A DNA stretch of 64,000 nt. Origin: Lachnospiraceae bacterium (GTDB lineage: Bacteria; Bacillota; Clostridia; Lachnospirales; Lachnospiraceae). The stretch covers positions 1-64,000 of the forward strand of contig JAILGE010000016.1 in assembly GCA_024697065.1 (NCBI GenBank), given 5' to 3'. How positions within the stretch are numbered: the stretch's first letter is position 1; each line of letters starts with the position of its first letter. Shown here piece by piece: positions 1 to 64,000 of the stretch. The notes beneath the pieces are model-generated. The model was not told the DNA's origin, did no database searches, and saw nothing but the letters and a program-made list of their open reading frames with translations. Position numbers and translations under genes: made by a program.

Positions 1-2
1 AT

Positions 3-410
3 TTTATATCACGGAATCTCCCGTCATATAAAAGAAATAGGCTTATTTTGGATATCTTGTTCAGAAGTAAAGATGTTGAAAAATCAGGAACCGGATTCCA
101 ACGTGTAAATGATTTTTGCAAACAGCAAAATGTAACGTGGACTTATAGAAAAGAGGCATATGGATTCTTCTTCGAATTTATCAGGACAAATGTCCAGATA
201 AATGTCCAGATAAATGCGGAGCTTACAGAGGCGGAGCAGGTCATTTTCAATTTAATTCAGAATAATGAGAGGATTTCCAAGGCTGAGATGGCTATAAGGA
301 TTGGAAAATCCGAAAAGACCGTCCAGAGGATAATCTCATCTCTTATGAAAAAACAGGTAATTGAAAGAGATGGATCAAATAAAACCGGTAGTTGGAGTAT
401 CAGAGTATGA
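3..410 (+). CDS. C-terminal part of AlbA/HATPase_c_4-type transcriptional regulator (5' truncated by window)
   Basis: The frame is open from base 3, so the gene begins upstream of the window. The first visible residues match the end of the HATPase_c_4 domain of RecG-like/AlbA_2 putative regulators: an RNR-L-I-L element followed by VEKSGTGFQRV, corresponding to the family's RNP...IEKxGSGI motif. After a short linker with a duplicated NVQI element, residues ~80-135 form a winged helix-turn-helix (KAEMAIRIGKSEKTVQRIISSL). Such proteins are usually accessory or phage-associated regulators. The stop at 408-410 is normal, so this may be the intact tail of a gene, but everything downstream for 2 kb is degraded. 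Family assignment is fairly sure; its target is unknown. Confidence 0.7.
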   Translation, partial: FISRNLPSYKRNRLILDILFRSKDVEKSGTGFQRVNDFCKQQNVTWTYRKEAYGFFFEFIRTNVQINVQINAELTEAEQVIFNLIQNNERISKAEMAIRIGKSEKTVQRIISSLMKKQVIERDGSNKTGSWSIRV

Positions 411-601
411 AGGATGCTTTAATAAGAATAGTTGAAGCTTTTCATAAATATAATTCGGAACATATGGCAGCAAAGAACTTGTTCAGTGTTATAAAGATCT
501 TATGATAAAGTTCCCGGAGGAATGCGTCAAGTATAATATTGCAGGAAGCATCGAAAGTGCAGAGGCGATACTTACATGGGAGGATGAAAATGGGAAAAAA
601 G
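407..601 (+). pseudogene. Short degraded coding remnant, unrecognised
   Basis: A 34-codon ORF starts at the ATG overlapping the previous stop (407) and ends at 511. A different frame carries on with protein-like sequence (CYKDLMIKFPEECVKYNIAG, then an SIESAEAILTWEDENGKKG tail) ending at a TGA near 601. The two pieces read as one small protein broken by a frameshift. I do not recognise the family. The position just before a DUF4417 remnant suggests it was the upstream part of the same locus. Confidence 0.3.
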
Positions 602-1103
602 GTTGAAAATTTAGTAGATGAGGGATTCAGAATCGGCCTTGTCGAAACAGCCTTTTTTGATGGTAAATTTGAAATCCCTCATATAAATGCACCAAAAAAG
701 ATAATTATTCCAAAAGGAATGATTTCCATTATGTGTACAAATAGCAGATATTTATCTTAATAGGGCTGTAGGCTACTATCTTTCACAGCAGGGGATATAT
801 GTGATTCCTAATATCAGATGGGGTGACGAACGTACATACACAGATGCATTGTTGGGAGAAAAGGTTGCCTTTCAGGGTGTTGATAAGCATAGCATTGTAT
901 CTGTTGGTACATATGGGCAGATACAGACAGCTGAATCTAAGAGGTATTTCAGGGAAGGCCTTATAGCAATGTTGGACGAATTAGAACCACAAGTGGTTTT
1001 AGTCTATGGTAGTATGCCAAATCAAATATTTGGAGGCCTGTCTGATAGAACCAAGTTTGTGCAGTTTCCTGATTGGACAACAAGAATGAAAACCACAAAA
1101 TAG
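590..1103 (+). pseudogene. DUF4417 family protein, frameshifted and internally deleted
   Basis: The first frame (590-760) gives an N-terminal piece with FEIPHINAP, as at the start of DUF4417 proteins, and stops at 760. The frame that picks up near 735 and runs to 1103 gives the conserved C-terminal half: NRAVGYYLSQQGIYVIPN, IRWGDERTYTDAL, a VSVGTYGQI element and VVLVYGSMP. The central part of the domain is missing and the two halves are in different frames, so this is a decayed gene. DUF4417 proteins are mostly found in plasmids, phages and other mobile DNA of Firmicutes; their function is unknown. The identification rests on recalled family motifs. Confidence 0.6.
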
Positions 1104-1247
1104 TTGTGCCCATTAACCGGTTTGATAACATTTCCATGATAACAATTTGATAACTTCACGATTTTGTCGGGATTTGGGAAAGAACCGACAAAATTCAACA
1201 CTCTCTGGTTTCCTCATTGGTTAAGAACTGTCGATTTTTGTCGTAAA

Positions 1248-1530
1248 ATGTGGCTGGCTCAGGTTGGTCGCGAGCGGATTGAAGAAGTAATAGATCCGGA
1301 ATTGACTATCGAGAGGGCTCTTGAAACCTACGCTAAGAAAGGTTATTCCAGAGAATGGATCAATCAGCGCCTGCAGGCAATCCAGGTAAGAAAAGAACTT
1401 ACCGATGAGTGGGATAAGCGAGGTATCAAGAAAGGCGTAGAATATGCAATTGACGCTTATTCCAGTTTTGGCCAAGGCATGGAATAAATCATTTTCAGAC
1501 TTATCAGATGTGTTTGGTCCAAGACTATGA
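1248..1530 (+). pseudogene. Bro-N/DinD-like phage antirepressor fragment, frameshifted
   Basis: The sequence from MWLAQVGRERIEEV onwards matches the part of clostridial Bro-N antirepressors that follows the SPKAEPFK motif, including the hallmark segment GYSREWINQRLQAIQVRKEL and LTDEWDKRG-IKKGVEYAI. The family then normally continues with LTDEI...AW; here the ORF switches to an unrelated tail and ends at 1487, while the neighbouring frame resumes with LTLIPVLAKAWNKSF and ends at 1530. So there is a frameshift at about 1447, and the N-terminal DNA-binding part of the domain is gone. It is a remnant of prophage or plasmid origin. Confidence 0.6.
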
Positions 1531-1531
1531 G

Positions 1532-1555
1532 ATTGTGAGCGCATGCGTTCACAAT
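1532..1555. promoter_or_regulatory. 24-bp near-perfect palindrome
   Basis: The arms ATTGTGAGCGCA and TGCGTTCACAAT are reverse complements at 11 of 12 positions. The outer part resembles an idealised lac-type operator with extra bases in the centre. It lies between two gene remnants with no intact gene immediately beside it, so it could be a leftover operator or a DNA hairpin. Confidence 0.35.
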
Positions 1556-1685
1556 TTGATAAGGATCTTTTTAATATAGGCCGGGACATCGAAACGCAGA
1601 AATTAATAAAATGGTGTTTCAGAAGTTTTTGAACCGGAGATCCATACAGGGCAATACCGGATTTTTAAGAAAGAGGTACTTACAT

Positions 1686-1763
1686 ATGGATATGACAGAA
1701 TACAATAAAGTCAGTGATATGACGTATCTTGAATACTGTGATTACCTTATATGGCATTATTGA
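1686..1763 (+). pseudogene. Truncated N-terminus of an unidentified gene
   Basis: A 25-codon ORF with an upstream AAGAGG ribosome binding site begins MDMTEYNKVSDMTYLEYCDY and stops abruptly at 1763. The start has normal translation signals and protein-like composition. It resembles the beginning of small clostridial accessory proteins, but I cannot name the family with confidence. It is cut off where the DUF1016 fragment begins in another frame, which looks like a deletion junction joining two unrelated genes at about 1750. Confidence 0.35.
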
Positions 1764-2259
1764 AAATGCACAGCAAACTGCAATTGTATCCGTCAATAGT
1801 GTACTTGTGATTCGTAACTGGCTCATTGGAATGCGTATCTCAAGAGAAAAAATGAGGGGAACAAGATCTGAACGCTACGGAGAAGGTATTATATCTGAAT
1901 TGGCTGATGAGTTAACTCAAAAGTATGGCAAGGGTTTTGATAAGCGCTCTCTTTATAAATATGTACAGTTTTATCAGAGTTATCCCGAGATTGTGGGGAT
2001 ATTGACCTCACAATCTGATGATTTTGAGAATTCTGGGATTGTGGTGACAACGACCCCACAATTTGGTGAACATGCAATGATAATAAAAGGCAGAAGAATA
2101 CTTACATGGTCTCATTACGAGCGCCTGCTCCAAGTTTCAGATACTACGGCAAGAGCATGGTATGAAAAAGAGGCCATAGAACAGTCTTGGCCTGTTAAAA
2201 CTCTACGAAGAAATAATAGTACACAGTACTACGATAGGATTGGATGTGGCTGTTACTGA
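1754..2259 (+). pseudogene. DUF1016 N-terminal domain fragment (YhcG-like nuclease family)
   Basis: The reading frame carries the DUF1016_N pattern: NAQQTAIVSVNSVLVIRNW, IGMRISREKMRGTRSERYGE, the LADELTQKYGKGFDKRSLYK stretch, then LTWSHYERLLQVSDTTARAW and YEKEAIEQSW. Full-length members are about 330-380 residues with a C-terminal PDDEXK nuclease domain. Here the N-terminal start is lost at the 1750 junction and the coding ends after NNSTQYYDRI with a few unrelated residues, so the nuclease half is absent. It is therefore a nonfunctional remnant, probably of a restriction- or toxin-associated nuclease gene. Confidence 0.6.
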
Positions 2260-2304
2260 AAGAGGCTGAAAATTCCTTAGGCGGAGTTAGGGGGCCGATT
2301 ATTT

Positions 2305-2565
2305 GTGATTGGACTTGATTATAACATCTACATGGAAGTAGCGGTCATCCCGCTGGATATAGTGCTTTATGCGTACCTTTGGCTGAAGTATAACAACATG
2401 ACACGTGTCAATGTGGCCTTCAGAAGGTTCGCTTTTATTGTTATGATCGCGGATGTCTTTGATGTGGCTACCGCCATCGTCACCGGTGCCCACGGCGAAA
2501 TAGCGAAGTACATGCTCGATATGATCGATGATGATAAGGAGTTTAAGCTTCGTGAAGAGGACTGA
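2305..2565 (+). pseudogene. N-terminal fragment of a membrane protein, possibly of a GGDEF protein
   Basis: The GTG-started 86-codon ORF opens with LDYNIYMEVAVIPLDIVLYA and has two hydrophobic segments (about residues 10-30 and 44-62) separated by a basic loop (KYNNMTRVNVAFRR). This pattern is typical of the multi-helix membrane domains preceding GGDEF modules in Lachnospiraceae. It ends soon after the second helix with a charged tail (DDDKEFKLREED), so it is far too short to be a complete signalling protein. It could be a genuine two-helix protein, but truncation fits the decayed surroundings better. Confidence 0.35.
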
Positions 2566-2610
2566 CCACAGGAAGCTTATACATAAAGGAAAATGATTAA
2601 GGAGAAAACT

Positions 2611-3831
2611 ATGAGTACAAAGGATTTTACTTCAGATCCAAAAAGCAGAGAAGAGTTTCTCGCACAATTTGAAGATACTTCAACAGAAATAACCGTAATG
2701 ATCCGATGGTCCTGGGAAAAAGGTAATGGCCCGTTCTTAAAAGTAGGCAATGAGAGTTTGGTATATGCTGATTATCTTAATCCCTGGTTTGCAACCGAGG
2801 AGTATCCTTTTGGACGCGGCGGACAGATCTGGTGGTTTGGCAAGCGCAGGGTCTTAGGATATAAGTATCCACCTCAGCTTAAGAGAAACCACTGCTATAA
2901 GCTTCGTGTGAGACGGTGTAAGACAAGTGAGTCTACGTTTTATCTTGAAGATGTGATCGAAAGAGATACTGATGCCTCCAAAGATGAAAGCATTTACGAG
3001 ACCGTAAAACAGAGGATGCTCGGCAGGTATACGGGAGACCCTGAGGAATTGCTGTTCTATAATATCGAAAGTGTTGATATGAGCAAGCAGAAAAACGCCG
3101 GGGGAGTTGGCTTATCCTCCGGGAGCGCTTACTTTAGCGCCATCAGGAAGGCAGGAAGCGACAAGCCGGTCAGAGCAGACGGAGGAGTTCTCATTCCCGC
3201 GGATGACAAAGACTTTGCGAAAAACAAAGGGATCAAACTCAAGGCGGGTAAAGTATACCGCGTGATGGCAAGGCATATCGATGAGGAAGATCTCAATGTC
3301 TATGCTCTCGAAGAATTCCTTGAAAAAGAGGTCGACGACAAGGAACTCGCCGAACTTGGTAAGAAGGCACTGGAACCTGTTCAATATGTTGTTAACGGGA
3401 TCGGAGAGTTTACCATCAGAAGAGAGAATCAGTCTCTTCTGGCTCGCGGTATCATCTCACGTGGTAAAGCAAATGGTTGCGATGAGATCACCATCACTAT
3501 GGAATGTGACAGTGACGATCCGACAAGAGCTGACAAGTCTGCGGAAGTGCTCCACAGGATATTTGATGATATCGATGCGACGGAACGCAAGATCTTTGGC
3601 GCCATCGCAGACGCCGTAACAGATAAAGAAGGTAACATCGAGGTCTGGTCGGGTGACAGTCCGAATATCAGCAGGGAAGATTTTATGAAGAGACTGAGCA
3701 TCATTGTTATCAATATTGATGGCTCAGGCGCAGAGCTTTTCATCGATCTTGATGATATGTTTACCGATCACGCTTATACGGCCTATATGGATAGCGACGG
3801 CAATGTCCGGGCCGGAGATTTGGTGGGTTAA
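2611..3831 (+). CDS. Hypothetical protein with C-terminal DUF2262-like domain
   Basis: The start at 2611 is chosen because AAGGAG lies six bases upstream; an in-frame ATG at 2593 has no such site. The 406-residue soluble protein has no signal peptide or membrane helix. Residues ~1-125 contain aromatic- and basic-rich strands (QIWWFGKRRVLGYKYPP), and the middle section is charged. The last ~145 residues, from GEFTIRRENQSLL through the D-x-D-x-F-x-DH segment near the end (DLDDMFTDHAYTAYMDSDG) to the terminal G, follow the pattern of DUF2262, a domain without known activity that occurs in bacterial accessory loci. The domain call is by motif memory and moderately sure. The gene is followed directly by a terminator, so it is a single-gene unit. 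Confidence 0.55.
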   Translation: MSTKDFTSDPKSREEFLAQFEDTSTEITVMIRWSWEKGNGPFLKVGNESLVYADYLNPWFATEEYPFGRGGQIWWFGKRRVLGYKYPPQLKRNHCYKLRVRRCKTSESTFYLEDVIERDTDASKDESIYETVKQRMLGRYTGDPEELLFYNIESVDMSKQKNAGGVGLSSGSAYFSAIRKAGSDKPVRADGGVLIPADDKDFAKNKGIKLKAGKVYRVMARHIDEEDLNVYALEEFLEKEVDDKELAELGKKALEPVQYVVNGIGEFTIRRENQSLLARGIISRGKANGCDEITITMECDSDDPTRADKSAEVLHRIFDDIDATERKIFGAIADAVTDKEGNIEVWSGDSPNISREDFMKRLSIIVINIDGSGAELFIDLDDMFTDHAYTAYMDSDGNVRAGDLVG

Positions 3832-3859
3832 GCTCAGACCGGTCAAGGAGATCGCAGAG

Positions 3860-3890
3860 GGAGTCGGTATATCCGGCTCCTTTTTTTATT
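3860..3890 (+). terminator. Rho-independent terminator
   Basis: An 8-bp stem (GGAGTCGG / CCGGCTCC, one G-U pair) with a TATAT loop is followed by TTTTTTTATT. It ends the DUF2262-like gene. Confidence 0.85.
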
Positions 3891-3898
3891 TTCTCGTG

Positions 3899-3927
3899 TT
3901 GACAAAAGTTTAGGTATTGAATAATAT
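3899..3927 (+). promoter_or_regulatory. Sigma-70 type promoter for the flavodoxin/TetR operon
   Basis: A consensus -35 box TTGACA (3899-3904) is separated by 17 bp from the -10 box TAATAT (3922-3927). It lies between the preceding terminator and the first oxidoreductase gene. Confidence 0.75.
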
Positions 3928-3933
3928 AAAGAT

Positions 3934-3945
3934 GTTTATATAAAC
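3934..3945. promoter_or_regulatory. Palindromic putative operator
   Basis: GTTTATATAAAC is a perfect 12-bp palindrome placed at the expected transcription start just after the -10 box, with a partial repeat (GTTTATAT) 3 bp further on. Its position suits binding by the TetR-family protein encoded by the third gene of the same operon. That assignment is inference. Confidence 0.4.
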
Positions 3946-3977
3946 AGGTTTATATTATGAAAGAGAGGTTGTAAGCC

Positions 3978-4484
3978 ATGATCCTTATAGTGAATACCAC
4001 TTCGGATACTGCTGTTACCGAAGAATTGAAACGTTGTCTGGAAGAAAGATCCGTAGAAGCCGATATCGTAGAAGCGGCATCTTTAAAGATAAGCCACTGC
4101 ATAGGCTGCAATCACTGCTGGCTGAAGACGCCCGGAGAATGCTCGATCAAGGATGACTACGAGATCATATTGAAGAAGGTGGTCCATGCGGATCAGATGT
4201 GGGTAATATCGGATACGGCCCTTGGTTTTATAGATCACAAGGGAAAGAATATTTTCGACCGCATCCTTCCGATCGCTACGATGTACCTTAAGTTCGTGGG
4301 GGATCAGATGAGGCATGTGCCCCGTTACGATCAAAGAACCGATGTCGGCATCATTTATTCCGGAGATGTGGAAAAGGAATATCTGGAAAGATGGACCGAG
4401 AGGGCAGCACTGAATTTTGAGAGCAGGTCACTTGGAGTTTTTGCAAAGGATGAATTAAAGGAGGCAGTATCATGCATGTGTTGA
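3978..4484 (+). CDS. Flavodoxin-like NAD(P)H-dependent FMN reductase family protein
   Basis: This is a 168-residue cytoplasmic protein of the flavodoxin fold (ILIVNTTSD start, equivalent to the phosphate-binding loop region). It has the cysteine cluster C-x2-C-x2-CW (HCIGCNHCWLKTPGEC) found in iron-sulfur or thiol-containing members of the NADPH-dependent FMN reductase family. The first gene after a strong promoter, it overlaps the next flavodoxin-like gene by 13 bp and is probably translationally coupled to it. The substrate is unknown; small quinone or nitro compounds are typical of the family. It is somewhat shorter than many members. Confidence 0.65.
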   Translation: MILIVNTTSDTAVTEELKRCLEERSVEADIVEAASLKISHCIGCNHCWLKTPGECSIKDDYEIILKKVVHADQMWVISDTALGFIDHKGKNIFDRILPIATMYLKFVGDQMRHVPRYDQRTDVGIIYSGDVEKEYLERWTERAALNFESRSLGVFAKDELKEAVSCMC

Positions 4485-5122
4485 TAATAAACGGAAGTCC
4501 GCGAGTTAAGGCATACAGCAATACGGATAAGATATTGGAGAAGTTTACGGCGGGAATGAGTGAAAACGGCGTGACTTTTGAGCAATATGAAGTGGCTGAT
4601 GCCAAACAGTGGGAAAAAATGAGGGAAGCGTATTATAATAACAGCAGGATAATCATAGCTCTTCCGCTTTATGTTGAATGCATACCGGGACGTCTCATGG
4701 AATTCCTGGAAACCCTTGAGCCCAGGAATGACGGCACGGGAATGGCTTTCATACTGCAGAGCGGTTTCGCGGAAGGGATACAGCTCCGCTGCGGAGAAGC
4801 ATATCTTGAGATACTTGCGCGTAAGCTTGGATGTGAATATCAGGGTACACTGGTTAAGGGAGACAATTTCTCTATCAGATTTTTCGAAGGAGAACAAAGA
4901 GATAGGGTAACGGAACCCTATACCGAAATGGGACGCGAGTATGCGAAGAACGGAGACTTTAAATCCGAGGCTTGCAAGAGATTCACGGGACCGGAAGTTT
5001 TTCCCGCACATATCCGTTTTCTGGTAGGATTGTTGCAGAAGACTTTCGCCAAAAAAATGTTTAAGAAGATCGCCGGAAATTTTGGATGCACAAAGGCGCT
5101 CGATTACAGGCCTTACTCATAG
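4472..5122 (+). CDS. Flavodoxin-like NAD(P)H-dependent oxidoreductase
   Basis: This 216-residue protein begins with MHVLIINGSPR, the classic N-terminal strand and FMN-phosphate loop of the NADPH-dependent FMN reductase/flavodoxin family. IIIALPLYVECIPGRLMEFLETLEP corresponds to the flavin-binding second loop region with the family's P-L-Y element. The C-terminal ~50 residues are basic and hydrophobic and may be membrane-associated. The start lies inside the 3' end of the preceding paralogue, indicating coupled expression, and the TetR regulator follows after 17 bp. Two adjacent flavoproteins plus a TetR repressor suggest an inducible redox or detoxification response; the inducer is not evident. 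Confidence 0.65.
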   Translation: MHVLIINGSPRVKAYSNTDKILEKFTAGMSENGVTFEQYEVADAKQWEKMREAYYNNSRIIIALPLYVECIPGRLMEFLETLEPRNDGTGMAFILQSGFAEGIQLRCGEAYLEILARKLGCEYQGTLVKGDNFSIRFFEGEQRDRVTEPYTEMGREYAKNGDFKSEACKRFTGPEVFPAHIRFLVGLLQKTFAKKMFKKIAGNFGCTKALDYRPYS

Positions 5123-5139
5123 ATCGCAAGGGAATAGAG

Positions 5140-5763
5140 ATGGGACGCAAGACACAGATCACACGGGAAATGATATTAAATGCCGCATATGAACTGCTGG
5201 ATGGATCCGGGAGCAGTTCGGTGGCTATCAAGCTGATAGCGGAAAAGCTCGGATGCTCGACCCAGCCGGTGTCATGGCAGTTTGGGAGCATGAACGAACT
5301 TAAAAAAGAACTGTACTCATATGCTTCAAGGCGTGTGTTTTGCGGTTTGGAGGAAGAAATGCAGGGGAAGGATGCCATAGAGGCGTTCTTCATTTCGGGT
5401 ATCAGATATTTATCCGTTGCATGCGATCATCCCAATGTATTCAGGTTCCTGGTTGTGGATGATCCCATGGATACGATCGGTGAGCGGCCTTACGGCGATA
5501 CCAGCATGTTTTCGCTTCAGTTTGACGAAGAAGCCGTGAAGATATTCGCGGCTCAATATGACATCCCCGGTGATCAGATCTCGGAAATGGTTAGAGACAC
5601 TGTCATCTATACACACGGCCTGGCTCTTATGATGATCTTTGACGGGCAGAAGCTCCCGAAAAAGGAGGCCTGCAGGATGATGTATAATGTGGGCGTGAAG
5701 CTGAGCAAGGGGATAGGGATAATATCGCAGAGCGATTTTGAGTCTTTATATCGCGGAAGGTGA
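5140..5763 (+). CDS. TetR/AcrR family transcriptional regulator
   Basis: The ATG at 5140 is preferred because MGRKTQITREMILNAAYELL is the normal TetR N-terminus; an upstream in-frame ATG (5086) lies inside the previous gene. Residues ~5-50 form the helix-turn-helix (AIKLIAEKLGCSTQPVSWQF), followed by an all-helical ligand domain; total length of 207 residues is normal. The recognition helix contains TQPVSWQF, a variant often seen in clostridial TetR proteins. As the last gene of the flavoprotein set, it probably represses the promoter at 3899, where a palindrome lies at the start site. Confidence 0.8.
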   Translation: MGRKTQITREMILNAAYELLDGSGSSSVAIKLIAEKLGCSTQPVSWQFGSMNELKKELYSYASRRVFCGLEEEMQGKDAIEAFFISGIRYLSVACDHPNVFRFLVVDDPMDTIGERPYGDTSMFSLQFDEEAVKIFAAQYDIPGDQISEMVRDTVIYTHGLALMMIFDGQKLPKKEACRMMYNVGVKLSKGIGIISQSDFESLYRGR

Positions 5764-5845
5764 TTGAACAACGAATTTGTTTCGGAATATTCGAGAAAAG
5801 CGGCGGAGCTTCTTGAATGTTTTCAATGGCGGGTGAAGAATAATT

Positions 5846-6367
5846 ATGATTAATAACGGATCTATAATCGGTGGAGCTGATGCTCCTACATATTTGTTTC
5901 TTGTGTTCAGCTGGTTAAATCTGATCGGACTGATAATAGTTGTTCTGATGCTGATCCCGAATATGGTTTATGCATTTAGGAAAAAGGGGCAGGCGAACAG
6001 ATGCAGAAATAAATTGATGAATATTCTGGAACAGGTGGGCAGATATGGCTGCATGTTCCTGATGATATTCAATCTTGGAATTACAGAAAGAGGTTTTGCA
6101 TCGAAAGGATTGTTCATAGCTTATTTATTTGGGAATACGGTATTACTTCTTTCCTACTGGATAATATGGGCATTATTTTTTAGGAAGGCGGACTATCCTA
6201 AGCAGATCGCCTTAGCTGTAATACCTGCGATGATCTTTATATTGAACGGTGTCACCATGATGTATCTTCTGCTTGCGGTGTTCGGAGTCATCTTTGGTGT
6301 GGCACACATATATGTCACCCGTGAGAACAGGGTGTGTGCGGAATCTGAAGTGAGAGGGCCGGTATGA
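5846..6367 (+). CDS. Hypothetical multi-pass membrane protein starting with an IIGGADAPT motif
   Basis: The 173-residue protein has about five hydrophobic segments (roughly residues 15-42, 66-82, 88-108, 122-135 and 138-152) and a short polar C-terminus. The N-terminus NGSIIGGADAPTYLFL closely resembles the GGADGPT motif of the beta subunit of sodium-pumping decarboxylases, but nothing else of that ~400-residue family is visible. The gene overlaps the following diguanylate cyclase by 4 bp (ATGA), implying coupled translation. A 29-codon TTG-started ORF (5764-5853) sits in the gap after the TetR stop; I see no evidence that it is a real protein. Function unknown. Confidence 0.5.
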   Translation: MINNGSIIGGADAPTYLFLVFSWLNLIGLIIVVLMLIPNMVYAFRKKGQANRCRNKLMNILEQVGRYGCMFLMIFNLGITERGFASKGLFIAYLFGNTVLLLSYWIIWALFFRKADYPKQIALAVIPAMIFILNGVTMMYLLLAVFGVIFGVAHIYVTRENRVCAESEVRGPV

Positions 6368-7455
6368 GAATATTACGTACTATCCGCAATTATTTTTTCT
6401 ACTGCGGTATAGAGAAAGACGAATACAATGCCATTAAGAAGGAGGCTTACGTTTCCAATTTCGAAGTGTGGAAGATCCTTCACTTTTTGATGGCTGTATT
6501 ATTTGCTGCATTGTTTATCTCTTCGCTGTTTACCGATCTCATGAGAGTTAACGGCCCGGCCTATCTTGCCGGCTTTGGTTATTCGCTGCTTATCATTGGG
6601 CTCTTCTTTATGATGAAGAAGGATTCCATCATACCGCAGTTCCTGATATATCTCACCATATCGCTGCTGTTCATATTCGGTATAGTACTGTCCGTCAGAA
6701 ATCCTGACACACCGGCGGTTTCCTTTATAGCACTCCTGCTGATCACACCTATGTTTATGATCGATAAACCTTTTTTCATGGCTTTTGAGCTCAGTGCGGC
6801 ATCTGCGGTTTTCCTGATCTGGACATATCCGGTCAAGCCCTACGATGTCTGGATAGTAGATCTGGCTAATATCATTCCCTTTACGATCATCGGAATCTTT
6901 CTGAATGTTATAGCCAATTCACTGCGTATAAAGGAATTCGTTCTGACAAGGAAGCTGAATATCCAGAAGGATACGGATGATCTGACGGGACTTAAGAATA
7001 AAGGCGCGATCATCAGAGAGATAGATAAGTTCTTATCAGATGATCATACCCGTAAGGGGATCATGTATGTAATGGATATAGACCATTTCAAGGTCATAAA
7101 TGATACCTGCGGGCATGATGTGGGTGATGAAGTCATAGCGCAGTTCGGCCGGTTCCTTGATGAGCTTTTTACGGGAGATGAGATCGTCGGCCGTTTCGGA
7201 GGAGATGAGTTCATCGTATTTATCAGGGATACGGATGACAGAGATATTGCCTGCCGTATTGCCGAAGATATCGTGAAGGGCTGCGCCGAAAAGGTCGTAT
7301 ATGGTGATGGCAGTGATAAGGTCAGTGCCAGCATCGGTATCGCCATATACCGGGGGAAAGAGAAGGACTACTCCGAGCTCTTCAAGAAGGCGGACAGTGC
7401 TTTATATGAGGCCAAAGCCGATGCCGTGATCAGATATCATATTTCGGAAGGATGA
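6364..7455 (+). CDS. Membrane diguanylate cyclase (GGDEF domain)
   Basis: The N-terminal ~190 residues form about six transmembrane helices (ILHFLMAVLFAALFISSLF onward). The C-terminal GGDEF domain (~residues 205-360) contains DTDDLTGLKNKGA, MDIDHFKVINDTCGHDVGD and the active-site signature RFGGDEF, all intact for cyclic di-GMP synthesis from GTP. The inhibitory RxxD site normally just before the signature is replaced (T-x-x-E), so product inhibition may be absent. The N-terminal residues before the first helix are a conserved clostridial cytoplasmic lead-in. It is coupled to the upstream membrane protein by an ATGA overlap, which could be its sensory partner. Confidence 0.85.
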   Translation: MRILRTIRNYFFYCGIEKDEYNAIKKEAYVSNFEVWKILHFLMAVLFAALFISSLFTDLMRVNGPAYLAGFGYSLLIIGLFFMMKKDSIIPQFLIYLTISLLFIFGIVLSVRNPDTPAVSFIALLLITPMFMIDKPFFMAFELSAASAVFLIWTYPVKPYDVWIVDLANIIPFTIIGIFLNVIANSLRIKEFVLTRKLNIQKDTDDLTGLKNKGAIIREIDKFLSDDHTRKGIMYVMDIDHFKVINDTCGHDVGDEVIAQFGRFLDELFTGDEIVGRFGGDEFIVFIRDTDDRDIACRIAEDIVKGCAEKVVYGDGSDKVSASIGIAIYRGKEKDYSELFKKADSALYEAKADAVIRYHISEG

Positions 7456-7480
7456 GAGGACGGGGGCGGTTTTATCCACG

Positions 7481-7510
7481 GTGGCATTATTTGCAAAAAT
7501 ATAGTACAAT
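7481..7510 (+). promoter_or_regulatory. Possible promoter of gmd
   Basis: A -10 like TACAAT (7505-7510) has a weak -35 GTGGCA (7481-7486, four of six consensus bases) at 18 bp spacing, about 75 bp before the gmd start. It is the best candidate in the gap. Confidence 0.35.
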
Positions 7511-7569
7511 TACAAGGCATTTATGTTTGACATGAGCAATCGCCGGTTTACCTGCCGGTTAGAATCTAA

Positions 7570-8616
<1,047 letters not shown>

Positions 8617-8644
8617 TTATCCCGGAATGATAATGATTTATATG

Positions 8645-8684
8645 GGCGGCGTTCACTGAGTGTGGCGCCGCCTGTTTTATATTT
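8645..8684 (+). terminator. Terminator of gmd
   Basis: Stem GGCGGCG / CGCCGCC (8645-8651 and 8666-8672), with an inner CAC/GTG extension, is followed by TGTTTTATATTTT. Confidence 0.85.
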
Positions 8685-8692
8685 TGCGATAA

Positions 8693-8730
8693 AAAAATCA
8701 CCCCGCATCCTGTGATACGGAGTGATTTCT
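8693..8730 (-). terminator. Terminator of the minus-strand glycosyltransferase
   Basis: Read on the minus strand, AAATCACTCCGTATC and GATGCGGGGTGATTT pair around a short loop, and the hairpin runs into TTTTTTTATCG. It faces the gmd terminator, so the two convergent genes are separately ended. Confidence 0.75.
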
Positions 8731-8749
8731 TATCGCAATTGCGTAAATA

Positions 8750-9514
8750 TCATGCTTCTGTGATGGCGGCCTTTTTCTCGGCAAGTTTTTCGGGACTCCA
8801 TACAGCGACCTTCATGCCCTTGCCCTTATTTACACAGTTAAGGCGAAGGTGGAAGAGCTGCTGGATGAACTGGAGGCTTACCTTTAAGGAAATCTTTGAT
8901 TCACCTGATTCTCTGTCATGGAAGCTGTAAGGTGTTTCAAGTATCTTCTTAACATTGCACTGTGCGATGACTTCTACCATTATCTTCCAGCCGATGGGAT
9001 TGAGATCCGCGCCCTCGAGAAGCTCACGTCTTACCATGAAGAGTCCGCTGGTAGGATCGGAGATCTTGCGGAGGCAGGGAAGTATGATCTTGGCGATATA
9101 TTTTGCAGAGCTTGAGATTATCTTTCTGATAAGATCAAGGCCGCCGTCGGAACCGCCGGGTATAAGACGGCTGGGGATAGCCATATCAGCGTGTGCAAGC
9201 ATTGCTGCATACATATCCAGCAATACTTCGGGCGGATGCTGAAGATCTGCATCCATGCAGGCAACATAGTCGCCTTTTGCAAGTCTGAAGCCCTTAACAA
9301 CTGCTGTGGCAAGGCCCTTCTCATTCTCGCGGTGGTGAAGTACCACATGGGGATTTACTTTTGCTTCTTCACTTATCACTTCCGGAGTCTCATCATTGCT
9401 GTCGTCAACGAAGATGACTTCGTAGTCGATCTTGCCGAGAGTGGCATCGATGCGCTCTAACAGGGGATGTATGTTACCCTTTTCATTAAATGTAGGAACT
9501 ACTATTGAGATCAT
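8750..9514 (-). CDS. GT2 glycosyltransferase, polyprenol-phosphate mannosyltransferase (DPM1) type
   Basis: The start at 9514 is chosen because AAGGAG lies just upstream and MISIVVPTFNEKGNIHPLLE is the usual GT2 start; the longer frame adds 63 unlikely residues. The 254-residue protein has the GT-A nucleotide-binding region EVIFVDDSNDETPEV, the metal-binding DADLQHPPE motif and the later SDPTSGLFMVRR and IGWKIMVEV segments typical of dolichol/polyprenol-phosphate mannose synthases. There are no C-terminal membrane helices, as in the short soluble subfamily. It probably transfers a sugar from a nucleotide donor to a lipid phosphate carrier, a donor for extracytoplasmic glycosylation. It is divergent from the DUF6077 gene and convergent with gmd. 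Confidence 0.82.
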   Translation of the reverse strand: MISIVVPTFNEKGNIHPLLERIDATLGKIDYEVIFVDDSNDETPEVISEEAKVNPHVVLHHRENEKGLATAVVKGFRLAKGDYVACMDADLQHPPEVLLDMYAAMLAHADMAIPSRLIPGGSDGGLDLIRKIISSSAKYIAKIILPCLRKISDPTSGLFMVRRELLEGADLNPIGWKIMVEVIAQCNVKKILETPYSFHDRESGESKISLKVSLQFIQQLFHLRLNCVNKGKGMKVAVWSPEKLAEKKAAITEA

Positions 9515-9579
9515 TGGATACTCCTTTTCAATTGGTATCGATAAACACCCTAATTCTATCACAAACAGGCTCTTTATGC

Positions 9580-9585
9580 TATAAT
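9580..9585 (+). promoter_or_regulatory. -10 box upstream of the DUF6077 pair
   Basis: A perfect TATAAT lies 48 bp before the TTG start at 9633 in the divergent intergenic region. The -35 position (CTATCA or TATCAC) is poor, so only the -10 is well supported. Confidence 0.4.
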
Positions 9586-9632
9586 TATCGGGTGTGAAAC
9601 AAGCTTTGTAAGGATCCGGAGGATGTTTTAGG

Positions 9633-10757
9633 TTGGATCTTTTTAATACGATCATCAATCTTTTTATCTGGTTTGCCGTATTTCCCTTTTTGTCCGGTCT
9701 CATTCTTTCTTCTTTTATTAACAGGGTGGGAAGGACTGTTACCGGGGTTTATCTGTGCGGCTTTTTTACCATGTTTGCCGTGACGGAGATCTGCGCTGTA
9801 CCGAGTATTCTTTTCGGTAAGACGCTGTCTTTCCTTATAGCTCTCATCATGTCGGTCATGTCGGCTTTATCGGTTATAGGTCTGATCATTCTGGCGGTTG
9901 GATTTGCTGCCGATACACTTCCGGTTTTTTTCAGATTCAGATTGTATAAAAATGTGAAAGTGGCTGACGGTATACTTTGGGTGGTATTTTTTATTCTCCT
10001 GGCTATCCAGCTTGGGATGTCCATAATGGTCATGACGACAGATCCGAATGATGCTTTCTATGTGGGACATGCGCTGGCGTCGGTAAAGCATGACACCATG
10101 TATGTCACAGATCCTTACACAGGTGTTGCTACTGCCGTGGATTTCAGGCATGCATTGTCTCCTTTCCCCATCTTTACCGCCATGATCTCAAGGGTTACAG
10201 GCGTACATGCCGCCACCGTGGCTCATACGATCCTTCCTCTTTTCTTGATGGTGACTGCATACATGATCTACAGAGAGATAGCGGACAGGATATTTGATGA
10301 TGATCCTGTCAAGACTCCCGTCTTTCTGATCCTCATGGTTTTGATCAATTCTTTTGGAAATTATTCCGTTTATACGAGAGAGACTTTCCTGATAACACGG
10401 ACCTGGCAGGGGAATGCAGTCCTTGCAGGTCTCATAATACCCTATGTATTTCTGATAATGTTTGCGCTGGCGGATCTGACTGAACCGTCGAAGGCGGGCA
10501 TGAATGAGGAGGAGGATACCGGAGAAAAGAAGATGTCTCCCATACCCGGACATTTTTTGATGCTTTTTGTGACCAATCTCACAGGGGCGTTGGTGAGCTG
10601 CCCCGGAATGTATCTCCTGGCAGTTATGGAGGGCGTGGCCATCACCTGCATAGCGATAAGGAACAGAAGACCCCTTATCTTTCCTGCATGGATCCTGACA
10701 GCGGCTCCCTGCTTTTTCTACCTGACGATCTACGCATTACAGGGGAGGGGCTTATGA
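9633..10757 (+). CDS. DUF6077-like membrane protein, N-terminal part (split gene)
   Basis: A TTG start preceded by GGAGG fits; the nearby ATG is followed at once by a stop. The 374-residue product has about ten hydrophobic segments with an extracellular-type stretch containing DPNDAFYVGHALA, YTGVATAVDFRHALSPFPIF and RTWQGNAVLAG. These correspond to the D-D-A-F-Y-V, LSPFP and R-x-WQG-K/N-A motifs I associate with DUF6077 membrane proteins, which sit in surface polysaccharide loci and resemble integral-membrane glycosyltransferases. The frame ends at 10757 while the neighbouring gene continues the same architecture, so this looks like the first half of one protein. Confidence 0.55.
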   Translation: MDLFNTIINLFIWFAVFPFLSGLILSSFINRVGRTVTGVYLCGFFTMFAVTEICAVPSILFGKTLSFLIALIMSVMSALSVIGLIILAVGFAADTLPVFFRFRLYKNVKVADGILWVVFFILLAIQLGMSIMVMTTDPNDAFYVGHALASVKHDTMYVTDPYTGVATAVDFRHALSPFPIFTAMISRVTGVHAATVAHTILPLFLMVTAYMIYREIADRIFDDDPVKTPVFLILMVLINSFGNYSVYTRETFLITRTWQGNAVLAGLIIPYVFLIMFALADLTEPSKAGMNEEEDTGEKKMSPIPGHFLMLFVTNLTGALVSCPGMYLLAVMEGVAITCIAIRNRRPLIFPAWILTAAPCFFYLTIYALQGRGL

Positions 10758-11521
10758 TCGAAGATTTCAGAGAGATTTTCAGGATTTATGCCCAATATAC
10801 CGGAAGCGGTATCGTAATGATACTTTTCTTTGCGGGGCTGATCTATACAGCGGTTTCCATCAAGAAGAGAAGCATCCAGACTGTTCTGGTGATAACCAGC
10901 ACAGTGTTATTGGCAGTTATTTTCTTCCCGCCGGGATATGAGCTCTATGACCGCTTCGGCGGCGCCGACTCATACTGGAGGCTCTGGTGGATGATGCCCA
11001 TCGGCCTGGGACTCGGATATGTGGGATGCGATCTGATCAAGGATCACAGGATCGCAGGATTTGCGGTTTTGATGGTGGTGCTGCTGCTGGGAGGTGAGTT
11101 TGTATATACCGGAGAGATAGAGGGACTCAGGAGTGAAGCGGAGAATGCAGGACAGCTCCCGGAGGATACCATCGCTACGGTGAAGCTTTTAAGATCTGTA
11201 TCGGATGAGAAAGAGATCCATGCAGCATTTCCGGGGGAGCTGCTGCCTTATGTAAGACAGTACGATGCGGACATCATCATGCCTTACGGATATGAAACCG
11301 TGAGAAAGGATTATCCGGTAAAGAACGAATTCTTTGATGTTATGTCATATGAAATGACGGATTTTGAAAGGCTGGCAGAGCTTTGCAGCGAAACCGGAAC
11401 CAGATATCTGTTTATACCTGAAGGATATCCGGCAAAGCATCCTTTCGGGCACTACGGTTTCAGGAAAGTGTCTGTAAGTTCCGGATATACCCTGTACGAA
11501 TACAGGCTGCTTTCGGAGTAA
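10754..11521 (+). CDS. DUF6077-like membrane protein, C-terminal part (split gene)
   Basis: The ATG at 10754 overlaps the previous stop (ATGA) and has GGGGAGGGG just upstream, so it could be translated by coupling. The 255-residue product has four hydrophobic segments (~residues 18-35, 42-60, 75-92, 98-112) and a ~140-residue soluble tail with TIATVKLLRSVSDEKEIHAA and GTRYLFIPEGYP, as at the C-terminus of long polytopic surface-polysaccharide proteins. Together with the preceding gene it makes about 630 residues, the length expected of an intact homologue. Whether the split is a natural two-subunit arrangement or a frameshift in the G-rich run at 10741-10750 is open. Confidence 0.5.
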   Translation: MIEDFREIFRIYAQYTGSGIVMILFFAGLIYTAVSIKKRSIQTVLVITSTVLLAVIFFPPGYELYDRFGGADSYWRLWWMMPIGLGLGYVGCDLIKDHRIAGFAVLMVVLLLGGEFVYTGEIEGLRSEAENAGQLPEDTIATVKLLRSVSDEKEIHAAFPGELLPYVRQYDADIIMPYGYETVRKDYPVKNEFFDVMSYEMTDFERLAELCSETGTRYLFIPEGYPAKHPFGHYGFRKVSVSSGYTLYEYRLLSE

Positions 11522-11541
11522 AGAGGGCAGATCCCGGCGGG

Positions 11542-11571
11542 ATGACCTGAGACAGGGAAGTATGTTATAAT
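11542..11571 (+). promoter_or_regulatory. Promoter of the GH25/rml operon
   Basis: TATAAT (11566-11571) has an ATGACC -35 (11542-11547, four of six) at 18 bp. It lies 78 bp before the muramidase start, and no terminator is visible from there to 29548, suggesting one long transcript for the polysaccharide genes. Confidence 0.5.
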
Positions 11572-11649
11572 ACAAAAGTTTGGGATGCTTATGGTTTACA
11601 TAAACATCGTAATGTAAGTAAATGCAATAAAACAGCAATACGGGATTTA

Positions 11650-14600
11650 ATGAAGAAAAAGAACGAAATAGAATTTCTTGATATAGATGAAGAGGGGCTC
11701 ACGGGAAGACTGGGGGATACTGATGTCCTCACGGCTGTGAGAGGTGCCGATCCGCTTGAGGATTACCCGGAAGAAGATTACCCGGAAGAAGACTACCCTG
11801 AGGATGGCGGCGAGGCATTGGATACAACGGGCTTTGAATCAGCAGGCTTTGATCCGGGCGCTGATGATAATAAGATCCGCATCAGGCTTTCTTCTGCCGG
11901 GGATAAGCATGAGGATGAAGCTGATGAGGCTGCATCTGCTGCGATTGCGGCACCTTTGGAGGAAGGCTTCACTGAAGAGACAGGTGTCGGCGAAGGTTTC
12001 ACGGAGGAGCAGGGTATCGGCGAAGGCTTCACAGAGGAGATAGGTCCTGGGGAGAGCTTCACGATAGGTCTCGAGGAAAGCTTTACCGAAGGTATTAATA
12101 TCTCTGAAGGCTTTACGGAAGAAATGGAAGCGCCCGTCGTGGCGCCCGTCGTGGCTGAGGCTGAGGGCAAGCAGGTTCTTTTCGTAGGCAGACCAAGAGA
12201 AGCGGAAGCCGCGGACGCAAGTGCCGGCGGCAATGCTGATGAACTGAGACAGGATGCCGGCAGAGCTGCTAAAAAAACGTCTGATAAGCCCGCTCAGGAT
12301 AAAAAGCCCCGGGATAATGCAGATCCGGATAAAAAGGGTTTAAATAAGAAGAACTCTGAAAAGAAGAACTCTGAAAAGAAGAGCTTAAATAAAAAGACTT
12401 CCGATAATAAGGCTCAGGACAAAAAGAGCGCTGAAAAGAAAAAATCTGAAAATAAAAACTCGGAAAAGAAAAGTCATGAAAATATAAACTCTGAGAATAA
12501 AAACTCGGAAAAGAAAAGTTCTGAAAAGAAAAGTCCTGAAAAGAAGAATTCAGACAAGAAGAACTTAGATAAGAAGAACTTAGATAAGAAGAACTTAGAT
12601 AAAAAGAGCTCTGATAAAAAGAATTCAAACAAGAAGAACCCGGATAAAAAAGCATCTGATAAGTCTGCTCAGGATAAGAAGATAACCGGGAATAAAGATT
12701 TAGATAAGATAATATCCTCTTTGGATGCAATATTTAAAGAGAATAAAAAGTTAATTATAACAGTGGCGGCAGTTTTGGCAGCAGCGGTAGTCATCCTGGT
12801 CATCTTCATCAATGCGATGCCGAAAAAAAAAGGTGCTTCCGAGGAACTCGTTGCTGTTGGAGAGAGGCTTCAGACTCTGGGCGTGGCCGGAGAGTCGGGG
12901 CTCCTTGCAGTTGCCGATACCAGTCTGGCGGCAAGGATAGCTGAGGAAGAGGCACTGGCGGAAGAGCTTGCAAGACAGGCGGAAGAGGAGAGGATAGCTG
13001 CCAGTACTACTACCGTAAGGCTGACATTTACATCTCTTCAGAAGGATCTTAAGGTTAAGTTCCTGGATGTTTCTGCAGGCGGTCTTATAGGAGATTCCGC
13101 ATTTTCGGTAGTGCTGACATCCAAGAACGGTAAGGATATAGAACTTAAGGATGATGACGGAGACGGTATCATCTACAAGGACGGACTTGATGCGGGAGAA
13201 TACAGTGTTTATGCCGAAGCTCCCGAAGGGTATGAATTTCAGGATTATGCCGATACGGTAACCATTAAGGACAAGATCGTCTATAAGCAGATCGATGTCT
13301 CTGAGGAGATCAAGAAGGAAACCGAAGTCAACGTGGCACAGGAAGATACCGGTGCCAATAATGCGGCTGCGGTAGTTGAGGAGACACCTACTGTAAAGGA
13401 TACCGTAGAATGGGTGGAATCCACCAGAACGCTGAAAGACGGAAAATCCGAATATGAAGAGATCGACAAGAAAGAAATAGCCGATCCTTCATCGGCCAAG
13501 GCAGATGAAGTTTCCGTAGAAAACGGACTCTACGCGGCAGGGCGGAGAACAGAGCTTTCCGAAAAGATACTTTATGAACCGGAAGGTGAGAATAAGGAAG
13601 GCGATAAAGAAGGAAATAAGGGGGAAGGTTCGGCAACCGAGGAGACAAAACCTACGGAAGAGACCAAGCCTACCGGGGAGACAAAGCCCACGGAAGAGAC
13701 TAAGCCCACGGAAGAGACTAAGCCTACGGAAGAGCCGAAGCCCACACCGACTCCGACAGAGGAGCCGAAACCCACACCTACACCTACGCCGGCACCCACA
13801 CCTACACCGGCACCCACGCCGACACCGGTACCAACGCCTACACCGACGCCTACACCTACACCGACACCGACACCCACACCGGCACCTACGCCGACACCGA
13901 GCCCGGTACCCACACCTTCACCGTCGGTTCAGGCTACGGCAAGTGCTTCGGCAACAGCCTCTGCTTCCGTGGAGGCATCCGCTTCCGCAAGTGCGACGCC
14001 TACTCCTAAGGCTGTGACGGATGAGACTACTCTCTTAAAGAGCACCAACGGAAGACAGATATATGTAAAGGACAACGACAAATTCCGTAAAGCGGTCTAT
14101 GCCGATTATTATAAATTCGATACATTTTATGTAGAGGCGGAATCGGTATATAATTACACGGGATGGCAGACCATCGACGGCAATGTTTATTTCTATGATA
14201 AGAACGGAAATAAAGTGACCGGAGATCAGGTCATACAGGGAATCCAGTACAGCTTCACCGCGGAAGGTATTCTCGCTGCCGACAAGAATGGTATTCTCGG
14301 TATAGATGTTTCAAAGTGGAACGGGACCATCGACTGGAATGCGGTTAAGAATTCGGGTATCAGTTTTGTCATCATTCGCTGCGGATACAGGGGATCTTCG
14401 ACCGGAGTACTGGTTTCGGACTCCAAGTTCCAGAGCAATGTGGCAGGAGCGAGAGCTGCCGGACTTAAAGTCGGAGCATATTTCTTTACTCAGGCCGTAA
14501 ATGAAGTGGAAGCGGTAGAGGAAGCTTCCATGACACTTTCCATTATCAAGGGAATGGGAGTCGGATATCCGGTATTTATAGATACCGAAAAAACATCCGG

Positions 14601-14892
14601 CGGCAACGGAAGAGCGGACGGACTCAGCGCAGAAGCAAGAACAGCAGTATGCAAAGCTTTCTGCGAGACCATAAGGAGCGGAGGTTATACCGCAGGTATT
14701 TATGCATCCAAGGACTGGTATAATAACAATCTGTCATATTCATCGCTTTCCGGATATAAGATCTGGCTTGCACAGTATGCATCGGCGCCTTCTTTCTCGG
14801 GCAAGCATGATATGTGGCAATATACCGCCAAGGGGACGGTTCCCGGTATCAGCGGTAAGGTTGATATGAATCTGAGTTATTTAGGTTACTGA
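11650..14892 (+). CDS. Membrane-anchored GH25 muramidase with long low-complexity regions
   Basis: The 1080-residue type II membrane protein has an acidic cytoplasmic N-terminus with EDYPE triplets and repeated GFTEE units (~35-170). A Lys/Asn/Ser/Asp-rich repeat (~220-350) is followed by one transmembrane helix ([20 protein letters not shown], ~367-388) and a coiled acidic/alanine stretch. Next come a beta-sandwich-like region ([20 protein letters not shown]), a Thr-Pro spacer (~660-760), one cell-wall-binding-like repeat ([20 protein letters not shown]) and a C-terminal GH25 domain (~880-1080). That domain has DVSKWNG and FIDTE, holding the catalytic Asp and Glu of N-acetylmuramidases. It should cleave peptidoglycan glycan outside the membrane. 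It directly precedes rmlB, so it probably serves attachment or export of the rhamnose-containing polymer. Confidence 0.85.
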
Positions 14893-14917
14893 AGATAAAA
14901 ACGGAGGAGATTACAAA

Positions 14918-16015
14918 ATGAGAACTTATCTTGTTACAGGTGGTGCGGGCTTCATAGGCTCTAATTACATTCATTACATGTTTAAGAAATACGGTGACGA
15001 TATCCGTATCATAAATGTGGATTCACTTACTTATGCGGGAAATCTGGAAAATCTCAGAGATATTGAGAACCGTGAGAATTACTCATTTATCAGAGCCGAC
15101 ATTACCGACAAGGAAGCCATCAGCAGGATCTTTGAGGAAAATGAGATCGACAGAGTGGTTCACTTTGCAGCAGAAAGCCACGTGGACAGAAGTATCAGAA
15201 ATCCCGAAGTATTCATCAAGACAAATGTATACGGCACAGGTGTAATGCTTAACTGTGCAAAGGCTGCATGGGAAGTTAAGGAAGGCCCCGATCCTCTCGG
15301 CAATTACAAGCCCGATAAGAAGTTCCTTCATGTATCTACCGATGAAGTATACGGTTCACTTCCCGAGGGCGACGGATATTTCTATGAGACGACTCCTTAT
15401 TCGCCTCATTCACCTTATTCCGCAAGTAAAGCAGGATCCGATATGTTAGTAAAGGCATATATGGATACATATCATTTCCCCGCAAACATAACCAACTGCT
15501 CCAACAATTACGGACCTTACCAGTTCCCTGAAAAGCTTATCCCGCTTATCATCAACAATGCACTTCAGGGCAAGAAGCTTCCCGTATACGGTGACGGCAA
15601 GAACGTAAGAGACTGGTTATATGTAGAGGATCATGCAAAGGCAATTGATATGGTCCAGGAGAAGGGAAGACTCGGAGAGACCTACAATGTAGGCGGACAT
15701 AATGAAAAGCAGAATATCGAGATCATAAAGATCATCCTTGAGACTTTAAGGGAAATGCTTCCTGACAGCGATCCCAGAAAGGCTAATATCACAGAGGATC
15801 TCATCACTTATGTTGAAGACCGCAAGGGACACGACAGAAGATATGCCATCGCACCCGACAAGATCAAGAGTGAGATCGGATGGGAGCCGGAGACAATGTT
15901 CAAAGACGGTATAAAGCTTACCATCAAGTGGTATTTTGAGCATGAAGACTGGATGAAGAACGTGACCAGCGGAGATTATCAGAATTACTACGAATCAATG
16001 TATAAGAACAGATAA
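14918..16015 (+). CDS. rmlB: dTDP-glucose 4,6-dehydratase
   Basis: This 365-residue extended SDR enzyme catalyses the second step of dTDP-L-rhamnose synthesis. The N-terminal NAD loop is [29 protein letters not shown] and [12 protein letters not shown] are RmlB signatures; the catalytic triad region is [10 protein letters not shown] with YSASKAG (Tyr-x3-Lys). [20 protein letters not shown] and the [20 protein letters not shown] segment complete the family profile. A GGAGG-type site precedes the ATG. It lies between a muramidase gene and rmlA, all on one strand with short gaps. Confidence 0.95.
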
Positions 16016-16025
16016 GGAGTTTGCG

Positions 16026-16895
16026 ATGAAGGGAATAATTTTAGCCGGAGGTTCCGGTACAAGACTCTATCCTCTTACCAAAGCCGTATCAAAGCAGATC
16101 ATGCCTGTCTATGACAAGCCCATGATCTACTATCCGCTCTCCATACTTATGCTGGCGGGTATCAGTGAGGTGCTCATCATTTCAACTCCCAGAGACCTGC
16201 CTGTTTTCAAGGAGCTCCTCTCCGACGGCTCGCAGCTGGGAATGAAATTCTCCTATGCGGTGCAGGAACAGCCCCGCGGACTCGCAGATGCATTTATCAT
16301 CGGAGCGGACTTTATCGGAAATGATTCGGTATGCCTTATTCTCGGAGACAATATCTTCTACGGTCAGAGCTTCTCAAAGCTCCTCAGGGAAGTGGCTTCA
16401 AGAGATAAGGGAGCTACCATATTCGGATATTACGTAAGAGATCCCAGAGAGTACGGTGTTGTGGAATTCGATGAAAACGGCATGGCACTTTCGATAGAGG
16501 AGAAACCGGAGAATCCCAAGAGCAATTATGCTGTTCCCGGATTGTATTTCTATGACAATGATGTGGTTGAGATCGCAAAGAATGTAAAGCCCTCCGCCAG
16601 AGGAGAGATCGAGATCACCAGTATCAACAATGAATATTTAAGAAGAGGAACACTTCGTGTTGAAACTCTCGGAAGAGGCTTCGCATGGCTCGATACGGGA
16701 AATCATGATGCGCTTCTTGATGCTGCTGACTTTGTTGCGGCTTTCCAGAAGAGACAGGGGCTTTACATTTCCTGCATTGAAGAGATCGCTTATAAGAGAG
16801 GCTTTATTTCCAAGGAACAGTTGCTTGAACTGGCCAAGCCTCTTATGAAGACCGATTACGGCAAATATCTGACAGAGGTAGCTAATGGACTCTAA
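16026..16895 (+). CDS. rmlA: Glucose-1-phosphate thymidylyltransferase
   Basis: The 289-residue nucleotidyltransferase makes dTDP-glucose from dTTP and glucose 1-phosphate. The N-terminal [19 protein letters not shown] loop, [20 protein letters not shown], the LGDNIFYGQ metal/nucleotide site, [11 protein letters not shown] and [20 protein letters not shown] are all typical, as is the sugar-binding [18 protein letters not shown]. Length is normal for the family. AAGGAG overlaps the end of rmlB. The 3' end overlaps the second muramidase gene by 11 bp, so the two are translationally linked. Confidence 0.95.
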
Positions 16896-18120
16896 GGTCA
16901 AAGCTCTGGCTGTACTTGCAGCACTCAGCGTGACCACTCTCGCATTGCTGCTTGTATGGTATACAAACGGCAGTCGGAATAATGCTCCCGGCGCAGGTGC
17001 TGCGGCATCTGCAAGTGTACCGGCTAAACCCGAAGAAAACGGATACAGGGATTTCCTGAAGGATGATACATTCTTTGATCCCGAACCGAAGGGCAGTGTC
17101 CTGACAGAGACGACAGAACTTACGCCCAGGCTGTATATGCAGGCTGACAGCGTTATGAAGGATATCAGGGTCTGTATCACCGGAGAAGACGGTGCACCTG
17201 TAAAGGGATATTCGTTTTATATCAATATCGACGGACTGGGAGAGTTCAAGGATCTTGACAGGGACGGTATGATATATGTCCCGGATCTTAAGGCGGGAGA
17301 TTATTTTGTCCAGCTGGAAAATGAACCGGGCTTTGTAGTCCCCGATGAGCCTATGCGTGTGGCAGTCAGGGATCAGCTGGAATATGAAGTCATAGATGAT
17401 ATCTCACTTTACATACACAGCGAAGATGAGATAGATGAAGCGGCGGAAGATACTGAGATCCCCGGGGCAACCGATGATACGGATGAAACGGAAGTCAAAA
17501 CAAAGTGGGAAGGTACCGATGCGGCTTTCGGAATAGATGTATCCAAGTGGCAAAAAGAGATCGACTGGCAGAAGGTTGCCGACTCCGGGGTTGAATTCGC
17601 CATCATAAGATGCGGATACCGCGGATCCTCAAGCGGTTACCTTATTGAGGACAGGATGTTTAGGAAAAATCTGGAAGGTGCCAAAGCAGCCGGTATCAAA
17701 GTGGGAGTATACTTCTTCTCACAGGCGGTATCGGAAGTGGAAGCGGTTGAGGAAGCTTCAATGGTGGTATCTCTTTTAGACGGTGAAAGACTTGATTATC
17801 CCGTCTTCATTGATACGGAATCCGCAGGAGGTAACGGAAGGGCAGACGGCCTGAATGCGGCAGACAGGACGGCAGTTCTTAAAGCCTTCTGCGAGACCAT
17901 AGACAATTCCGGATATCACAGCGGTATCTACGCCAGCCGCTGCTGGTATTATGAAAGATTAAATGACGGTGAGCTTACGGATATAACCCATTGGGTGGCC
18001 GAGTACAGAAAGAATCCTTTGTACAAAGGCGACTTTGCCCTGTGGCAGTACACATCATCAGGCGTGATAGATGGAATAAATACAAGAGTCGATCTGGACC
18101 TTGTGTGGAACGGAAATTGA
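16885..18120 (+). CDS. Membrane-anchored GH25 muramidase, short paralogue
   Basis: The 411-residue protein starts inside rmlA (ATG at 16885). A single N-terminal helix ([20 protein letters not shown], ~residues 7-26) acts as anchor or uncleaved signal. Residues ~75-175 are a beta-rich domain similar to one in the upstream long muramidase ([20 protein letters not shown]). An acidic linker leads to GH25 at ~212-411 with [28 protein letters not shown] and VFIDTE, so both catalytic acids are present. The GH25 domain closely matches that of the long paralogue, implying duplication. Insertion between rmlA and rmlC ties wall cleavage to rhamnose-nucleotide synthesis. Confidence 0.88.
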
Positions 18121-18143
18121 TAAATAAAAAGGAGAAGCAGATA

Positions 18144-18710
18144 ATGGGAAAGATTACGGTTGAAACCTGTGAGATCGAAGGACTTAAGGTCATCACTCCG
18201 AAGGTATTCGAGGACAAGCGCGGATATTTCATGGAGACGTACAACTACAACGATTTTAAAGAAGCCGGGATCCCTGAAGTATTTGTTCAGGATAATCAGT
18301 CAGCTTCCTCTAAGGGCGTGCTCAGAGGATTGCATTTCCAGAAGAAATTCCCTCAGGATAAGCTTGTAAGAGTAATAAAGGGTGAGGTTTTTGATGTGGC
18401 AGTGGATCTTCGTGAAGGTTCTGCTACTTTCGGACAGTGGTACGGTGTAAGGCTTTCCGAAGAGAATAAGAAGCAGTTTTTCATTCCCAAGAATTTCGCA
18501 CACGGTTTCCTTGTTCTTTCCGATTATGCCGAATTCTGCTATAAGTGCACTGATTTCTATCATCCCGAAGATGAGGGCGGAATTGCTTACAACGATCCCG
18601 AGATCGGCGTAAAGTGGCCCGTGCCCGATGATTTTGAGTTCATTCTTTCTGAGAAGGATACCAATCGTACATCATTTTCCGATTATAAAAAAGAACACGG
18701 AATGATCTGA
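18144..18710 (+). CDS. rmlC: dTDP-4-dehydrorhamnose 3,5-epimerase
   Basis: The ATG at 18144 follows AAGGAG; the longer open frame runs back into the muramidase gene and is not used. The 188-residue cupin enzyme epimerises dTDP-4-keto-6-deoxyglucose at C3 and C5. Family signatures are FEDKRGYFMETYN, the FVQDNQSASSKGVLRGLHFQ region with the catalytic His, KLVRVIKGEVFDVAVDLR, and the FAHGFLVLSDYAEFCYKCTD stretch. The reductase RmlD needed to finish dTDP-rhamnose is not found in this window. Confidence 0.95.
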   Translation: MGKITVETCEIEGLKVITPKVFEDKRGYFMETYNYNDFKEAGIPEVFVQDNQSASSKGVLRGLHFQKKFPQDKLVRVIKGEVFDVAVDLREGSATFGQWYGVRLSEENKKQFFIPKNFAHGFLVLSDYAEFCYKCTDFYHPEDEGGIAYNDPEIGVKWPVPDDFEFILSEKDTNRTSFSDYKKEHGMI

Positions 18711-18730
18711 GTACCGGTTCGGAGATCATA

Positions 18731-21037
18731 ATGGAAAGCAGATATACTTGGGACAGGTGGTTTGAAGAGGCCTACCTTAAGCAGAAAAATCTGAACATGA
18801 ATCTTACCTCCCGCCTGGTGGATGCAGGAAAACGCAGGGAGGAGACTTATGCGAAGCTGACCAGGATAACGGGAAGCCTGCCTTTTCGCATCATCAACAG
18901 ATTAAAAGGCACAAAGCCCGTTAATTCCAAAGCGGGATCTTTAGAAAGCAGGATATGCACGGAATACGAAGAGAAGATCGCATGCAGACAGGATCTGTAT
19001 GGGGAGTGGATCTCAAGGAATGAAGGCAGGGAAACCGCGGTCAAAGAGGCTGTTGGTAAAGCGAATGATAATGTAAAGATCATATCCTTTGCCGGATTTT
19101 GCAGGATGCTTTCTTCGGAAGAAAAAGCCGACGGCATATTGCTTGTTGCCGAAGATACATCATGTCTTGAAAGAGATGTGGCTGATGTCGCATTCTCTTT
19201 TTTTGCGGAAAGAAAAGAATATGATCTCTGGACTGCAAATGAGGATATGATCACCGCTGACGGAAAGCGTCATGATCCTTTTTTCAAGACCGTTAATGCT
19301 CCGGAGACTATGCTCGGATACTGCAGCTATGGCAGCTTTTTTGCTGTCAGGGCCGCACTTTACAATGAGATACTGGCCGTATACGGGAAAGTTGCAGCCG
19401 CGCTTTCCGATACGGTTCATGATATGACAGACCGTGAGTCGGTCTGTCTTTTTATGCTTATCGCATCCGATGACAGACGGATGGGACTTACGGATCGAGT
19501 ACTCTATCATTGCAGACAGGAACTTCCGGAATCTTCGGAAAGCGATCATTTTGATTACCGGAATGCTCTTAATTTCTATGGATATGATAAGCGGTATGCG
19601 ATGATCAGGAAGACTTTTCTTAAAACGATAAAGAGTGTCACTACCGAAGTATATCGCACTTCCGCAGGCGATGTGTACAGTGTTTATCCGGTGCCTGAAG
19701 GAACCGGGATGCCGAAGGTTTCAGTGATCATCCTGTCAAAGGATAATCCCCTGATGTTAAACAGCTGTATAAAAAGCATACTGGATAAGACCGATTATCC
19801 TGAGTATGAATTCATTATCGTCGATAACGGGAGCGACAGTGAGAACAGGCCCAAGATAAGCCATATGATAGCATCGTTTTCCGAGAAAACCGGGAAACAC
19901 TTTGATTATATATATCACAGGGAAGATTTTAATTTCTCTGCCATGTGTAACAGAGGTGCTGCGGATGCATCCGGGGAGCTGTTACTGTTTTTGAATGATG
20001 ATGTTCAGGTCATAGAAGAGAACTGGATGAAGATAATGGCAGGCACAGCCATGCAGGAGAAAGCCGGCGCCGTAGGTGCAAAACTCTGGTATCCGGATGA
20101 CATGAAGATCCAGCATGCGGGTATCACCAATCTTGCCATCGGACCTGCACACAAACTCATAGGATTCCCGGATACAAGGATATATTATTACGGAGCGGCC
20201 GCACTGCCCTGCAACATGAGCGCTGTCACAGGCGCCTGTCTGATGATAAGGAAGTCGGTATTCGAAGAGGCGGGACGCTTTGACGAATCTCTCCCCGTTG
20301 AATACAACGATGTGGATCTGTGCTTTACGCTCATAGAGAAGGGCTACAGGAATATCCAGAGAAACGATGCGGTGCTTCTCCATCTGGAGTCTGCCAGCAG
20401 AGGACAGGAACCTGAATCCATTGGCAAGGCTGCCAGACTTATTGAAGTACAAAAAAAGCTCTATGATAAACATAAGAGTTTCGAGGGAAAAGATCCCTAT
20501 TACAGTCACAACCTGTCAAAAGATTCTTCATCCTATCTGCTGAATGTAGTATTTGATGCGGATGATCCTGAGAAGAAAAGTGATATCGGTAAGATCGGGG
20601 ATAAAGAAAAAGAAGAATATGCAAGGGCCGTAAAGAACGGCGCCGGGACCGCTTTGAAATGTACGGTCGAGTTTGCGGATATTCAAAAGAGAAACAGAAA
20701 GGATGATCATCCTGTATTATGCATAAGCGGATGGGCCTATGTTCAGGGGAAGGACAATGCCTGCTTTGATATATCCGGCAAGAGTCTGATACTTCTTTCG
20801 GAAGACGGAGGCGAATGCCTGCGCGTATCTCTTTTCGAGAAATACAGACCCGATGCACAAAAGGTGATGTATAACGAGAAGAATATCGCGCTGTCGGGAT
20901 TTACCGGAAGGATAGATACTTCCGATATCAGACAGGGCAGGTATCACATACTGACAGAATATACCGACAGGACAGACGGACAAAGATATATCGCGGTTTC
21001 CGACAAGAAACTCAACAACCCGGGAACTGTTTGCTAG
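18731..21037 (+). CDS. GT2 family glycosyltransferase with N- and C-terminal extensions
   Basis: The 768-residue protein has an N-terminal ~325-residue region without a clear family match. A GT2 domain (~329-570) follows: KVSVIILSKDNPLMLNSCIK, FIIVDNGSDS, NFSAMCNRGAADASGELLLF, the metal-binding LNDDVQ, and VGAKLWYPDDMKIQHAGI followed by TGACLMIRKSVFEEAGRFDE, as in rhamnosyl/galactosyl transferases of the RfbC/RgpF type. The last ~170 residues look like a beta-rich accessory domain (LCISGWAYVQGKDNACFD). No membrane helix is seen, so it acts on the cytoplasmic face. It lies in the run of polysaccharide genes just after rmlC; donor and acceptor are unknown. Confidence 0.8.
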   Translation: MESRYTWDRWFEEAYLKQKNLNMNLTSRLVDAGKRREETYAKLTRITGSLPFRIINRLKGTKPVNSKAGSLESRICTEYEEKIACRQDLYGEWISRNEGRETAVKEAVGKANDNVKIISFAGFCRMLSSEEKADGILLVAEDTSCLERDVADVAFSFFAERKEYDLWTANEDMITADGKRHDPFFKTVNAPETMLGYCSYGSFFAVRAALYNEILAVYGKVAAALSDTVHDMTDRESVCLFMLIASDDRRMGLTDRVLYHCRQELPESSESDHFDYRNALNFYGYDKRYAMIRKTFLKTIKSVTTEVYRTSAGDVYSVYPVPEGTGMPKVSVIILSKDNPLMLNSCIKSILDKTDYPEYEFIIVDNGSDSENRPKISHMIASFSEKTGKHFDYIYHREDFNFSAMCNRGAADASGELLLFLNDDVQVIEENWMKIMAGTAMQEKAGAVGAKLWYPDDMKIQHAGITNLAIGPAHKLIGFPDTRIYYYGAAALPCNMSAVTGACLMIRKSVFEEAGRFDESLPVEYNDVDLCFTLIEKGYRNIQRNDAVLLHLESASRGQEPESIGKAARLIEVQKKLYDKHKSFEGKDPYYSHNLSKDSSSYLLNVVFDADDPEKKSDIGKIGDKEKEEYARAVKNGAGTALKCTVEFADIQKRNRKDDHPVLCISGWAYVQGKDNACFDISGKSLILLSEDGGECLRVSLFEKYRPDAQKVMYNEKNIALSGFTGRIDTSDIRQGRYHILTEYTDRTDGQRYIAVSDKKLNNPGTVC

Positions 21038-21056
21038 AGAAGGGTACGGATGCATT

Positions 21057-23027
21057 ATGGAAGATGATTACAGAACGCTTTATCGTGAAGAAGCTAAAAA
21101 AACAGAGAAGCTTACGGCACGCATAGAAGCTGAAAATGCAGAGGCAAATGAGCATCAGTCAAAACTGGATGCCATCAAAAACGGAAGACTCTGGAAGGCA
21201 AGTGCTCCTGCCAGGTCTGCGATCCACTGGATGCAGCGGACTAAGGACAGGGTAGCCAGATACGGCTCTCCAAAGGGGATAGCCAGAAAGCTTTCCGCCA
21301 AGTCCATCGAGCGAAAGGCAAGATTAAAGCACGGGACCATGAGCTTTCCCAATGCTTCCGAACGCGAAAGACAGTCCACAGAAGTATTTCCGAAGAAGGT
21401 ATTATTCAGTCTCCTGGTGCCTTTATACAATACTCCGGAAAAGTTCCTGCGTGAGATGATAGAATCCGTGACCGCTCAGACCTACGGGAACTGGCAGCTT
21501 TGCCTTGCTGACGGTTCGGATGCGGAGCATGCATCCGTAGGCGAGATCTGCATGAGCTATGCAAAAGCGGATGAAAGGATATGCTACAGAAAGCTTGAAA
21601 AGAATGAAGGTATATCCGGTAATACCAATGAGTGTTTTAAGGATGCAAAGGGTGACTACATAGGGCTTTTCGATCATGATGATGTGCTTCATCCCGCTGC
21701 ATTATATGAATATATGAAACGTATCTGTGAGGAAGATGCGGATTATATCTACTGTGATGAGACTACATTTCAGGGCAATAAGAGTATCGATCATATGATA
21801 ACTCTTCATTTTAAGCCGGACTTTGCTCCGGATAATCTTCGCGCAAATAATTACATCTGTCATTTCAGTGTATTCAAGCGGACGCTTCTGGATGGGACAG
21901 AGCTTTTCAGATCACAGTTTGACGGAAGTCAGGATCATGACATGATCCTCAGGCTCACTGCCGCCGCAAAGCATGTTTCCCACGTTCCCAAGATCCTTTA
22001 CTACTGGAGATCACATGCGGGATCCGTTGCTGCGGATATAAGCGCCAAGACCTATGCCATAGATGCGGCCAAGGGTGCTGTGGCCGATCACCTGACGAAG
22101 CTTGGACTTAAGAATTTCGAGATCTCCAGTACCAAAGCATTTGAGACCATATTCAGGATCAGATACGAGATCACGGATGATCCGCTCATTTCCATCATCA
22201 TACCGAACAAGGATCATATCGATGATCTGAAGCGCCTGGTGGATTCTGTTTTTGAGAAGTCCACTTATGATAATTATGAGATCATCGTAGTGGAGAATAA
22301 TTCCGAAAAGAGTGAGACCTTTGAATACTATAAGGAAACCGAGAAGGCAGCACCCGGACGTTTCAGGGTGGTAAAGTACGAGGGAGGGTTCAATTTCTCT
22401 GCTATCTGTAATCTGGGAGTAAAGAATTCAAAGGGCGAATATGTTCTTTTGCTCAATAATGATACGGAAGTCATAACGGTCAACTGGCTGGAGGAACTCC
22501 TTATGTATGCCCAGCGTTCGGACGTGGGTGCGGTGGGAGCGAAGCTTCTGTATCCCGACAGGACCATACAGCACGCAGGTGTGGTGATAGGCCTGGGAGC
22601 CCACAGGACGGCGGGACATGTTCATTACAGATGTGCCGATACCAATTTCGGATATATGGGAAGGCTCTGCTATGCACAGAATTTTTCAGCAGTGACGGGA
22701 GCATGTCTGTTAGTATCACGTGCGAAATATGACGAGGTGGGCGGCCTTGATGAAGGCTTTGCGGTGGCGCTTAATGATGTGGACTTCTGTCTGAAGCTCA
22801 GAGATAAGGGCTATGTGAATGTATGGACACCTTTTTGCGAGCTCTTCCATTACGAGTCTGCTTCAAGAGGTTCCGATGTGGAAAAGCCGGATCCCGGGAA
22901 GGCTGCCAGATATGACAGAGAATCGGCCAGATTCAGGGAGATCTGGAAGGATGCGCTTGATGCGGGAGATCCGTATTTCAACATTAACTTCTCTTTAGAC
23001 CGCAGTGACTTCGCGTTGAAAGCATAG
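21057..23027 (+). CDS. Bifunctional glycosyltransferase with two GT2 domains
   Basis: The 656-residue protein opens with a short coiled coil (KKTEKLTARIEAENAEANEH). It has two tandem GT2 domains: ~118-340 (FSLLVPLYNTPEKFLREMIE, GISGNTNECFKDAKGDYIGL, FDHDDVLHPAAL) and ~378-640 (ISIIIPNKDHIDDLKRLVDS, EIIVVENNSEKSETFEYY, LLNNDTEVI, then TGACLLVSRAKYDEVGGLDE). Both have Asp-x-Asp or Asn-Asp-Asp-type metal motifs, so two linkages or a repeating disaccharide could be made, as in rhamnan-type assembly enzymes. It is one gene after the 768-residue GT2 with a 19-bp gap. Confidence 0.85.
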   Translation: MEDDYRTLYREEAKKTEKLTARIEAENAEANEHQSKLDAIKNGRLWKASAPARSAIHWMQRTKDRVARYGSPKGIARKLSAKSIERKARLKHGTMSFPNASERERQSTEVFPKKVLFSLLVPLYNTPEKFLREMIESVTAQTYGNWQLCLADGSDAEHASVGEICMSYAKADERICYRKLEKNEGISGNTNECFKDAKGDYIGLFDHDDVLHPAALYEYMKRICEEDADYIYCDETTFQGNKSIDHMITLHFKPDFAPDNLRANNYICHFSVFKRTLLDGTELFRSQFDGSQDHDMILRLTAAAKHVSHVPKILYYWRSHAGSVAADISAKTYAIDAAKGAVADHLTKLGLKNFEISSTKAFETIFRIRYEITDDPLISIIIPNKDHIDDLKRLVDSVFEKSTYDNYEIIVVENNSEKSETFEYYKETEKAAPGRFRVVKYEGGFNFSAICNLGVKNSKGEYVLLLNNDTEVITVNWLEELLMYAQRSDVGAVGAKLLYPDRTIQHAGVVIGLGAHRTAGHVHYRCADTNFGYMGRLCYAQNFSAVTGACLLVSRAKYDEVGGLDEGFAVALNDVDFCLKLRDKGYVNVWTPFCELFHYESASRGSDVEKPDPGKAARYDRESARFREIWKDALDAGDPYFNINFSLDRSDFALKA

Positions 23028-23087
23028 GTTTTCGGTGATAAAATCATATATTGTAAGCGTTTTAATAAATTTGGGAAGGAGATAACC

Positions 23088-24818
23088 ATGGGTTACAGAG
23101 AGACATTTGATTTCTGGCTTGAAAGTGATTATTTTGATCAGAAGACAAAAGAGGAACTTTTAGCTGTAAGAAATGATGATAAAGAGGTAGAGGATCGTTT
23201 TTACAGAGAGCTTGAGTTCGGCACGGGAGGACTTCGCGGAGTCATCGGTGCCGGAACCAACAGAATGAATATCTATACCGTAAGAAAGGCATCCCAGGGT
23301 CTTGCCAATTACATCATAAAGAATGCAGGTGAAGACGGTAAGAAGAGAGGTGTAGCCGTTTCCTACGATAACAGACGCATGAGTCCGGAGTTTGCCGAAG
23401 AGACGGCACTTTGCCTCAATGCAAACGGGATAAAGGCTTTTGTTTTTGATTCTCTTCGTCCCACACCGGAGCTTTCATATGCACTCCGTACACTGGGATG
23501 TATCGCCGGTGTTATGGTCACCGCATCACACAATCCCCCCGAATACAACGGATATAAGGTTTATTGGGAAGACGGCGCGCAGATCACACCGCCTCACGAT
23601 ACCGGGATAATCGGTGAAGTTAAAGCCATAACCGATTACAATTCGGTTAAGACTATGGATAAGAAGGCAGCAGTGGAAGCAGGCCTTTACAATGTCATCG
23701 GAAGTGAGATCGATGACAGCTACATGGAAGAGTTGAAGAAGCAGATAATCCACCCCGATGTGATAAGTGCTGTTGCCAACGATATCAAGATCGTTTACAC
23801 GCCTTTCCACGGAACAGGAAATATCCCCGTAAGAAGGATCTTAAAGGAACTGGGCTTCAAGAACGTATATGTTGTTCCCGAGCAGGAACTTCCCGATCCC
23901 GACTTTACGACTCTCGTTTATCCCAATCCCGAGGATGAGAGAGCGTTTGAGCTTGCACTTAAGCTTGCGAAAGAGAAGGATGCTGATATCGTAATGGCAA
24001 CGGATCCCGATGCCGACAGACTTGGTATCTATGCAAAGGATACCAAGACAGGTGAGTATGTTGCATTTACCGGTAATATGTCCGGTATGCTCATCGGTGA
24101 ATATATCCTCCGCGAGCGTCTTGCGACAGGAACAATGCCGGAGAATCCCGCACTTGTTACTACTATTGTTACCACTAATCTTGCTCATGCCATCACAAAG
24201 GCTTACGGAGTTAAGGAGATAGATGTTCTTACCGGATTTAAGTATATTGGTGAGCAGATCAAGTTCTTTGAGCAGAACGGATCATACAATTATGTATTCG
24301 GTCTTGAGGAATCCTACGGATGCCTTGCCGGAACACATGCCAGAGATAAGGATGCCGTTGTTGCCGTAATGATGCTTTCGGAGGTTGCTGCTTACTGCAA
24401 GAAGCAGGGCATCACTCTCTGGGATATGATGATCGATATCTACGAGAAGTACGGATATTACAAGGAAACTCAGTATGCCATCACCAAGAAGGGAAAGGAA
24501 GGTCTGGAAGAGATCGCAGCCATGATGGAGAAGCTCAGAAACGATCCTCCTAAGCAGTTCGGTGATCTCAAGGTTAAGAAATTCTATGATTATAAAGTTG
24601 GAAAGACCATAGATTTTGAGAGCGGCGAAGAGGGAAAGACGGAGCTTCCCGTATCCAATGTTTTATATTTTGATCTCGAGAATGATTCCTGGTGCTGTGC
24701 AAGACCTTCGGGTACGGAACCCAAGATCAAGTTCTATATGGGTATCAAGGGAACCTCTCTTGAGGATGCGCAGGTAAGACTTGATGCTCTTACGGAAGCT
24801 GTTAAATCTAAGATCTGA
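23088..24818 (+). CDS. Phospho-sugar mutase (phosphoglucomutase/phosphomannomutase)
   Basis: The 576-residue alpha-D-phosphohexomutase has the phosphoserine loop TASHNPPEYNGYKVYWEDGA, the metal-binding loop ATDPDADRLGI, the sugar-binding GLEESYGCLAGTHARDKDAV segment and the C-terminal phosphate-binding RPSGTEPKIKFYM. Length and the EFGTGGLRGVIGAGTNRMN start match the long PgcA-type phosphoglucomutases of Firmicutes. It interconverts hexose 1- and 6-phosphates, feeding RmlA and probably GDP-mannose or glycogen metabolism. It has its own GGAAGGAG site 61 bp after the GT gene and ends only 6 bp before the next glycosyltransferase. Confidence 0.9.
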   Translation: MGYRETFDFWLESDYFDQKTKEELLAVRNDDKEVEDRFYRELEFGTGGLRGVIGAGTNRMNIYTVRKASQGLANYIIKNAGEDGKKRGVAVSYDNRRMSPEFAEETALCLNANGIKAFVFDSLRPTPELSYALRTLGCIAGVMVTASHNPPEYNGYKVYWEDGAQITPPHDTGIIGEVKAITDYNSVKTMDKKAAVEAGLYNVIGSEIDDSYMEELKKQIIHPDVISAVANDIKIVYTPFHGTGNIPVRRILKELGFKNVYVVPEQELPDPDFTTLVYPNPEDERAFELALKLAKEKDADIVMATDPDADRLGIYAKDTKTGEYVAFTGNMSGMLIGEYILRERLATGTMPENPALVTTIVTTNLAHAITKAYGVKEIDVLTGFKYIGEQIKFFEQNGSYNYVFGLEESYGCLAGTHARDKDAVVAVMMLSEVAAYCKKQGITLWDMMIDIYEKYGYYKETQYAITKKGKEGLEEIAAMMEKLRNDPPKQFGDLKVKKFYDYKVGKTIDFESGEEGKTELPVSNVLYFDLENDSWCCARPSGTEPKIKFYMGIKGTSLEDAQVRLDALTEAVKSKI

Positions 24819-24824
24819 TATTAA

Positions 24825-26147
24825 ATGAGTTTAACAGGCAACATAAAGCGCACGGTCGGATACTTTAAGAAGAACGGCATAAAAGATACTTTTTATGCTG
24901 TTGCTGAGAGGTTAGACCAGAAGCGGAAATACAAATACAGATATGAGGCACCCACGGAGGCAGAGCTTGCAGAACAACGGGCTTATGTCTTCAGGGAGCC
25001 GGTATTGATATCGGTGGTGGTTCCTGCATATGAGACTAAAGATGTCTTTATGCAGGATCTTATATTGTCTTTGGAAGATCAGACTTACAGGAATTTTGAG
25101 CTTGTCATAGCTGACGCTTCCAAAACGGATGCCGTCAAAAATATCGTTGAAGATTTCAGTTCACAATATGACTTCATCAGATATCTGAGACTTGAGAGCA
25201 ATGACGGGATTTCCGAAAATACCAATCGCGGTATAGATGCTGCCACCGGAAAATATATCGGGCTTCTCGATCATGATGATGTACTTACACCGGATGCCTT
25301 ATTCCATGTGATGTGTGCGATAGAGGATTCGGATGTTTTACCGGATCTTATCTACTCGGACGAAGACAAAGCGGACGGATTCCTTGACAGATTTTTTGAT
25401 CCGTACAGAAAAAACGATTTCAACAGGGATCTTCTTTTTACCAACAATTACATCTGCCATTTCTCGGTATTCAGGGCAGAGGTGATAAAGGGATCAAAGC
25501 TTCGCAAAGAATATGACGGAGCACAGGATTATGATCTGATACTGAGGATCTGTGCGGGAGCAAAGGGACCTGAGTATATAAAGCATATTCCGAGAGTTCT
25601 TTACCATTGGAGATGCCATACATCATCCACTTCGGACAATCCCGAATCGAAGATGTATGCATATGAAGCCGGAAGAAGGGCGGCGGAAGCCGCTGTACGG
25701 GAACTTACCGGAAAGCAGGTAGAAGTGAAGATGACAAAGCATCTCGGATTCTACAGAACCGAATACGGTGACGGGATATTTGACCTCAGACCGGATATCG
25801 GTGCGGTGGGCGGCCCGCTTTTCAGAGCCGGTCGCGTTAGCGGCGGAGCCATGGATAAAGAAGGCCATGTGATGTTTGAAGGCCTTCCGAAGGGCTTCTC
25901 GGGACTCATCCATATCGCGAGCCTGCAGCAGGACGTGGAGGCGGCGGATATCAGGAATATCCGTATAAGAGACGACCTTATGCCTCTCTTTCGAGAGGTG
26001 ACAGGGGAGGATAGCCCGGACAGTAAAGCTCTTGATACACTCAATGATAAGGATGCCGTTGCTGAGAGTCTGAAGTTTTGCAATAAACTGAGAGAACAGG
26101 GCATTGTAATTATGTATGACCCGGATCTTACAAAGAATAGGGGGTAG
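24825..26147 (+). CDS. GT2 family glycosyltransferase with a degenerate second domain
   Basis: The 440-residue protein has a complete N-terminal GT2 domain (~60-290): LISVVVPAYETKDVFMQDLI, ELVIADASKTDAV, GISENTNRGIDAATGKYIGL, LLDHDDVLTPDAL and ICHFSVFRAEVIKGSKLR, closely parallel to the first domain of the 656-residue enzyme. The remaining ~100 residues (DIGAVGGPLFRAGRVSGGAM and following) look like a shrunken form of the second GT2 domain of that enzyme, lacking its N-terminal half and the TGACL element. This suggests gene duplication followed by loss of one active site. It probably adds one sugar on the cytoplasmic side. Confidence 0.8.
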   Translation: MSLTGNIKRTVGYFKKNGIKDTFYAVAERLDQKRKYKYRYEAPTEAELAEQRAYVFREPVLISVVVPAYETKDVFMQDLILSLEDQTYRNFELVIADASKTDAVKNIVEDFSSQYDFIRYLRLESNDGISENTNRGIDAATGKYIGLLDHDDVLTPDALFHVMCAIEDSDVLPDLIYSDEDKADGFLDRFFDPYRKNDFNRDLLFTNNYICHFSVFRAEVIKGSKLRKEYDGAQDYDLILRICAGAKGPEYIKHIPRVLYHWRCHTSSTSDNPESKMYAYEAGRRAAEAAVRELTGKQVEVKMTKHLGFYRTEYGDGIFDLRPDIGAVGGPLFRAGRVSGGAMDKEGHVMFEGLPKGFSGLIHIASLQQDVEAADIRNIRIRDDLMPLFREVTGEDSPDSKALDTLNDKDAVAESLKFCNKLREQGIVIMYDPDLTKNRG

Positions 26148-26150
26148 ACT

Positions 26151-27155
26151 TTGAAGACTGCAGTCAGTGTTATAATACCTAATTTTAACGGGAAAGAATA
26201 TCTTGAGGGCTGTGTTGCATCGCTCCTTGAACAGCGTTTTAAGCCCTTTGAGATCATTATCGTAGATGACGGTTCCGATGACGGAGCCGTGGAAGAATTA
26301 AAAAAGAAACTTCCAAAAGACAGAGAGTATCCCGGATTCAGATTCATCACTCATGAAGAGAATCTTGGTTTTGCAAAGTCGGTCAATGACGGAATAAAGG
26401 CTTCGGAGAGTGAATTTGTATTACTCTTAAATAACGACACAAAAGCAGATCGTGAATTCGTGGGAAGGATGTATCTTGCCATCAGAAAATACAGGGATGT
26501 TTTCTCCGTATCGGCAAAGATGCTTTCCATGTCGGATCCTTCCGTGATGGATGACTGCGGTGATTCGTATTGTGCGCTTGGATGGGCCTACAGCAGGGGC
26601 AAGGACAAGCCTGCAAGGGAATTCAGACAGTCGGGGAGAGTATTTGCCGCCTGTGGCGGAGCGGCGATCTACAGGAAGCAGGTTTTTGAAGAAATCGGCT
26701 ATTTTGATGAGGCTCATTTTTGCTATCTTGAGGATATAGATATCGGTTATCGTGCGAATCTTGCAGGATACAGAAATATATTTTTCCCGGGAGCGAAGGT
26801 GCTGCATGCCGGCTCGGCGGTATCCGGATCGAGACATAATAAATTCAAGGTCTCTTTGTCTTCAAGGAACAGCATTTACCTGATATACAAGAATATGCCG
26901 GGATGGCAGATAGCTTTAAACCTTCCTTTCTTTATCATTGGTTTTGGCGCTAAGGCTGTATTTTTCACATTTAAGGGCCTTGGCTTTACCTATATCAAGG
27001 GTCTGTTTGAAGGATTTAAAATGTGCAGAGAGCAGGGAGAGGCTTCTCGCGTCGACTTCTCCAAGGTTAAGCCTTTGACGCTGGCCAAGATAGAAGGTGC
27101 TTTGCTTTTGGACACGATCAGGAGATTGATCTGTGTAGTGTCCGTTATACCCTGA
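26151..27155 (+). CDS. GT2 family glycosyltransferase (rhamnosyltransferase-like)
   Basis: A TTG start 3 bp after the previous stop gives 334 residues. The GT2 domain (~4-240) has VSVIIPNFNGKEYLEGCVAS, IIIVDDGSDDGAVEELKK, NLGFAKSVNDGIKASESEFV, the LLNNDTKAD metal motif, ACGGAAIYRKQVFEEIGYFD and EDIDIGYRANLAG. The C-terminal ~90 residues contain a hydrophobic stretch (ALNLPFFIIGFGAKAVFFTF) and a basic tail, suggesting monotopic membrane association, as in WbbL-type rhamnosyltransferases. It is in the middle of the polysaccharide operon; specificity is inferred only. Confidence 0.82.
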   Translation: MKTAVSVIIPNFNGKEYLEGCVASLLEQRFKPFEIIIVDDGSDDGAVEELKKKLPKDREYPGFRFITHEENLGFAKSVNDGIKASESEFVLLLNNDTKADREFVGRMYLAIRKYRDVFSVSAKMLSMSDPSVMDDCGDSYCALGWAYSRGKDKPAREFRQSGRVFAACGGAAIYRKQVFEEIGYFDEAHFCYLEDIDIGYRANLAGYRNIFFPGAKVLHAGSAVSGSRHNKFKVSLSSRNSIYLIYKNMPGWQIALNLPFFIIGFGAKAVFFTFKGLGFTYIKGLFEGFKMCREQGEASRVDFSKVKPLTLAKIEGALLLDTIRRLICVVSVIP

Positions 27156-27195
27156 ATATTGAGGCAGGGACACTTTTGTAGTAGAATTATTCGGG

Positions 27196-28602
27196 ATGAT
27201 CAGAGATAATCAAAAGACTTTTAATCAGCTTCATGTAGTACTTGACGGTCTGCTGATAGCTGCTTCATATATACTGGCATGGTATTGCAAATTCGTATGG
27301 TTGAATATGGAAACCGCCGGTACGGGAGCGCTTGATCAGGGGACTTATTTTTCATTTCTTTACTATATCATTCCGGGATATCTGATCATCTATTATTTTT
27401 CGGGATTATATTATTCTAAGCGTTATTCCAGCGCCAGAAGAGAGACTGCCAATCTTATCAAAGCCAATGTAATCGGCCTTGTGATCCTTTTCTCATCCAT
27501 TTATGTATTCAAGATCAAGGATGTATCCCGTGGAATGATCACATATTTCTTCTTCATCTCACTGACTATCGAGATGACGGAGAGAATGCTGATAAGAAAA
27601 GCTCTCCGCGGTATCAGGAGGAGAGGGTATAACACCAAGTATGTGCTTTTGGTAGGTTATTCAAGAGCTGCTGAGAAATATATAGACAGGATCTTAGAGA
27701 ATCCTCAATGGGGATATGTTGTCTGCGGTATCCTTGATGACAGGATCCCGGCAGGTACGCTTTACCGTGGTGTTAAGGTACTGGGAAAGCTGGGAAATCT
27801 TGAGATAGTCCTGCCGGAGAACAAGCTTGATGAGATCGGTGTCACCCTGGCACTTCAGGATTACGGTATGCTCGAGGAGATAGTGAATATCTGTGAGAAA
27901 TCCGGAGTTCATACCAAGTTCATACCCGATTACAACAGTGTTATCCCTTCCAGTCCTTATATAGAAGACCTTACGGGACTTACCGTTGTAAATATCCGTC
28001 ATGTGCCTTTGAGTAATACGGGAAATGCTTTGATCAAACGTATGGCGGATGTTATCGGCTCACTGCTGCTGATAATCCTTTTCTCACCTTTGATGATCAT
28101 CTGTGCGTTGCTCATCAGGATCACGGACAGAGGTCCGGCTATCTTTAAGCAGGAGAGAGTGGGGCAGCATAACAGGAATTTTATGATGTACAAATTTCGC
28201 TCCATGAAGATGCAGGTATCCGACGAGGAGCTTAAGGGGTGGACCAGGAAAGGCGATCCCCGAGTAACCAGTATAGGAAGATTCATCAGACGCACCAGTA
28301 TTGATGAGCTGCCACAGCTTTTTAATGTGCTTAAGGGCGATATGTCTCTTGTAGGGCCAAGACCCGAGAGACCTCAGTTTGTTGAGAAATTCAAGGAAGA
28401 TATCCCCCGTTATATGATCAAGCATCAGGTGCGCCCGGGAATGACCGGTTGGGCCCAGATCAATGGCTACAGGGGAGATACATCCATCAGGAAAAGAATA
28501 GAGCACGATCTGTATTACATCGAGAACTGGTCCATCGGATTTGATATCAAAATACTGTTTTTAACAATATTCAAAGGATTTATCAATAAAAATGCGTACT
28601 GA
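27196..28602 (+). CDS. Polyprenyl glycosylphosphotransferase (WcaJ/CpsE-type priming enzyme)
   Basis: The 468-residue enzyme has four or five N-terminal membrane helices (~10-125), a CoA-binding-like Rossmann middle domain (LLVGYSRAAEKYIDRILENP, then VKVLGKLGNLEIVLPENK), a further helix (~285-305) and the catalytic bacterial sugar transferase domain (~280-468). The latter has RMADVIGSLLLIILFSPLMI, GPAIFKQERVGQHNRNFMMY, FRSMKMQ, TSIDELPQLFNVLKGDMSLV and GPRPERPQF. Such enzymes load the first sugar phosphate (usually glucose or galactose) onto undecaprenyl phosphate and so start the repeat unit built by the neighbouring GT2 enzymes. No Wzx/Wzy or ABC exporter is seen within the window. Confidence 0.92.
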   Translation: MIRDNQKTFNQLHVVLDGLLIAASYILAWYCKFVWLNMETAGTGALDQGTYFSFLYYIIPGYLIIYYFSGLYYSKRYSSARRETANLIKANVIGLVILFSSIYVFKIKDVSRGMITYFFFISLTIEMTERMLIRKALRGIRRRGYNTKYVLLVGYSRAAEKYIDRILENPQWGYVVCGILDDRIPAGTLYRGVKVLGKLGNLEIVLPENKLDEIGVTLALQDYGMLEEIVNICEKSGVHTKFIPDYNSVIPSSPYIEDLTGLTVVNIRHVPLSNTGNALIKRMADVIGSLLLIILFSPLMIICALLIRITDRGPAIFKQERVGQHNRNFMMYKFRSMKMQVSDEELKGWTRKGDPRVTSIGRFIRRTSIDELPQLFNVLKGDMSLVGPRPERPQFVEKFKEDIPRYMIKHQVRPGMTGWAQINGYRGDTSIRKRIEHDLYYIENWSIGFDIKILFLTIFKGFINKNAY

Positions 28603-29548
28603 GGCTGTTACTAACGGGAATGATCGTACGGTTGACGTACTGATACCGGTTTACCGTCCGGATGATAAATTAAAACAGATCATAGAAAGACTTGAAAAAC
28701 AGGATCATCCCGTTTCTCATATTATCCTTATCAATACAGGGAAACAGTATTTTGATGACTTCTTTAAAAATGACGGTTTCCTTGAGGGATTCGATAATAT
28801 CATCATTCACCACATCACAGAGGAAGAATTTGATCATGGTGCTACCAGAAGGCTGGCGGTATCCATGTCCCATGCCGATATATTTGTCTGCATGACGGAC
28901 GATGCCGTTCCAAGGGACAGACATCTGATCAGCCGGCTGATAAAGCCAATAGTTGAAGGGAATGCGACCTCCGCATATGCAAGGCAGCTCCCGGGGAAAA
29001 CATCCTCTGTGTATGAGGCTGCCAACAGACATTTCAATTATCCCGCTGTATCCATGATAAAGGGCAGAGAGGATCTGAAACGTCTTGGGATAAAGACATT
29101 TTTCTGCTCCGATGTCTGTGCCGCATATGATCGACACGTATATGACAGCCTGGGCGGATTCGAGAACCATATGATTTTTAATGAGGATATGGTCTATGCC
29201 AGGCATGTGATAGATGCTGGCCATCATATCGCTTATGTTGCGGAGGCACAGGTTATACATTCGCACGATTACAGGGCAGGACTTTATTTCCGAAGAAGCT
29301 TTGATATGGGTGTTTCGCAGGCTATGTATCCGGAAGTGTTCGATGTTTCTTCCGAATCGGAGGGCATGAAGCTCATCAAACGGACCTGTACTTTCTATAT
29401 CAGGAAGAAGAAGTTTCTGCTCATTCCACAAATGATATTTATCAACGGATTAAAATTCCTGGGATACAGACTGGGGAAAAGTTATAAGAAACTGCCTAAA
29501 CGTGTTATACTTGCGGCAACACAGAATAAGGTTTTTTGGACTAAATAA
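28592..29548 (+). CDS. GT2 family rhamnosyltransferase-like protein
   Basis: The ATG lies inside the end of the priming transferase gene (11-bp overlap). The 318-residue protein has DVLIPVYRPDDKLKQIIERL, ILINTGKQYFDD, EFDHGATRRLAVSMSHADIF, MTDDAVPRDR with the metal-binding DD, and MIFNEDMVYARHVIDAGHHI, typical of the RfbN-like rhamnosyltransferase branch of GT2. The C-terminus is basic and partly hydrophobic. As the gene after the priming enzyme it is a candidate for the second sugar transfer, possibly rhamnose, consistent with rmlABC upstream. It is the last gene of the long operon. Confidence 0.82.
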   Translation: MRTEAVTNGNDRTVDVLIPVYRPDDKLKQIIERLEKQDHPVSHIILINTGKQYFDDFFKNDGFLEGFDNIIIHHITEEEFDHGATRRLAVSMSHADIFVCMTDDAVPRDRHLISRLIKPIVEGNATSAYARQLPGKTSSVYEAANRHFNYPAVSMIKGREDLKRLGIKTFFCSDVCAAYDRHVYDSLGGFENHMIFNEDMVYARHVIDAGHHIAYVAEAQVIHSHDYRAGLYFRRSFDMGVSQAMYPEVFDVSSESEGMKLIKRTCTFYIRKKKFLLIPQMIFINGLKFLGYRLGKSYKKLPKRVILAATQNKVFWTK

Positions 29549-29652
29549 CGTACACATAAAACGCAATGATTAAACACAATTTTGTCACAATCATCTTATA
29601 GAATCCGTAATTGTAGGGTTTATTAAGATTTTCTGAAAGGAAGTGTTTTACG

Positions 29653-31065
29653 ATGTATGAGAACAACAACAATAATGGACTAAACGGCACTTATACCGGA
29701 CAAAATGCAAACAGGACTTCTTACGGAACCTATATGCAGAATAATCCCGGCTATTATGCTTCCCAGTCCCAGTTTAATCCGGGAAATGGCGATCCGGGGT
29801 CAGGGGCACCTAAGAAGCCTGTTAAAAAAAGAGGCGGGATGGCGAAGAAGCTCATCGCTGCAGCATCGGTCGGCCTGATGGCAGGTGCTTTCTGTGCTGC
29901 GGGTTTTATCGGAGTGTATTTTCTCGGTTCCCGCATGGGTTTGATAAATAACAAACCAAACGAGGATGATAATAAACCTGTTGCATACAGCGCAGCTGCC
30001 CAGATCACTCCGGCTGCAACTGCTGACACGGATAAACCTACAGTAACCACTGTATCCTCTTCTTCTACCAAGACAGTAGTATCGGATGTAAGTGAGATGG
30101 TGGATGATGTTATGCCTTCCATTGTATCCATTACCAATAATATGACAGCTGATTATTATTATTTCTCTCAGGAGGAAGAGGGAAGGGGATCGGGTATCAT
30201 CATCGGACAGAACGACGATGAGCTGCTTCTGGTTACCAATTATCATGTAATAGCCGATAATGACAGACTTACAGTTACTTTCAGTAATGACTCCGATGCT
30301 CCGGCACTGGTCAAGGGAACCGACGCAAAGCTGGATCTTGCTGTGATAGCAGTCAAGCTGGATGATATCCCAGATGAGACTATGGACTACATAGAGATCG
30401 CATCCATGGGAGATTCCGATGCGTTAAAGGTAGGTGAACCTGCCATAGCAATAGGAAATGCCTTAGGATACGGACTCTCTGTCACAACAGGTGTTATAAG
30501 TGCGGTTGACCGTAAGCTTGATCAGGATTCCGTATCAGGTACATTTATCCAGACTGATGCTGCCATCAACCCCGGTAATTCCGGCGGAGCACTTTTGAAT
30601 ATCAACGGAGAGGTGGTAGGTATCAATTCGAGTAAGATCGGAGGAGCGGCTGTAGAGGGAATGGGATATGCCATCCCCATTTCTGCAGCAAGACCTATAA
30701 TCGAAGATCTCATGAACAAGAATACCAGAACTGTAGTGGCGGAAGAGGACAGAGGATATCTCGGCATCTCGGGTATATCGGTTTCACCGGAGGATGCACT
30801 TTACTACAGTCTTCCTGAAGGCGTATATGTATCAAGCGTGACATCCGGTTCGGCTGCAGAAAAGGGCGGCATCCTCAAGGATGATATCATAACCGGTATC
30901 GAGGGAACCAATGTCAGCACCATGGATGAATTCCAGAAGGAACTCGCATATTATGCAGCGGGCGAAAACGTAAGTATAGAAGTTCAGAGATTATCCGGTA
31001 ATTCGTACAAATCAGTCACTCTGACTGTTACACTGGATGACAAGAGTGTGCTGGAAGATGATTGA
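29653..31065 (+). CDS. HtrA/DegP-like membrane-anchored serine protease with PDZ domain
   Basis: The 470-residue protein has an Asn/Tyr/Gly-rich cytoplasmic head (~1-55), one transmembrane helix (~70-92, ASVGLMAGAFCAAGFIGVYF), a variable linker, a trypsin-like domain (~150-360) and a PDZ domain (~375-460, YLGISGISVSPEDALYYSLP then VTSGSAAEKGGI). The catalytic triad is visible: His198 (TNYHVI), Asp228 (LDLAVI) and Ser310 (GNSGGA). It acts outside the membrane in quality control of surface proteins. It is followed by a tandem repeat that begins at its stop codon and then by ClpX-like genes, so proteostasis functions cluster here. Confidence 0.92.
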   Translation: MYENNNNNGLNGTYTGQNANRTSYGTYMQNNPGYYASQSQFNPGNGDPGSGAPKKPVKKRGGMAKKLIAAASVGLMAGAFCAAGFIGVYFLGSRMGLINNKPNEDDNKPVAYSAAAQITPAATADTDKPTVTTVSSSSTKTVVSDVSEMVDDVMPSIVSITNNMTADYYYFSQEEEGRGSGIIIGQNDDELLLVTNYHVIADNDRLTVTFSNDSDAPALVKGTDAKLDLAVIAVKLDDIPDETMDYIEIASMGDSDALKVGEPAIAIGNALGYGLSVTTGVISAVDRKLDQDSVSGTFIQTDAAINPGNSGGALLNINGEVVGINSSKIGGAAVEGMGYAIPISAARPIIEDLMNKNTRTVVAEEDRGYLGISGISVSPEDALYYSLPEGVYVSSVTSGSAAEKGGILKDDIITGIEGTNVSTMDEFQKELAYYAAGENVSIEVQRLSGNSYKSVTLTVTLDDKSVLEDD

Positions 31066-31150
31066 CGGATCTGATTGACGGATCTGATCGATGGATCTGA
31101 TTGACGGATCTGATCAATGGATCTGATCAAAGGGACTGATCGGGGAACCG
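31060..31150. repeat. 13-bp tandem repeat array at the htrA stop codon
   Basis: At least six units of a 13-bp sequence (GATTGACGGATCT and variants such as GATCAATGGATCT) run from 31060 to 31137 and fade out by 31150. The first unit contains the htrA stop codon. The unit is not a multiple of three, so it does not encode a protein repeat. Between here and 31297 I see only AT-rich sequence. Confidence 0.85.
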
Positions 31151-31296
31151 TATCCGACGGATCTGTCAAAAGGACCTGCATGAATGACCCGGGATGAAGC
31201 ATTTGATTCATACGAATGAAGGACGAAAAATTAAATCGAGGATTAATAATATAATTAAATCTAAAATAAACAAAACTACAAAATAAAGAAAAACGG

Positions 31297-31330
31297 AGAT
31301 CTCCTCTGACAATATAGCCGGAGGAGATCT
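31297..31330. promoter_or_regulatory. Stem-loop in the leader of the ClpX-like gene
   Basis: AGATCTCCTC (31297-31306) pairs perfectly with GAGGAGATCT (31321-31330), plus two more inner pairs, around a ~10-base loop. No U-run follows, and the ribosome binding site of the ClpX-like gene lies about 10 bp downstream. It may be a leader regulatory hairpin or protect the mRNA 5' end. Confidence 0.5.
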
Positions 31331-31350
31331 TTGATTGAGGTGAGGTGATT

Positions 31351-32970
31351 ATGGAAAACTACGAAAATAATGATCTGAAGATCTGTTCTGTTTGCGGCCG
31401 CTCGGAAGATGTGGCGGGAAAGATGATACGCATGCCCTTCAATATGTATGTGTGTCCCGATTGTATGGATAAGCTTTCGGAGATGATGGACAGACAAATG
31501 GGAGATATGTCCGGGATGAATCCCAACGCTTCCGTTGACTGGTCAAAGATAATGTCCGAATACAATTCCATGGTAAAGAATCAGAATACAGGCTCAGACA
31601 GTGGAATGACTTCGGGAGCTTTTTCGGGAACCGAAGCGGTTTCATCAGAGACAGGATCCGGTGATGCGACAGGAGCATCAGATTCCGGAGCCGATATCGT
31701 AAATGGCGAAGGGCAGACTGCCTACGGTGAAAATGGTGACACTAAGACAGATGACAAAGAAAAGCAGGAAAAGAAAGCAGGAGGACCCAAGGTAAGTTTC
31801 CTGAATTTTGCGGATCTTCCTTTCGATCTCGGCTTTGGCGGAGGAAGCCGTTCCAAAGTCAAGCGAGCCAAGAAGGGGGAGGCGAAGCCTATCATGCCTC
31901 TTTCGGATGTGCCGGCTCCTCATAAGATAAAGGCTATGCTTGATGAATATGTGGTTGGCCAGGAAAAGGCAAAAAAAGCACTGAGTGTTGCTGTATACAA
32001 TCACTATAAGCGTGTTGCTGTAAATATGAGCGGAAGCGATATTGAGATAGAAAAGTCCAATATCCTGATGCTTGGACCTACAGGTTCGGGTAAGACCTAC
32101 CTTGTAAGAACCCTTGCAAAGATACTTAATGTACCGCTTGCTATCACGGATGCTACGGCTCTGACCGAAGCAGGATATATCGGTGATGATATAGAGAGTG
32201 TAGTAAGCAAACTCCTTGCCGCTGCGGATAATGATGCGGATAAAGCGGAGCAGGGGATCATATATATCGATGAGATAGATAAGATAGCCAAGAAATCGGA
32301 CGCTCACGCCAGAGATGTGAGCGGAGAATCCGTCCAGCAGGGAATGCTCAAGCTCCTTGAAGGATCCAATATCGAGGTGCCTGTGGGTTCCTCGTCCAAA
32401 AATGCAATGGTTCCCACCACTGTGATAAATACACGGAACATACTGTTTATATGTGGTGGTGCATTCCCGGGACTGGAGAAGATCATCGAAGAGAGATTGA
32501 AGAAGACCACATCCATAGGCTTTAAGGGGGAAGTAAAGAGCAAGGATGAGGAGGACAGGAATATCCTGAATAAAGCAGAGACCGAAGATATCAGAAAGTT
32601 CGGTATGATCCCGGAGTTCGTAGGTCGTCTTCCCATGGTATTTGCTCTCGACGGATTGGATGAAGAGATGCTTGTGAAGATCTTAAAAGAGCCCAAGAAT
32701 GCAATTGTAGCCCAGTATCAGAAGCTTCTCGAACTGGATGGGGTAAAACTGGAATTTGCGGATGAAGCGCTGGAAGTCATAGCGAAGAAGGCTATCGAGA
32801 AAAAGACCGGTGCCAGAGCATTAAGAGCGATACTTGATGAATATATGATCGATATCATGTACGAGATACCCAAGGATGAGAATATCGGAACGGTGACTAT
32901 CACCGGAGATTATCTGGAAGGGAAGGGGGCTCCTCTGATCGAAATGAGGACCATGGAGCTTCCCGGCTGA
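31351..32970 (+). CDS. ClpX-like AAA+ unfoldase with N-terminal zinc-binding domain
   Basis: The start is the ATG at 31351 after GAGGTGAGGTG; a GTG at 31345 is in frame but less likely. The 539-residue protein has a ClpX-type zinc finger (Cys12, Cys15, Cys35, Cys38) and then a ~110-residue Gly/Ser/Asp-rich linker absent from standard ClpX (about 420 residues). The AAA+ domain has Walker A GPTGSGKT (~242), pore loop GYIG (~274), Walker B YIDEID (~305), a ClpP-docking SIGFKG element, arginine finger VGRLP and sensor-2 GARAL. The RKH loop of canonical ClpX is replaced (GSSSKNAM). No clpP is adjacent. It could be the housekeeping ClpX or a specialised one. Confidence 0.85.
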   Translation: MENYENNDLKICSVCGRSEDVAGKMIRMPFNMYVCPDCMDKLSEMMDRQMGDMSGMNPNASVDWSKIMSEYNSMVKNQNTGSDSGMTSGAFSGTEAVSSETGSGDATGASDSGADIVNGEGQTAYGENGDTKTDDKEKQEKKAGGPKVSFLNFADLPFDLGFGGGSRSKVKRAKKGEAKPIMPLSDVPAPHKIKAMLDEYVVGQEKAKKALSVAVYNHYKRVAVNMSGSDIEIEKSNILMLGPTGSGKTYLVRTLAKILNVPLAITDATALTEAGYIGDDIESVVSKLLAAADNDADKAEQGIIYIDEIDKIAKKSDAHARDVSGESVQQGMLKLLEGSNIEVPVGSSSKNAMVPTTVINTRNILFICGGAFPGLEKIIEERLKKTTSIGFKGEVKSKDEEDRNILNKAETEDIRKFGMIPEFVGRLPMVFALDGLDEEMLVKILKEPKNAIVAQYQKLLELDGVKLEFADEALEVIAKKAIEKKTGARALRAILDEYMIDIMYEIPKDENIGTVTITGDYLEGKGAPLIEMRTMELPG

Positions 32971-33006
32971 TAAAAATAGTTACACTGATAAGCAGGTATC
33001 ACAGTC

Positions 33007-33039
33007 AAAAAATTCCGGACATTTAGTCCGGAATTTTTT
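33007..33039. terminator. Bidirectional terminator after the ClpX-like gene
   Basis: AAAAAATTCCGGAC and GTCCGGAATTTTTT form a perfect 14-bp inverted repeat around ATTTA. Confidence 0.9.
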
Positions 33040-33054
33040 GATGCCGCGTCGTCG

Positions 33055-33230
33055 TAATTCGAATCTGATTTTATTATTCCTCTCCGTTCGAAATTCGGAT
33101 CTGAATTTTCATTCCTCTCCGTTCGTATTTCGAATCTGATTTTTTTATTCCTCTCCTCTCCGGTCGGTCGTATTTCGAATCTGATTTTTTCATTCCTCTC
33201 AGTTCGTATTTCAAACCTGTTTTTTACTCC
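33055..33230. repeat. Array of about five ~36-bp degenerate tandem repeats
   Basis: Five copies of a unit containing TTCGAATCTGATTTTTT followed by ATTCCTCTCCGTTCGTA run from just after the terminator to about 33230. Unit lengths vary (33-46 bp), and one copy carries a small internal CTCTC duplication. The minus strand can be read as an Arg/Glu/Asn-rich peptide, but the varying lengths, lack of a start signal and overlap with the ClpX-like 3' end argue against a gene. Confidence 0.8.
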
Positions 33231-33240
33231 GCGGGTCGGA

Positions 33241-33349
33241 TTTTCGCGTTCTGCATACAATCCTGTATACAGAATGCGAAAAATGGCAGGTTAACATAAA
33301 ATCTGAGGTATTTTGTTTAAAAATGCCTCAAAAGTGCAGGTTAACATAA
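33241..33349. repeat. Two stem-loops, each followed by the same 14-bp sequence
   Basis: A strong stem-loop at 33241-33282 (TTTTCGCGTTCTGCATACA pairing with TGTATACAGAATGCGAAAA, 17 Watson-Crick pairs plus one G-U out of 19) is followed by GCAGGTTAACATAA at 33286-33299. A second stem-loop at 33304-33330 (TGAGGTATTTT with AAAATGCCTCA) is followed by the identical GCAGGTTAACATAA at 33336-33349. The paired layout suggests a duplicated small element. Nothing else is visible between here and the carbamate kinase terminator. Confidence 0.55.
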
Positions 33350-33388
33350 CTTGGGAACACAAACCTATTTTTTACGCTTCATAAAAAC

Positions 33389-33415
33389 ATCCCCGGTCAA
33401 TTGCTGACCGGGGAT
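33389..33415 (-). terminator. Terminator of the carbamate kinase gene
   Basis: On the minus strand CCCCGGTCA and TGACCGGGG pair around GCAAT and the hairpin is followed by ATGTTTTTAT. Confidence 0.85.
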
Positions 33416-33499
33416 TGTTAAATCATGATTTTACGCGATTGCATTCATATTTAAACATTGATGGATCCGGCTGAAATCAGCCCTGAAATATTATGTAAA

Positions 33500-34435
33500 T
33501 CAGGCTTTTATCACTGTTCCGGCCTTTCCGTGGAGTGCATCATCGGTTTTTGCAAGGGAAGTGATAAGAACTGTACCTCCGGGAACAGCCTTCAGATAGG
33601 AAATGGCTGCCTCTATCTTGGGAAGCATATTTGTTGTTCCGAATTCACCTGCTTCGATGTACTTTTCTGCTTCGGCAACTGTCATTGAAGATATGGGTGC
33701 CTGGTCCGGAGTACCGAAAGATCTGTATACACAATCTACGGATGTGAAGATGATGAGTTCATCTGCCTCAAGATCCGATGCAAGCTTTCCTGCTATGCTG
33801 TCTTTTTCGATGACGGCAGATGCGCCTTTAAGCTTGTGACCCTGTTCTATAACAGGTATACCACCACCGCCGCATGCTATGATATTCTCTCCTGCCTCTG
33901 CCAGTGTCCTGATGGATTCGATCTCAACGATACGAAGAGGCTTGGGAGCGGCAATGATCCTTCGGAATCCGTTTCCGGGGATCTCCTTTACGAAATTGCC
34001 TTTCTTAACTTCGACCTCGGCATCCTCGGCGGACATGTTTCTTCCGATTAGTTTCTGAGGCTCATAGAAAGCTTCGTCATAGGGATCTACGGTAACCTGG
34101 GTAAGGAGTGTGACAACAGGAGTGGCATCTCCTCTGTTTAACAGTTCGGAATGAAGAGCATTCTGAAGGTCATATCCGATATAACCCTGGCTCATGGCAG
34201 AACAAACGCACATGGGTGCGGGAGTATAGTCGATATATACGCGCCTGAGCTCGGTCATGGCTTTGTGTATCATGCTGACCTGGGGACCGTTGGAATGTGT
34301 TATGGTCAACTGTCTGTCCTGACCGGCAAGATCCGCGAGAGCGGAGGCTGTGATCTTAACAGCATCCATCTGTTCCAGAGTGTTGTATCCGAGGGCTTCA
34401 TGCCCGAGTGAAACTACGGTTTTCTTCTTATCCAA
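33500..34435 (-). CDS. arcC: Carbamate kinase
   Basis: The TTG start at 34435 follows GGAGGTGTCACC. The 311-residue amino acid kinase family enzyme interconverts carbamoyl phosphate plus ADP and carbamate plus ATP. Family features are THSNGPQVSMIH (usually THGNGPQVG), CSAMSQGYIGYDLQNAL, LTQVTVDPYDEAFYEPQK, the FRRIIAAPKPLRIVEIESI segment, IACGGGGIPVI and the LEADELIIFTSVDCVYRSFG region near the nucleotide site. The N-terminal loop reads SLGHEALG instead of the usual ALGGNALG, a variant I recall from other clostridia. No arginine deiminase or ornithine transcarbamylase gene is near, so it is an orphan, transcribed against the ClpX-like cluster. Confidence 0.9.
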   Translation of the reverse strand: MDKKKTVVSLGHEALGYNTLEQMDAVKITASALADLAGQDRQLTITHSNGPQVSMIHKAMTELRRVYIDYTPAPMCVCSAMSQGYIGYDLQNALHSELLNRGDATPVVTLLTQVTVDPYDEAFYEPQKLIGRNMSAEDAEVEVKKGNFVKEIPGNGFRRIIAAPKPLRIVEIESIRTLAEAGENIIACGGGGIPVIEQGHKLKGASAVIEKDSIAGKLASDLEADELIIFTSVDCVYRSFGTPDQAPISSMTVAEAEKYIEAGEFGTTNMLPKIEAAISYLKAVPGGTVLITSLAKTDDALHGKAGTVIKA

Positions 34436-34627
34436 GGTGACACCTCCGTGAAGACATATCTCAAGTGTGTTATATGGATCTGTCTTTACAATAAAATATT
34501 AACAATAAAAAAGTTACGTAACCTTAGAAAAGTATAGCACGTAATATAGAAGAAATCCATTGTTTTTTGAAGCTTATGAAGCTCCGGGAATGTTGCAACG
34601 GTGCGGTAAACAAGGTAGAATAAATCC

Positions 34628-36160
34628 ATGATAAATATTTTCAGAAATCTTGATAATGCAGGAAGACAAAAGAACCGTCCGCTTGGTGACAGACAGTCCG
34701 GCAGCTCACATGCAGGTGTGTCCGAATACATATTGAGACACCTGAGTGCCGTTTGCCCGGGAGAGCCGGAGGATTGGGAAGATATGGTCATCTATATCGA
34801 GATGCTGTATTTTCGTGTGATCGAGGACGCTTCCATAAAGCCGGAAGCCAGGAGTCTTTCCGATATGCTGGATAAGCTTGAGGATGATCTTGCTTATTCA
34901 AAGGAGATTTTTGGCAAAAGAGCCGGATTTGTCCTTGATTTTCTGGAAGCCGATCTCCTCAGAGGATCCATAAAGAACGGCGGGGAAGATGATGCCTGCC
35001 TTGTTATAGGCAAGATCGTTTCCATAAGGATGCGTTATTTCGGACATAAGAAAGATAAGTGCCGAATAAATGAAAAGATGTATCCGACCGAAATCAAATA
35101 CTATCTCGATACCTATATCATCGGTCAGAATGATGCCAAGGTCGCTATTGCCAATGCGGTATACGGACACGGCAAGCGTGTAAGGCATCCGGATGTAAGG
35201 TTTGCGCCGGATGTTGTATTGCTCATCGGTCCTTCCGGCTGCGGCAAGAGTGAGATCATGCGCAGGATAAAGGAATTGACGGGATACCCTATGGTATTTA
35301 CCGATGTTTCCAATCTGGGAGCCAGTCAGTACCGTGGCAGACACAAGGAGGACATCCTCTATGAGCTTTATGAAGCTGCAGGAAAGGATAAGAAACTGGC
35401 CGAAAAAGGCATAGTATTTATGGATGAGTTTGACAAGCTCCTTCTTCCCGCGGTATCCGAGAAGGGCATCAATGTTCATGATGATGTTCAGTCCCAGCTC
35501 CTTACCATGCTTGAAGGGAGCGATGTGGAGCTTAAGAATGACGGACAGTCTCTGGTTCTCAATACATCCAAGATGCTTTTTGTACTGGCCGGGGCTTTCC
35601 AGGGGATAGATGAGTTCATCAAGGCTGACAAGATGAAAAAGGAAAAAGTGCCCGGGAATATGGGATTTCTTTCTCCTCTTTCAAAGGATATGGACCTGGA
35701 ACTTGTCAGAGATAATATCAATCATGAAGTACTTATGAATTATGGTATGAAGCGTGAACTGGCGGGACGTATCTGCAGTATCGCGGTACTGGAGAAACTT
35801 AAGCTTGAGGATATGATAAGGATATTAAAGGAGCCTAAGGATAACCTGATCGAGCGCTATGCCAGAGAGATAAAGCTTTCATCGGGTGCGGAATTGTGTT
35901 TCGATGATTCGGCCATCACGGCCATAGCGGAGACTGCGATGAAGATGCCAGTGGGTGCCAGAGCTTTGCAGTCCATAGTTGGAGATATCATGATGCCGGT
36001 GCTTTACAGAGCTCCGGGGATAGATGATCTGAAGAAGATAATCATTAACAGGGATGTTGTGGAGGGAAAGGCAGCTGCCGAGTATATAACTTCCGAAGGC
36101 GAGTCCCTGGAAGGTATGATATTAGAGGGTTACGGAGAGGCAAATGCAGGAAGTCTTTAA
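34628..36160 (+). CDS. ClpX-like AAA+ ATPase paralogue without zinc finger, QYRG pore loop
   Basis: The 510-residue protein has no N-terminal zinc finger. Instead it has a ~150-residue helical, acidic domain of unknown type (VSEYILRHLSAVCPGEPEDW, YIEMLYFRVIEDASIKPEAR). The AAA+ core starts at YLDTYIIGQNDAKVAIANAV; Walker A is GPSGCGKS (~201), Walker B FMDEFDK (~264), arginine finger LAGRI and sensor-2 GARAL, so ATPase function looks intact. The pore-1 loop GYVG of ClpX is replaced by QYRG (~234), the RKH loop is deleted, and the IGF ClpP-docking tripeptide appears as MGF. It is probably an ATP-driven remodelling protein of changed substrate range. Its last 17 bp overlap the next paralogue. 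Confidence 0.8.
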   Translation: MINIFRNLDNAGRQKNRPLGDRQSGSSHAGVSEYILRHLSAVCPGEPEDWEDMVIYIEMLYFRVIEDASIKPEARSLSDMLDKLEDDLAYSKEIFGKRAGFVLDFLEADLLRGSIKNGGEDDACLVIGKIVSIRMRYFGHKKDKCRINEKMYPTEIKYYLDTYIIGQNDAKVAIANAVYGHGKRVRHPDVRFAPDVVLLIGPSGCGKSEIMRRIKELTGYPMVFTDVSNLGASQYRGRHKEDILYELYEAAGKDKKLAEKGIVFMDEFDKLLLPAVSEKGINVHDDVQSQLLTMLEGSDVELKNDGQSLVLNTSKMLFVLAGAFQGIDEFIKADKMKKEKVPGNMGFLSPLSKDMDLELVRDNINHEVLMNYGMKRELAGRICSIAVLEKLKLEDMIRILKEPKDNLIERYAREIKLSSGAELCFDDSAITAIAETAMKMPVGARALQSIVGDIMMPVLYRAPGIDDLKKIIINRDVVEGKAAAEYITSEGESLEGMILEGYGEANAGSL

Positions 36161-37697
36161 TCTGGATACAACAGAAGAGCAAAGGCTGTTCATCAGGAAG
36201 GAACTGGCTCTTTATGAGGAGGCGGGAGGATATCTTTCCGACTCGGTTCTTCTTGAAAAATATCTGGTCATCATCATTCATTATCTGATGATACGCAGGC
36301 CGAAGTTTGATCGTAACAGCTCCAGTATCTGTAAGCTCCTGGGAGCGAGTTACAAAGTAAAAAACTACAGGAGCGCATTCTGGACCATTATTTCCGAATC
36401 GCTTAATACCATGCCGGATGATGAGATCTTTTACGGTGCCCGCTCGGTTGAAAAAGAGATCACAAATAACGAGATAGATGAAGCCTTTGATTTCATGCAA
36501 TATGAGCTGGGCAAGATAAAAGAGCCGGCGGAAAGAGAAAAGCAGCTGGGGCTGCTGTCATTTTGCCGTGTGCGCTACCAGCAGGGTGTCCGATTTAATG
36601 ACATAAAGATGAAGGGGACGTCGGTCCCTAAAGGAAAGAAGGAAAAGAAAAGCCCTTTCATAGCACAATGTGAAAAATTCTTACACAGATACACTCCCGA
36701 AAAGATAAAAGAATATCTTGACAGATTTGTGGTCGGACAGGATGACAGCAAAAAAGTCCTGAGTACGGCTGTATATAATCATTATCTGAGGATACTCTAT
36801 CCTGAGGAAAAGCTCATCAAAAGCAATGTGCTTCTGGTGGGACCTACAGGATGCGGTAAGACTGAACTGATAAGAAGGATATCGGATCTGGTCAATGTTC
36901 CCGTATCCATAACGGATTTCAGCGGGATAGTGGCGACACCGTGGCGTGGACGAAACAAGGAAGAGGCGCTTTCTTCCTTATTTCTTAAGTCCGGGAACGA
37001 TATCGAAGCCGCGGAGCATGGCATTATCTTTTGCGATGAATTTGATAAAGTCATACCTTCGAGACAGTATTCGAGAGGCGGGGACATCAATGATGAGCTT
37101 CAGGGGCAGCTGCTTGGAATGTTTGAGGGGACGGAGATCGATGTTCCGCTAAGAGAGGGCAGTTCCGAGATCATCCAGATGGATACTTCCAACATTTTGT
37201 TTGTATGCGCCGGAGCCTTTGAAGGTTTGGATGAAATTGTCAGAAAAGACATGGATAAGGCAGGAATCGGCTTCGGAAGAGAAGTTAAGGATACGGGTGT
37301 GTTTGAACTGACACCTGATAATCTTGAGAAGAAACATCTTATCTCATACGGGATGAAGCCTGAGCTTGCGGGCAGACTGTCTGCGGTAAGCGTATTGCGC
37401 AAGCTTGACCGTGCTGCTCTCAGACGGGTACTTACCGAACCGGAGGATAATGTTTTAGAGAGATACATAAATGAATTTTGGGAGGAAGATTATATAGAGC
37501 TGGCTTTTACCGACGAAGCGCTTGATGTGATAATAGATAAAGTCATGAAAATGAATATAGGTGCCAGAGGACTAAATTCGATAATCCATGATATTCTGAA
37601 CAAGGCGATGTTCGAGGTGCCTTCAACTGAGACCATAAACACCGTTACAGTGACCCGGGAGGCGGCTGAAGGAAAGGAGAAACCTCTATACAGCTGA
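36144..37697 (+). CDS. ClpX-like AAA+ ATPase paralogue without zinc finger, PWRG pore loop
   Basis: The 517-residue protein has an N-terminal ~185-residue helical domain unlike ClpX (LFIRKELALYEEAGGYLSDS, EIDEAFDFMQYELGKIKEPA), then a ClpX-type AAA+ core starting EYLDRFVVGQDDSKKVLSTA. Walker A is GPTGCGKT (~233), Walker B FCDEFDK, arginine finger LAGRL, sensor-2 GARGL. Its pore-1 loop is PWRG (~266) rather than GYVG and its RKH loop is shortened, but a clear IGFG docking-type element is present (KAGIGFGREV). Translation is coupled to the preceding paralogue, pointing to a hetero-oligomer or paired function, and a diguanylate cyclase gene starts 1 bp after its stop. Confidence 0.8.
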   Translation: MQEVFNLDTTEEQRLFIRKELALYEEAGGYLSDSVLLEKYLVIIIHYLMIRRPKFDRNSSSICKLLGASYKVKNYRSAFWTIISESLNTMPDDEIFYGARSVEKEITNNEIDEAFDFMQYELGKIKEPAEREKQLGLLSFCRVRYQQGVRFNDIKMKGTSVPKGKKEKKSPFIAQCEKFLHRYTPEKIKEYLDRFVVGQDDSKKVLSTAVYNHYLRILYPEEKLIKSNVLLVGPTGCGKTELIRRISDLVNVPVSITDFSGIVATPWRGRNKEEALSSLFLKSGNDIEAAEHGIIFCDEFDKVIPSRQYSRGGDINDELQGQLLGMFEGTEIDVPLREGSSEIIQMDTSNILFVCAGAFEGLDEIVRKDMDKAGIGFGREVKDTGVFELTPDNLEKKHLISYGMKPELAGRLSAVSVLRKLDRAALRRVLTEPEDNVLERYINEFWEEDYIELAFTDEALDVIIDKVMKMNIGARGLNSIIHDILNKAMFEVPSTETINTVTVTREAAEGKEKPLYS

Positions 37698-37698
37698 G

Positions 37699-39240
37699 AT
37701 GATCGATTCGAGATTGGGGAAGCTTCAAAGAAAGATACTTGTGGCAACGATGTTTCCCGTTATGATAATGGGATGCATGATCGTTTTTTTTTCGATGAAA
37801 AGATATGAATCTCTTGTTTCGGAAGAGGTGGATAATTCGCTCCTTACAACGGCAAAAGCGGTACAGATGATGTATGACGATCTGTATCCGGGCGATTATG
37901 TGTTGGTAGGAGATACATTTGTTTCATTATATAAAGGTGAGAAAGAACTGACAGGAGATCATGCGCTGATAGATTCCATGGGCAGTGAGACCGGAGCAAC
38001 CATCACATTGTTCTATAAGGATGCAAGGATCCTCACAACCATGGTCAGTGAGAACGGTGCCCGTCCCATAGGTACCAAGCTCAATGACAGGATATACAAG
38101 AAAATGGAGTCCAATCCTGCGGTTTCTTATTACTCCGGATCGATCGGTGATGAGGAATATTATGAGTGTTATATGCCCCTCATCAATTCAGACGGAACCT
38201 TTATAGGTATCATCGGTACCGGTATGCCGGCAGCTACTGTCAAAGCAAAAGTCAGACATGCTACGTGGCCTATATTCACAGGTGCTCTGCTTTTAATGCT
38301 GGTTGCATCCCTCATCAGTATCAGATATACGACGGGAATGGTAAAGTCTATCGGCGACATCGGAAAGTTCTTAAGTGTTGTAACATCCGGAAAGCTGGAT
38401 GCAAAAATGAACGATACGACACTTAAGAGAGATGACGAGATCGGAGATACCGCCAAGGCTGTCGTAAAGATGAGAGATGTCTTAAGGATCATGGTTGAAA
38501 AGGATCCTCTCACCATGCTTTTTAACAGAAGATGCGGAAGCGGCAGATTTAAAAAGGTCCGGGATAGTGCGAGAAGGAGTGGCATACCTTTTTGCGTTGC
38601 TCTTGGCGACATAGATTTCTTTAAAAACGTTAATGATACATACGGTCATGATGCAGGTGACGAGGTTCTTAAATTTGTGGCGCTGGAACTCAGGCGTATG
38701 ATGATGGGCAAGGGCTTCGCTGCCAGATGGGGTGGTGAGGAATTCTTACTTGTTTTTGACGACAGTAATATTGATGAGACCAGAAAAGAAATGGAAGCAT
38801 TCCTTGACAGGATAAGAGCTTCTGTGATCCATTACGCCTCTAAAGAGATACGGATCACAATGACATTCGGTATCCTTGCCGGTGATCCCGAAGAAGATAT
38901 GAAAGAGTCGGTTAAAAAAGTGGACAAGGCTCTTTATTACGGAAAGGAAAACGGAAGAAACCGTATCATAAAATATTCGGATCTGACTATAAACGAAAGT
39001 GGAAAACAAGTACTTGTCAGTGAAGAAAAGTCTGATAGAATGAATGAGGATTCTATGGATGAGTTTACTTCGCTCCTTGAAGGATTCAGTCATGACAGAT
39101 CTTCGGATGCTAAATCGGATGCTAAATCGGATGCTAAATCGGATGCTAAAGTGGAAGAACAGATGGAAGATCTGATAATGAAGCTTTCCGAAAACGTGAT
39201 GCATGATATGAATTGGAAAGAAGGCAAAAACAAAGAGTAA
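37699..39240 (+). CDS. Diguanylate cyclase with extracellular cache-like sensor, HAMP and GGDEF domains
   Basis: The 513-residue protein has an N-terminal helix (~13-32), an external ~150-residue single-cache-like sensor (TAKAVQMMYDDLYPGDYVLV; YYECYMPLINSDGTFIGIIG), a second helix (~190-210), a HAMP-like linker and a GGDEF domain (~265-425). The domain has DPLTMLFNRRCGSGRFKKV, LGDIDFFKNVNDTYGHDAGD and signature WGGEEF; no RxxD inhibitory site precedes it. The C-terminal ~85 residues contain four exact SDAK repeats and an amphipathic end. It follows the two coupled ClpX paralogues with a 1-bp gap, so it is probably cotranscribed. Confidence 0.85.
   Translation: MIDSRLGKLQRKILVATMFPVMIMGCMIVFFSMKRYESLVSEEVDNSLLTTAKAVQMMYDDLYPGDYVLVGDTFVSLYKGEKELTGDHALIDSMGSETGATITLFYKDARILTTMVSENGARPIGTKLNDRIYKKMESNPAVSYYSGSIGDEEYYECYMPLINSDGTFIGIIGTGMPAATVKAKVRHATWPIFTGALLLMLVASLISIRYTTGMVKSIGDIGKFLSVVTSGKLDAKMNDTTLKRDDEIGDTAKAVVKMRDVLRIMVEKDPLTMLFNRRCGSGRFKKVRDSARRSGIPFCVALGDIDFFKNVNDTYGHDAGDEVLKFVALELRRMMMGKGFAARWGGEEFLLVFDDSNIDETRKEMEAFLDRIRASVIHYASKEIRITMTFGILAGDPEEDMKESVKKVDKALYYGKENGRNRIIKYSDLTINESGKQVLVSEEKSDRMNEDSMDEFTSLLEGFSHDRSSDAKSDAKSDAKSDAKVEEQMEDLIMKLSENVMHDMNWKEGKNKE
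39103..39150 (+). repeat. Four exact 12-bp repeats inside the diguanylate cyclase gene
   Basis: TCGGATGCTAAA is repeated four times without change, coding for four SDAK units in the C-terminal tail. Exact identity suggests recent slippage, so copy number may vary between strains without breaking the frame. Confidence 0.9.
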
Positions 39241-39244
39241 ACAG

Positions 39245-39324
39245 GCGGGTATGGCGGAATTGGCAGACGCGCCAGATTTAGGTTCTGGTGGGAGACTGTG
39301 CAGGTTCAAATCCTGTTACCCGCA
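39245..39324 (+). tRNA. tRNA-Leu (anticodon UAG)
   Basis: The acceptor stem GCGGGTA pairs with TACCCGC, the D arm has TGGCGGAATTGGCAGACGC, the anticodon arm is CCAGA-TTTAGGT-TCTGG with TAG at 39279-39281, and the T arm contains GGTTCAAATCC. A class II variable arm sits between. The 3' CCA is not encoded. It starts 4 bp after the diguanylate cyclase stop and precedes the phosphofructokinase gene. Confidence 0.93.
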
Positions 39325-39377
39325 CGTGTGTCGCGTTGTCTGCGGCACATCACATCATTAAGAAAAGGAGAAGGATC

Positions 39378-41036
39378 ATGGAAATTTCACCACTTCAGAA
39401 GGCAAGATATGAGTATGTACCCAAGCTTCCGGGAATGCTCAGAAACGGTATCGCAGATATCTGCGTTAAGGAAGGCGCTGCAACAGCAAGCGTAGCTGAT
39501 CAGGACAAGATCAAGGCTCTTTTCCCCAATACTTACGGTAAGCCCGAGATCACATTCGAGAAGGGTTCCAACACTTCTGCCGCTAAGAAGCAGGTTGTAG
39601 GTGTTATTCTCTCCGGTGGACAGGCACCCGGAGGACACAATGTTATTTCCGGTCTTTATGATGCTTTAAAGGCTACTGACAAGGACAATGTTCTTCTCGG
39701 CTTCAAGGGCGGTCCCGACGGACTTCTCAAGAATGATTACGTTGAGTTCGATGACAAATTCATCGATGCTTACAGAAATACAGGCGGATTCGATATCATC
39801 GGTTCCGGCAGAACAAAGCTTGAGACAGAGGAGCAGTTCAACATCGTTGCTGAGAATGCAAAGAAGAACGGTCTGACAGCTATCGTTATCATCGGTGGTG
39901 ACGATTCAAACACAAATGCTGCTACTCTTGCCGAGTATATGGCTGCAAAGAATACAGGTATCCAGGTTATCGGATGCCCCAAGACCATCGACGGCGATCT
40001 TAAGAATGAAGATATCGAAGCATCCTTCGGTTTCGATACAGCAACCAAGACATACAGTGAGCTTATCGGAAATATCGAGAGAGATGCAAATTCCGCTAAG
40101 AAGTACTGGCACTTCATCAAAGTTATGGGACGTTCTGCTTCCCATGTTGCTCTTGAGTGTGCTCTTGAGACACAGCCTAACATCTGCCTTATCGGTGAAG
40201 AAGTTGCTGCCAAGAAGATGTCACTCGCACAGATCACCAACTACATCGCAGATGCAGTTGAGAAGAGAGGCAATAATGGAGAAAACTTCGGCGTTGCCAT
40301 CATTCCCGAGGGTATAGTTGAGTTCGTACCTGAGTTCTCGGCTCTTATCGCTGAGATCAATGAGCTTCTTGCAGGAGAGAAGACAGCTCAGTTCAACGCT
40401 CTTCCCGATTGGAATGCAAAGTATGAGTTCATTAAGGCCGGCCTCACAGCTGACGCTTTCAAGGTATTCGATATCCTTCCTCAGGGTATTCAGCAGCAGC
40501 TCTTCCTTGAGAGAGATCCTCACGGAAACGTTCAGGTTTCACTCATCGAGTCCGAGAAACTCTTCTCAGAGATGGTTAAGGTTGAGCTTGCAAAGAGAAA
40601 GGAAGCAGGCACATACAAGGGTAAGTTCGGTGCACAGCATCACTTCTTCGGTTATGAAGGAAGATGCGCATTCCCTTCAAACTTCGATGCTGATTACTGC
40701 TACTCACTCGGTTACAACGCATTCATGCTCATCCAGTACGGTTACACAGGATATCTTTCAAAGGTATCTAACATCAGCAAGCCTGCTGATCAGTGGGTTG
40801 CAGGCGGAATGCCCATCACCAAGATGATGAACATCGAGAGAAGAAACGGAAAGGACAAGCCCGTTATCAGAAAGGCTCTTGTAGAGCTTGATGGCAAGCC
40901 TTTCAAGTATTTCGAAGCACACAGAGATAAGTGGGCGGTTGAGACCTGCTTCACATATCCCGGAGCTATCCAGTACTACGGACCTGCAGAAGTATGCGAT
41001 CTTACTACAAGAACTCTTGCACTTGAGAAGGGCTGA
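39378..41036 (+). CDS. pfp: Pyrophosphate-dependent 6-phosphofructokinase
   Basis: The ATG at 39378 follows AAGGAGAAGG; the longer frame runs into the tRNA. The 552-residue enzyme belongs to the long PFP class and phosphorylates fructose 6-phosphate with PPi reversibly. GGDDSNT (173-179) has Asp where ATP-dependent enzymes have Gly, and Lys202 in PKTIDGDL is the second residue diagnostic of PPi use. [14 protein letters not shown] and [14 protein letters not shown], as well as the long C-terminal region, fit the family. It is a central glycolytic step in this fermentative organism. A terminator follows, so it forms its own unit, perhaps with the tRNA. Confidence 0.93.
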
Positions 41037-41065
41037 GTCATATCACTGAGATACTGAAACAGTTT

Positions 41066-41105
41066 AACCGCCGCGGACATGATACTGCGGCGGTTTTTGT
41101 TTTAT
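41066..41105 (+). terminator. Terminator of the phosphofructokinase gene
   Basis: AACCGCCGC (41066-41074) pairs with GCGGCGGTT (41087-41095) and is followed by TTTGTTTTAT. Confidence 0.9.
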
Positions 41106-41194
41106 GTTATAATGTTCGCTGAGTTAAAAACTGTACAAAACGCATTAATACATTGGAACGGTTATTACGAGTATTACGATGAAAGGAAAATACA

Positions 41195-43069
41195 ATGTGC
41201 GGAATAGTTGGTTATGTAGGTAAAAAGCAGGCGGCTCCCATTCTTTTAGATGGATTGGCTAAGCTTGAATACAGAGGATATGATTCGGCAGGTATATCGG
41301 TAAGAGACGGCGCAAATGATGCCATAATAGTCAAGGCAAAGGGACGTCTGTCAAAGCTTGCCGACAAGACAGATCAGGGCAGGGCTGTTCCCGGAACATG
41401 CGGTATAGGACATACCAGATGGGCTACCCACGGAGAACCCTCCGAGCTTAATGCACATCCTCATTGCAGCGATGATATGAATGTCATAGGTGTTCACAAC
41501 GGGATCATAGAGAATTTCCAGGAACTCAGACAGAAGCTCATCAGACACGATTATCAGTTTTATTCGGAGACAGATACGGAAGTTGCGATAAAGCTTATCG
41601 ACTATTATTACAAGAAATATGCAGGCACACCTGTTGATGCCATCAACCATGCTCTTGTCAGGATCAGAGGCTCATACGCTCTTGCGGTAATGTTCAAAGA
41701 GTATCCGGGAGAGATCTATGTTGCAAGAAAAGATAACCCTATGATACTCGGACTTAACGAGGACGGTGCATTCCTCGGTTCCGATGTTCCTGCTATCCTG
41801 AAATATACCAGGAAGGTTTATTACATCGGCAATATGGAGCTTGGCAGACTCTCTGCTGATGGCGTGACTTTCTATAACCTTGACGGTGATGAGATCCAGA
41901 AGGAGATCACAGAGATAGAGTGGGATGCGGAGAGTGCAGAAAAGGGCGGCTTCGAGCATTTCATGATGAAGGAGATCCACGAGCAGCCCAAGGCGATCGC
42001 TGATACTCTCGGAATGTATGTTTCTGACGGAAAGATCGATCTTTCTTCTCTCGCAAAGAACGGTTCTGTTGATGAGAATGCAAAGGAATCCGATCCGGAA
42101 AACATATTGAAGGATATCGGACGCGTATACATCGTAGCCTGCGGTTCTGCATATCATGCGGGAATGATCGGCAAGAGTGTTATAGAGAAGCTTGCAGGTA
42201 TCCCGGTAGAAGTAAGTCTTGCTTCGGAATTCAGATACTGCGATCCCAAGCTTGATAAGAATTCGGTTGTCATTGTTATATCCCAGTCGGGTGAGACAGC
42301 GGATTCGCTTGCTGCGCTCAGACTGTCCAAGGAGCGCGGGATACCTGTTATCGCCATTGTAAATGTATTCGGTTCCACAATTGCCCGTGAAGCCGATTAT
42401 GTAATGTATACGGCAGCAGGCCCTGAGATAGCGGTAGCTACCACAAAGGCCTACAGTGCCCAGCTTATCACACTTTATATCCTTGCCATGAAGACAGCTC
42501 TGTTAAAGGGCATACTTGATGAAGAACGGGCAAAGGGGCTTATGGATGAGCTCGCTGCAATACCTGCAGGGATAAGTAAGATCCTTGAGGATAAGGAGAG
42601 GATACAGTGGTTTGCGGCCAAGTATGCCAACGCTAAGGATGTTTTCTTTATCGGAAGAGGTATTGATTATGCTATCGGTCTTGAGGGAAGCCTTAAGATG
42701 AAAGAGATCAGCTATATCCATTCCGAGGCCTATGCGGCAGGTGAGCTGAAGCACGGAACCATTTCTCTTATCGAGAAAGGGACTCTTGTGATCGGTATCA
42801 TGACCCAGAATGACCTCTATGAGAAGACACGTTCAAATATGGTTGAGGTTAAGGCAAGAGGTGCTTATCTATTCGGCCTTACATCATACGGGAACTACAA
42901 TGTCGAAGATACAGTTGACTTCGCGGTATATGTTCCAAAGACGGATGAGAACTTTGTGGCATCTCTGGCAATAGTACCTTTACAGCTGCTGGGATATTAT
43001 ATGGCAGTGACCAAGGGACTTGACGTTGATAAGCCCAGAAACCTGGCGAAGAGCGTTACGGTAGAATAA
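41195..43069 (+). CDS. glmS: Glutamine-fructose-6-phosphate aminotransferase (isomerizing)
   Basis: The 624-residue enzyme makes glucosamine 6-phosphate for peptidoglycan and surface polymers. The mature nucleophile is Cys2 (MCGIVGYVG). The glutaminase domain has LAKLEYRGYDSAGI, GIGHTRWATHGEPSELNAHP and HNGIIENF. Two SIS domains follow (~290-600) with ACGSAYHAGMIGKSVIEKLA, SQSGETADSLAAL and EISYIHSEAYAAGELKHGTI; the C-terminus ends with the conserved DKPRNLAKSVTVE. The leader is only ~90 bp from the previous terminator, too short for a glmS ribozyme, so the usual Firmicute control is not evident here. A TATAAT at 41109 may be its -10. Confidence 0.95.
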   Translation: MCGIVGYVGKKQAAPILLDGLAKLEYRGYDSAGISVRDGANDAIIVKAKGRLSKLADKTDQGRAVPGTCGIGHTRWATHGEPSELNAHPHCSDDMNVIGVHNGIIENFQELRQKLIRHDYQFYSETDTEVAIKLIDYYYKKYAGTPVDAINHALVRIRGSYALAVMFKEYPGEIYVARKDNPMILGLNEDGAFLGSDVPAILKYTRKVYYIGNMELGRLSADGVTFYNLDGDEIQKEITEIEWDAESAEKGGFEHFMMKEIHEQPKAIADTLGMYVSDGKIDLSSLAKNGSVDENAKESDPENILKDIGRVYIVACGSAYHAGMIGKSVIEKLAGIPVEVSLASEFRYCDPKLDKNSVVIVISQSGETADSLAALRLSKERGIPVIAIVNVFGSTIAREADYVMYTAAGPEIAVATTKAYSAQLITLYILAMKTALLKGILDEERAKGLMDELAAIPAGISKILEDKERIQWFAAKYANAKDVFFIGRGIDYAIGLEGSLKMKEISYIHSEAYAAGELKHGTISLIEKGTLVIGIMTQNDLYEKTRSNMVEVKARGAYLFGLTSYGNYNVEDTVDFAVYVPKTDENFVASLAIVPLQLLGYYMAVTKGLDVDKPRNLAKSVTVE

Positions 43070-43090
43070 GTATAATAGGAGACATCGGAT

Positions 43091-43618
43091 ATGGGAAACG
43101 GATTTGGTTGGCTTAACCTGATATTAACTTTGGTAGGGCAAGCCGCAATAATAGAAAAAGCCGGCGGTAACGGATGGGTTGTATTTATTCCTTTTTACGG
43201 AAGCTATAGATTTTTCAGGATCGCGGGGAGAAAGAATCTTTTCTGGTGGTATCTGGCACTGACAATTGGATTATTCATGTGCATTTTCGCAATTATATTA
43301 TCAAACGGAAGGCTCGATGTAGACAACTATATCATAATAATGATCTTTCTTTCCGTCGGATTTTTTATCATTCACATATTAAGGTGTTTGGGCCTTGCAG
43401 ATGCTTTCGTTTTAGGCGGAGGATATGTTTTAGGTTTGATAATCCTGCCGGTTGTATTCTATCTTATTCTCGGATTTTCAGGTAGTATGCGCTATTACGG
43501 ATCCGAAAGGAATGGTGAAACCGATTATCCGGAACAGAATGGAACAGGGTACGGTGAACAGAAAGATTACAGCGGTCAGTATAGTGATAAAAAAGATTTT
43601 TACGACAGAGATTTTTGA
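43091..43618 (+). CDS. DUF5684-like small membrane protein (paralogue 1)
   Basis: The 175-residue protein has four hydrophobic segments and a polar tail rich in Gly/Tyr/Asn/Asp (residues ~137-175). The pattern EKAGGNGWVVFIPFYGSYRF, then GRKNLFWWYLAL, CLGLADAFVLGGGYVLGLI and ILPVVFYLILGF matches the small membrane family DUF5684, whose function is unknown. Two similar genes follow, forming a tandem family after glmS. This copy lacks the first transmembrane-plus-loop of the longer copies. Confidence 0.6.
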   Translation: MGNGFGWLNLILTLVGQAAIIEKAGGNGWVVFIPFYGSYRFFRIAGRKNLFWWYLALTIGLFMCIFAIILSNGRLDVDNYIIIMIFLSVGFFIIHILRCLGLADAFVLGGGYVLGLIILPVVFYLILGFSGSMRYYGSERNGETDYPEQNGTGYGEQKDYSGQYSDKKDFYDRDF

Positions 43619-43660
43619 TAAAAATATGTGTAAACAAACAGCAGGGGAGGAACAGTTATT

Positions 43661-44389
43661 ATGGGTGTAGCATCAGTAATGGTTATTCTGATCTATGGTG
43701 TGGAGTTACTGCTTATTCTTGCAGTGTCCATCGCTACCATAGCCGGGATGTGGAAGATAATGGTTAAGGCCGGATATAACGGCTGGGAATCATTGATCCC
43801 TTTTTACAACAGATATATATTATTTAAGCTTTCGGGAAAAAAGAAGCTTTTTGCTTTTTATCTCGGTATAAGCATAGTGATGGCTGTTGGCGGGATTATA
43901 GCTATGGCAATAGTCTTTGTTCCGTTATTTGGCATGATGATGGAAGGCTACAGCTCGGGGTATGTAAAAGAACCCGGTTTTGATGAAATGTTTGGAATGT
44001 GGGCGGGGACGATGTTCTATTCCATTCTTTCAGGCGTGCTCTCTATAGGAATTCTTGTCTTAAATGTGTTGATGTGTATCGGTCTTACGGAGTCCTTTGG
44101 AATAAGCGCAGGATATGCTGTAGGTCTTATATTCTTACCTTACGTATTCTATCCGATCATCGGTTTCTCAAAAAATATCCAATATATTTGTCCGGGCGGA
44201 AATAAGAATATGAACCAAAATTATCCAAATCAGAATTATCCGATGGGGAATTACCCGAATGTGAATAATTCGAATGGATATTACGCAAACGGAAATTATG
44301 CAAACGGATATTATTCCGGTCAGACTTCAGGTGATCAGTATTATCAAAATGGCACAGGTCAGAACAACGGCGGTTCCGGGGAGATTTAA
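43661..44389 (+). CDS. DUF5684-like membrane protein (paralogue 2) with Asn/Tyr/Gly-rich tail
   Basis: The 242-residue protein has four or five membrane helices with KAGYNGWESLIPFYNRYILF, LSGKKKLFAFYLGI, CIGLTESFGISAGYAVGLIF and FLPYVFYPIIGFSKNIQYI. After these, ~60 residues of low complexity (repeated NYPN, YYANGNYANG) form a hydrophilic tail. GGGGAGG precedes the ATG. The stop codon lies at the start of a 14-bp tandem-repeat array. Function unknown; a signal-like or secretion role is not supported by any motif. Confidence 0.6.
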   Translation: MGVASVMVILIYGVELLLILAVSIATIAGMWKIMVKAGYNGWESLIPFYNRYILFKLSGKKKLFAFYLGISIVMAVGGIIAMAIVFVPLFGMMMEGYSSGYVKEPGFDEMFGMWAGTMFYSILSGVLSIGILVLNVLMCIGLTESFGISAGYAVGLIFLPYVFYPIIGFSKNIQYICPGGNKNMNQNYPNQNYPMGNYPNVNNSNGYYANGNYANGYYSGQTSGDQYYQNGTGQNNGGSGEI

Positions 44390-44513
44390 CCGGTAAGTTT
44401 TGATCGGTAAGTTTCGATTTGAAAGATTTGATTTGAAAGATTTGATTTGAAAGTTTCGATCGGTAAGATTTGATCGGAAAGATTTGATCGGAAAGATTTG
44501 ATTGGATAGAAAT
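44388..44513. repeat. 14-bp tandem repeat array, nine units
   Basis: Nine consecutive 14-bp units (GATTTGAAAGATTT, GATCGGAAAGATTT, GATCGGTAAGTTTC and variants) run without interruption from 44388 to 44513. The first unit overlaps the stop codon of the second DUF5684-like gene, and the array ends 25 bp before the next gene. Fourteen is not a multiple of three, so no coding repeat is maintained. Confidence 0.92.
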
Positions 44514-44538
44514 AATCGGAAACAAGAGGGGAATTCGT

Positions 44539-45105
44539 ATGGACGCAGGTACGTCTCTTTCTTTGTTGTCATATGGCATTGAAACAGTGTTCAATGCATT
44601 GGCAGGGATCCTTATCATTATCGGTATGTGGATGATCAATATTAAGGCGGGATATAAGGGATGGGAAGCCCTGATCCCGTTTTATAACATATACGTATTG
44701 ACCGGGATCTCCGGGAAAAAATCACTTTTCTGGTGGTATCTGGCGCTGGCGATCGGCGAAATCATCTCATTGGTACTTTTTATCTTTACGTTGATCGGAA
44801 GCTTTACGGTTTTTACCGGAGATGACTATGTAGGGAATATATATATAGGTCATGGAAATGCGACCCTGATAGGAATGTGGGGAGGGTTTTTAGTCACTTT
44901 CGCCCTGGCAGGTATTTTTATCATCGGAATATTTTTAGTATATATTTTTATGTGTATCGGGCTTGCAAAGTCCTTTGGATTAAACGGCGGGTATGCCGTG
45001 GGTCTCATCTTTCTCCCCTTTGTTTTTTTCCCAATTATTGGTTTCTCCGGGAATATACGGTATATCGGCCCGGACGGGGTTATGAACTACGGTCAGTATG
45101 TTTAA
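44539..45105 (+). CDS. DUF5684-like membrane protein (paralogue 3)
   Basis: The 188-residue protein has the same layout as the preceding paralogues: a first helix, KAGYKGWEALIPFYNIYVLT, GKKSLFWWYLALAIGEIISL, CIGLAKSFGLNGGYAVGLIF and LPFVFFPIIGFSGNIRYIGP, but almost no hydrophilic tail. It has AGAGGGG upstream. Its last 26 bp overlap, tail to tail, the minus-strand ferredoxin gene. Function unknown. Confidence 0.6.
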   Translation: MDAGTSLSLLSYGIETVFNALAGILIIIGMWMINIKAGYKGWEALIPFYNIYVLTGISGKKSLFWWYLALAIGEIISLVLFIFTLIGSFTVFTGDDYVGNIYIGHGNATLIGMWGGFLVTFALAGIFIIGIFLVYIFMCIGLAKSFGLNGGYAVGLIFLPFVFFPIIGFSGNIRYIGPDGVMNYGQYV

Positions 45106-45937
45106 TACCGATATGAATGGCTTTTTCCGGGCATTTATCAACACAGCGCCCGCATCGAATGCACTCTGCGGAATCAGGATACTTTAAAGGGTTCACATCC
45201 ATGGGACAGACATGTGAACAGGTACCGCAGGAGGTGCATTTTTTTGTATCGATCTTTAAACGCAGAAAGCTTATCTTATTAAGCAGCCCGTATATGGCCC
45301 CCAGGGGACATAAGGCTTTGCAGAAGAATCTGTGAATAAAGATGCAGGCGATGATCGTAATGACAAGTATGGAAGCCTTGAGGATGAAAAGAGAACCGGC
45401 AACACTCCGTAACTCTTCATGAGATGACATAAGAGGAATGCTCCCTTCAAGTGTCCCGACAGGGCATATATATTTACAGAATGCGGGATCGCCGACACCT
45501 CCCGAGGCGGAGGAGAAGAGGGGCATAACAACCGGCAGCAGTACAACGAATACAGCTAACAGCACATATTTAAGATACGTGAGCCATTTCGGCAAATGGA
45601 ATTTGCGCAGAGGGATCTTCGCAAACAATTCCTGTATCAATCCGAAGGGGCAGATATATCCGCATATAGCCCGGCCGAACATTACGCCGAAAGCAAGGAG
45701 GATCCCCACGACATAGAAACTGAAATTGAATTTTCTGGAACCGGCTACGGCCTGCATCGCACCCACAGGGCATGAAAGCGTAGCTGCAGGACAGGAATAG
45801 CAGTTCATCCCCGGACAGCAGAGAGTTTTTAACTTGCCGTCATAGATCTTTCCTTCTGCGAATCCGTTTATATGTGAATTACAGAATCCGAAGGATGCAA
45901 GCTGGATCAGTTTTCTTTTTATGCCTTTGCCGATCAT
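45080..45937 (-). CDS. NapH-like membrane 4Fe-4S ferredoxin
   Basis: The start at 45937 is chosen because its ATG overlaps the stop of the CXXC-peptide gene (ATGA). The 285-residue protein has an N-terminal cysteine cluster (CCPGMNCYSCPAATLSCPVG), about five membrane helices with the NapH-type motifs CGYICPFG, CKYICPVG and CKALCPLG, and two C-terminal 4Fe-4S ferredoxin motifs (CTSCGTCSHVCPMDVNP and CIRCGRCVDKCPEKAI). Members pass electrons across or along the membrane. With a TlpA-like thioredoxin lipoprotein and a CXXC peptide in the same operon, it may deliver reductant to extracytoplasmic thiols. Confidence 0.85.
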   Translation of the reverse strand: MIGKGIKRKLIQLASFGFCNSHINGFAEGKIYDGKLKTLCCPGMNCYSCPAATLSCPVGAMQAVAGSRKFNFSFYVVGILLAFGVMFGRAICGYICPFGLIQELFAKIPLRKFHLPKWLTYLKYVLLAVFVVLLPVVMPLFSSASGGVGDPAFCKYICPVGTLEGSIPLMSSHEELRSVAGSLFILKASILVITIIACIFIHRFFCKALCPLGAIYGLLNKISFLRLKIDTKKCTSCGTCSHVCPMDVNPLKYPDSAECIRCGRCVDKCPEKAIHIGIKHTDRSS

Positions 45938-46083
45938 CCGATACCTATACACTCCAGACATATATGAATGGCTTTGCGCAACACAGTATCAGGCTCTCCG
46001 CGCACTATACCGTATAACATGCAAAAGAGAGAAATAAGCAACAGTCCGTATGCTGTGATTATCTTTTTCTTATCCTTATCCAT
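45934..46083 (-). CDS. CD1871A-family CXXC motif-containing small membrane protein
   Basis: The 49-residue peptide begins MDKDKKKIITAYGLLLISLF, has a single membrane helix (~8-27) and ends RGEPDTVLRKAIHICLECIG followed by IG. The terminal I-C-L-E-C-I-G-I-G is the hallmark of the CD1871A family, a small clostridial protein found with TlpA-like and NapH-like genes. Its start codon overlaps the stop of the TlpA-like gene and its stop overlaps the start of the ferredoxin gene, so the three are tightly coupled. The CXXC pair probably shuttles electrons between the two larger partners; this is inference. Confidence 0.85.
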   Translation of the reverse strand: MDKDKKKIITAYGLLLISLFCMLYGIVRGEPDTVLRKAIHICLECIGIG

Positions 46084-46850
46084 TATTCGTAATCAATACT
46101 GCTCAGATAGTCATTAACCACATCTTTGTACTGTTCTACATCTGCGCCGACTATGGCTTCGCCGATCTGGTTTCCTTCGCTGTCTACGAAGATCGTGGTG
46201 GGAACATACTCGGTGCTGTTTAGAATCGCATAAAGTCCCTCGTTGGGAATGAGATTGATATAGTCGGCTCCGGCATCATCCAGGAGGTATAAAGCTTCGT
46301 CGATATATTCCGTATCATCCTCGCCCTGGATGTCGCATACGATCCCGATGATACATGCATGTTCGGGGAGTGAATCATTCCACTCGGCAAGCTCCGGAAG
46401 CTCTCCGATACAGGGACCGCAGAAGGTTCCCCAGATGTTGATAACAGTTATATCGTATTCGGAAAAAATATCATCCGTGACGGTATTTCCGTACAGATCC
46501 TTAGCCTGTCCGAAGGCAAACATGGAGTCGGCAGGAGTGAAATCAGTATCTTTGCCTGAATCACCGGACTTTTTGCTGCCGGATTTCTTACCGTTTTCCT
46601 TATCGTCTTTTTTTGAATCCTTATCTTTGTCCTTTATTGAATCCTTATCTTTTTTTGAATCCTTATCTCTGTCTCCTTTTTTATCATCGTCGTCATCGTC
46701 ATCATCGTCATCATCGTCATCATCGTCGTTATAATCATCCTCATCTTCTTCGAAGAAGTCGGAGTCTAAGAGGCTGCAACCCGATACAAAAGCTGATGTT
46801 CCGGTGATAACTGCCGTAAGTAAAAGAGCTTTCAATAATCTGTTTTTCAT
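46083..46850 (-). CDS. TlpA-like thioredoxin-fold lipoprotein with poly-Asp spacer
   Basis: The ATG at 46850 gives a lipoprotein signal (MKNRLLKALLLTAVITGTSA then FVSGC, lipobox Cys22); the longer frame adds 29 unlikely residues. The 255-residue protein carries an uninterrupted run of 15 Asp and a Lys/Asp/Ser-rich spacer to about residue 95, then a thioredoxin fold with INIWGTFCGPCIGELPEL (active-site CGPC) and the cis-Pro region EYVPTTIFVD. It sits on the outer face of the membrane and should reduce disulfides. It is the first gene of the operon with the CXXC peptide and the membrane ferredoxin. Confidence 0.88.
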   Translation of the reverse strand: MKNRLLKALLLTAVITGTSAFVSGCSLLDSDFFEEDEDDYNDDDDDDDDDDDDDDDKKGDRDKDSKKDKDSIKDKDKDSKKDDKENGKKSGSKKSGDSGKDTDFTPADSMFAFGQAKDLYGNTVTDDIFSEYDITVINIWGTFCGPCIGELPELAEWNDSLPEHACIIGIVCDIQGEDDTEYIDEALYLLDDAGADYINLIPNEGLYAILNSTEYVPTTIFVDSEGNQIGEAIVGADVEQYKDVVNDYLSSIDYE

Positions 46851-46953
46851 CCTTATTTCTCGCTTTCTTTCTGATAGCTGTACCATGCAGGCGGCAATCC
46901 CCGTCCGAATACCTTTATTATAACGTATTACAGACATCTTTGTGACGATTTTC

Positions 46954-46967
46954 AGAAAACGTTTTCT
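46954..46967. promoter_or_regulatory. LacI-family operator palindrome
   Basis: AGAAAACGTTTTCT is a perfect 14-bp palindrome with the central CG typical of LacI/GalR operators. It lies just upstream of the -35 box of the lacI-family gene and ~100 bp upstream of the divergent TlpA-like gene. Confidence 0.6.
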
Positions 46968-46969
46968 AC

Positions 46970-46998
46970 TTGTTTTTTATCCCGTTTATGAATACAAT
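46970..46998 (+). promoter_or_regulatory. Promoter of the LacI regulator and glycogen genes
   Basis: TTGTTT (46970-46975) and TACAAT (46993-46998) are spaced by 17 bp, 37 bp before the regulator's start. Confidence 0.55.
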
Positions 46999-47034
46999 GG
47001 TATTGTTTTGGGGGTGAGAATCGGGAGGTATGAT

Positions 47035-48018
47035 ATGGTATCGATCAAAGATGTTGCAAAAAGAGCGGGAGTAGCTGTTTCCACGGTTTCCAAGGTGATA
47101 AACGGATATCCGAATGTCAGCGAGGGTACCAAGAAAAAGGTACGTTTGGCAATAGATGAATTGCATTACGTTCCCAATGCCATAGCGGCGGCACTTTCGT
47201 CAAAGTCCAGTACACGTATAGCGATGTTAGTCAATTCATCGCAGCATTCAAGCTCCATTGATGAGATAGATATGAAATATCTGTCGGGAGCTCTTGCAGA
47301 GGCAAAGAGAAAAAGCCTCGAGATCAGAACATTTTTCTTCTCAATGTTTGAAGATATGAAGTGCGAAGATATCATCAGAGATTTTGAGTCTCAGAGGATA
47401 GGCGCGCTTATCATTTATGGCATCAATCGTAACGACGAAGTGATGTGGGAGCTTATCAGACAGGAGCAGTTCAAAACAGTTCTTGTGGATACGCCCATCG
47501 TTGAAAGAAATATTTCTTCAGTCTGGATAGATCAGGCAAAGGCACAGTTTGATGTTGCCGAAAAAACATATCCTCAGGTAAAGGGCAAGAAGTTATTGTA
47601 TATAGCGGGAAAGAAAGACGGATATGTTACCGGCGGAAGAATAGAAGGGATCACGAGATTTGCGGACAGTCACGGAATGGAACTGGCTGTAAGATATGCG
47701 GATTTCAGTGAAGAGAAAGCCAGAGATATCGTGCTTGAAGAAGGAAAGGATGCGGACATGATCGCGTGTGCATCCGATCTGATGGCAGTGGGAGCGATGT
47801 TTGCTTTAAGAAAGCTTGGAAAGAAAGTACCCATTTGCGGTTTCGATGGCATAGGGCTTCTGGAATATGCTGAGGAATCCATCAATTCGGTAAGACAGGA
47901 TTTTGCGGGCATATCGGCGGAAGCTGTACGAGAGGCCATGCGTCTTATAAAAGGCGGGACAGGCAGGAACATAGTAATGGATTACGAACTTGTGACTCCC
48001 GAGTACGGAGTTCACTGA
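47035..48018 (+). CDS. LacI family transcriptional regulator
   Basis: The ATG at 47035 has GGGAGGT upstream and begins MVSIKDVAKRAGVAVSTVSK, the standard LacI helix-turn-helix start; the longer frame is discarded. The 327-residue protein has the hinge helix (PNAIAAALSSKSSTRIAMLV) and a periplasmic-binding-like effector domain (~60-327) with IGALIIYGINR, KGKKLLYIAGKKDGYVTGGR and CASDLMAVGAMFALRKLGKK. It is followed within 28 bp by glycogen phosphorylase and then an amylase, so the effector is likely a sugar or maltodextrin and the operator probably AGAAAACGTTTTCT upstream. Confidence 0.88.
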   Translation: MVSIKDVAKRAGVAVSTVSKVINGYPNVSEGTKKKVRLAIDELHYVPNAIAAALSSKSSTRIAMLVNSSQHSSSIDEIDMKYLSGALAEAKRKSLEIRTFFFSMFEDMKCEDIIRDFESQRIGALIIYGINRNDEVMWELIRQEQFKTVLVDTPIVERNISSVWIDQAKAQFDVAEKTYPQVKGKKLLYIAGKKDGYVTGGRIEGITRFADSHGMELAVRYADFSEEKARDIVLEEGKDADMIACASDLMAVGAMFALRKLGKKVPICGFDGIGLLEYAEESINSVRQDFAGISAEAVREAMRLIKGGTGRNIVMDYELVTPEYGVH

Positions 48019-48045
48019 AAGGCATATAAGGGGTGAGGTTTTAGA

Positions 48046-50370
48046 ATGCATAATTTACCTAATATGGCAAGACAGGTCCTGGAAAGCAGGATAGGCATAC
48101 AGCTGGATGATCTTGCTGCAAAATACTTTTCTAAGAAGTTCAAAGACTGCACTGATACCGAATGCTACAACTGTCTCCTTCAGATGACAAAGATGCTCAT
48201 GGAGACAAGCGATGCCATTGTCGGAGAAAAGAAGTTATATTACATCTCGGCAGAGTTCCTTATCGGAAAACTTCTTTCAAATAATCTGATCAATCTCGGC
48301 ATATATGACAGAGTCTCAGAGATCCTTAAGGAACAGGGAAAGGATCTTGCAAGGATAGAAGAAACCGAGCCCGAGCCATCCCTTGGAAACGGAGGACTGG
48401 GACGTCTTGCTTCATGCTTCCTTGATTCCATAGCAACCCTCGGACTGCCGGGAGACGGCATAGGTCTTTGTTATCATTTCGGTCTTTTTAAGCAGGTGTT
48501 TGAGGACAATCTTCAAAAGGCAGAGATCAATCCCTGGATAGAGAAGCATTCATGGCTCAATAAAACGGATATCAGATTCAAAGTAAAGTTCGGAGACCGG
48601 GAAGTGATCTCCAGACTGTATGACATGGATATCATAGGATATGATAACGGCATCAACAAGCTTCATCTTTTTGATATCGAATCCGTTGATGAGTCCATGG
48701 TAAAAGACGGTATCGATTTTGATAAGACAGCGGTAGATAAGAATCTTACGTTATTCCTTTATCCCGATGATTCGGATAAGGAAGGCAATCTGCTCCGTAT
48801 ATATCAGCAGTATTTTATGGTGAGCAATGCGGCTCAGCTGATACTTCTGGATATGAAGGAGCATGATTACGATCTGCGAAGGATGTATGAACATGCAGTG
48901 ATCCAGATCAATGATACGCATCCCACCATGATAATACCGGAACTCATACGTATCCTTGTTAATGACAAGGCCTTTGCCATGGAAGAGGCGATCAATGTTG
49001 TATCGAAGACATGTGCTTATACAAATCATACGATCCTTTCCGAAGCTCTTGAAACATGGCCTCTCGAATACCTCGAGAAAGTTGTGCCGCAGCTTGTGCC
49101 CGTCATAAAAGAGCTGGACAGATTCGCAAAGGAAAAATATCCTGATCCCGCCACTGCCATAATCGACAAGGATGATATCGTTCACATGGCACATATAGAT
49201 ATACATTACGGATTCAGTGTTAACGGTGTTGCGGCTATACATACGGATATATTAAAGAATACCGAACTCAATCATTTTTATAAGATCTATCCGGAGAAGT
49301 TCAATAATAAGACTAACGGTATAACTTTCAGAAGATGGCTCTTATCATGCAATAAGCCCCTTACGGATATGATCACCGGACTTATCGGTGAAGAGTTCAA
49401 GAGGGATGCCGATGAGCTGAAAAAACTCCTGGAATACAGGGATGATGAAAATGTTCTTGCAAAGCTCGGTGAGATCAAACGATCAAAAAAGCTTGAGCTT
49501 GTATCTTTCCTGAAGGAAAAGGAAGGGATAACGCTTGATCCGGATTCCATCTTCGATATCCAGATAAAGCGTATGCATGAATACAAGAGACAGCAGATGA
49601 ACGTGCTCTATATCATACATAAGTATCTGGAGATCAAAGCGGGTAAGAAGCCTGTCCGCCCCATAAGTTTTATTTTCGGAGGAAAGGCCGCGCCTGCTTA
49701 TATCACGGCTCAGGATGTGATCCATCTCATTCTTGTGCTTCAGCAGATCATCAATAACGATCCGGAAGTCAATGAATATATCAGGGTCGTTATGGTCGAA
49801 AATTATAATGTGAGTTATGCGGAAAAGCTGATACCTGCGTGCGACATCTCCGAACAGATATCACTTGCCAGCAAAGAAGCATCCGGAACCGGCAATATGA
49901 AATTCATGTTAAACGGTGCTGTGACGTTGGGAACGGCAGACGGAGCAAACGTTGAGATCAGAGAGCTGGTTGGCGATGATAATATCTACGTATTCGGCGC
50001 AGACTCGGATACAGTCATAGATCATTACAGAAAATCCGATTATGTGGCAAAGGATTATTACGAAAAGAGCCCTGTGATAAAAGAAGCGCTTGATTTCATA
50101 GTAGGCAAACAGGCTATGGCTGTCGGTCACAAAGAAAATCTTGAGAGACTGTACAATGAGATCCTTGGCAAAGACTGGTTCATGACATTATTGGATCTTG
50201 AGGATTATATCGAGACCAAGGACAGGATCTTTAATGACTACGAAGACAGGAAAAAGTGGCAGCAGATGAGCCTGGTCAATATCGCTAAGGCGGGATTCTT
50301 CTCATCAGACAGGACTATCTCGGAATACAACCGTGATATCTGGAAGATAAAGAACGAAGATAACCTCTGA
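48046..50370 (+). CDS. glgP: Glycogen/maltodextrin phosphorylase
   Basis: The 774-residue GT35 enzyme releases glucose 1-phosphate from alpha-1,4-glucans. Family signatures include [40 protein letters not shown], the IDVH-like [20 protein letters not shown] region, [27 protein letters not shown], and the pyridoxal-phosphate site [20 protein letters not shown] with Lys619. It is slightly shorter than the E. coli enzymes. It sits between a LacI regulator and a GH13 amylase, forming a storage-glucan or maltodextrin degradation unit. Confidence 0.95.
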
Positions 50371-50436
50371 ATTGAACGGTGCAAGCCGCCGCTTCGTGTG
50401 GTAAAATCATTTACTGATCATTGGGAGGGAATAGAA

Positions 50437-51750
50437 ATGTGGGCTGATGAAAGTGTTTTTTATCAGATTTATCCGTTGGGTTTTTGCGGAGCTCCGTTTG
50501 AAAATGACGGAAATCAGGTATCAAGGATACTTAAAGTAATAGACTGGATCCCTCATATCAAAAAGCTCGGATGCAATGCGATCTACTTCTCACCGGTTTT
50601 CGAATCGGACACACACGGTTATAATACGAGGGATTATACAAAGATCGATGTTCGTCTGGGGACCAATAATGATTTTAAGCAGGTATGTGATGCCCTTCAT
50701 AAGGAAGGGATAAAGGTTGTTCTAGACGGTGTATTCAATCATGTGGGAAGAGGCTTTTTTGCTTTCCGGGATGTGTTGAAGAACAGAGAGAATTCTCCTT
50801 ATGTGAATTGGTTTTCACGCATTGCTTTTGACGGGAATTCAAATTATAATGACGGTCTCTGGTACGAAGGCTGGGAAGGCAATTACGACCTCGTAAAGCT
50901 CAATCTCAGGAATGAAGATGTGATAGCGCATATCTTCAATGCCATTGACGGATGGATAAGAGAATTTGATATAGACGGTATCAGGCTTGATGTGGCATAC
51001 TGTCTTGACAGAGACTTTCTGAGAAGACTCAGGGAATTTACAGATTCAAAGAAACAGGATTTCTTCCTGCTTGGAGAGGTACTGCACGGAGAATACGGAA
51101 GGATGCTTGGTGAGATGCATCTGCACTCTCTTACCAATTACCAGTGTTACAAGGGTATCCATTCCGCGCTTAATTCATCGAACCTGTTTGAGATAATACA
51201 TGGTCTTATGCGGCTCTTTGGGCCTGAAGACTGGTGTGTGGCAAGAGGCGCTCATCTGTTATCTTTTGCGGATAATCATGATGTATCACGTATCGCGACT
51301 CTTATTCAGGATTCGGGATGCTTGCCGCTTGCTTACGGGCTGGTGTTCGGAATGCCGGGTATCCCCTGTATATATTACGGAAGCGAGTGGGGGACTAAGG
51401 CAGATAAGAGCGAGGGCGATCCTGCATTACGTCCTTCCTTTGAAAAGCCTGAGTGGAATGAACTTACAGAGATCATTTCAAAGATGGCGGAAGCCAAAAA
51501 GAATTCAAAAGCACTCCAATACGGAGGCTTCAGGAGCGTACTGCTGAATAATAAGCAGTGCATATTTGAAAGAAGATGCGACGATGAGAGAGTTCTCGTA
51601 GCGATCAATATGGACAGTTCGCCTTATATGGCACATTTTGATGCGGGCTGCGGACAGGCGCAGGAGCTTATAAGCGGTAAGCTTCATGACTTCGGTGGAG
51701 GAAGCGAACTTCCGCCTTACAGCGTTGCCTTCTGGAAGATGGAAAGATAA
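50437..51750 (+). CDS. GH13 alpha-amylase family enzyme (neopullulanase/cyclomaltodextrinase-like)
   Basis: The ATG at 50437 follows GGGAGGGAATAGAA. The 437-residue protein lacks a signal peptide, so it is cytoplasmic. The four GH13 regions are present: DGVFNH, GIRLDVAY with nucleophile Asp185, LGEVLHG with acid Glu214, and FADNHDVSR with Asp282. The YQIYPLGFCGAP start and WFSRIAFDGNSNYNDGLWYE segment fit intracellular maltodextrin-active members. There is no N-terminal starch-binding domain; the short beta C-domain ends the protein. It follows glgP and probably trims branched or cyclic dextrins that the phosphorylase cannot finish. Confidence 0.88.
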   Translation: MWADESVFYQIYPLGFCGAPFENDGNQVSRILKVIDWIPHIKKLGCNAIYFSPVFESDTHGYNTRDYTKIDVRLGTNNDFKQVCDALHKEGIKVVLDGVFNHVGRGFFAFRDVLKNRENSPYVNWFSRIAFDGNSNYNDGLWYEGWEGNYDLVKLNLRNEDVIAHIFNAIDGWIREFDIDGIRLDVAYCLDRDFLRRLREFTDSKKQDFFLLGEVLHGEYGRMLGEMHLHSLTNYQCYKGIHSALNSSNLFEIIHGLMRLFGPEDWCVARGAHLLSFADNHDVSRIATLIQDSGCLPLAYGLVFGMPGIPCIYYGSEWGTKADKSEGDPALRPSFEKPEWNELTEIISKMAEAKKNSKALQYGGFRSVLLNNKQCIFERRCDDERVLVAINMDSSPYMAHFDAGCGQAQELISGKLHDFGGGSELPPYSVAFWKMER

Positions 51751-51788
51751 TAATTTAGAAATAAAGACAGATAAGGAGATTGCCTGAT

Positions 51789-54482
51789 ATGGCTAAGGAA
51801 CTAGCTAAAACTTATGACCCCAACGGACTTGAGGACAGACTTTACAAGAAATGGCTTGATAAAAAATATTTCCATGCTGAAGTGGATTCCAAAAAGAAAC
51901 CCTTCACCATCGTGATCCCGCCCCCCAATATCACGGGACAGCTTCACATGGGACATGCGCTTGACGAGACCATGCAGGATATCCTTATCCGTTTCAAGAG
52001 AATGCAGGGCTACAGCACACTCTGGCAGCCCGGAACAGACCATGCTTCCATCGCTACGGAAGTAAGGATCACAAATACGCTTAAGTCTGAAGGCATCGAC
52101 AAGCACGAACTGGGCAGAGAGAAGTTCCTTGAGCGTGCATGGGAATGGAAGAAGGAATATGGCGGCAGGATCATCGAACAGCTTAAGAAATTAGGCTCAT
52201 CCTGCGACTGGGACAGAGAGCGTTTTACAATGGACGAAGGCTGCAACAAGGCTGTTAAGGAAGTCTTCGTTAAGATGTATGAGAAGGGATATATTTATAA
52301 GGGATCCCGTATCATCAACTGGTGTCCTGTATGTAACACATCACTTTCCGATGCGGAAGTTGAATATGAAGAGCAGAACGGACATTTCTGGCATATCAAA
52401 TATCCGGTGCTCAACGATGACGGATCCGAGAGCGGAGAATATATAGAATTTGCGACCACAAGACCCGAGACAATGCTTGGAGATACTGCTGTTGCGGTTA
52501 ATCCCAAGGATGAGAGATATACGGGACTTGTAGGCAAAAAGCTCATGCTCCCTCTTGTTAACAGACCTATCCCGGTTGTAGCGGATGAGTATGTTGATAT
52601 GGAATTCGGTACCGGCGTGGTTAAGATCACTCCCGCTCACGACCCTAACGACTTTGAGGTAGGAAAGCGTCATGATCTTCCTGTCATCAATATCATGAAC
52701 GATGATGCCACCATCAACGAGAATGGTGGTAAGTATGCCGGTATGGATCGTTATGCTGCCCGTGAAGCCATCGTTAAGGATCTGGATGCTCTCGGACTTC
52801 TTGTAAGGATCGAGGATTATTCACACAACGTAGGAACACATGACAGATGTCATACTACAGTTGAGCCTCTTGTAAAGCAGCAGTGGTTCGTCAAGATGGA
52901 CGAACTTATCAAGCCTGCAAAGAAGGCTGTTGAGACCGGCGAGATCAAGCTTGTACCTGCAAGTCTTGCCAAGACATACAACAACTGGGTAGACAATATC
53001 CGTGACTGGTGTATCTCCAGACAGCTCTGGTGGGGACACAGGATACCTGCTTACTATTGCGATGAATGCGGTGAGATGATCGTATCCCGTGAGACTCCCG
53101 ATAAGTGTCCGAAATGTGGAAGCACACATCTGACTCAGGATCCCGATACTCTTGATACATGGTTCTCATCAGCACTCTGGCCTTTTTCTACTTTGGGATG
53201 GCCCGATGAGACTCCCGAACTTAAGTACTTCTATCCTACGGATGTACTTGTAACAGGATATGACATCATATTCTTCTGGGTTATCCGTATGGTATTTTCC
53301 GCATATGAGCAGATGGGAGAGAGACCTTTCAAGACAGTATTGTTCCACGGACTTGTTCGTGATGATAAGGGCAGAAAGATGAGTAAGTCTCTCGGAAACG
53401 GTATCGATCCTCTCGAGATCATCGACCAGTACGGTGCCGACGCATTAAGACTTACACTTATCACGGGAAATGCACCCGGAAATGATATGCGTTTCTATCG
53501 TGAGAAGGTTGAGGCTAACCGTAATTTTGCCAATAAGATCTGGAATGCATCAAGATTTGTCCTTATGAACATGCCGGATGAAGCTGCGGGAGACAAGGCT
53601 CTTTACAAGCCTGAAGAAAAGGATCTTCTTCCTGCCGACAGATGGATCTTATCCAAAGTCAATACTCTCGTTAAAGATGTGACCGACAATATGGAGAAAT
53701 ACGAGCTCGGTGTTGCGGTTCAGAAGGTTTATGACTTCATCTGGGATGAATACTGCGACTGGTATATCGAGATGGTAAAGCCCCGTCTCTATGCCAAGGA
53801 CAGCGAAGATGAGAATGACCGGATCTCAAGAAATGCAGCACTCTACACCTTAAAGACCGTTCTTATCACGGCCATGAAGCTGCTTCATCCTTATATGCCT
53901 TTCATTACAGAAGAGATCTTCTGTAATATTCAGGATGAGGAAGAGTCCATAATGGTTTCGGAATGGCCCGTTTATTCTTCGGAATTCGATTTTGTCAAGG
54001 AAGAGTCTGAGATAGAGACCATCAAAGAGGCGGTAAGAGGCATCAGAAATGTGCGTACGGAGATGAATGTTCCGCCTTCAAGAAAGGCACAGATCTTTGT
54101 GGTGACTGCAGATAAGGATGCCGCAGAGAGCTTTGCAGAGAACGGATATTTCCTCAAGAACCTTGCTTATGCTTCAGAGGTAAAGATACAGGCAGACAGA
54201 ACAGGCATCGCAGAAGATGCGGTAGCGGTAATGCTTGCTCATGCAGCCATTTATATGCCTTTCTCCGATCTGGTTGATATCGAGAAGGAGCTTGAGAGAC
54301 TGAAGAAAGAAGAGAAGCGTCTCGAGGGAGAACTTAAGAGATCAAATGCGATGCTCAATAACGAAAAGTTCTTATCCAAGGCTCCGGAAGAGAAGATCGC
54401 TGAAGAAAAAGAGAAGCTTGCCAAGTACGAGAAGATGATGGAGCAGGTTAAGAACCAGATAGCAGGTCTGTCCAAAGAATAA
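51789..54482 (+). CDS. valS: Valyl-tRNA synthetase
   Basis: The ATG at 51789 is ten bases after AAGGAG; a TTG nine bases earlier is possible but too close to that site. The 897-residue class Ia enzyme has [18 protein letters not shown] (HIGH motif), the editing domain region [20 protein letters not shown], a zinc-type cluster ([20 protein letters not shown]), the [14 protein letters not shown] (KMSKS) motif, the anticodon-binding domain and a C-terminal coiled coil ([20 protein letters not shown]). No T-box leader fits in the 38-bp gap after the amylase gene. All family hallmarks are intact. Confidence 0.96.
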
Positions 54483-54581
54483 TTATCGGTTGATTTTTGG
54501 GTAACGATAAATTATTATGTAAATGCGTGTGCAAAAATACATACATTTTTTCATTGACCTGTTAAGTCTGCGGAGATCGTA

Positions 54582-54731
54582 ATGATAGTATTTGAAGAAG
54601 AACTTAAGAAATTTCATAAAAGTCTCGAGATCGACGACGCTGAGAAAGATATATATGAGAAAAATGACGAGAAGGATGTTGTGGAAGTCCTTCTTGATGT
54701 CGCAAAGAATGACGAAGGTATAGTTGAGTAG
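54582..54731 (+). CDS. Small acidic hypothetical protein
   Basis: A 49-codon ORF (MIVFEEELKKFHKSLEIDDA..., ending NDEGIVE) begins after CGGAG eight bases upstream. It is highly charged and probably mostly helical, with no cysteine and no membrane segment. It lies 100 bp after valS and 11 bp before the zinc-ribbon/TPR gene, whose ribosome binding site overlaps its stop codon, a spacing that favours a real cotranslated gene. I do not recognise the family. Confidence 0.5.
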   Translation: MIVFEEELKKFHKSLEIDDAEKDIYEKNDEKDVVEVLLDVAKNDEGIVE

Positions 54732-54742
54732 GAGAACGAAAC

Positions 54743-56146
54743 GTGGAGTGTTTTAATTGCGGCTGCGTTCTTACCGAACTTGACTATTGTACAAACTGCG
54801 GGACGGATGTAAGACAGTACAAGAAAATCATATATACCTCCAACCGGCTCTACAATGAGGGACTTGAGAGGGCGGAAGTCCGGGATCTTTCCGGAGCTGT
54901 CCGTGTTCTTCGCGACTGCCTGCGCTTCAATAAAAATCATGTTGATGCCAGAAACCTGCTGGGTCTTATTTACTATGAGACCGGTGAAGCGGTGGAAGCT
55001 TTATCCGAGTGGGTTGTAAGCGCAAATATTAAGGCCGATAAGAATATAGCCAAGGAATATATCGGTATCGTCCAGTCCAATCAGGGGCGTCTCGATACCA
55101 TTAAGACATCCATTAGGAAGTATAATAAGGCTCTGGATCTGTGCAAACAGGACAGTCCGGATCTTGCTGTCATACAGCTTAAGAAGGTTATCAGGCTTAA
55201 TCCCAATTATGTTCAGGCCAGACAGCTTCTTGCTCTTTTGTATATCCAGAAGGAAGAGTGGGAATGGGCGAGAAAAGAGCTTGAACATGCTCTTAAGACC
55301 GATAAGGGAAATCTCACAACACTGAGATATTTAAAGGCAGCGGAAGATGCTCTCGGTGAGAGTGCCGATAAGAAAAAGAACCAGAAGAAGAAGGAGACCA
55401 AGACTGCCATTTACCGTACTGACGGTAATGAGACCATCATCCAGCCCGTTCGCGGACCGGAGATGCCGGGAGTCGGAGTGTTTATTCAGATCGGTATAGG
55501 TATACTTATCGGTGTATGCGTTGCATATTTCATGATACTTCCCGCAAGGATATCGGAAGTAAGGGAAGAGCTTAACGGTAAAGCTCAGGATTATGCGACT
55601 CAGATAGATGAGAAAAATGCTGATATCACAGCTCTCAACTCACGCATCAGCGAGCTGGAAGGCGATATACAGACACAGAAAGAGACCATCAACAGTTACT
55701 CGGGCGCTAACGGTTCCATTGAGGTCAACAATAACCTGATCGCCGCTGCATATGCTTATCTTGATGAGAGTCAGGACAGTTTGAATGTGGACAGCTACCT
55801 CGGAATGATATCCCAGGATTATATCGACAACAGTGCTTCACCCGAGTTCCTGAATCTGTATAATTATCTGAAAAACGGTATAGGTACATCAGCATCGGAA
55901 AGTTTCTATGATGACGGTATCGAGGCCTACAATACCATGGATTACGATACGGCCATAGACAAGCTTGGCAAAGCTTTTCAGTATGATCCGGAAAATGATG
56001 ATGCTCTCTATTATCTGGGGCTTGCTTATCTCGACAGTGGTGATGTCACCAATGCTGCGGCCAAGTTCAATCTGCTGTTGGATACTTTCCCTGACAGCGC
56101 AGAGGCCGAGAAGGCTAAAAAGCATCTCAATGAGATCAATGAATAG
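54743..56146 (+). CDS. Zinc-ribbon and TPR membrane protein
   Basis: A GTG start follows AGGAGAACGAAAC. The 467-residue protein begins with a zinc ribbon (CFNCG...CTNCG, residues 3-21), then TPR-like helices (~30-200; AVRVLRDCLRFNKNHVDARN, VIQLKKVIRLNPNYVQARQL). A basic linker, one membrane helix (~240-260, VFIQIGIGILIGVCVAYFMI), an external coiled coil (~265-320) and a second TPR block (~385-465, YDTAIDKLGKAFQYDPENDD) follow. TPRs on both sides of the membrane suggest a scaffold linking cytoplasmic and surface complexes; partners are unknown. A short acidic gene precedes it. Confidence 0.75.
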   Translation: MECFNCGCVLTELDYCTNCGTDVRQYKKIIYTSNRLYNEGLERAEVRDLSGAVRVLRDCLRFNKNHVDARNLLGLIYYETGEAVEALSEWVVSANIKADKNIAKEYIGIVQSNQGRLDTIKTSIRKYNKALDLCKQDSPDLAVIQLKKVIRLNPNYVQARQLLALLYIQKEEWEWARKELEHALKTDKGNLTTLRYLKAAEDALGESADKKKNQKKKETKTAIYRTDGNETIIQPVRGPEMPGVGVFIQIGIGILIGVCVAYFMILPARISEVREELNGKAQDYATQIDEKNADITALNSRISELEGDIQTQKETINSYSGANGSIEVNNNLIAAAYAYLDESQDSLNVDSYLGMISQDYIDNSASPEFLNLYNYLKNGIGTSASESFYDDGIEAYNTMDYDTAIDKLGKAFQYDPENDDALYYLGLAYLDSGDVTNAAAKFNLLLDTFPDSAEAEKAKKHLNEINE

Positions 56147-56226
56147 ACGTGCAATAGTATTTTAAATGCGCTATAATCTTAATACTAAAGTGCAGAGCAA
56201 ATGCACTATAAAAAGGGAGGAACGAT

Positions 56227-56736
56227 ATGGCAACTATCAAAGTTAAACCCAAGGTTGAAAGAGAGCCTAAGGATGTAGCAGGAAGGATCATAGGATTTCT
56301 GTTCCTTCTGATGCTTATTGCGGGCGGCTATTTTATGTTTGATATGTTCCGCCAGATCGATAAAGTAAACGATAATATCCAGGGAGAATGGGATATCCCC
56401 GCACAGTTAGGTGAAGATACCTGTGAATGCTGGCAGTTCACGACTGACGGAAAGGCAGAAGGAAATACCGGTGTTGCCATCAGCTTTACTAAGAACAAGA
56501 AGACCGGTGAGCGCAGCAATGTTGTTGAGTATACATATGTTATCGAAGAGTATACGGATTCCGCAGATACGGTACGTACACATATCGTTGTAACAACTTC
56601 GGGTGTTAAGAGATCCGAGATGGTTTCAAGAGAGATCAGGATCACATCACTCTCCAAGATGGAAATGTCAGTTACATTCGTTAATGATCGTTTCCACACA
56701 GATATCACAAGACTTACAAGACCTACGATGTTCTGA
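56227..56736 (+). CDS. Membrane-anchored hypothetical protein
   Basis: The 169-residue protein has a basic N-terminus, one membrane helix (~24-45, IIGFLFLLMLIAGGYFMFDM) and a ~120-residue soluble domain predicted to be beta-rich (GEWDIPAQLGEDTCECWQFT, NVVEYTYVIEEYTDSADTVR), resembling lipocalin-like domains in which a residual variable is measured as GEW...W.F..DG. That resemblance is only a motif impression. GGGAGG precedes the ATG and a TATAAT lies at 56172, so it probably has its own promoter. A terminator follows. Confidence 0.6.
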   Translation: MATIKVKPKVEREPKDVAGRIIGFLFLLMLIAGGYFMFDMFRQIDKVNDNIQGEWDIPAQLGEDTCECWQFTTDGKAEGNTGVAISFTKNKKTGERSNVVEYTYVIEEYTDSADTVRTHIVVTTSGVKRSEMVSREIRITSLSKMEMSVTFVNDRFHTDITRLTRPTMF

Positions 56737-56759
56737 TGATCATTTAAATAATGCAATTT

Positions 56760-56789
56760 AAAACCGGGCTGCATGCAGTCCGGTTTTTT
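56760..56789 (+). terminator. Rho-independent terminator
   Basis: AAACCGG and CCGGTTT pair with an inner CTGCATGCAG palindrome, followed by TTTTTT. It ends the membrane-anchored hypothetical gene. Confidence 0.88.
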
Positions 56790-56830
56790 AGTGAGCGGTC
56801 GTTCTCCGCTTTATGTATTTCATTTGCCGT

Positions 56831-57059
56831 GCGCAATGCCCGCCTGCGGTGTGAAATTACAGTGTATAGTGAGCCGTCGCAGTTCAAGGAAATGCTTGCT
56901 ATACAGAAACGTCCTGCCATGGACGGCAGGACGAGCGAACAACGCTCCATGGAAGGAGCGTGTGAGCGGTTTCGTACACAGTGTATCTCGCCCGCATTTC
57001 CGAAAAGAACTGCAGGCGAACATTTCACTGTAATTTCACACCGCAGGCGGGCATAGCGC
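56831..57059. repeat. 229-bp nested inverted repeat (possible MITE or structured RNA)
   Basis: Perfect 29-bp arms lie at 56836-56864 and 57026-57054, extended by four more pairs outside one mismatch (56831-56834 with 57056-57059). Inside, further complementary pairs occur in nested order: GCAGTTC 56879 with GAACTGC 57007, GGAAATG 56888 with CATTTCC 56995, ATAC 56901 with GTAT 56983, GAAAC 56906 with GTTTC 56969. The centre has two neighbouring hairpins, CGTCCTGCC/GGCAGGACG (56910-56933) and CGCTCC/GGAGCG (56943-56960), with six-base loops ATGGAC and ATGGAA. No credible ORF lies inside. It sits between convergent genes, after a terminator and 9 bp from the azlD stop. Confidence 0.85.
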
Positions 57060-57068
57060 TATCCGCCA

Positions 57069-57377
57069 TTAATGAATAAACAGCTCGGTGATAAATACCA
57101 CTGCGCAGGATACGGTAGCGACCAATATCATGCTCTTTTTAAAGAAGGATAATATAAGTGCCGTGATAAATCCTGCGATGGCGGAAGCTGTGGATCTTGT
57201 TGCTGAGAAGATCGCAGGTACTGTCATAACAGTCAGCGTTACGTAAGGAACATAGTAGAGGAAGGAGCGGAGCAGCTTATTCTTAATCTCCTTACGGATC
57301 AATGTCATGGGAAGCATACGCACCAGATAAGTGACGACGGCCATGACTGTGATATATATCCATATGTTATTGCTCAT
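57069..57377 (-). CDS. azlD: AzlD family branched-chain amino acid transport protein
   Basis: The 102-residue protein has four hydrophobic segments and the AzlD features VVTYLVRMLPMTLIRKEIKN, SFLYYVPYVTLTVMTVPAIF and IAGFITALILSFFKKSMILV. AzlD is the small partner of AzlC in an exporter of branched-chain amino acids and analogues. It starts 20 bp after azlC on the same strand and ends next to the large inverted repeat. Confidence 0.88.
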   Translation of the reverse strand: MSNNIWIYITVMAVVTYLVRMLPMTLIRKEIKNKLLRSFLYYVPYVTLTVMTVPAIFSATRSTASAIAGFITALILSFFKKSMILVATVSCAVVFITELFIH

Positions 57378-57397
57378 ATAAACAACATCTCCAATCT

Positions 57398-58150
57398 TTA
57401 CTTCTCTGCGCTGTCCTGTGAAACGTCATCGTTTTCTTTAATGGGAAATAAAATGGCGAATACAAGAGATATCAGCACAGTCAGGATGATTATCATGGTT
57501 CCCGGAGAAGCTTTTCTGATATCTTTGATAAACGGTATGAATGCACAGGCTGTACTGATGATCATTGATGCAAGGACCGCAAAAGCAACATGCTTATCTT
57601 CTCTTGACTGGGGGATGAACACTGCAATGAACATACCGTATAAGGCAAGGTTTAGTGCGCTCACGATATTATCCGGAAGAATGTTGCCTGCGGCGACTCC
57701 GAGGGCTGTGCCGGCAACCCAGCCGGGGACTGCCAAAAGAAGCGCCCCATAGGTATAAAAAGGCGATAAAGGCTTCGGCTGTTTTACCGATATGCCAAAG
57801 ATCTCATCGGTAACACCGTATGACATGCATGTCCTGTGGAGGGACGAGGTCTCAGGCGCGATCCTTTGGGAAAGAGCAAAACTCATAAGTATATATCTGA
57901 GATTGATTATAAGCTGTGAAAGAGCCATTGATATGTAGGAACCGCCGGTGGCGATGATGGAGAGTGCCGCGAATTCGCCGGCGCTGGTAAGGCTTGTAAG
58001 AGACATTACCGCAGCCTGTAAAACGCTCATTCCCGCGTCCTTGGCCTGGATACCGAGGGAAAAGGATACTGCAAAATATCCCAGAGCTATGGGCAGGCCG
58101 TCACGCATTCCCGATATGAAGGCTCTTTTTTTTGGATTTATTTCAGACAT
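57398..58150 (-). CDS. azlC: AzlC family branched-chain amino acid exporter
   Basis: The ATG at 58150 gives MSEINPKKRAFISGMRDGLP, the usual AzlC start; the longer frame overlaps the promoter itself. The ~250-residue protein has about seven hydrophobic segments with GLPIALGYFAVSFSLGIQAK, LTSAGEFAALSIIATGGSYI, SQLIINLRYILMSFALSQRI and YGVTDEIFGISVKQ, all typical. With AzlD it forms the export pair. There is no ribosome binding site upstream, and a promoter 7 bp before the start predicts a leaderless or nearly leaderless mRNA. Confidence 0.9.
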   Translation of the reverse strand: MSEINPKKRAFISGMRDGLPIALGYFAVSFSLGIQAKDAGMSVLQAAVMSLTSLTSAGEFAALSIIATGGSYISMALSQLIINLRYILMSFALSQRIAPETSSLHRTCMSYGVTDEIFGISVKQPKPLSPFYTYGALLLAVPGWVAGTALGVAAGNILPDNIVSALNLALYGMFIAVFIPQSREDKHVAFAVLASMIISTACAFIPFIKDIRKASPGTMIIILTVLISLVFAILFPIKENDDVSQDSAEK

Positions 58151-58157
58151 GTTGAGT

Positions 58158-58186
58158 ATCATAACCACAATTTTGATGTCGGTCAA
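58158..58186 (-). promoter_or_regulatory. Promoter of azlCD
   Basis: On the minus strand, TTGACC (58186-58181) and TATGAT (58163-58158) are spaced by 17 bp. Only seven bases separate the -10 from the azlC ATG. Confidence 0.65.
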
Positions 58187-58200
58187 GACCGTTTACAGAC

Positions 58201-58229
58201 TTGCCTAAAAAGGTCCAAACGACTATAAT
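58201..58229 (+). promoter_or_regulatory. Promoter of the ATP synthase operon
   Basis: TTGCCT (58201-58206) and a perfect TATAAT (58224-58229) are spaced by 17 bp, 57 bp before the atpB start. It is divergent from the azlCD promoter, 14 bp away. Confidence 0.65.
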
Positions 58230-58286
58230 CTAAAGCGTGGTCTTTTATACAAATCCCTTTGTTTTTCATATATGAGAGGAGCGGTT

Positions 58287-59135
58287 TTGGACAAGAAAAA
58301 GAAACGGTCGGTCATCATCCTGCTTGCGGTTCTTCTTGCCGCATCTGTCGCGGGAATAATCCTTACAATGCACACTGATAAGCATGAATCAGTTAAAGCG
58401 GCAATGCGTGATGCAGTGCTTCACAACATCAATAAGATAGATATCTTTGGGATCATTCAGGTCGATCCTTCACTTCTTTCGGGATTCATCGTAACCGCAG
58501 GTCTTTTGATCATCGCGTTACTGATCCGTATATTCGCGATACCCAGATTTAAATATATTCCGGGCAGATTTCAGATGCTCATAGAGCTGTGGGTTGGAAC
58601 TTTTGATAATCTTGCAAAGACCAACAGTCCCCATAAGAACGGAGCTTTGGGAGCATATCTTTTTGCCGTGGGTTCATATATATTTACGGGTACGATGTTT
58701 GAGCTTTTAGGAGCTCAGGCGATTACCACAGGCGGTCATTCGGTTTCCCTTCCCGCACCTCTTGCAAATATAAACGGTGCTATAGCGGCAGGATGTTTCT
58801 CATATCTGTTCATTATGTTCGGCGGACTTACGGCCAACAAGGCGGCGGGCGTCGGCAGGACATTAAAAGAATTTTCGCTCCCCTTATCAATGACTTTCCG
58901 ACTCTTCGGAGCGCTGTTATCGGGAATGCTCACCACCGAGCTTGTATATTATTATCTCACACTGAGCTTTGTTCTCCCTGTTGTTGTGGGAGTTCTCTTT
59001 ACTGTTTTACATGCGCTCATACAGGCATACGTTCTTACGATGCTCACGAGTTTTTATTACGGTGAGGTAACGGAGCCGGCGCATCCGAAAGAGAAGAAGG
59101 CAAAGAAAATGATCAGAAAGCCCGAAGCGGCATAA
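58287..59135 (+). CDS. atpB: F-type ATP synthase subunit a
   Basis: A TTG at 58287 has GAGAGGAG five bases upstream; an in-frame ATG at 58272 has no site and would itself contain that sequence. The ~282-residue membrane protein has about six helices; the functional arginine lies in LSLPLSMTFRLFGALLSGML, and the C-terminal helix LHALIQAYVLTMLTSFYYGE holds the conserved Q-A-Y/F motif. It forms the ion half-channel facing the c ring. The basic tail (KEKKAKKMIRKPEA) is longer than usual. First gene of the operon. Confidence 0.92.
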   Translation: MDKKKKRSVIILLAVLLAASVAGIILTMHTDKHESVKAAMRDAVLHNINKIDIFGIIQVDPSLLSGFIVTAGLLIIALLIRIFAIPRFKYIPGRFQMLIELWVGTFDNLAKTNSPHKNGALGAYLFAVGSYIFTGTMFELLGAQAITTGGHSVSLPAPLANINGAIAAGCFSYLFIMFGGLTANKAAGVGRTLKEFSLPLSMTFRLFGALLSGMLTTELVYYYLTLSFVLPVVVGVLFTVLHALIQAYVLTMLTSFYYGEVTEPAHPKEKKAKKMIRKPEAA

Positions 59136-59160
59136 AGAAAAAGAATACGGAGGAACCAAA

Positions 59161-59571
59161 ATGAAATTAAGAGTACTGAAGACAATGGCAGTAGTGCTTG
59201 CGGCGGTCATCTTTGTAATGGTCGGAGTAGGCGTTGGCGGCGTGATCACGGCGCAGGCTTCCGATGGAACTGCAAAGACGGTGGTCAGAGAGGGCGCGGA
59301 AGCTCCCGCAGCTGCAGAAGCAGAGACTGCTGCAACCGGCGCAAATGACATACTGGGAAAAGCCATAGGCGCAGGTATCGGTGTCGGTATCGCAGCCATG
59401 GGTGGTGCACTGGGAATGGGTATGGCGGTTGCGCGCTGCGGAGAAGGTATTGCAAGACAGCCTGAAGCTGCCGGCAAGATCCAGACCATCATGATGCTCG
59501 GTCTCGTGTTCATAGAGACAGTTGTAATCTACGCGCTGATCATAGGTATCCTTACGATATTCGTTCTTTAA
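59161..59571 (+). CDS. atpE: F-type ATP synthase subunit c with N-terminal extension
   Basis: At 136 residues this c subunit is about 50-60 longer than usual. The extension has a signal-like helix (VLKTMAVVLAAVIFVMVGVG, ~5-25) ending in TAQAS and an Ala/Glu-rich linker. The core (~62-136) has the glycine-rich helix GKAIGAGIGVGIAAMGGALG, the loop ARQPEAAGKIQ and the second helix with ion-binding Glu (MLGLVFIETVVIYALII). The Gln that marks sodium-type rings in helix 1 is Met here, suggesting proton coupling, though Thr follows the Glu. The extension may be a cleaved signal for insertion. Confidence 0.92.
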   Translation: MKLRVLKTMAVVLAAVIFVMVGVGVGGVITAQASDGTAKTVVREGAEAPAAAEAETAATGANDILGKAIGAGIGVGIAAMGGALGMGMAVARCGEGIARQPEAAGKIQTIMMLGLVFIETVVIYALIIGILTIFVL

Positions 59572-59591
59572 GATAGGAGAGTGTAAACGCA

Positions 59592-60095
59592 ATGGTATTG
59601 GGAATTGATTTCTTGCAGATATTTCTGCATCTTTTCAACATAATACTTCTGTTCGGAGGTCTTTATATCATTCTCTACAAGCCCGTAAAAGACTTCATGG
59701 AGAAGAGGGAAGCTCATTACAGGAAAATGGATGAGGATGCTGCCGAGAAAATAAAGGCGGCAAATGAGGCCAAAGAAAAATATGAGAAAGCCCTTGAGCA
59801 GGTTGGCGATGAGATCGCTGACAGGAAGAAAGCCGCATCCGAAGAGATAGCAAGGATGAAGCAGTCTCAGGAAGAGAAGGCAAGAAAAGATGCGGAGCGC
59901 ATAATAGACGAGGCTAAGGCCGAAGGCGAGAGAAGAAAAGCCAACATAGTCGATGATGCAAGGGAAGACATAGCCAGAATGATCGAAGAGGCTACCGGCA
60001 AGATACTTTTAGACAGAAAGAGCGGATCTTCTTTTGATTCGTTTTTAGCTGAAGCGGAGAAGGCTAACGGGGGAAATTCCGATGGAAGAAAGTAA
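59592..60095 (+). CDS. atpF: F-type ATP synthase subunit b
   Basis: The 167-residue protein has one N-terminal membrane helix (~5-27, FLQIFLHLFNIILLFGGLYI) and a long charged helical stalk (KPVKDFMEKREAHYRKMDED; EEIARMKQSQEEKARKDAER) that dimerises and tethers F1 to Fo. A short C-terminus (SSFDSFLAEAEKANGGNSDG) ends it. AGGAGAG precedes the ATG. The gene overlaps the delta/alpha fusion by 14 bp. No separate delta gene lies between. Confidence 0.92.
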   Translation: MVLGIDFLQIFLHLFNIILLFGGLYIILYKPVKDFMEKREAHYRKMDEDAAEKIKAANEAKEKYEKALEQVGDEIADRKKAASEEIARMKQSQEEKARKDAERIIDEAKAEGERRKANIVDDAREDIARMIEEATGKILLDRKSGSSFDSFLAEAEKANGGNSDGRK

Positions 60096-61833
60096 AAAGG
60101 CTTTAATTTTCAGCGCGACAGAGCCTGATGAGAGGCAGAAGGCGCGCTTTGAGGCTTTTCTTACGGATAAATACAAGGTTCCTTACGAGCTTGTCTGGGA
60201 ATTGGATGAAAGCGTCGGAACGGGATTCAGATTAAAAGCCGGCGGTGATGTCTACGACTGGACCGAAGAGGGAAGGTTCAGACAGCTGGCCGATATGCTT
60301 GATGCTCTTGATGGCAAGGATTTCGGTGGCAAGGGAGATGTGATCTCTCTTTTCAGAACATCCATCAATGAATGGCAGGCGCACGTTGTTCCGGAGGAAG
60401 AAGGAACTGTTCTTACCGTAGGCGACGGTATAGTTGTTGCTGAAGGTCTGGATGGTGCGGTTTACGGAGAGATAGTCATATTTGAATCCGGCGTTAAGGG
60501 AATGATCCAGGATCTCAGACCTGACAGCGTAGGTATCATCCTGTTCGGTGATGATACGGATGTTACCGAAGGATGCCGTATCAGGAGAACAAAAAAGACT
60601 GCAGGTATCCCTGTGGGAAGCGGATATCTCGGAAGAGTGGTAAATGCTCTGGGAGAACCTATAGATGCAATGGGACGTATCAAAGCGGAAGAGTTTCGCG
60701 CCATAGAGTCACCGGCTCCGGATATCGTGTCAAGACAGCCTGTTGATACACCCATGAATACCGGACTTATCACCATTGATTCCATGTTCCCTATCGGAAG
60801 AGGACAGAGAGAACTTATCATAGGTGACAGACAGACCGGTAAGACGACCATAGCCATGGATACCATCCTCAATCAGAAGGGGAACGGTGTTATCTGTATC
60901 TATGTAGCTATAGGGCAGAAGTTATCAAGCGTTGCACATCTGGTTGAGAATCTGAGAAAAAAAGGCGCCATGGACTACACCATAGTCGTATCGGCGTCAG
61001 CGTCGGAGACTGCACCGGTTCAGTATATTGCTCCGTATGCAGGCGCTTCACTGGGAGAATTCTTTATGAATAAAGGCAAGGACGTTCTCATCATTTATGA
61101 TGATCTGTCCAAACATGCCATAGCTTACCGAGCACTCTCTCTTTTGCTTGAGAGATCTCCGGGACGAGAAGCATATCCGGGTGACGTATTCTATCTCCAT
61201 TCGAGACTCCTTGAGAGATCCGCAAGACTCTCCGATGCCATGGGCGGAGGAAGTATGACGGCTCTTCCCATTGTGGAGACTCAGGCGGGAGATGTGTCAG
61301 CATATATCCCGACCAATATCATTTCCATAACCGACGGACAGATCTTCCTTGAAAGCGATCTGTTCTTTGCGGGACAGCGCCCGGCAGTTAATGTCGGCCT
61401 TTCGGTATCCCGTGTCGGCGGCGCTGCGCAGACCAAGGCCATGAAGAAGGCTGTAGGGAGTCTCAGACTCGATCTTGCACAGTATCGTGAGATGGAAGTG
61501 TTTACACAGTTTTCAAGCGATCTGGATGAGACTACCAAGAAGCAGCTTCATTACGGTCAGGGACTCATGAAATTGCTGGTCCAGCAGCAGGGGCATCCTC
61601 TTGCGCTCCATGAGCAGGTGATCATTCTGGTATCTGCCATAGCACGCGTCATGGAGGAACTGGAAGTATCGGAAGTATTGCCTTTCAGAGATGCGCTCAT
61701 AGCTCATTTTAATGAGCAGATGAGTGAACTGTGTGACCGTATTGATGAGACCGGTATCATGGAACCCGAGGACAAGGAAGCGATCATAGAGGAAGCAAAG
61801 AGCTTTCTTGAAGACTATAAGAATAAAAAATAA
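60082..61833 (+). CDS. atpA: Fusion of delta-subunit C-terminal domain with F1 alpha subunit
   Basis: At 583 residues the protein exceeds the usual ~500. Residues ~1-75 match the C-terminal domain of the delta subunit (ALIFSATEPDERQKARFEAF, VWELDESVGTGFRLKAGGDV, YDWTEEGRFRQLADML, where delta has vD.sl.GGf.l..gd..iD.S...rL). From ~95 the normal alpha sequence follows: TVLTVGDGIVVAEGLDGAVY, P-loop GDRQTGKT, IDSMFPIGRGQRELIIG, YAGASLGEFFMNKGKDVLII, the LERSPGREAYPGDVFYLHSR region and the C-terminal helical part. It is the noncatalytic nucleotide-binding subunit of F1 with an added stalk-binding piece; the N-terminal helical domain of delta is missing. Confidence 0.88.
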   Translation: MEESKKALIFSATEPDERQKARFEAFLTDKYKVPYELVWELDESVGTGFRLKAGGDVYDWTEEGRFRQLADMLDALDGKDFGGKGDVISLFRTSINEWQAHVVPEEEGTVLTVGDGIVVAEGLDGAVYGEIVIFESGVKGMIQDLRPDSVGIILFGDDTDVTEGCRIRRTKKTAGIPVGSGYLGRVVNALGEPIDAMGRIKAEEFRAIESPAPDIVSRQPVDTPMNTGLITIDSMFPIGRGQRELIIGDRQTGKTTIAMDTILNQKGNGVICIYVAIGQKLSSVAHLVENLRKKGAMDYTIVVSASASETAPVQYIAPYAGASLGEFFMNKGKDVLIIYDDLSKHAIAYRALSLLLERSPGREAYPGDVFYLHSRLLERSARLSDAMGGGSMTALPIVETQAGDVSAYIPTNIISITDGQIFLESDLFFAGQRPAVNVGLSVSRVGGAAQTKAMKKAVGSLRLDLAQYREMEVFTQFSSDLDETTKKQLHYGQGLMKLLVQQQGHPLALHEQVIILVSAIARVMEELEVSEVLPFRDALIAHFNEQMSELCDRIDETGIMEPEDKEAIIEEAKSFLEDYKNKK

Positions 61834-61838
61834 TATCC

Positions 61839-64000
<2,162 letters not shown>

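Follow-up and report, generated by a model that had tools for sequence, protein, structure and literature searches.

Our analyses revealed that a gut-bacterial group of the Lachnospiraceae encodes a remodelled pair of ClpX-derived AAA+ proteins, here called B and C, beside a spare, normal ClpX, here called A; the pair is the finding of this study. From sequence, we lean toward reading B and C as two subunits of one genus-specific ClpX-derived unfoldase, most likely a mixed ring, which would act on dedicated clients and probably use ClpP. The genes lie in the window, that is, the entire 64,000-nucleotide stretch of contig JAILGE010000016.1 that was analysed, with the following features:

29653 to 31065, plus strand: HtrA-type serine protease (trypsin-like and PDZ), adjoining A
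31351 to 32970, plus strand: A, second ClpX, with zinc finger, long linker, GYIG, SKN for RKH, and IGF; 552 bits to the NCBIfam ClpX equivalog
33500 to 34435, minus strand: amino-acid-kinase family gene between A and B
34628 to 36160, plus strand: B, ClpX-derived AAA+ protein of 510 aa, with its own helical N-terminal domain, QYRG, no RKH, and MGF
34628 to 35083, plus strand: N-terminal domain of B, residues 1 to 152, modelled as all-helical
35327 to 35338, plus strand: pore-1 loop of B, QYRG, residues 234 to 237, at the position of ClpX G152-Y153-V154-G155
36144 to 36160, plus strand: overlap of the B and C genes (17 bp); GGAGAG lies within B, four bases 5' of the C start codon
36144 to 37697, plus strand: C, ClpX-derived AAA+ protein of 517 aa, with its own N-terminal domain, PWRG, no RKH, and IGF
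36144 to 36695, plus strand: N-terminal domain of C, residues 1 to 184, helical by prediction at low confidence
36939 to 36950, plus strand: pore-1 loop of C, PWRG, residues 266 to 269
37699 to 39240, plus strand: membrane diguanylate cyclase (DGC), the next gene after C, with sCache_3_3 and GGDEF domains and a GGEEF site

The first-pass annotation had described a cluster of three ClpX-type genes, and all three are indeed present together at these coordinates on the plus strand. However, the opposite-strand gene at 33500 to 34435, which we take to be carbamate kinase, separates A from B and C, and thus the three do not form one simple operon. The 17-bp overlap and the start of the DGC gene 1 bp beyond the end of C were as annotated. 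The overlap, together with the GGAGAG sequence, suggests that translation of B and C is coupled. A canonical tig-clpP-clpX-lon cluster is found elsewhere in the genome, which places the canonical ClpX outside this locus, and one gene in the genome matched ClpP.

Protein A is an ordinary second ClpX with a GYIG loop, and is also found in other genera of the family. The zinc finger, long linker and GYIG loop first ascribed to it were confirmed. Specifically, Pfam zf-C4_ClpX matched A at 34.7 bits (cutoff 27), and the NCBIfam ClpX equivalogs NF003745 and TIGR00382 scored 552.1 and 492.2 bits, above their cutoffs of 359 and 370.75. Its docking loop is IGF, aligned to E. coli ClpX I268-G269-F270, and the RKH motif is gone from A too, with SKN in its place. 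When ClpX proteins were selected without regard to the pore loop, GYVG was found in 73 of 73 at loci L058–L135, and in 16 of 36 at L137–L154 and L157–L174, the other 20 carrying GYIG. An earlier motif survey gave 55/55 GYVG for canonical rows and 39/39 GYIG for A rows, counts that are uninformative because the rows had been selected by that very motif.

To map residues, we aligned A, B and C against E. coli ClpX. All three retain the Walker A lysine (K125), Walker B D184/E185, the arginine finger R307 and sensor-2 R370 (E. coli numbering), as had been proposed. In B and C, the AAA+ part starts at about residues 153 and 185, in agreement with the N-terminal domains of ∼150 and ∼185 residues first described; the equally expected losses were also found, with no Pfam match to the C4 zinc finger in either protein and no aligned counterpart of ClpX R228-K229-H230. 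The QYRG and PWRG segments do sit at the pore-1 position, E. coli Y153-V154-G155 aligning with Y235-R236-G237 of B and W267-R268-G269 of C, and the I268-G269-F270 position is occupied by MGF in B and IGF in C. All three proteins exceeded the Pfam cutoffs for AAA_2 and ClpB_D2-small and have the Walker A/B, arginine finger and sensor-2 GAR expected of single-ring Clp/HslU-type AAA+ ATPases. B and C have one module each, with no second AAA+ module of the kind found in the two-ring Hsp100 proteins ClpA/B/C, and reached only 126 bits with the HslU model TIGR00390 (cutoff 362.45). Against NF003745 and TIGR00382, both fell below the cutoffs that A exceeds (B, 233.6/213.5 bits; C, 302.6/277.6 bits). 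The closest known relative is nevertheless ClpX: the AAA+ core of C shares 38–42% and that of B 30–34% identity with the aligned ClpX rows, the ATPase residues are all shared, as is an IGF-type docking loop, and all 50 rows listed in a Foldseek search with the B model were ClpX chains. Thus, B and C differ from ClpX in lacking the zinc finger and RKH, in carrying QYRG/PWRG for GYVG, in their new N-terminal domains and in their sub-cutoff NCBIfam scores. With A they share the genomic neighbourhood, a sister position in the best tree, weakly supported, and a pore-2 loop shortened in all three proteins, but A has a zinc finger, GYIG and a ClpX-level score, none of which is found in B or C.

Among the 31 genomes of the genus that have C by similarity, the pore-1 loop was Q[YF]RGRHK in 31 of 31 primary copies of B and PW[KR]GRNKEE in 31 of 31 primary copies of C. 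The B and C motif rows were selected by motif from loci found by similarity, and each such locus was accounted for: the Walker A pattern failed for 23 canonical rows, the A row L186 and the B row L020, the pore pattern failed for B of L026, and L020, L026 and G008 (L197) were examined separately. Walker A of the L020 B protein reads GLTGCGKT; the pore aromatic is lost in one second-copy B (L047, QSAG). A loop of the aromatic-basic-Gly kind is also found in the first ring (D1) of ClpB/ClpC. Two two-ring Clp proteins encoded by the genome of the window, of 872 and 841 aa, carry AKYRG and SRYRG, respectively, at this position, and the ClpB pore loop is given as KYRG in PMC10870172. Only the loop is alike, and the likeness is presumably convergent; B and C themselves have a single ring of ClpX type.

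These data bear on the first-pass reading of B and C as an active remodelling machine, of which the coupled pair, intact ATPase residues, altered pore and new N-terminal domains stood, but the ideas of acidic or nucleic-acid-bound substrates and of ClpP independence found no support. Acidic or nucleic-acid-bound substrates had been suggested from the arginine; aromatic-basic-Gly is, however, a known protein-gripping loop, as its presence in the first rings of the two-ring Clp proteins indicates. ClpP independence had been proposed for the MGF-bearing protein, but MGF is a frequent loop in all three sets, A, B and C (10/39, 7/30 and 4/32 rows, against 1/55 canonical rows), and most B rows (20 of 30) carry IGF. 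A hydrophobic-G-F docking loop was retained in 29 of 30 B rows (IGY in the remaining one) and in 29 of 32 C rows, the three altered ones being GSF and QGF, in the two second copies, and DSF, in the primary C protein of G022 (L026).

B and C occurred together in 31 of the 35 genomes of the genus, adjoining A in many of them, and B lay directly upstream of C in all 31 genomes with C (in G008, C is split over two frames). No genome among the 35 had B or C alone. At ATG starts, B-to-C distances at 26 of 30 loci fell between −35 and 0 bp: −17 in 10, −23 in 5, −4 in 5, 0 in 3, and −35, −11 and −1 in one each. Wider gaps of 26, 132 and 144 bp were found once each, and one distance (G022) was left unmeasured at ATG, B having missed the pattern; with other start codons, the 144-bp gap, in G030, becomes 0 and the G022 distance is −17. 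In two genomes there is an additional pair, highly divergent and located elsewhere (L047 and L048); as these copies also keep the B–C order, no unit smaller than the pair was seen. Conserved adjacency, which together with a retained pore Arg had been named at the outset as what would support a dedicated system, was thus observed, rather than random single genes. The fixed order of mostly overlapping genes, second copies that come only as pairs, the lack of genomes with a lone B or C and the systematic difference in loop type between the two proteins all argue against a doubtful but serious alternative, that B and C form separate homohexamers with different clients and are merely co-expressed. 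That alternative draws support from the complete complement of ATPase and intersubunit residues in each protein, unlike mixed rings with one decayed subunit, and from the N-terminal domains, which are unrelated to each other by profile comparison (probability 1.3).

The profile searches suggested for these domains yielded no accepted family for either. Scanned against Pfam, 13 N-terminal domains of each protein gave scattered weak matches only, the best being SpoOE-like in one B member (0.0035). The B domain had no match under E 0.48 to PDB sequences. In the PDB profile search, a designed TPR consensus was considered as a relative of the C domain and rejected: the best match, 7.5e-05, covered ∼30 residues, and no stretch passed alone. 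In the AlphaFold models of B and C, the N-terminal part was built on three alignment rows, and the model of the C domain is of low confidence. By these searches, each domain appears to be of its own type and belongs to no recognised family.

In the tree, from which L047, L048 and seven ClpX rows were left out, B and C formed one clade (100/100), separated from ClpX by a long branch, and in the best tree this clade was sister to A with weak support (83/18). No B–C match was obtained in other sampled genera at the thresholds used. A pattern scan of genome contigs with the AAA+ core retained 80 matches, mostly canonical ClpX, with at least two true members; it gives names and not a distribution, because canonical ClpX swamped it. 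A long branch and restriction to one genus might be expected of decaying or selfish ClpX duplicates with no function of their own. However, dN/dS between the window species and its sister was 0.056 for B, 0.042 for C and 0.059 for A, rough values because dS is 0.9–1.4, and by this measure B and C are under purifying selection. Values near 0.05 largely contradict decay. The fixation of the pore motifs across 31 genomes, including G008 with its split frame, also speaks against it, and we regard it as extremely improbable.

Genus restriction would also fit a phage-defence or mobile-element machine, as would a tyrosine recombinase-like gene (judged by eye) adjoining the second copy at L047 and weak PADLOC matches to DolB and IetA. 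The PADLOC matches of B and C, however, lie in the AAA+ core at no more than 33.8 bits, one of them extending back to C residue 151, with no whole-protein match. The best 15 matches listed for C among plasmids and among phages likewise lie in the core only, none covering 80% of C, nothing was found for the C N-terminal domain in viral contigs, and the neighbourhood of the primary B–C locus is largely fixed. We therefore consider such a machine very improbable. Phage or plasmid origin was rejected, as none of the matches listed covers the N-terminal domain and the C domain is absent from viral contigs.

Of the neighbours proposed as functional partners, the DGC does adjoin the pair: at 29 of 30 loci a GGEEF protein starts no more than 185 bp beyond C, but a DGC also persists at L050 and L051, where B and C are absent. 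HtrA adjoins A at these same two loci and is found near A in other genera as well (L191, L192 and L193). HtrA is thus not specific to B and C, and was rejected as their partner because it goes with A instead. In many relatives, a third neighbour is a genus-specific surface protein with a signal-like stretch, a Cys/His domain, repeats, one membrane helix and a short C-terminal tail (topology judged by eye). It was found in 27 of the 31 B–C genomes, directly before B in 17 of 24 primary loci mapped, and in G015 it shares one contig with B, C and the DGC, with HtrA and A on another. These associations favour a reading that we nevertheless hold to be rather unlikely, in which B and C are a ClpP-independent remodeller or segregase that pulls the cytosolic tail of the surface protein or the DGC and so sets activity or turnover. 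Against it, the ClpP-docking loop is mostly kept, and the B–C genomes in which no surface protein was found are those of the window species and its sister and the less complete G008 and G022, yet it is present in G003, which lacks B and C. In the window species and its sister, B and C stay under selection although the surface protein is lacking; this protein therefore cannot be an obligatory client, and it was likewise rejected as an obligatory partner.

Also among the nearest known systems is Myxococcus xanthus ClpX3. It is a single isolated gene, unlike the B–C pair, and neither a pair nor a new N-terminal domain was found in the available part of its description. In the portions consulted of the open-licence literature on ClpX paralogues, pore loops and ClpX–DGC–HtrA operons, we found no description of the B–C pair.

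Returning to B and C as subunits of one unfoldase, the two proteins would be co-translated and would most likely assemble into a mixed hexameric ring, a plausible departure from ClpX, which is a homohexamer. ATP hydrolysis would drive substrate threading through the B/C pore, where the gripping loop would have shifted from the ClpX-type G-aromatic-hydrophobic-G to X-aromatic-basic-G, as in the first ring of Hsp100 proteins. Two new helical N-terminal domains would have taken over substrate choice from the zinc finger and RKH loop, so that the machine would serve a few dedicated clients, and since the docking loop is mostly kept, B and C can probably pass these to the cell's ClpP. Proteins of the envelope or of c-di-GMP signalling encoded at the same locus may be the clients, for instance the sensor DGC or the surface protein found in many relatives. 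A more specific version, distinctly unlikely as it stands, is that a ClpX gene duplicated and became an obligate B/C ring with alternating aromatic-basic loops, dedicated to pulling within an envelope signalling module and coupled to a membrane sensor that produces c-di-GMP and, in most relatives, to the cytosolic tail of a new family of surface proteins. The ClpX pore loop hardly varies, and B and C thus represent an evolutionary experiment on pore-loop function. With loops fixed differently in each subunit, and with the ATPase and most of the docking features retained, they are also a natural test of whether ClpX can become a mixed ring, a question approachable with two proteins and the ClpP of one genome.

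The window carries three ClpX-type genes between an HtrA gene and a diguanylate cyclase (DGC) gene, arranged as follows.

Genes of the window
29653-31065: HtrA
31351-32970: A, zinc-finger ClpX paralogue
33500-34435: amino-acid-kinase family gene, presumably carbamate kinase, on the strand opposite to A, B and C
34628-36160: B, first gene of the overlapping ClpX-derived AAA+ pair
36144-37697: C, second gene of the pair
37699-39240: DGC, with domain matches to sCache_3_3 and GGDEF
Following the DGC gene: tRNA-Leu

Checks of the window genes and motifs showed that the first-pass annotation had described the three ClpX-type genes accurately, although it overlooked the opposite-strand gene and the loss of the RKH loop in A. 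An imperfect tandem repeat (33052-33230, period ~36 bp, 4.8 copies) lies between A and the amino-acid-kinase gene, and near the 3′ end of the DGC gene the 12-bp unit TCGGATGCTAAA, which codes for SDAK, is present in four exact copies (39103-39150). The genome encodes four ClpX-type proteins and has one clpP match; its canonical tig-clpP-clpX-lon cluster, with gene names assigned by reading, is on a separate contig.

Motif positions were set by alignment of A, B and C to Escherichia coli ClpX. All three proteins retain the Walker A lysine, the Walker B aspartate and glutamate, the arginine finger R307 and the sensor-2 R370. The pore-1 residues Y153-V154-G155 of ClpX align with Y235-R236-G237 in B and W267-R268-G269 in C. 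B and C both lack an equivalent of RKH residues 228-230, for which A has S-K-N.

A search for C in 35 genomes of the genus recovered an unbroken gene in 30 (loci L002-L031), while in one draft genome (G008; L197 on G008:C35) each of C and A is broken across two frames, reflecting either assembly error or pseudogenes. C was not found in the other four (G003, G029, G004, which is 77% complete, and G005, 67% complete). B lies directly upstream of C in all 31 genomes with C, at a distance of −35 to 0 bp for 26 of the 30 loci; at 29 of 30, no more than 185 bp lie between the end of C and the start of a GGEEF-bearing gene. In a family sample of 299 genomes from 298 genera, C was recovered at E ≤ 1e-100 in its own genus alone. 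A more divergent profile matched 276 of the 299 at 1e-90; among the matches listed, best first, almost all of those outside the genus covered the AAA+ core only, a few extended past it (G294 from position 60), and scores reached at most 336 bits vs. 864 and 751 for C. In an order sample of 392 genomes, B scored 834 and 798 bits in the two genus members and no higher than 288.5 in other genera. In phages and plasmids, the 15 best matches listed for each were confined to the core and no place covered 80% of C, and a search of viral contigs recovered no relative of the C N-domain. Pair members were found on contigs of two Lachnospiraceae metagenome-assembled genomes, RGIG7963 (water-buffalo rumen) and RGIG2882 (goat omasum). 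Three genus genomes also encode single distant ClpX-like proteins in other contexts (L177:5268-6710, L178:8144-9607, L179:8838-9881), which are 28-29% identical to the B/C cluster and fall outside the pair family.

In the 31 genus genomes with C, picked by similarity with the loops read afterwards, the primary copies read Q[YF]RGRHK in B and PW[KR]GRNKEE in C in 31 of 31 cases each, a count in which 28 B and 30 C come from motif-picked rows and the B of L020, L026 and G008 and the C of G008 were read separately. ClpX proteins selected independently of the loop show GYVG in 73 of 73 cases at L058-L135 and, at family and order loci (n = 36), GYVG in 16 and GYIG in 20; the corresponding 55/55 GYVG in canonical rows and 39/39 GYIG in A rows are circular, as those rows were chosen by the loop itself. 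Two two-ring proteins of the same genome, which from their motifs we take to be ClpC (841 residues) and ClpB (872 residues), carry SRYRGEFEER and AKYRGEFEER, respectively, where the first-ring pore loop lies; their second rings have GYVG. One ClpB study places KYRG within pore loop 1 and GYVG within pore loop 3 and describes client binding by the pore-loop tyrosines (PMC10870172). Given these proteins and this study, an aromatic-basic pair is a known mode of gripping protein, and the pore change in B and C is best interpreted as a change to another loop class. The proposal that B-C acts on acidic or nucleic-acid-bound clients thus finds no support, since first rings of two-ring Clp proteins have the same class of loop.

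Of 30 B rows, 29 have the hydrophobic-Gly-Phe loop and one has IGY; among C rows the loop is found in 29 of 32, the exceptions being the C proteins of the two divergent second pairs and the primary C of G022. ClpP-independence had been suggested from MGF in this loop; MGF also occurs in 10/39 A rows and 1/55 canonical rows and does not sustain that reading. The retained docking loop instead argues for ClpP use by B-C, as far as sequence can indicate. In structure models, B residues 1-152 form five helices, mostly at moderate confidence, and C residues 1-184 form helices at low confidence. Searches of Pfam and, with sequence profiles, of the PDB gave no accepted match for either N-domain, and profile comparison revealed no resemblance between the two. 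The core of the B model matches ClpX chains; B and C differ from ClpX in score, zinc finger, GYVG and RKH.

A forms its own clade (support 98/97 in one tree, 81/95 in another), and long-linker GYIG proteins of this type occur in many other genera of the family, making up the 20 GYIG cases. A is located near HtrA at other loci (e.g., L191, L192, with genes between, and L193) and near an S8 subtilase in some genomes (L190 and L046 by Pfam; L187, L188 and L194 by similarity to L046). A is an ordinary second ClpX. Type-A loci include L138, L148, L157 and L190-L194, and the RKH motif of A is replaced.

B and C form a single clade in two trees (support 100/100). The best tree, with E. coli HslU as sole outgroup, makes this clade sister to A with weak support (83/18), and a tree placing it next to HslU was not rejected (p-AU 0.5); long branches account for the weak placement. 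The position of B-C near A in many genus members, together with a pore-2 loop that A, B and C share in shortened form, unlike canonical ClpX, favors A as the putative parent. We infer that B and C arose by tandem duplication of a diverged copy of A.

A large surface protein is encoded upstream of B in many genus members, immediately before it at 17 of 24 mapped primary loci. Its layout, with topology judged by eye, comprises an N-terminal signal-like stretch, a Cys/His-rich domain, repeats (in one member weakly matching the Listeria-Bacteroides repeat, below cutoff), a low-complexity stretch, one membrane helix and a short C-terminal tail. A match to the Cys/His domain was obtained in 25 of the 35 genus genomes, and to the tail in 4 of 11 genomes checked further, three of these new. 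The protein is a frequent associate of B-C and not an obligatory part, because it was found in 27 of 31 B-C genomes but in neither the window species nor its sister, occurs without B-C in G003, and is separated from B by other genes in G002 and G006. In G015, the surface protein, B, C and DGC genes lie together, with HtrA and A on a different contig (L185, L186). The family (e.g., L033:7788-10250, L034:8759-10882, L045:2213-4153) is nearly genus-restricted, with one weak extra-genus match (3.1e-7) in the family sample; its Cys/His domain (A3) and conserved membrane helix and tail (A1) have no Pfam match above cutoff.

Comparison of the window with its sister locus L032 gave dN/dS ratios of 0.042 (C), 0.056 (B), 0.059 (A) and 0.074 (HtrA), which are rough at dS values of 0.9-1.4. 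For the DGC gene, dS is 0.14, below the range of those four genes, a hint of recent recombination in DGC. A GGAGAG lies within B ahead of the C start codon. G009 and G013 each have one second B-C pair elsewhere, adjacent and in the same order, with deviant loops (B QSAG and C QWKG at L047; B QWGYK and C QWKG at L048). Within the stretch seen, neither has a DGC gene directly after C or a surface protein; at L047, the opposite strand encodes a different GGDEF protein ~2.5 kb upstream of B. These very divergent pairs (L047:7103-10201, L048:740-3783) sit amid housekeeping genes, the former adjoining a tyrosine-recombinase-like gene and the latter preceding a gene for a 757-aa protein without Pfam match.

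The selection, the GGAGAG inside B and the second copies as ordered adjacent pairs indicate that B and C operate as one unit, probably a mixed ring. Together, the pairing, retained ATPase residues and changed loops bear out the core idea of the first-pass annotation, a coupled, active and altered machine. The B-C pair is real, conserved and unusual, and given their fold, ATPase residues and docking loop, B and C probably function as ClpX does.
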